Positions 1-14,268 of a stretch of 14,268 nucleotides of DNA are shown here, piece after piece. Each line of letters begins with the position of its first letter. Position 1 is the stretch's first letter. Both the position numbers and the translations under genes were made by a program. This DNA is from Candidatus Altarchaeota archaeon (GTDB lineage Archaea; SpSt-1190). The notes under the pieces are model-generated. The model saw only the letters and a program-made list of their open reading frames with translations. It ran no database searches and was not told where the DNA came from. The stretch covers positions 1 to 14,268 of the forward strand of contig JAUUZA010000016.1 in NCBI GenBank assembly GCA_030590165.1, given 5' to 3'.

Positions 1-1
1 T

Positions 2-898
2 TCACAATTTCCCTTCTCTTGGTTACTTACTTCAAAAGTAACTTCATTAACCTTCCTTCATGCTTCTTTCGGAATTTTTATTTTAAATAAATTCTCAAAC
101 GACTTTCTTTTATTAAAAGTAATAATAACAACTTTTGTTATTTTTTCAGCAATTATTTCAAGTTTTAAAGCATTCACTCAATCAGATCATAAAAAAATTC
201 TTACACAAACAGCAACAATTTCATTTGGTATCTTAATTCTTCTTTTTGACCACTTATTTTTTGAGAAACTTTTCTTAATTATTTTATTAAGTATTTCAGC
301 ATTATCTTTTCTAATTGAAACATATTCGTCATTCTACCATTATTCATCAGGAGTTGGTTTCAAACGAAAATCACTTACTTCTTTAATTTTTCTTTTAATA
401 ATTTCAACAATCATTTCCCTCCCAATTTTCAGTATGACTTCACTAAATTTTCCACTCATCTTTCTTTCCTTATTTTTATCAACACATTTAATTAAATTGT
501 ATTTTGAAACTTTTTCAGGAGGAATACCACCGAAAGAAAATATTGAAACTTTTCTAACTTTATGTTTAGTAATCATTTCAATCTTGAATTTTGAATTTTC
601 AACAATTAATCTAAATACTTTTCTTCTTTTTTGTTTAATTTCTTTAATTGGTTTTTTAATTTCAAAACTACGTATTCTAATGTCTTTAACTACTTTTCTT
701 GAAAAAATTTGTTCAATTAAACTACCAGAACTACGTCAAGAAGAAGATTTGATTGAACAATGGGGATTTGCATTTGAGAAAATATTTTCAAAACTAAGTG
801 ATTTAACTTATAAATTATTTTCAGGTTCTGTTTTTCATGATGTCATGTACATCGCAGGTTCAATAATTATTTTAGCTGTGGGGGTAATTCTATGTTAA
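2..898 (+). CDS. NuoL/ND5-like antiporter-type membrane subunit, 5' end outside window
   Basis: This is the C-terminal part (298 codons plus stop) of a polytopic membrane protein of the proton-conducting antiporter family shared by complex I, Mrp antiporters and group 4 hydrogenases. The frame is open from the window edge, so the internal ATG at 434 is not the gene start. The first visible residues run PFSWLL, then FLHASF near residue 19, then QSDHKKIL near residue 60. These match the NuoL pattern of a helix with PxxxWLP, the conserved histidine before HAxT, and the DxKKxLAYST segment. The rest is hydrophobic helices with a charged stretch at about residues 230-265 and a final helix, like the long C-terminus of NuoL-type subunits. 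The PPxxGF region is poorly conserved (SLPIFSM). It overlaps the next gene by 7 nt (ATGTTAA), so translation is probably coupled. The family call is strong. NuoL versus Hyf/Mbh-type assignment is inferred from gene order. Confidence 0.82.
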   Translation, partial: SQFPFSWLLTSKVTSLTFLHASFGIFILNKFSNDFLLLKVIITTFVIFSAIISSFKAFTQSDHKKILTQTATISFGILILLFDHLFFEKLFLIILLSISALSFLIETYSSFYHYSSGVGFKRKSLTSLIFLLIISTIISLPIFSMTSLNFPLIFLSLFLSTHLIKLYFETFSGGIPPKENIETFLTLCLVIISILNFEFSTINLNTFLLFCLISLIGFLISKLRILMSLTTFLEKICSIKLPELRQEEDLIEQWGFAFEKIFSKLSDLTYKLFSGSVFHDVMYIAGSIIILAVGVILC

Positions 899-2037
899 CT
901 GTTTCATTACTTCTGGTCTCAAGTTTAATTGCATTGAAAAGAAAAAACATTGCAAGGTGGTTAGCTCTTCTTTCACTTTTCTTTTTCACAAAAAGTTTTT
1001 CATTTGAGTGGTTACCGGGAATAACTTTTTCATGGACGAGTTCGCCTTCCCTTCTTTTCCCTGTTTTTCTATTAATAATTGCTTCCTCTATATTTTATTC
1101 TCGAAATTTGGATAAAATACAAACATCTATGATTTTACTACTGAGTTCAGGAATAATTGGGTTTCTTGGCTCTTCTTCACCCTTCCAACATTTCTTCTTT
1201 CTCGAATTAATGTTATTTCCAACCTTTTATTTAATTAGAAAAGAAGACTCTTTTTCTGCCTTCAAATATTTTGGTTTTATGCAAGTTTCATCCATTCTAA
1301 TTCTTTCAGGACTCCTTGGTGAAGGTTTAATTTCATCAACATTACTTACTCTTGGCTTTGCAATTCAAATAGGACTTTTTCCTTTTCACTCTTGGCTTGC
1401 CGATGCTATCACTCAATCCCCAACCCCTTTAAATGTATTAATCAGCACTTCACTTATTGGATGTGGATTAGTGGGCCTTTTAACTTATTCTTCAACACCA
1501 CTCTTACTCCTTCCACTCGGAATTGTTTCAGCAATTTATGGAGCAATATTAGCCACTACACAAGATGAAGCGCCTCGTTTACTTGCATATTCAACTCTTT
1601 CTCAAATTGGAGTAGGTGTCCTTATTTTAGTATTAAATCCTGAAATTTTACCTCTTTTTATTTCAATACACGCACTAGCAAAAGCCTCATTAATATTTTC
1701 ATTTAATGAAATTTTTGAAAAAACAAGACGTCAAACTCTTCCAGACATACGGATTTTTTCAATTACCCTTTTCATTTCCATACTCCTATCCTGTTTATCC
1801 TTACTTGGTGTTCCTCCCTTACTCGGATTTTTCACTGAATTAAATCTTCTCATTTCAGCATTCACTTTTTCACCATATCTTGGACTTCTAATTGTTTTCA
1901 CTCTTATCCCAACCGCACTTTACTGTGAAAAATTACTTTCAATTTTTAGAAACACCCCAGAACAAAAAATTGAATCGGAAACCCCTTTAATACTTTCAAT
2001 AATTTTAATCATAGGAGGCCTTTTATGGATGTTCTAA
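892..2037 (+). CDS. NuoM/NuoN-like antiporter-type membrane subunit (coupling Lys replaced by Gln)
   Basis: A 381-residue, almost entirely hydrophobic protein, the second antiporter-like subunit of a putative ion-translocating redox complex. Family marks: FLELMLFP with Glu105, equivalent to the essential TM5 glutamate; AIQIGLFPFHSWLADA at 157-172, matching the TM7 KxPxxPxHxWLPDA motif; DEAPRLLAYSTLSQIG at 225-240; HALAKASLIF at 260-269; and GVPPLLGFFTE at 306-316. The TM7 lysine is Gln159, and the later conserved lysine after GF is Glu316. With about 380 residues it is some 100 shorter than bacterial NuoM or NuoN, and Glu105 to Gln159 is 54 residues against 90 in E. coli NuoM. It starts inside the stop of the previous gene, and its end overlaps the next gene by 13 nt. 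Membership is confident. Whether it still pumps ions is open. Confidence 0.88.
   Translation: MLTVSLLLVSSLIALKRKNIARWLALLSLFFFTKSFSFEWLPGITFSWTSSPSLLFPVFLLIIASSIFYSRNLDKIQTSMILLLSSGIIGFLGSSSPFQHFFFLELMLFPTFYLIRKEDSFSAFKYFGFMQVSSILILSGLLGEGLISSTLLTLGFAIQIGLFPFHSWLADAITQSPTPLNVLISTSLIGCGLVGLLTYSSTPLLLLPLGIVSAIYGAILATTQDEAPRLLAYSTLSQIGVGVLILVLNPEILPLFISIHALAKASLIFSFNEIFEKTRRQTLPDIRIFSITLFISILLSCLSLLGVPPLLGFFTELNLLISAFTFSPYLGLLIVFTLIPTALYCEKLLSIFRNTPEQKIESETPLILSIILIIGGLLWMF
2013..2018 (+). promoter_or_regulatory. Shine-Dalgarno site for third antiporter subunit
   Basis: AGGAGG sits inside the 3' end of the preceding coding region, 6 nt before the ATG at 2025. It decides that start over the ATG at 2037. 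Confidence 0.7.
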
Positions 2038-3206
2038 TGTTAACTGCTTTCTTACTTCCTTTTCTCGGGAAATTTAGAAAAATTGCAACTACTTTTGCTT
2101 TCTTCCTTGCTCTTTTCTTAGCGATAAATAATAATTATTTTATTGCTGTTTTCTTTTTCACTTTATCTTTAGCAATATTGTGGTTGTCTGATTGGACGGA
2201 TGCAAAATATCCACTTTTCTTCTTAGCTATGTTTGACTTAATTGGACTTTTAAACAGTTCCAACCTCTTTGAACTTTTTATTTATTTTGAACTTGCAATT
2301 TATGCCTCATATTTTTTAATCGCAGACCCAAATAATTTCAAAACTCTTTTTAGATATTTCGTTGTTAATTCAATTGGAAGTGCTTTTATGCTTTTTTCAA
2401 TTGCTCTTTCCTTCTTCAACACAGGTTCACTCACTTCAATAAGTAATGGACCTTTAATCTTTTTTGTAATAGGGCTCCTCATCAAATTAGGAATTGCCCC
2501 CTTCCAAGACTGGCTTGTTGAAATTTACAAAACAGTCTCTCTTTCATCATCTCTCTTTTTTGCTTCAGTATTAACTTCAGTAAGCCCTCTCGCACTTTTA
2601 TTAGTCATTAAACAACCGTCATTACCTCTCCAATTATTCGCCCTTTTATCTATGTTTATCGCTAATCTAATGGCATTAAGAGAAGATTCCCTAAAACGCA
2701 TCCTTGCTTTATTTGGTGCCTCTAACTTGGCGTATGGTTTACTTGCTATTTCCACGGCAAGTGAAGCTTCAAGATTTGCAGCACTTTTTATTATGTTAAG
2801 CCATGTCATTGCAATAAGTTTTGCACTCACCGCTCTTGCAATATCTCAATCAACAAAATTAAATAACCTAAAAGCTCCGGCAGGACTTGAACTTCCTTTT
2901 TATGCTGCCTTCTTTGCTTTATCTGGTCTTCCACCTTTTCACTTATTTCCTGCAAAACTTCTTTTATTCTCGGCAGTGTTCACTGAATCTCACCCTTTTT
3001 CATATTTATTATTAATAAATTTAGCATTAGGTGCATTCACTTCAATAAGAATTCTTTCAGGAATTCAAGGCTCCATAAAATTAAAGATTCCAAAAAAATT
3101 CAGAATACTTCTTTTTGGTTTTCTCATTCTTTCACTTTTACTTGGACTTTTCCCACTTCTTTTTACGAAAGCACTTCAAAGTCAGATGCAACTTTTTTCT
3201 AACTAA
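2025..3206 (+). CDS. NuoN/MrpD-like antiporter-type membrane subunit
   Basis: The third antiporter-like subunit in a row, 393 residues with roughly a dozen helices. IYFELAIY (Glu89) matches the TM5 glutamate and LLIKLGIAPFQDWL (Lys154) the TM7 lysine motif, so the core coupling pair is kept here, unlike in the preceding gene. Further marks are DSLKRILALFGASNLAYG near residue 222, a histidine in MLSHVIAIS, and SGLPPFHLFPAK near residue 300. A Shine-Dalgarno AGGAGG at 2013-2018 lies 6 nt before the ATG at 2025 and fixes the start. A second in-frame ATG at 2037 overlaps the previous stop. The gene ends tail to tail with the minus-strand hydrogenase maturation gene, overlapping it by 8 nt. The order NuoL-, M- and N-like copies complex I, but the hydrogenase maturation neighbour argues for a membrane-bound group 4 hydrogenase. 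Confidence 0.88.
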   Translation: MDVLMLTAFLLPFLGKFRKIATTFAFFLALFLAINNNYFIAVFFFTLSLAILWLSDWTDAKYPLFFLAMFDLIGLLNSSNLFELFIYFELAIYASYFLIADPNNFKTLFRYFVVNSIGSAFMLFSIALSFFNTGSLTSISNGPLIFFVIGLLIKLGIAPFQDWLVEIYKTVSLSSSLFFASVLTSVSPLALLLVIKQPSLPLQLFALLSMFIANLMALREDSLKRILALFGASNLAYGLLAISTASEASRFAALFIMLSHVIAISFALTALAISQSTKLNNLKAPAGLELPFYAAFFALSGLPPFHLFPAKLLLFSAVFTESHPFSYLLLINLALGAFTSIRILSGIQGSIKLKIPKKFRILLFGFLILSLLLGLFPLLFTKALQSQMQLFSN

Positions 3207-3777
3207 AACATAATGCACCTTTTACAAGGTCATCATATTCTTCCTTAGAAAGTTTTTCAATAACAACACTGGCATGAACTAAAACAAAATCCCCTTCTTT
3301 CAAGTTAGGAACTGCAAACTTAGCTTTTTTATCCTTACCATTAATTTCTATTACTTTTTTTTCAAAATCTTTTATTATTCCTGGAACTGCCATACACATT
3401 TCAATCACCTTTATTGTTTTCCTCGCATTTTCTAATGCTTTCTCACTAATTTTAGTATCAAACACTCGCTTATATGTTTTTACGCCGAAAAAAAGAAAAT
3501 TTGAATCCACAAATTTTTGTATAGTCTTTAACCCAATTTTATGACTATAATTTGAGAAATCTAATTCTTTTGAAATAAGAAAAGGAACATCTTTATTGAA
3601 ATGTGCTGCATCAACAATAATGATTTGTTCAAAACCCTTTAATTCAGTTAAAACATTTTCAGGACTTGCGTACGCAAAAATTACTTTAAAACCTTTATTT
3701 TCAAGAGCTCTACCAATAAAAATACCTACACCATCATCCCCCCTCAATTCATTACCCATTGCAAGAAGACATTTCAC
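3199..3777 (-). CDS. Fusion of [NiFe]-hydrogenase maturation endopeptidase (HycI/HyaD type) and HypC chaperone
   Basis: The N-terminal ~125 residues are a hydrogenase maturation protease, which trims the C-terminus of the large subunit after the nickel-iron site is filled. Marks are MGNELRGDDGVG (normally GNxLxxDDGxG), IIIVDAAHF with the second metal-binding aspartate, and SHKIGL with the expected histidine. The C-terminal ~66 residues are HypC, the chaperone that delivers the Fe(CN)2CO group: CMAVPG at its start and GDFVLVHASVVIEKL later. The domains run on in one frame, so HypC's normally N-terminal cysteine is internal. A good ribosome binding site precedes the ATG at 3399 that would restore it. 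The start is probably GTG at 3777, which puts GN at residues 8-9 as in the family; GTG at 3792 is a longer option. Neighbouring antiporter subunits suggest the client is a membrane-bound hydrogenase. Domain calls are strong; the functional state of the fusion is unknown. Confidence 0.88.
   Translation of the reverse strand: MKCLLAMGNELRGDDGVGIFIGRALENKGFKVIFAYASPENVLTELKGFEQIIIVDAAHFNKDVPFLISKELDFSNYSHKIGLKTIQKFVDSNFLFFGVKTYKRVFDTKISEKALENARKTIKVIEMCMAVPGIIKDFEKKVIEINGKDKKAKFAVPNLKEGDFVLVHASVVIEKLSKEEYDDLVKGALCFS
3397..3412 (-). promoter_or_regulatory. Internal ribosome binding site and ATG at the HypC domain
   Basis: Read on the minus strand this is AAAGGTGAT, a 4-nt gap, then ATG and TGT. 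GGTGAT matches the core of the archaeal Shine-Dalgarno GGAGGTGATC. The ATG is exactly where a free HypC begins (Met-Cys-Met-Ala-Val-Pro-Gly). Translation from here would give a 66-residue HypC with cysteine at position 2, in the same frame as the fusion. Its use in the cell is inferred. Confidence 0.5.
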
Positions 3778-3793
3778 AGGAAACAAACACACA

Positions 3794-3818
3794 ATACTTT
3801 AAGTCTTTTAAGATATTG
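3794..3818. promoter_or_regulatory. Divergent TATA-like promoter region
   Basis: AT-rich gap between the minus-strand maturation gene and the plus-strand transporter. On the plus strand TTTTAAGATA (3806-3815) lies about 26 nt before the ATG at 3838. On the minus strand GACTTAAAG (3798-3806) lies about 25 nt before the GTG at 3777. Both distances fit leaderless archaeal transcripts. Assigned by position and base content only. Confidence 0.45.
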
Positions 3819-3837
3819 TAATCAAGGTCGTTAAAAA

Positions 3838-4725
3838 ATGAATAATGAAACCAAGGGTACTTTATTAATATTATTAACCGCTCTTGAATCGGGAGTTGCA
3901 ATTGTTTTCAACAAATTTTTTGTTCAAAGAATAAATCCAACTTTATTTACTGCACTTCGCGCTTTTTTCATAGGTTTAATTTTTTATGTCATTACCTTTT
4001 TCACTAAACAAAAAACTAAAACTCCATTCAAAAAAATTATTTGGATAGGTTTAATTGGAGGGGGACTAGCTTTTCTCCTATTTTTTAATGGACTTAAATT
4101 AACTACAAGTGGTCGGGCAGCAGTCATTCACAAAACTTTACCTATTTGGGCAAGCTTAATGGCTTTTTTCTTCCTCAAGGAAAAAATAACAAGAAAACAA
4201 ATCTTTGCTCTATTACTTGCAATGTTGGGTTTTTTTATAATTGAATTTGAAAATATCCCGTTTTCAATAAAAATTGGAGATTTTTTGGCCCTTACTGCAA
4301 CACTCTTATGGGCCTTGGAAAACACTCTTTCAAAAAAGTTTATGAATCAAGGAGAATCAAATTGGAGAATAACTTTCGTTCGTATGTTTTTTGGCTCTCT
4401 TTTTCTTTTTGCAGTTGTTTGGATTCAAGGAAATTTTCATTTAATTTTTGAATTAAGTCTTGCACATTGGGGATATATTGCATTTTCAACAGCAATGCTA
4501 ACTTGGTATGTTTTTACTTGGTATTGGGGGTTGAGATATATTAATTTGTCAAAAGCAAGTAGCATACTTCTCATTTCACCAGTAATAGCTATGAGCCTTG
4601 CTCGATTTTTTCTCGGAGAAATACTGAGCGTAATTCAAATTTGTGGCTCCTCATTAATTATCATGGGTGCTTTTATTATTATAAATGAAAAAAGTGAAAG
4701 GAGGAAAAAAAATGAACTCGCTTAA
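3838..4725 (+). CDS. EamA/DMT-family membrane transporter
   Basis: A 295-residue protein with about ten hydrophobic helices in two similar halves, the pattern of the EamA (DUF6) branch of the drug/metabolite transporter superfamily. Family-like segments are the first helix ending near FNKFF, the GLKLTTSGRAAVIHKTLPIW segment at about 83-102 (the family's usual Alx-xxxAs-xAaxlxxxxPlf), FFFLKEKITRKQ, ALLWAxxxxLSKKF at about 157, and the second-half repeat LRYINLSKASSILLISPVIA followed by FFLGE. These proteins usually export or import small metabolites. The substrate cannot be told from sequence. The start has a TATA-like box about 26 nt upstream and no ribosome binding site, suggesting a leaderless message. 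The last 14 nt overlap the next gene, so the two are probably co-transcribed. Confidence 0.85.
   Translation: MNNETKGTLLILLTALESGVAIVFNKFFVQRINPTLFTALRAFFIGLIFYVITFFTKQKTKTPFKKIIWIGLIGGGLAFLLFFNGLKLTTSGRAAVIHKTLPIWASLMAFFFLKEKITRKQIFALLLAMLGFFIIEFENIPFSIKIGDFLALTATLLWALENTLSKKFMNQGESNWRITFVRMFFGSLFLFAVVWIQGNFHLIFELSLAHWGYIAFSTAMLTWYVFTWYWGLRYINLSKASSILLISPVIAMSLARFFLGEILSVIQICGSSLIIMGAFIIINEKSERRKKNELA
4697..4704 (+). promoter_or_regulatory. Shine-Dalgarno site deciding the start at 4712
   Basis: AAAGGAGG, a strong ribosome binding site, lies 7 nt before the ATG at 4712 and inside the transporter's 3' end. It favours that start over the in-frame ATG at 4685, which would place the site within the coding region. 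Confidence 0.75.
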
Positions 4726-5395
4726 ATTAATACTTCAATTTGCACGCCAACCAAATGAAGAAAGACTTTGCGGTGAAAAAAACGAAAAGATTTATGATTT
4801 ATTGAAAGAATCTTCTTTATCGAAAGTTCAAGAAAAAGAAATAACTAATTTCATCAAAAAACTTTATACTGTGAATGCTTTTACTAAATCACTCGGGAAA
4901 GCCTATAATAAAAATCAATTTGAAGAAGAACCTGTCAAAGCATATATTTTTGGATATTCAGACTGGGAAAATATTAACAAAATAGCCATTCCTTCATTGA
5001 AAAAAGAATTAAAAAATGTTCCCTTAGTTGAAAAAAAGAAAAAAATTGAAAACCTTCCAGAAAATGTTCCTTTGAACCACAATTTTCTTGTTCTATATTT
5101 TGGAGCTTTATTTAATCCAAATATCCCAACAAATTTTGATTTTTTAGACAAATGTAAAGTTTCTTTAGGAAAAGTTCTTGACAACACCAACATTTCATAT
5201 AACGCCCTCAATAAAAATTATAACTTAGAACAAAAAGAAACTGAAGTTACCTTCCCTTTCTTTGACGCAAAACCAAAAGACTATGTTTTTACACACCACA
5301 ATACTGCATTCTGGAAGGCGACACCTGATTTAATGACAATTTATAATAAAAATTTAGAAGTTTTATTGAAAAGTGCCAAAGCTAATTGGAAATAG
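4712..5395 (+). CDS. Uncharacterised soluble protein, possibly DUF6390-like
   Basis: A 227-residue protein with no signal peptide or membrane helix, rich in Lys, Asn and Glu. I do not recognise a characterised family. From memory, its layout resembles DUF6390: an N-terminal FARxPNE...CGE segment (residues ~10-22), a central HNFLVLYFG (near 127), then LDKCKVSLGKV (near 147), and a C-terminal KDYVFTHHNTAFWKAT stretch. The last part resembles the GDxVxxHWxxxxxxL end of that family, itself slightly HypC-like. I recall DUF6390 genes occurring near hydrogenase genes in bacteria, which would fit the HycI-HypC fusion 0.9 kb away, but that is recollection and needs a profile search. Translation is probably coupled to the overlapping EamA gene. 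A lineage-specific protein without known relatives is the alternative. Confidence 0.6.
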   Translation: MNSLKLILQFARQPNEERLCGEKNEKIYDLLKESSLSKVQEKEITNFIKKLYTVNAFTKSLGKAYNKNQFEEEPVKAYIFGYSDWENINKIAIPSLKKELKNVPLVEKKKKIENLPENVPLNHNFLVLYFGALFNPNIPTNFDFLDKCKVSLGKVLDNTNISYNALNKNYNLEQKETEVTFPFFDAKPKDYVFTHHNTAFWKATPDLMTIYNKNLEVLLKSAKANWK

Positions 5396-5403
5396 GCGTT
5401 ATC

Positions 5404-5411
5404 TTTTTATA
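5404..5411 (+). promoter_or_regulatory. TATA-like box for zinc-ribbon/EF-1 beta operon
   Basis: TTTTTATA is centred about 24 nt before the GTG at 5432, the spacing expected for a leaderless archaeal transcript. It follows the stop of the previous gene by only 9 nt. Confidence 0.45.
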
Positions 5412-5431
5412 GTCTCAAATTGAGCTTTCAA

Positions 5432-5596
5432 GTGGAAGTTCGCTGTGTAACTTGTAATGCTGATTTGTCCACTGTTAAGGACTCACTTATTTTTAAGTGC
5501 CCTGAATGTGGAGAGGAAACCATTAACCGATGTGGGAAATGTAGAAAAAGTGCAAAACTTTGGAAATGTAAAAATTGTGGATTTGAGGGACCATAA
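5432..5596 (+). CDS. Small zinc-ribbon (COG2888-type) RNA-binding-like protein
   Basis: A 54-residue protein with eight cysteines in four CxxC knuckles: CVTC, CPEC, CGKC and CKNC. It ends in the hallmark WKCKNCGFEGP, typical of the short archaeal zinc-ribbon proteins (COG2888, DUF1610-like) thought to bind RNA or ribosomes. It should hold two zinc ions. There is no ATG in the frame. GTG at 5432 suits the TATA-like box at 5404-5411 and a leaderless start; TTG at 5420 would add four residues (LSFQ). Its stop TAA is followed at once by the ATG of EF-1 beta, and this pairing is widely conserved in archaea, which supports both the gene and a role near translation. The exact biochemical role is not established in the family. 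Confidence 0.85.
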   Translation: MEVRCVTCNADLSTVKDSLIFKCPECGEETINRCGKCRKSAKLWKCKNCGFEGP

Positions 5597-5839
5597 ATGG
5601 GAACAGTTGTAGCAAAAATAAGAGTAATGCCTGCAGACGGTTCTGACTTTGAAAAACTTAAGAAAAGCTTAGATTTTGTCAATGTAATGGAAGAACACCC
5701 AATAGCTTTCGGACTAAAGGCTTTGAATATCTTAGTAAAAGTTCCAGATTCTGATGGTGGACTTGACAGTGTCGAGAAAAAACTCACTTCAAATAAACTA
5801 ATTTCAAGTTACGAAATTTTGGAAGTAGGTAGGCTATAA
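5597..5839 (+). CDS. ef1b: Translation elongation factor 1 beta (aEF-1 beta)
   Basis: An 80-residue protein matching archaeal EF-1 beta, the nucleotide exchange factor that recycles GDP-bound EF-1 alpha on the elongation cycle. Clear marks are the start MGTVVAKIRVMP, the central EEHPIAFGLKALNILVKVPD with the very conserved PIAFGLKAL core, and a C-terminal EILEVGRL (usually VxxVxRL). It is slightly shorter than the usual 88-90 residues; the missing part lies between about residues 17 and 32. Its ATG directly abuts the zinc-ribbon stop codon, so the two are almost certainly one transcript with coupled translation. The last codons carry the TATA box of the next gene. Confidence 0.95.
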   Translation: MGTVVAKIRVMPADGSDFEKLKKSLDFVNVMEEHPIAFGLKALNILVKVPDSDGGLDSVEKKLTSNKLISSYEILEVGRL

Positions 5840-5842
5840 ATA
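5834..5842 (+). promoter_or_regulatory. TATA box of the PAC2 gene, overlapping the EF-1 beta stop codon
   Basis: CTATAAATA is centred about 26 nt before the ATG at 5864 and no Shine-Dalgarno is present between them, so a leaderless transcript is likely. The stop TAA of EF-1 beta (5837-5839) lies inside the box. The pyrimidine-rich run that follows (5844-5862) could act as a weak terminator or an initiator. Confidence 0.6.
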
Positions 5843-5863
5843 CCTCCTTTCCTTTATTTTCTT

Positions 5864-6526
5864 ATGATTATTAAGGAATTTAAACCCATTGAAGATGTTT
5901 CTAGTATTTTACTTGGGTTTCCCGGGGTTGGAATGGTTGGTTCAATAGCTTCTGAATTTATAATACATAAATTGGGTTTTGAAGAAGTAGGTCATATAAG
6001 AAGTGATAAACTTCCTTCATTAGCAATAATAAGAAAAAGTAAGCCTGAAGCCCCAATTCGACTTTATAAAAAGAAAAAATTGCTTATTTTAGTTTCTGAT
6101 GTTATGATTCCTGATGACCTAACTCACGAATTTGCTAGTGAAATAACAAAATGGATTAAGGCAAAAAAACCAAAAGAAGTCATAATCTTAGGTGGGAGTG
6201 AGAAAAGAAAAGGGGGAAAGGTTTATGTTGTCAGTTGGAAAAATGAATACCTCGACAAAACGAACCTCGATCATATGAAATTAGGATTTGTTGTCGGAAT
6301 TTATGGTCCTTTAATGATGGAACTCAAGGAAAATAAACTAAAGGGGTATATGATTCTTGCTGAGGCAGACCACAAACCAGATCCAATAGCTGCAGCAAAG
6401 ATAATTCGTCATTTAGCAGAACATATAAAACTTGAAATAGACCCTTCTGCACTCGAAAAAGGTTCTTCACAAAAAGAAAAAGTAAAAGGAAGTACTTGGG
6501 ACCCTTATCCAAGTATTTATGGTTAA
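5864..6526 (+). CDS. PAC2-family proteasome assembly chaperone homologue with HbYX tail
   Basis: A 220-residue protein of the PAC2 family, to which archaeal PbaA and PbaB (proteasome assembly chaperone homologues) belong. Marks are GFPGVGMVGSIASEFI at 18-33, LPSLAIIRKSKPEAPIRLY at about 50, ILVSDVMIPDD (usually lxsexxxp), KPKEVIILGG, and GFVVGIYGPLMMELKENKLKGYMILAEAD, the usual GxxxGxxGxLLxEaxxxgixxxxLLaet. After a charged linker from about 200 it ends in PSIYG, so the last three residues Ile-Tyr-Gly form an HbYX motif (hydrophobic, Tyr, any). That tail docks proteasome activators into the 20S alpha-ring, and archaeal PbaB is known to carry such a tail. It probably acts on the 20S proteasome in the cytoplasm as chaperone or activator. 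The family call is strong; the PbaB-like role is inference. Confidence 0.9.
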   Translation: MIIKEFKPIEDVSSILLGFPGVGMVGSIASEFIIHKLGFEEVGHIRSDKLPSLAIIRKSKPEAPIRLYKKKKLLILVSDVMIPDDLTHEFASEITKWIKAKKPKEVIILGGSEKRKGGKVYVVSWKNEYLDKTNLDHMKLGFVVGIYGPLMMELKENKLKGYMILAEADHKPDPIAAAKIIRHLAEHIKLEIDPSALEKGSSQKEKVKGSTWDPYPSIYG

Positions 6527-6527
6527 A

Positions 6528-6935
6528 CTAAACTGAACCAACAAGTTTAATCTGAACTACGCCAGGAAAATCTGCCATTTGGCTAATTTTAAGGGCTGTA
6601 TCTATTACCATTCGTTTATTTGGACCAATCGTTTCCCCCTGTATTGAAGTACAAGGGTTACAAAATATAAGGGCTGCAATTTCCCCATTCGGATTTCTCG
6701 CCGCAAGATTCAAAATTCTTGAATCTAATTTATCTACCTTCAAAAAACTGAAGACTATTAATGCGATTCCAAGAGCCACAATAATTAAAGGGTACCATGA
6801 TTTTTTTCTTGTTCCATAGGGGGCACTTCTAGTCGGATAATATGAATACGAAGCAGGATAAGGATAACGACCAGCTCGTTGAGCATACGCACCTCGATTT
6901 GCTGCTGCCCTCGAATAACGAACCGGTTGCGACAT
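6528..6935 (-). CDS. Small single-helix membrane protein with Tyr-rich N-tail and CxxC (function unknown)
   Basis: A 135-residue protein I do not recognise. Residues 1-46 are a low-complexity Tyr/Ala/Arg/Pro-rich tail, one helix spans about 48-66 (WYPLIIVALGIALIVFSFL), and the C-terminal ~70 residues form a compact domain with FCNPC at 91-95, a CxxC that could bind metal or make a disulfide. Positive residues before the helix suggest the Tyr-rich tail is cytoplasmic and the C-terminal part outside. ATG at 6935 is chosen because AGGGAGGG lies just upstream; a TTG one codon earlier is unlikely. A TATA-like ATATATG about 25 nt upstream may drive it. It ends 1 nt from the convergent PAC2 gene. 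Confidence 0.75.
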   Translation of the reverse strand: MSQPVRYSRAAANRGAYAQRAGRYPYPASYSYYPTRSAPYGTRKKSWYPLIIVALGIALIVFSFLKVDKLDSRILNLAARNPNGEIAALIFCNPCTSIQGETIGPNKRMVIDTALKISQMADFPGVVQIKLVGSV

Positions 6936-6940
6936 CAAAA

Positions 6941-6950
6941 CTCCCTCCCT
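6941..6950 (-). promoter_or_regulatory. Shine-Dalgarno site for the Tyr-rich membrane protein
   Basis: Minus-strand AGGGAGGGAG ends 5 nt before the ATG at 6935. With GTAATATATG a few bases upstream (6956-6965, minus strand) it marks the gene's 5' end. Confidence 0.6.
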
Positions 6951-7002
6951 TGAAACATATATTACTAAAAATCAAAGGAAGTTAATATGCTTTCCTTGAA
7001 AC
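6948..7002. repeat. Pair of 9-bp direct repeats plus small inverted repeat in a divergent intergenic region
   Basis: CCTTGAAAC occurs at 6948-6956 and 6994-7002, both followed by ATA-containing sequence, 46 bp apart. Between them AAGGAA (6975-6980) and TTCCTT (6992-6997) form a 6-bp inverted repeat with an 11-bp spacer. The region separates two divergent genes, so these could be regulator sites, but the lengths are compatible with chance in AT-rich DNA. Confidence 0.25.
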
Positions 7003-7032
7003 TCATAAATTCACACACAAAGAACAGCAAGT

Positions 7033-7041
7033 AATATTTAT
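7033..7041 (+). promoter_or_regulatory. TATA box for UMP kinase gene
   Basis: AATATTTAT is centred about 25 nt before the ATG at 7062, with no ribosome binding site between, the pattern of a leaderless archaeal gene. It also argues against the TTG at 7047 as start. Confidence 0.55.
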
Positions 7042-7061
7042 CCGCCTTGTTTCTTCTCTTT

Positions 7062-7709
7062 ATGTTGGGTGTTGTAAAAATCGGGAGTGCTATTTTTAAT
7101 AATGATGATAAAAATTATGTTGAATCTTTGAAAACCTTCATAAAAAGTTTCAACGGAAATGTTGTATTTGTTTCAGGTGCAGGTCCACAGGCAAAAGAAA
7201 TGTTAAAAACTTATCGTAAATTTAAATTTTCAGAAGGTTTTCTTGACCATTTGGGAATTCAATTGACTCATGTAAATGCCCAAGCGCTTGCTCGCGTAGT
7301 AAAAGGAATTTACTGTAAAACTTTTGTTGATATTGAAACCCACCTAAAAAATTTACCAATAACGGGGGGACAAGTTCCAGGTCAAAGTACTGATGCTGTT
7401 GCGGCTGAACTTGCTGACTTTCTCGGAGCCGACATCCTCATTCTAGTCAAAGATGTTGGGGGAATATATGCATCAGACCCTAAAGAAAACCCAGGAGCAC
7501 GAATTGTCCACAAAATGTCATTTAAAGACTTAAAACCATTGGTAAAAACAAACACAAAGGCAGGTCAATATGGCGTTATTGATAGTCAAGCTTATCAAAT
7601 AATTTGTCGTTCAAAAATAAGGACTTATGTTGTTGGGCCTGATTTTAAATTTGAAACTGGAACTGAAATTGTTGAAAAAACAGAAGGAGTCCAATTATCC
7701 TCGTTCTAA
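7062..7709 (+). CDS. pyrH: Uridylate (UMP) kinase, archaeal PyrH type
   Basis: A 215-residue amino-acid-kinase-fold protein that should phosphorylate UMP to UDP in pyrimidine nucleotide supply. Archaeal UMP kinase marks in order: VVKIG at 4-8 with catalytic-type Lys6; VSGAG at 37-41; FLDHLGIQLTHVNAQAL at about 60-76, as in archaeal enzymes; ITGGQVPGQSTDAVAAELADFLGAD at 100-124; then KDVGGIYASDPKENPGARIV and a C-terminal GVIDSQAYQIICRSKI. Several usual glycines or acids differ: IGGS is IGSA, GGG is SGAG, and TDVDG is KDVGG. Length is close to the usual ~225 residues. ATG at 7062 is chosen because it places the first strand correctly and fits the TATA box. Other amino-acid kinases such as isopentenyl phosphate kinase fit less well. 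Confidence 0.85.
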   Translation: MLGVVKIGSAIFNNDDKNYVESLKTFIKSFNGNVVFVSGAGPQAKEMLKTYRKFKFSEGFLDHLGIQLTHVNAQALARVVKGIYCKTFVDIETHLKNLPITGGQVPGQSTDAVAAELADFLGADILILVKDVGGIYASDPKENPGARIVHKMSFKDLKPLVKTNTKAGQYGVIDSQAYQIICRSKIRTYVVGPDFKFETGTEIVEKTEGVQLSSF

Positions 7710-7716
7710 TCAGAAA

Positions 7717-7726
7717 ATATTAATAA
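7717..7726 (+). promoter_or_regulatory. TATA-like box for the exported-protein gene
   Basis: ATATTAATAA lies about 25 nt before the ATG at 7747 and just after the UMP kinase stop, so the next gene may start its own leaderless transcript. Confidence 0.45.
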
Positions 7727-7746
7727 GGTCTATGAAGTGAATTAAA

Positions 7747-8394
7747 ATGGCCAAGAAGAAATTCAAACTAAAGCAAAACCACATGCTCATAGCAATGGTT
7801 GCTTTAATGGTTGTATCTTTAATTCCTAATCTAAATTTTAACCAAAAGGAAGATACCCCAATACAAAATAATGAAAATGAAATTACATACGAGGGGGATT
7901 GGATGGGCTTGAAAATTTATAAAAAATTGACTCAAGACACCGAACTGAATACAAGCATTTATTATCTTAATTTAGGAAATGGATATCAAATGGTTTTAAG
8001 GGCTGACCCAAGAGAAGCAGCCCTTGTTGAAAGCCCTCTTGGTTCAGAAATTTATTCTCTTTTATATTCATCAACCAGAGTTTACCTCTTATTTGATCCT
8101 GAAGATTCAAATAATGTAAGTATAGCATATGCAGAATTAGCTAGATATATATCGGGGAGGCCTTTTGAAATCGTATTCGCAACAACATCTGAATTCAAAG
8201 ACGAATTCAATAGAACCATGCCATATGTAGACCCTTTCAATGTAACATCAAACGAGGCTTCCATTTATTTAAAAATTGTAAACGAAACAAAAATAACTCG
8301 TGAAAATCGAACTCTAATTATATCTGGAGAAGAAATGTGGAGTTTGACAACAGCAGCTGCAAAAATTCAGATGATATTGATGCGATTAATATAG
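7747..8394 (+). CDS. Membrane-anchored extracellular protein with many N-glycosylation sites (function unknown)
   Basis: A 215-residue protein I do not recognise. A lysine-rich start (residues 1-11) precedes one hydrophobic helix at about 12-29, so it is probably an N-terminal anchor with the rest outside the cell. The outer part has six N-x-S/T sequons (Asn68, 123, 155, 165, 179, 187), unusually dense and consistent with archaeal S-layer-style glycosylation. It contains no catalytic motif I can name. The C-terminus alternates beta-like segments (ASIYLKIV, RTLIISG) with a final helix (TTAAAKIQMILMRLI). The next gene, CDP-archaeol synthase, starts 9 nt later with GGTGA between them, so they are likely co-transcribed. 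A link to the cell envelope is inferred from the signal and the neighbours only. Confidence 0.75.
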   Translation: MAKKKFKLKQNHMLIAMVALMVVSLIPNLNFNQKEDTPIQNNENEITYEGDWMGLKIYKKLTQDTELNTSIYYLNLGNGYQMVLRADPREAALVESPLGSEIYSLLYSSTRVYLLFDPEDSNNVSIAYAELARYISGRPFEIVFATTSEFKDEFNRTMPYVDPFNVTSNEASIYLKIVNETKITRENRTLIISGEEMWSLTTAAAKIQMILMRLI

Positions 8395-8403
8395 GGTGAA
8401 AAA

Positions 8404-8904
8404 ATGAATTGGATACTTGATGCAATTATAAAAATGCTTCCGGCTTACTTTGGAAATTCTGCCCCTGTTTTCTTGGGAAAAATATTTCCAAAATTAACGA
8501 AACCAATTGATGGTGGAAAAATAGCAAAAGACGGAAATCGTCTTTTAGGAGATGGAAAAACTTGGCTTGGAATTATCGCTTCATTTATTGGCGGCGCACT
8601 TGGTGGATTGGTTGCAAGCACATGGGGAATTGGTTCCATATACAGCGGGATGTTAATTGGCTTCTCTGCCATTTTTGGAGACTCAATTGGTTCATTCATT
8701 AAACGAAGACTTAAAATGAAAAGGGGTTCAAATGCCGGACTTCTTGACCAAATGGATTTCATTATTGCAAGTTTAATTGTGGCGTCTTTCTTTCAATCTT
8801 TCACTTTAGCTCAAATTTTATTCATTTTAATTTCAACACCCTTACTTCATAGAATTTCAAATATTATTGGATATAAACTCAAATTGAAATCAGTTCCGTG
8901 GTAA
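8404..8904 (+). CDS. carS: CDP-archaeol synthase (CTP:2,3-di-O-geranylgeranyl-sn-glycero-1-phosphate cytidyltransferase)
   Basis: A 166-residue integral membrane enzyme that activates digeranylgeranylglyceryl phosphate with CTP to give CDP-archaeol, the common precursor of archaeal phospholipids. Diagnostic segments: LPAYFGNSAPV at 12-22, PIDGGK at 34-39, GNRLLGDGKTWLG at 44-56, IFGDSIGSFIKRRLKMKRG at 90-108, LLDQMDFI at 113-120, and the terminal HRISNIIGYKLKLKSVPW, which ends as the family does in K-x-VPW. About five helices are predicted. Length matches the family. The start has GGTGA 5 nt upstream. The following HAD gene begins 1 nt after the stop, and a CDP-alcohol transferase lies beyond it, making a lipid-headgroup cluster. 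Confidence 0.95.
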   Translation: MNWILDAIIKMLPAYFGNSAPVFLGKIFPKLTKPIDGGKIAKDGNRLLGDGKTWLGIIASFIGGALGGLVASTWGIGSIYSGMLIGFSAIFGDSIGSFIKRRLKMKRGSNAGLLDQMDFIIASLIVASFFQSFTLAQILFILISTPLLHRISNIIGYKLKLKSVPW

Positions 8905-8905
8905 A

Positions 8906-9466
8906 ATGATTTATATTTTTGATATGGATGGCACTCTCGTTGACTCTTCAGACGCCCACGCAGAATCTTTTATTAAAGCTTTCAAATTAGAAAATAAAAT
9001 AATAACAAAAAAAGCAGTAAAAGACTTAATGGGACTTTCTGGAAAAGATATTGTCAAAATTCTTGGTGCCTCAAACTTTGATGAAACTTACAAAAATAAA
9101 AAAAAGTTTTTTTCTAAAGTAATTGACAGGGTTAAATCACTTGACGGTGCAACAGAGGTTCTTACTCAATTAAAAAAACAAGGGCACACAATTTGTATTG
9201 CAACCTCAGCAAGTAGAGATACCGCAGAAGCAATACTTAAAAAATTTAATTGGCCAATTGATTTTTTAATAACAGCAACAGATGTAAAACATGCGAAACC
9301 ACATCCTGAAATGATAGAAACCATTCGAGAAAAATTTGAAGGAAAAATGATTATGATTGGTGATGCAAAATTTGATAGGGAAATGTCCAAAAATGCAGAA
9401 ATTCCTTGTTTAATCTTGGGTGACGAAATTAAAACTCTTTATGATGTTTTAAAACATAAAGTTTAA
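8906..9466 (+). CDS. HAD-superfamily phosphatase, possible phospholipid-phosphate phosphatase
   Basis: A 186-residue HAD hydrolase of the phosphoglycolate phosphatase/beta-phosphoglucomutase-like group. Motif I is DMDGTLVDS at 6-14 (nucleophile Asp6, acid/base Asp8), motif II is ATSAS at 99-103, motif III is Lys131 in HAKPHPEM, and motif IV is IGDAKFDREM at 151-160 with Asp153 and Asp157. A helical cap (about 15-80) lies between motifs I and II. All catalytic positions are kept, so it should be active. Its ATG is 1 nt after the CarS stop, so translation is coupled to CarS, with the headgroup transferase 23 nt downstream. That context suggests it removes phosphate from a lipid intermediate, for example archaetidylinositol or archaetidylglycerol phosphate. 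Sequence alone shows only a small-molecule HAD phosphatase. Confidence 0.85.
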   Translation: MIYIFDMDGTLVDSSDAHAESFIKAFKLENKIITKKAVKDLMGLSGKDIVKILGASNFDETYKNKKKFFSKVIDRVKSLDGATEVLTQLKKQGHTICIATSASRDTAEAILKKFNWPIDFLITATDVKHAKPHPEMIETIREKFEGKMIMIGDAKFDREMSKNAEIPCLILGDEIKTLYDVLKHKV

Positions 9467-9470
9467 TAAT
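9462..9470 (+). promoter_or_regulatory. TATA-like box before the CDP-alcohol transferase gene
   Basis: TTTAATAAT is centred about 24 nt before the GTG at 9490. The T-run at 9482-9488 may also end part of the upstream transcript. Evidence is position and composition only. Confidence 0.35.
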
Positions 9471-9489
9471 TATTGATTTAATTTTTTTA

Positions 9490-10014
9490 GTGATATCTAA
9501 ATATAGAAAATACTGGAACGCTGATTGGAAAATTTTTGACTATCTCGGATTTATGTCTCCAAATATGTGGACTATGACTCATTTAATTATTACAATATTT
9601 TCAGCAATAAAATACTATCAAGGTGATTTTTTCTTAGGTGGGATTTTATTTGCAATAGGAAGTTTTACTGATTTAATTGATGGAAGTGTCGCAAAACACT
9701 TTAATAAAACTTCAAAGTTTGGAGCAATTTTTGATGCCACAGTTGACAGAATTTGTGAAGGAATGGTCTTCATTGCCCTTGCTAGATATTTTTATGTCTC
9801 TGTTTTTGCAATGGCTTGTTCATTTATTGTTAGTTATGTTCGAGCAAAAGACGATAGAATTAAAATTGGAGTTGCAGAAAGTGGAGAACGCGCCATCCTT
9901 CTTTTCTTAGCAAGTATCTTCAACTTTGTAGAAATGGGATTATACATTATTGCAATCTTAGCAGGAATAACAGCCTTAATGCGCTTAAACAAGGCAAAAG
10001 AGCTCAATAGCTAA
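9490..10014 (+). CDS. CDP-alcohol phosphatidyltransferase, archaetidylinositol-phosphate-synthase-like
   Basis: A 174-residue membrane enzyme of the CDP-alcohol phosphatidyltransferase family, which joins CDP-archaeol to an alcohol such as 1-L-myo-inositol 1-phosphate. The signature D-x2-DG-x2-A(R)-x8-G-x3-D-x3-D is present as DLIDGSVAK...GAIFDATVDR, with Asp61, Asp64, Gly78, Asp82 and Asp86 in place. The usual Arg after Ala is Lys69. The later SYVRAKDDRIKIGVAESGERAI segment at about 115-137 is typical of archaeal archaetidylinositol phosphate synthase. Several helices follow and precede the active site. The start is GTG, chosen because no ATG fits and an AT-rich TATA-like element lies about 24 nt upstream. 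The neighbouring CarS makes its lipid substrate. Headgroup identity is inferred from the motif, not proven. Confidence 0.88.
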   Translation: MISKYRKYWNADWKIFDYLGFMSPNMWTMTHLIITIFSAIKYYQGDFFLGGILFAIGSFTDLIDGSVAKHFNKTSKFGAIFDATVDRICEGMVFIALARYFYVSVFAMACSFIVSYVRAKDDRIKIGVAESGERAILLFLASIFNFVEMGLYIIAILAGITALMRLNKAKELNS

Positions 10015-11802
10015 TTATAACAACACTTTTATTTCTTGTCCCTTATGAAGTGCTTGAGCCATCTTTTTTCCGACATCTGTTTTCTTTCCAATTTTTACTT
10101 TTCCTTTCTTACTAACAACTGCACTAAACAAATATTCCTCACCTAGTCTAAAATCAACCTGACGTCCACAAAAAGATTTTTCAAAATAAAATACAATTGC
10201 ATTTTTATTTTCATCCAAATCATAATTAACTTCTTGACCTCCAAACGCTTCGGTCTTTGGCAAGTCAGCTAAATCTTGAATGTCAAATTTCATGCCTAAC
10301 TTTTTTTCTACGCCAGTTATATTTGATCCTTGTTTTCCAATAACTCGTGGAATTGCTTCAGCATCAACATAAATAATTGCATTTCGTTCTCCAGTTACTT
10401 TCACTACTACATTAGATTTAGTAACATTCTTCTGGAAATAATGTTTAATTTCTTCTTCAGCTAATTTAGCCAAGGGATTAGATGCAGCACTTTCTCTTAC
10501 AGGAACAATTGCAGTTTCTTCACCATACGTATAAATTTCAAACTCTGCTTTCTTAGTAAAGAAATCTCGAACCTCAACAATTGGTCTTGCAAGGTCGGCA
10601 TCTGTCATTCCACTTGGAACTTTAACAAGCATCTCAAGTTCAAATACCTTAGAAACTTGACCACCAACAAGATAGATTACAGTATCAAGAACTTGTGGAA
10701 TTACTCCCATTTCTAATCTTCCTAAAAATCTTTGAATGGCATCAATTGCACGACTGGCGTGAACCACACCTATCATCCCAACACCAGCAAGTCTCATATC
10801 TGAATATACTTCAAAATCAGTAGTACCCCTCAATTCATCATATACTGTAAAATCAGGCCTAACTAACAAGAGTACTTCACCAGTTGCGGCAGGGTCACCT
10901 TCAAGATGACCATATTGAGTTATCATTTTTGAAACTGACAAATCACGAGGATGTTCAATAGTTTTAACAATTTTTTTCTTTGCTGAATAAAACTCCGCAA
11001 GTGCTTGAGCAAATGTAGTTTTTCCTGCACCGGGTGCTCCAGCTATAACAATTCCTTCAGCCCTTTCTTCAAATCGTTCCATTAAAGTTGGGTCAAGTTT
11101 GTAATCATCAAGCGTAAGAATTTTCACAGGTCTTACTGCAGTTATTTCACTACCCTTACTGAAAGGGTGTCGTGTAATAACTATACGATAATTTTCATAC
11201 TGAACTACAGTTGCACCTTCTTTATCAATTTCAATAAAAGCATTTGAGTTTCGTTCGGCTTTTTCAACTATTTCTTGAGCAAAATCTTCTACAATTTCAC
11301 GAGTGAAAACTTTTTCAGTTACTTTAACAAAATCCCATTTTCCCGGTTGACCTTTTTTTGCAAAAATTTCAAGCCCTTCTTTAATATGAATACTCATAGT
11401 AGTTTTATCAAAAAATTTGGCAATAGATAATTCAGCAGCTTGGTCTTGTTTGAAGAACATAACAGAAAGACCAAGTGAACGAGCAATTCTATCTTGAACT
11501 TCACTACAAGTAAAAATTGTAGCAGTTTCCATTTTAGAAATTTCTCTGGCTTCCCAATCTGCATTTTCTTTCGAAACAAATCTTGGTTTTTCACCTGTAA
11601 ATCTAAGTTCAATTTTTCCATCCTCAGCAAGAGTTTTCAATGCTATTAATTCTTTAGACCCAACAAAACCATCAATTTTTTTGAGATTCATTTCAGACTC
11701 TAAAAGAGCTAAAACGCCCATTGGAATTATAACTTCTCCACCCTTTACTGACTTACTAACCACACCTGATACTAATGACGAATAATCTGCTACTATCTGC
11801 AT
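10015..11802 (-). CDS. PIN-like / PilT-VirB11-type ATPase / KH-domain protein (COG1855 type)
   Basis: A 595-residue multi-domain protein widespread in archaea with unclear function. Order: an N-terminal PIN-like domain (about 1-120, starting MQIVADYSS); a linker; an ATPase of the PilT/VirB11 kind with Walker A GAPGAGKTT at 255-263, FTVYDELRG at 318-326 and VVHASRAIDAIQRF at 346-359; a KH RNA-binding domain around VDAEAIPRVIGKQGSNI (479-495); and a small C-terminal beta domain ending in a KVKIGKK/EIKVLL stretch. KH plus PIN suggests an RNA-linked role rather than pilus retraction. The PIN acidic set is incomplete: Asp6 and a glutamate near 35 remain, but the usual TSD near residue 100 reads TCSE. 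ATG at 11802 aligns with the family start and has a TATA-like TTATTAACTTA 24 nt upstream; the TTG at 11817 is unlikely. Confidence 0.9.
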   Translation of the reverse strand: MQIVADYSSLVSGVVSKSVKGGEVIIPMGVLALLESEMNLKKIDGFVGSKELIALKTLAEDGKIELRFTGEKPRFVSKENADWEAREISKMETATIFTCSEVQDRIARSLGLSVMFFKQDQAAELSIAKFFDKTTMSIHIKEGLEIFAKKGQPGKWDFVKVTEKVFTREIVEDFAQEIVEKAERNSNAFIEIDKEGATVVQYENYRIVITRHPFSKGSEITAVRPVKILTLDDYKLDPTLMERFEERAEGIVIAGAPGAGKTTFAQALAEFYSAKKKIVKTIEHPRDLSVSKMITQYGHLEGDPAATGEVLLLVRPDFTVYDELRGTTDFEVYSDMRLAGVGMIGVVHASRAIDAIQRFLGRLEMGVIPQVLDTVIYLVGGQVSKVFELEMLVKVPSGMTDADLARPIVEVRDFFTKKAEFEIYTYGEETAIVPVRESAASNPLAKLAEEEIKHYFQKNVTKSNVVVKVTGERNAIIYVDAEAIPRVIGKQGSNITGVEKKLGMKFDIQDLADLPKTEAFGGQEVNYDLDENKNAIVFYFEKSFCGRQVDFRLGEEYLFSAVVSKKGKVKIGKKTDVGKKMAQALHKGQEIKVLL

Positions 11803-11819
11803 AAAAGAGAAACTCAATC

Positions 11820-11830
11820 TAAGTTAATAA
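11820..11830 (-). promoter_or_regulatory. TATA-like box of the PIN-ATPase-KH gene
   Basis: Minus-strand TTATTAACTTA is about 24 nt upstream of the ATG at 11802, with no clear ribosome binding site between. The element lies at the junction with the upstream membrane-protein gene. Confidence 0.4.
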
Positions 11831-11831
11831 G

Positions 11832-12182
11832 CTAATCCTTTCTTTTTCCGTTTAACAAATAAAAGAGTCTTGAAAGATTTGAAATCCATGCAAAACTATT
11901 GTAAATTGCAATAAACCACGCAAAAATTCCTCCTCGTTTAACATTCCGCCAACTTTCCACAGTTATAACGAAACCAGCAAAAACAAGAGGCAAAAGGAGC
12001 ATTATTGGATTGACATAAACTCCAAACAAAGTTTGAAAACCAGCAATAAATGCAACAACCCCAACAGTAAGTGCACTAACTCCAACCCATTGAGTCCACC
12101 CCTCTCTTTTTACTAAACGCAACCCTGCATTAAAATTTGTAATACCTAAGACAAAAGCATAAATTGCATAAAATAAATTCAT
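11832..12182 (-). CDS. Small four-helix membrane protein (function unknown)
   Basis: A 116-residue protein I do not recognise, with four hydrophobic helices at about 1-19, 31-50, 57-76 and 85-106. They are separated by short basic loops (RLVKREGW, SWRNVKRGG), and the tail is basic (NGKRKD). No catalytic or ion-binding motif stands out. The ATG at 12182 has a TATA-like CTTTTTATT about 25 nt upstream and no ribosome binding site. It lies 29 nt before the PIN-ATPase-KH gene on the same strand. Whether the two work together is unknown, since that gene may have its own promoter. Confidence 0.7.
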   Translation of the reverse strand: MNLFYAIYAFVLGITNFNAGLRLVKREGWTQWVGVSALTVGVVAFIAGFQTLFGVYVNPIMLLLPLVFAGFVITVESWRNVKRGGIFAWFIAIYNSFAWISNLSRLFYLLNGKRKD

Positions 12183-12199
12183 ACTTTTTTCTTTTACAA

Positions 12200-12217
12200 A
12201 AGAATAAAAAGTTAAGC
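12200..12217. promoter_or_regulatory. Shared divergent promoter core
   Basis: The 48-bp gap between divergent start codons contains AGAATAAAAAGTTAAG. Read on the minus strand, CTTTTTATT sits about 25 nt from the ATG at 12182. Read on the plus strand, AAAAAGTTAA sits about 20-25 nt from the GTG at 12231. Two TATA elements seem to overlap, so the genes may compete for the transcription machinery. Confidence 0.4.
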
Positions 12218-12230
12218 TTTATGAAATGAT

Positions 12231-12866
12231 GTGGAAAAACTCTTTCTATTCCTTGATGTTGATATGACTATTTGTAAAATGGTTTCTTGGAATAAGGTAC
12301 ATGATTTTTATAAAACAGGTCTTGAAAATTGGACTGAAAAATATTTCAAAAAGGAAATTACTATGAATGAATGGGTTGATCGCGATTTAGCAAAATTACT
12401 TACAATGTATATGCCAAAAGACGATGAAAAACTTTTCAAACTATTTAAATTTAGAGAAGGTTTTGAAGACTTCCATCAAAAGTTTTTTGACTTTTTCAAA
12501 AAATCAGGGGGTGTATTTCTTATTTCAGGTGGATTTCCTCCAATGATTAAAACACTCGGCGAAAAACTCGGAATCACCTCTTATTCAATTAATTATAATT
12601 GGGACGGTAAAAATCTAAAAATAAATTCTTACATGAATGGGGAAGACAAAAAAAGAATTATGAAAAAATATTCAAAAGAAGGAAAAATAATTTATGTGGC
12701 TGATGATGTCTTTGATGGACACGAACTCGATGATTATGGACCAAATATAACAAAAATTGTAATGGGTAAAACATCTGGTTATCCTTTATGTGTTGAAAAT
12801 TTTCATCAACTTGATAAATTAATTAAAAATTTAATCAAACAAAGGGGGTTTAATCTTGAAAGTTAA
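12231..12866 (+). CDS. HAD-superfamily phosphatase, SerB-like subfamily IB
   Basis: A 211-residue HAD hydrolase. Motif I is FLDVDMTIC with Asp9 and Asp11; a helical C1 cap follows (about 20-85), as in phosphoserine phosphatase. Motif II is FLISGGFPPMI with Ser99, the motif III lysine is probably Lys140 or Lys141, and motif IV is YVADDVFDGHEL with Asp158 and Asp162, where the usual GDGxxD is altered. The SerB-like cap and LISGGF suggest a small phosphomonoester substrate such as phosphoserine, but the cap lacks features I could assign confidently. The start is GTG because ATGs at 12221 and 12226 are in other frames or stop at once. It diverges from the membrane-protein gene and precedes the DUF84 gene by 37 nt. 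Confidence 0.8.
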   Translation: MEKLFLFLDVDMTICKMVSWNKVHDFYKTGLENWTEKYFKKEITMNEWVDRDLAKLLTMYMPKDDEKLFKLFKFREGFEDFHQKFFDFFKKSGGVFLISGGFPPMIKTLGEKLGITSYSINYNWDGKNLKINSYMNGEDKKRIMKKYSKEGKIIYVADDVFDGHELDDYGPNITKIVMGKTSGYPLCVENFHQLDKLIKNLIKQRGFNLES

Positions 12867-12903
12867 TCTGAAAAGTATTTCAATAAACTAATCTAAGTTT
12901 TTC

Positions 12904-13428
12904 ATGAAAGTAATTATTGGTTCAAAAAATCCTGTAAAAATACAAGCCACAGAAGAAGTTTTCAATAACTTATTCCAAGAAGAAATCATTGTAAAAAACG
13001 TTGGAGTAGAAAGTCAAGTTTCAGCTCAACCTTTTGGAAATGAAACTTCTCTTGGTGCAATAAACCGCGCAAAAAATTCTAAAAAACTGTTTCCAACTGC
13101 AGATTATTTTATTGGGTTGGAAGGTGGCCTTTTATGGCTCGGTGAAAAATTAATGTTATTTACTTCTTGTGCAATAATCGGACCAAATAATAAAATGGGA
13201 ATCGGAACTTCAGGTATGATTGAATTACCAAAAAAAGTTGGAATGAGAATGAAAGAAAAAGAAGAATTGGAAAAAATTATGGATGAATTATTGGGAACTA
13301 AAAACATAGGTAAAAAAGAGGGTGCTGTTGGTTTCTTAACTAAAAATTTTGTAACAAGAAAAGATTTTTGCAAACAAAGTTTAAACCTTGCCATGGCAAA
13401 ATTTAATAGACCTAAGTTCTTTGAATAA
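12904..13428 (+). CDS. Inosine/xanthosine triphosphatase, DUF84 (YjjX) family
   Basis: A 174-residue protein of the DUF84/YjjX family, which hydrolyses ITP and XTP to keep deaminated purines out of nucleic acids. Marks: IIGSKNPVKIQATEEVF at 4-20; SQVSAQPFGNETSLGAINRAKN at about 37-58 (family: SGVxxQPxGxxETxxGAxxRA); DYFIGLEGGL at 67-76 (family: GIEGG, metal-binding Glu73); GTSGMIELPKKV; a MDELLGTKNIGKKEGAVGFLT segment; and a final KQSLNLAMAKF helix. Length matches the family. The ATG at 12904 is well placed at the first strand. A weak AT-rich TATA-like element lies at about 12875-12888, otherwise it could be co-transcribed with the HAD gene. Confidence 0.9.
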   Translation: MKVIIGSKNPVKIQATEEVFNNLFQEEIIVKNVGVESQVSAQPFGNETSLGAINRAKNSKKLFPTADYFIGLEGGLLWLGEKLMLFTSCAIIGPNNKMGIGTSGMIELPKKVGMRMKEKEELEKIMDELLGTKNIGKKEGAVGFLTKNFVTRKDFCKQSLNLAMAKFNRPKFFE

Positions 13429-13442
13429 GCAAGTAATAATTT

Positions 13443-13451
13443 CAAATATTT
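13443..13451 (+). promoter_or_regulatory. Possible TATA box before the tRNA-binding-domain gene
   Basis: CAAATATTT-type sequence about 30 nt before the ATG at 13477 and about 50 nt before the ATG at 13498. If used, the transcript would start near 13473-13477. That would make 13477 a possible leaderless start, or 13498 a start with a short leader. Confidence 0.3.
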
Positions 13452-13497
13452 GTTTCTTTACCTGAAAACTATTTCAATGAACGTGTTTAGTTTTTTC

Positions 13498-13824
13498 ATG
13501 GAAGAAGTTACATACAAAGATTTTGCTAAGATGGACTTGCGCATTGTTACAATAGAAAATGTTGAAAGTATACAGGGGGCAGACAAACTTTTCAAATTAA
13601 CAGTTAATATGGGAAAAGAAAAAAGAACAATAGTAGCAGGAATAAAACCTTATTATAGTGCAGGAGACCTCCAAGGAAAACAAGTTGTAATTATAACAAA
13701 TCTTGAACCAAGAAAAATTAGGGGAATTACAAGTCACGGAATGATGCTTGCAGGTCAAGACGAAAGAAGTGTTTCAGTGCTTAGACCTGACAAACAACTC
13801 AATAATGGCGCTAAGGTATTGTAA
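13498..13824 (+). CDS. Stand-alone tRNA-binding OB-fold protein (methionyl-tRNA synthetase beta / C-terminal domain type)
   Basis: A 108-residue OB-fold protein of the EMAP II/Arc1p/CsaA tRNA-binding family, the same domain found at the C-terminus of many methionyl-tRNA synthetases. It is recognised by YKDFAKMDLRIVTIENVES near the N-terminus, GADKLFKLTVNMG at about 28-40, RTIVAGIKPYY at about 45-55, GKQVVIITNLEPRKIRGITSHGMMLAG at about 62-88, and a final VLRPDKQLNNGAKVL. In archaea it often occurs as a separate gene and may act in trans on the synthetase to hold tRNA. ATG at 13498 aligns with the family start (MxxVTYKDFxKMDLR). ATG at 13477 would add seven hydrophobic residues and is the alternative. 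No synthetase gene is in the window. Confidence 0.9.
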   Translation: MEEVTYKDFAKMDLRIVTIENVESIQGADKLFKLTVNMGKEKRTIVAGIKPYYSAGDLQGKQVVIITNLEPRKIRGITSHGMMLAGQDERSVSVLRPDKQLNNGAKVL

Positions 13825-13857
13825 ATACAAAAAATTTAAAAATTAAAGAAAAAAAAG

Positions 13858-13867
13858 CTTATAATAA
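13858..13867 (+). promoter_or_regulatory. TATA box of the leucine-rich-repeat gene
   Basis: CTTATAATAA preceded by an A-rich stretch (a possible BRE) is centred about 25 nt before the ATG at 13887, with no ribosome binding site. Confidence 0.5.
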
Positions 13868-13886
13868 TTAGAAAGTAACAATAATC

Positions 13887-14268
13887 ATGCGAAACCAAGG
13901 TCCATTTCCACGTCCACCTGGTTACTCATATATTTCAAGGTCATATACTTCTCATGAATACAAAAAAATCACTAAACGGATTAAAAGACTTAAAGATTCA
14001 ACAGAAGAACTTAAACTTTCCAGTAAACATAGTTTTGAATTATCTGAAATTTTCACAAAATTTAAAAATTTGAAATGGGTTTCTTTAAACTGGTGCAAGA
14101 TTACTGATTTACCTGAAAATTTAGGGGAATGTACTTAATTGGAAGAATTTGAGGAAGATTTTTGTTATAATCTTACATTTCTACCTGAATGTTTTGAGAA
14201 ACTTATTTTTTTTATATATCTTTCCGTGTCAGTTTGTAATCTTACAAATTTACCAAAGAATTTTAAAA
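13887..14268 (+). pseudogene. Leucine-rich-repeat protein, interrupted by an in-frame stop and cut by the window edge
   Basis: The reading frame begins with a proline/tyrosine/serine-rich head and a basic helix (about 25-45), then a leucine-rich repeat: LKWVSLNWCKITDLPENL at about 62-79. It stops at TAA 14136-14138 after 83 codons. The same frame continues without further stops to the window end and still codes for repeats: YNLTFLPECF and CNLTNLPKNF. Counting the stop as one codon, the LP positions are 24 and 23 codons apart, the normal repeat period, so a point change (such as AAA to TAA) explains it better than an indel. LRR proteins bind other proteins; no partner is suggested. It may be a recent pseudogene, a sequencing error or a short functional remnant. 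Confidence 0.6.

Follow-up and report, generated by a model that had tools for sequence, protein, structure and literature searches.

A hydrogenase protease-HypC fusion gene of Altiarchaeota with a conserved internal start predicted to yield a free HypC

Sequence comparison points to a gene that, in very small, uncultured archaea of one family, quite probably gives rise from a single reading frame both to a hydrogenase maturation protease-HypC fusion and to a free HypC of ~66 residues, both of which would serve the neighbouring group-4 hydrogenase. The gene is carried on contig C19 of a draft archaeal genome (724 kb, 88% complete) and lies within the window, by which we mean the whole stretch of 14,268 nucleotides analysed here; its HypC part is the sole HypC of that genome. 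The first-pass annotation had read the gene as a possible source of a long fusion and a free HypC, with internal action of the fused cysteine as the alternative, and the two-product reading is supported by an internal start that is conserved in all six fusions found. If it is true, the gene would be a clear instance of two maturation factors encoded together in an archaeon, one of them made from a conserved internal start that recreates the required cysteine at the N-terminus. The features, in window coordinates, are as follows.

892-2037, plus strand: antiporter-like membrane subunit of the group-4 hydrogenase operon (PF00361, 89 bits; same order in the other fusion genomes)
2025-3206, plus strand: antiporter-like membrane subunit (PF00361, 85 bits), convergent with the fusion gene
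3199-3777, minus strand: protease-HypC fusion gene, 192 residues, GTG start placed by alignment with five homologues
3400-3777, minus strand: hydrogenase maturation protease domain of HycI/HybD type, residues 1-126 (TIGR00072, Foldseek)
3199-3399, minus strand: HypC domain and predicted separate HypC of 66 residues from the internal ATG (PF01455, alignment, Foldseek)
3394-3396, minus strand: TGT codon of the HypC iron-group cysteine, Cys128 of the fusion and Cys2 of free HypC, invariant in 6/6 fusions
3397-3399, minus strand: internal start codon ATG (ATG in 3/6 fusions, GTG in 3/6)
3401-3403, minus strand: out-of-frame TGA at -4 from the HypC ATG, at the position of the real protease stop in the unfused relative G003
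3404-3412, minus strand: internal Shine-Dalgarno (SD) sequence AAAGGTGAT, duplex -8.9 kcal/mol
3798-3803, minus strand: TATA-like CTTAAA, 26 nt upstream of GTG 3777

A complete HycI/HyaD-type protease joined to HypC had been described at this locus, and the description held, since one unbroken open frame covers window 3199-3792 on the minus strand and both profiles scored above their cut-offs. TIGR00072 (hydrogenase maturation protease) matched residues 9-131 with 50.9 bits (cut-off 47.45) and PF01455 (HypC) matched residues 132-188 with 39.7 bits (cut-off 28.5). The HycI equivalog profile gave 40.3 bits, below its cut-off of 119, so the protease is not assignable to HycI itself. Foldseek matched the protease domain to 5zby, 5ija and 1cfz (E 1e-8 to 5e-10) and the HypC domain to the HypC structure 2z1c. 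Residues D15, D56 and H79, which correspond to the nickel-ligand positions of E. coli HybD, were unchanged in 26/26 aligned sequences. Stand-alone HypC proteins aligned with the fused HypC from their residue 1, sharing the start motif M/V-C-M-A/S-V/I-P. The frame and stop of the gene stand as first drawn at 3199-3792, but not its start: GTG 3792 is five codons upstream of GTG 3777 in the same frame, and the latter is the more likely start because five homologues begin at the aligned position. Counted from GTG 3777, the HypC cysteine, earlier placed near residue 128-133, is Cys128.

The fusion is present in one frame in six of the seven genomes of the family (G000, G001, G002, G004, G005 and G006), which belong to five genera of Altiarchaeota, and the search for homologous fusions that had been proposed was thus answered positively. 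The homologues are 47-53% identical to the protein of the window. Both the reading frame and a [KR]V[IV][EK] linker are preserved in all six, given which the fused form is probably also made and selected. In the seventh member, G003, the protease and HypC genes are separate. A scan of the genome contigs with a single peptide gave no match; an alignment-based scan recovered five fusions and none other among 80 loci, with patterns that reach close relatives only; further afield the search was not exhaustive. Across 34 genomes of a control phylum, protease and HypC matches were present, never with one frame spanning both. Loci L051-L054 (Nitrososphaeria), suggested as fusions by match length, were rejected, as they end as plain proteases. 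By eye, a Geoarchaeota HypC (L106, 2930-3850) and a thioesterase-like domain seem to form a one-frame fusion, and a hydrogenase protease frame overlaps the 3′ end of that HypC frame. No plasmid match was found, and a literature search found no paper on such a fusion, nor on DPANN hydrogenases without HypD.

At the junction of the two domains, the SD-like site with correct spacing that had been noticed exactly at the HypC Met-Cys was borne out: AAAGGTGAT (3412-3404) is followed, after N4, by ATG (3399-3397), and a start there gives 66 residues. Conservation of this site, proposed earlier as a check, was found in 6/6 fusions for both the SD and the start codon, with junction duplexes of -8.3 to -9.5 kcal/mol; no relative with the fusion lacked the internal start, an outcome that had been named as refuting. 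The 16S rRNA of G001 ends in TGGATCACCTCC (read as ...GGATCACCTCC) and has the anti-SD, so a pairing partner exists in the lineage. The codon before the cysteine is ATG in three genomes and GTG in three, never another valine codon, and an exchange of ATG for GTG is precisely what a start codon allows; the internal GTG starts may be weak. The valine at -3, three codons upstream, supplies the GGTG of the ribosome-binding site and is encoded by GTG in 6/6 genomes (P ~5e-5, computed with each genome's codon usage; like the other P values given here, this treats six sequences as independent and is approximate owing to shared ancestry), and other invariant valine columns of the fusion use mixed codons. 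A sliding test over the whole gene placed the highest synonymous conservation at residues 119-129 (z 5.6; mean 0.3), the next-best peak being at the gene's own start (z 3.4); elsewhere in the fusion, synonymous sites look close to saturated. When codons were resampled with the peptide preserved, the observed summed SD energy of -53.4 (expected -19.5) was reached in 0/20,000 draws; a start codon at the junction in all six genomes at once came up in 0.6% (P 0.006). An equally strong SD precedes 2% of internal ATG/GTG codons in the window's genome and 2-7% in any one of the six, so a sighting in a single genome is weak evidence; for the six genomes jointly, Fisher P = 2e-5. Taken together, these comparisons indicate that the internal start is kept beyond the needs of the peptide.

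The start of the long form has a different character. SD pairing there is poor in 6/6 fusion genomes (-4.2 to +1.9 kcal/mol), and TTTAAA, CTTAAA or TTTATT lies 26-27 nt upstream in four of them (the window, G001, G005 and G006). An archaeal TATA box is expected at this distance, -26/-27, if the transcript starts at the start codon or close to it, which suggests that the long form is read from a leaderless mRNA. Archaeal operons commonly combine a leaderless first start with a second one led by an SD, and it is this layout that survives here inside one reading frame.

We infer the existence of both products in the following way. A leaderless mRNA read from GTG 3777 would give the 192-residue protease-HypC fusion, and a second entry of ribosomes at AAAGGTGAT, with initiation at ATG 3399, would give free HypC of ~66 residues. 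Once Met was removed from free HypC, the cysteine carrying the iron group would lie exposed at the N-terminus, HypC would hold or deliver that group for the adjoining group-4 hydrogenase, and the protease domain would trim the C-terminal tail of the hydrogenase large subunit. The N-terminal cysteine of E. coli HypC/HybG is essential and its Met is removed (PMC10847431, PMC8692609), which would be a reason to keep a free HypC. The HypC cysteine is not N-terminal in the long form and, judging from the conserved internal start, would be free in the predicted short form.

The strongest alternative is that only the long fusion is made and that Cys128 works in place, as part of a two-domain factor with two tasks, keeping hold of the iron group and cleaving the large subunit. 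In its favour, frame and linker are kept in six genomes, Cys128 is invariant, and the AlphaFold model folds both domains with confidence (mean pLDDT 91.6). In that model residues 112-128 form one helix joining both domains, and Cys128 sits in its last turn, at the domain joint and not at a free end. However, a fusion acting alone leaves unaccounted for a junction codon that is always a start, the constant GTG at Val(-3) and the synonymous peak, and the known N-terminal placement of the cysteine would be lost (PMC10847431, PMC8692609). We judge it unlikely.

In 6/6 genomes the fusion adjoins, convergently, antiporter-type genes of a group-4 energy-converting hydrogenase operon. The stops of the fusion and antiporter genes overlap by 8 bases in the window (3199-3206) and by ~70 bases in G001. 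The hydrogenase large subunit could be read end to end in G000, G001 and G005. It retains RICGICSSAH and DPCFAC, and with them all four active-site cysteines, and has a tail of ~16 residues after DPCFACTDR that the protease, by these sequences, could trim. G004 showed part of this subunit only, and a PF00374 search did not detect it in G002 and G006; the fusion contigs of these two genomes still carry other subunits of the operon. On the other side of the fusion, ~60 bases away and on the other strand, lies an EamA-family transporter gene (window 3838-4725); the neighbour is similar in G001, G002 and G004 and is a different gene in G005 and G006.

Searches of the six fusion genomes, which are 84-90% complete, gave no HypA, HypB, HypD, HypE or HypF above cut-off. 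The joint chance that HypD is absent from all six by incompleteness alone is ~5e-6, for draft genomes throughout, in which Hyp genes may have escaped assembly or may have unrecognised proteins in their place. Among HypC-bearing genomes of the sample, HypD occurred in 30/34 outside the Altiarchaeota phylum and in 1/9 inside it, the sole exception being G003, also the family member without the fusion. There, contig C6 (L034, 5958-7552) carries a second HypC with a GTG start, then HypD and the start of HypE; contamination was considered for this contig and rejected, its GC content of 0.58 and tetranucleotide r of 0.95 fitting the bin. In the same class, G008 and G009 have HypC and HypA, and HypD, HypE and HypF were not detected. 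HypC without HypD was also seen outside Altiarchaeota, in G028, G029, G047 and G055. G047 (L029, 1453-2209) has a HypC-like gene followed by a different, longer partner gene, and in G055 (L042) a HypC-like match falls inside the longer frame; these genes are possibly a separate HypC-family system or another use of HypC.

With the hydrogenase active-site cysteines kept, these absences make the supply of the iron cofactor a puzzle, and they leave the predicted free HypC of the fusion cells with no known scaffold, because its partner HypD was not found. The fusion ties an iron-group carrier to the last cleavage step; the coupling of cleavage to iron delivery that had been proposed is less clear than supposed, with HypA, HypB, HypD, HypE and HypF not found. 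One might suppose that HypC is decaying in these fusions, a leftover from a Hyp pathway since lost, a view with which the missing partners agree, as do the scores of the fused HypCs (35-51 bits), lower than those of most HypCs in the sample. Yet the cysteine, the CM[AS][VI]P and GDxVLxHA motifs and the fold are preserved across five genera, the internal start site is under synonymous constraint and the hydrogenase retains its four active-site cysteines, and decay is in our estimation very unlikely. An intact-looking [NiFe] site without detected HypA, HypB, HypD, HypE and HypF raises the testable question of where Fe(CN)2CO comes from. As a tentative idea, possible but somewhat doubtful, it might not, in archaea so reduced, come from HypCDEF of the cell itself: tethered and free HypC would obtain the iron group from a host or partner cell or from an unknown enzyme, then load and trim the hydrogenase, as a minimal one-gene [NiFe] maturation system.

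The unfused relative bears on how the gene arose. In G003 a single base separates the protease TGA from the ATG of HypC, under a strong SD-like GGGAGGGGAAGTGAT. In the tree, the fused HypCs of all six genomes group in a single clade (98/90) whose sister is the protease-adjacent HypC of G003 (97/93); the second HypC of G003, next to HypD, is placed elsewhere. The overlapping out-of-frame TGA of the first-pass annotation is real (3403-3401), is present at -4 in G000, G001 and G002, and is possibly a relic of the stop of the unfused ancestor. We regard descent of the fusion from an adjacent protease/HypC gene pair as shown by these comparisons; the pair would have been translationally coupled, as in G003, and the HypC ribosome-binding site and start codon would still be selected after loss of the stop. 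That a frameshift in assembly or sequencing joined two separate genes, a concern raised earlier and one that draft assemblies and the unfused state of G003 might encourage, is scarcely credible with six genomes of five genera and at least two sources (vent bins DPANNHV and SpSt-1190) in frame and their junctions aligned.

Like the HycI/HybD/HyaD proteases (TIGR00072, e.g. 5zby, 1cfz), the N-terminal domain has their fold, the GNxLxxDD motif, the Asp-Asp-His positions and a hydrogenase operon as neighbour; unlike them, it passes straight into HypC without a stop codon. The C-terminal domain shares with the HypC/HybG/HupF chaperones (PF01455, e.g. 2z1c, 3vyr) the Met-Cys-x-A/S-V/I-P start, the GD-V-VHA motif and the fold, but is encoded as the end of a protease gene in a genome in which no HypD, HypE or HypF was found. 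The coupled protease-hypC pair of G003 comprises the same two genes in the same hydrogenase context and is closest in the tree, whereas its frames are separate and its genome has HypD and HypE. A parallel is Cas11, which is made from an internal start inside cas8/cas10 (Haloferax Cas11b, PMC11899642). As predicted here, one archaeal gene then yields a large protein and also the C-terminal portion of it, by way of an in-frame internal start with an SD-like site; the proteins are unrelated, and in the fusion the predicted internal start would restore a chemically required N-terminal residue.
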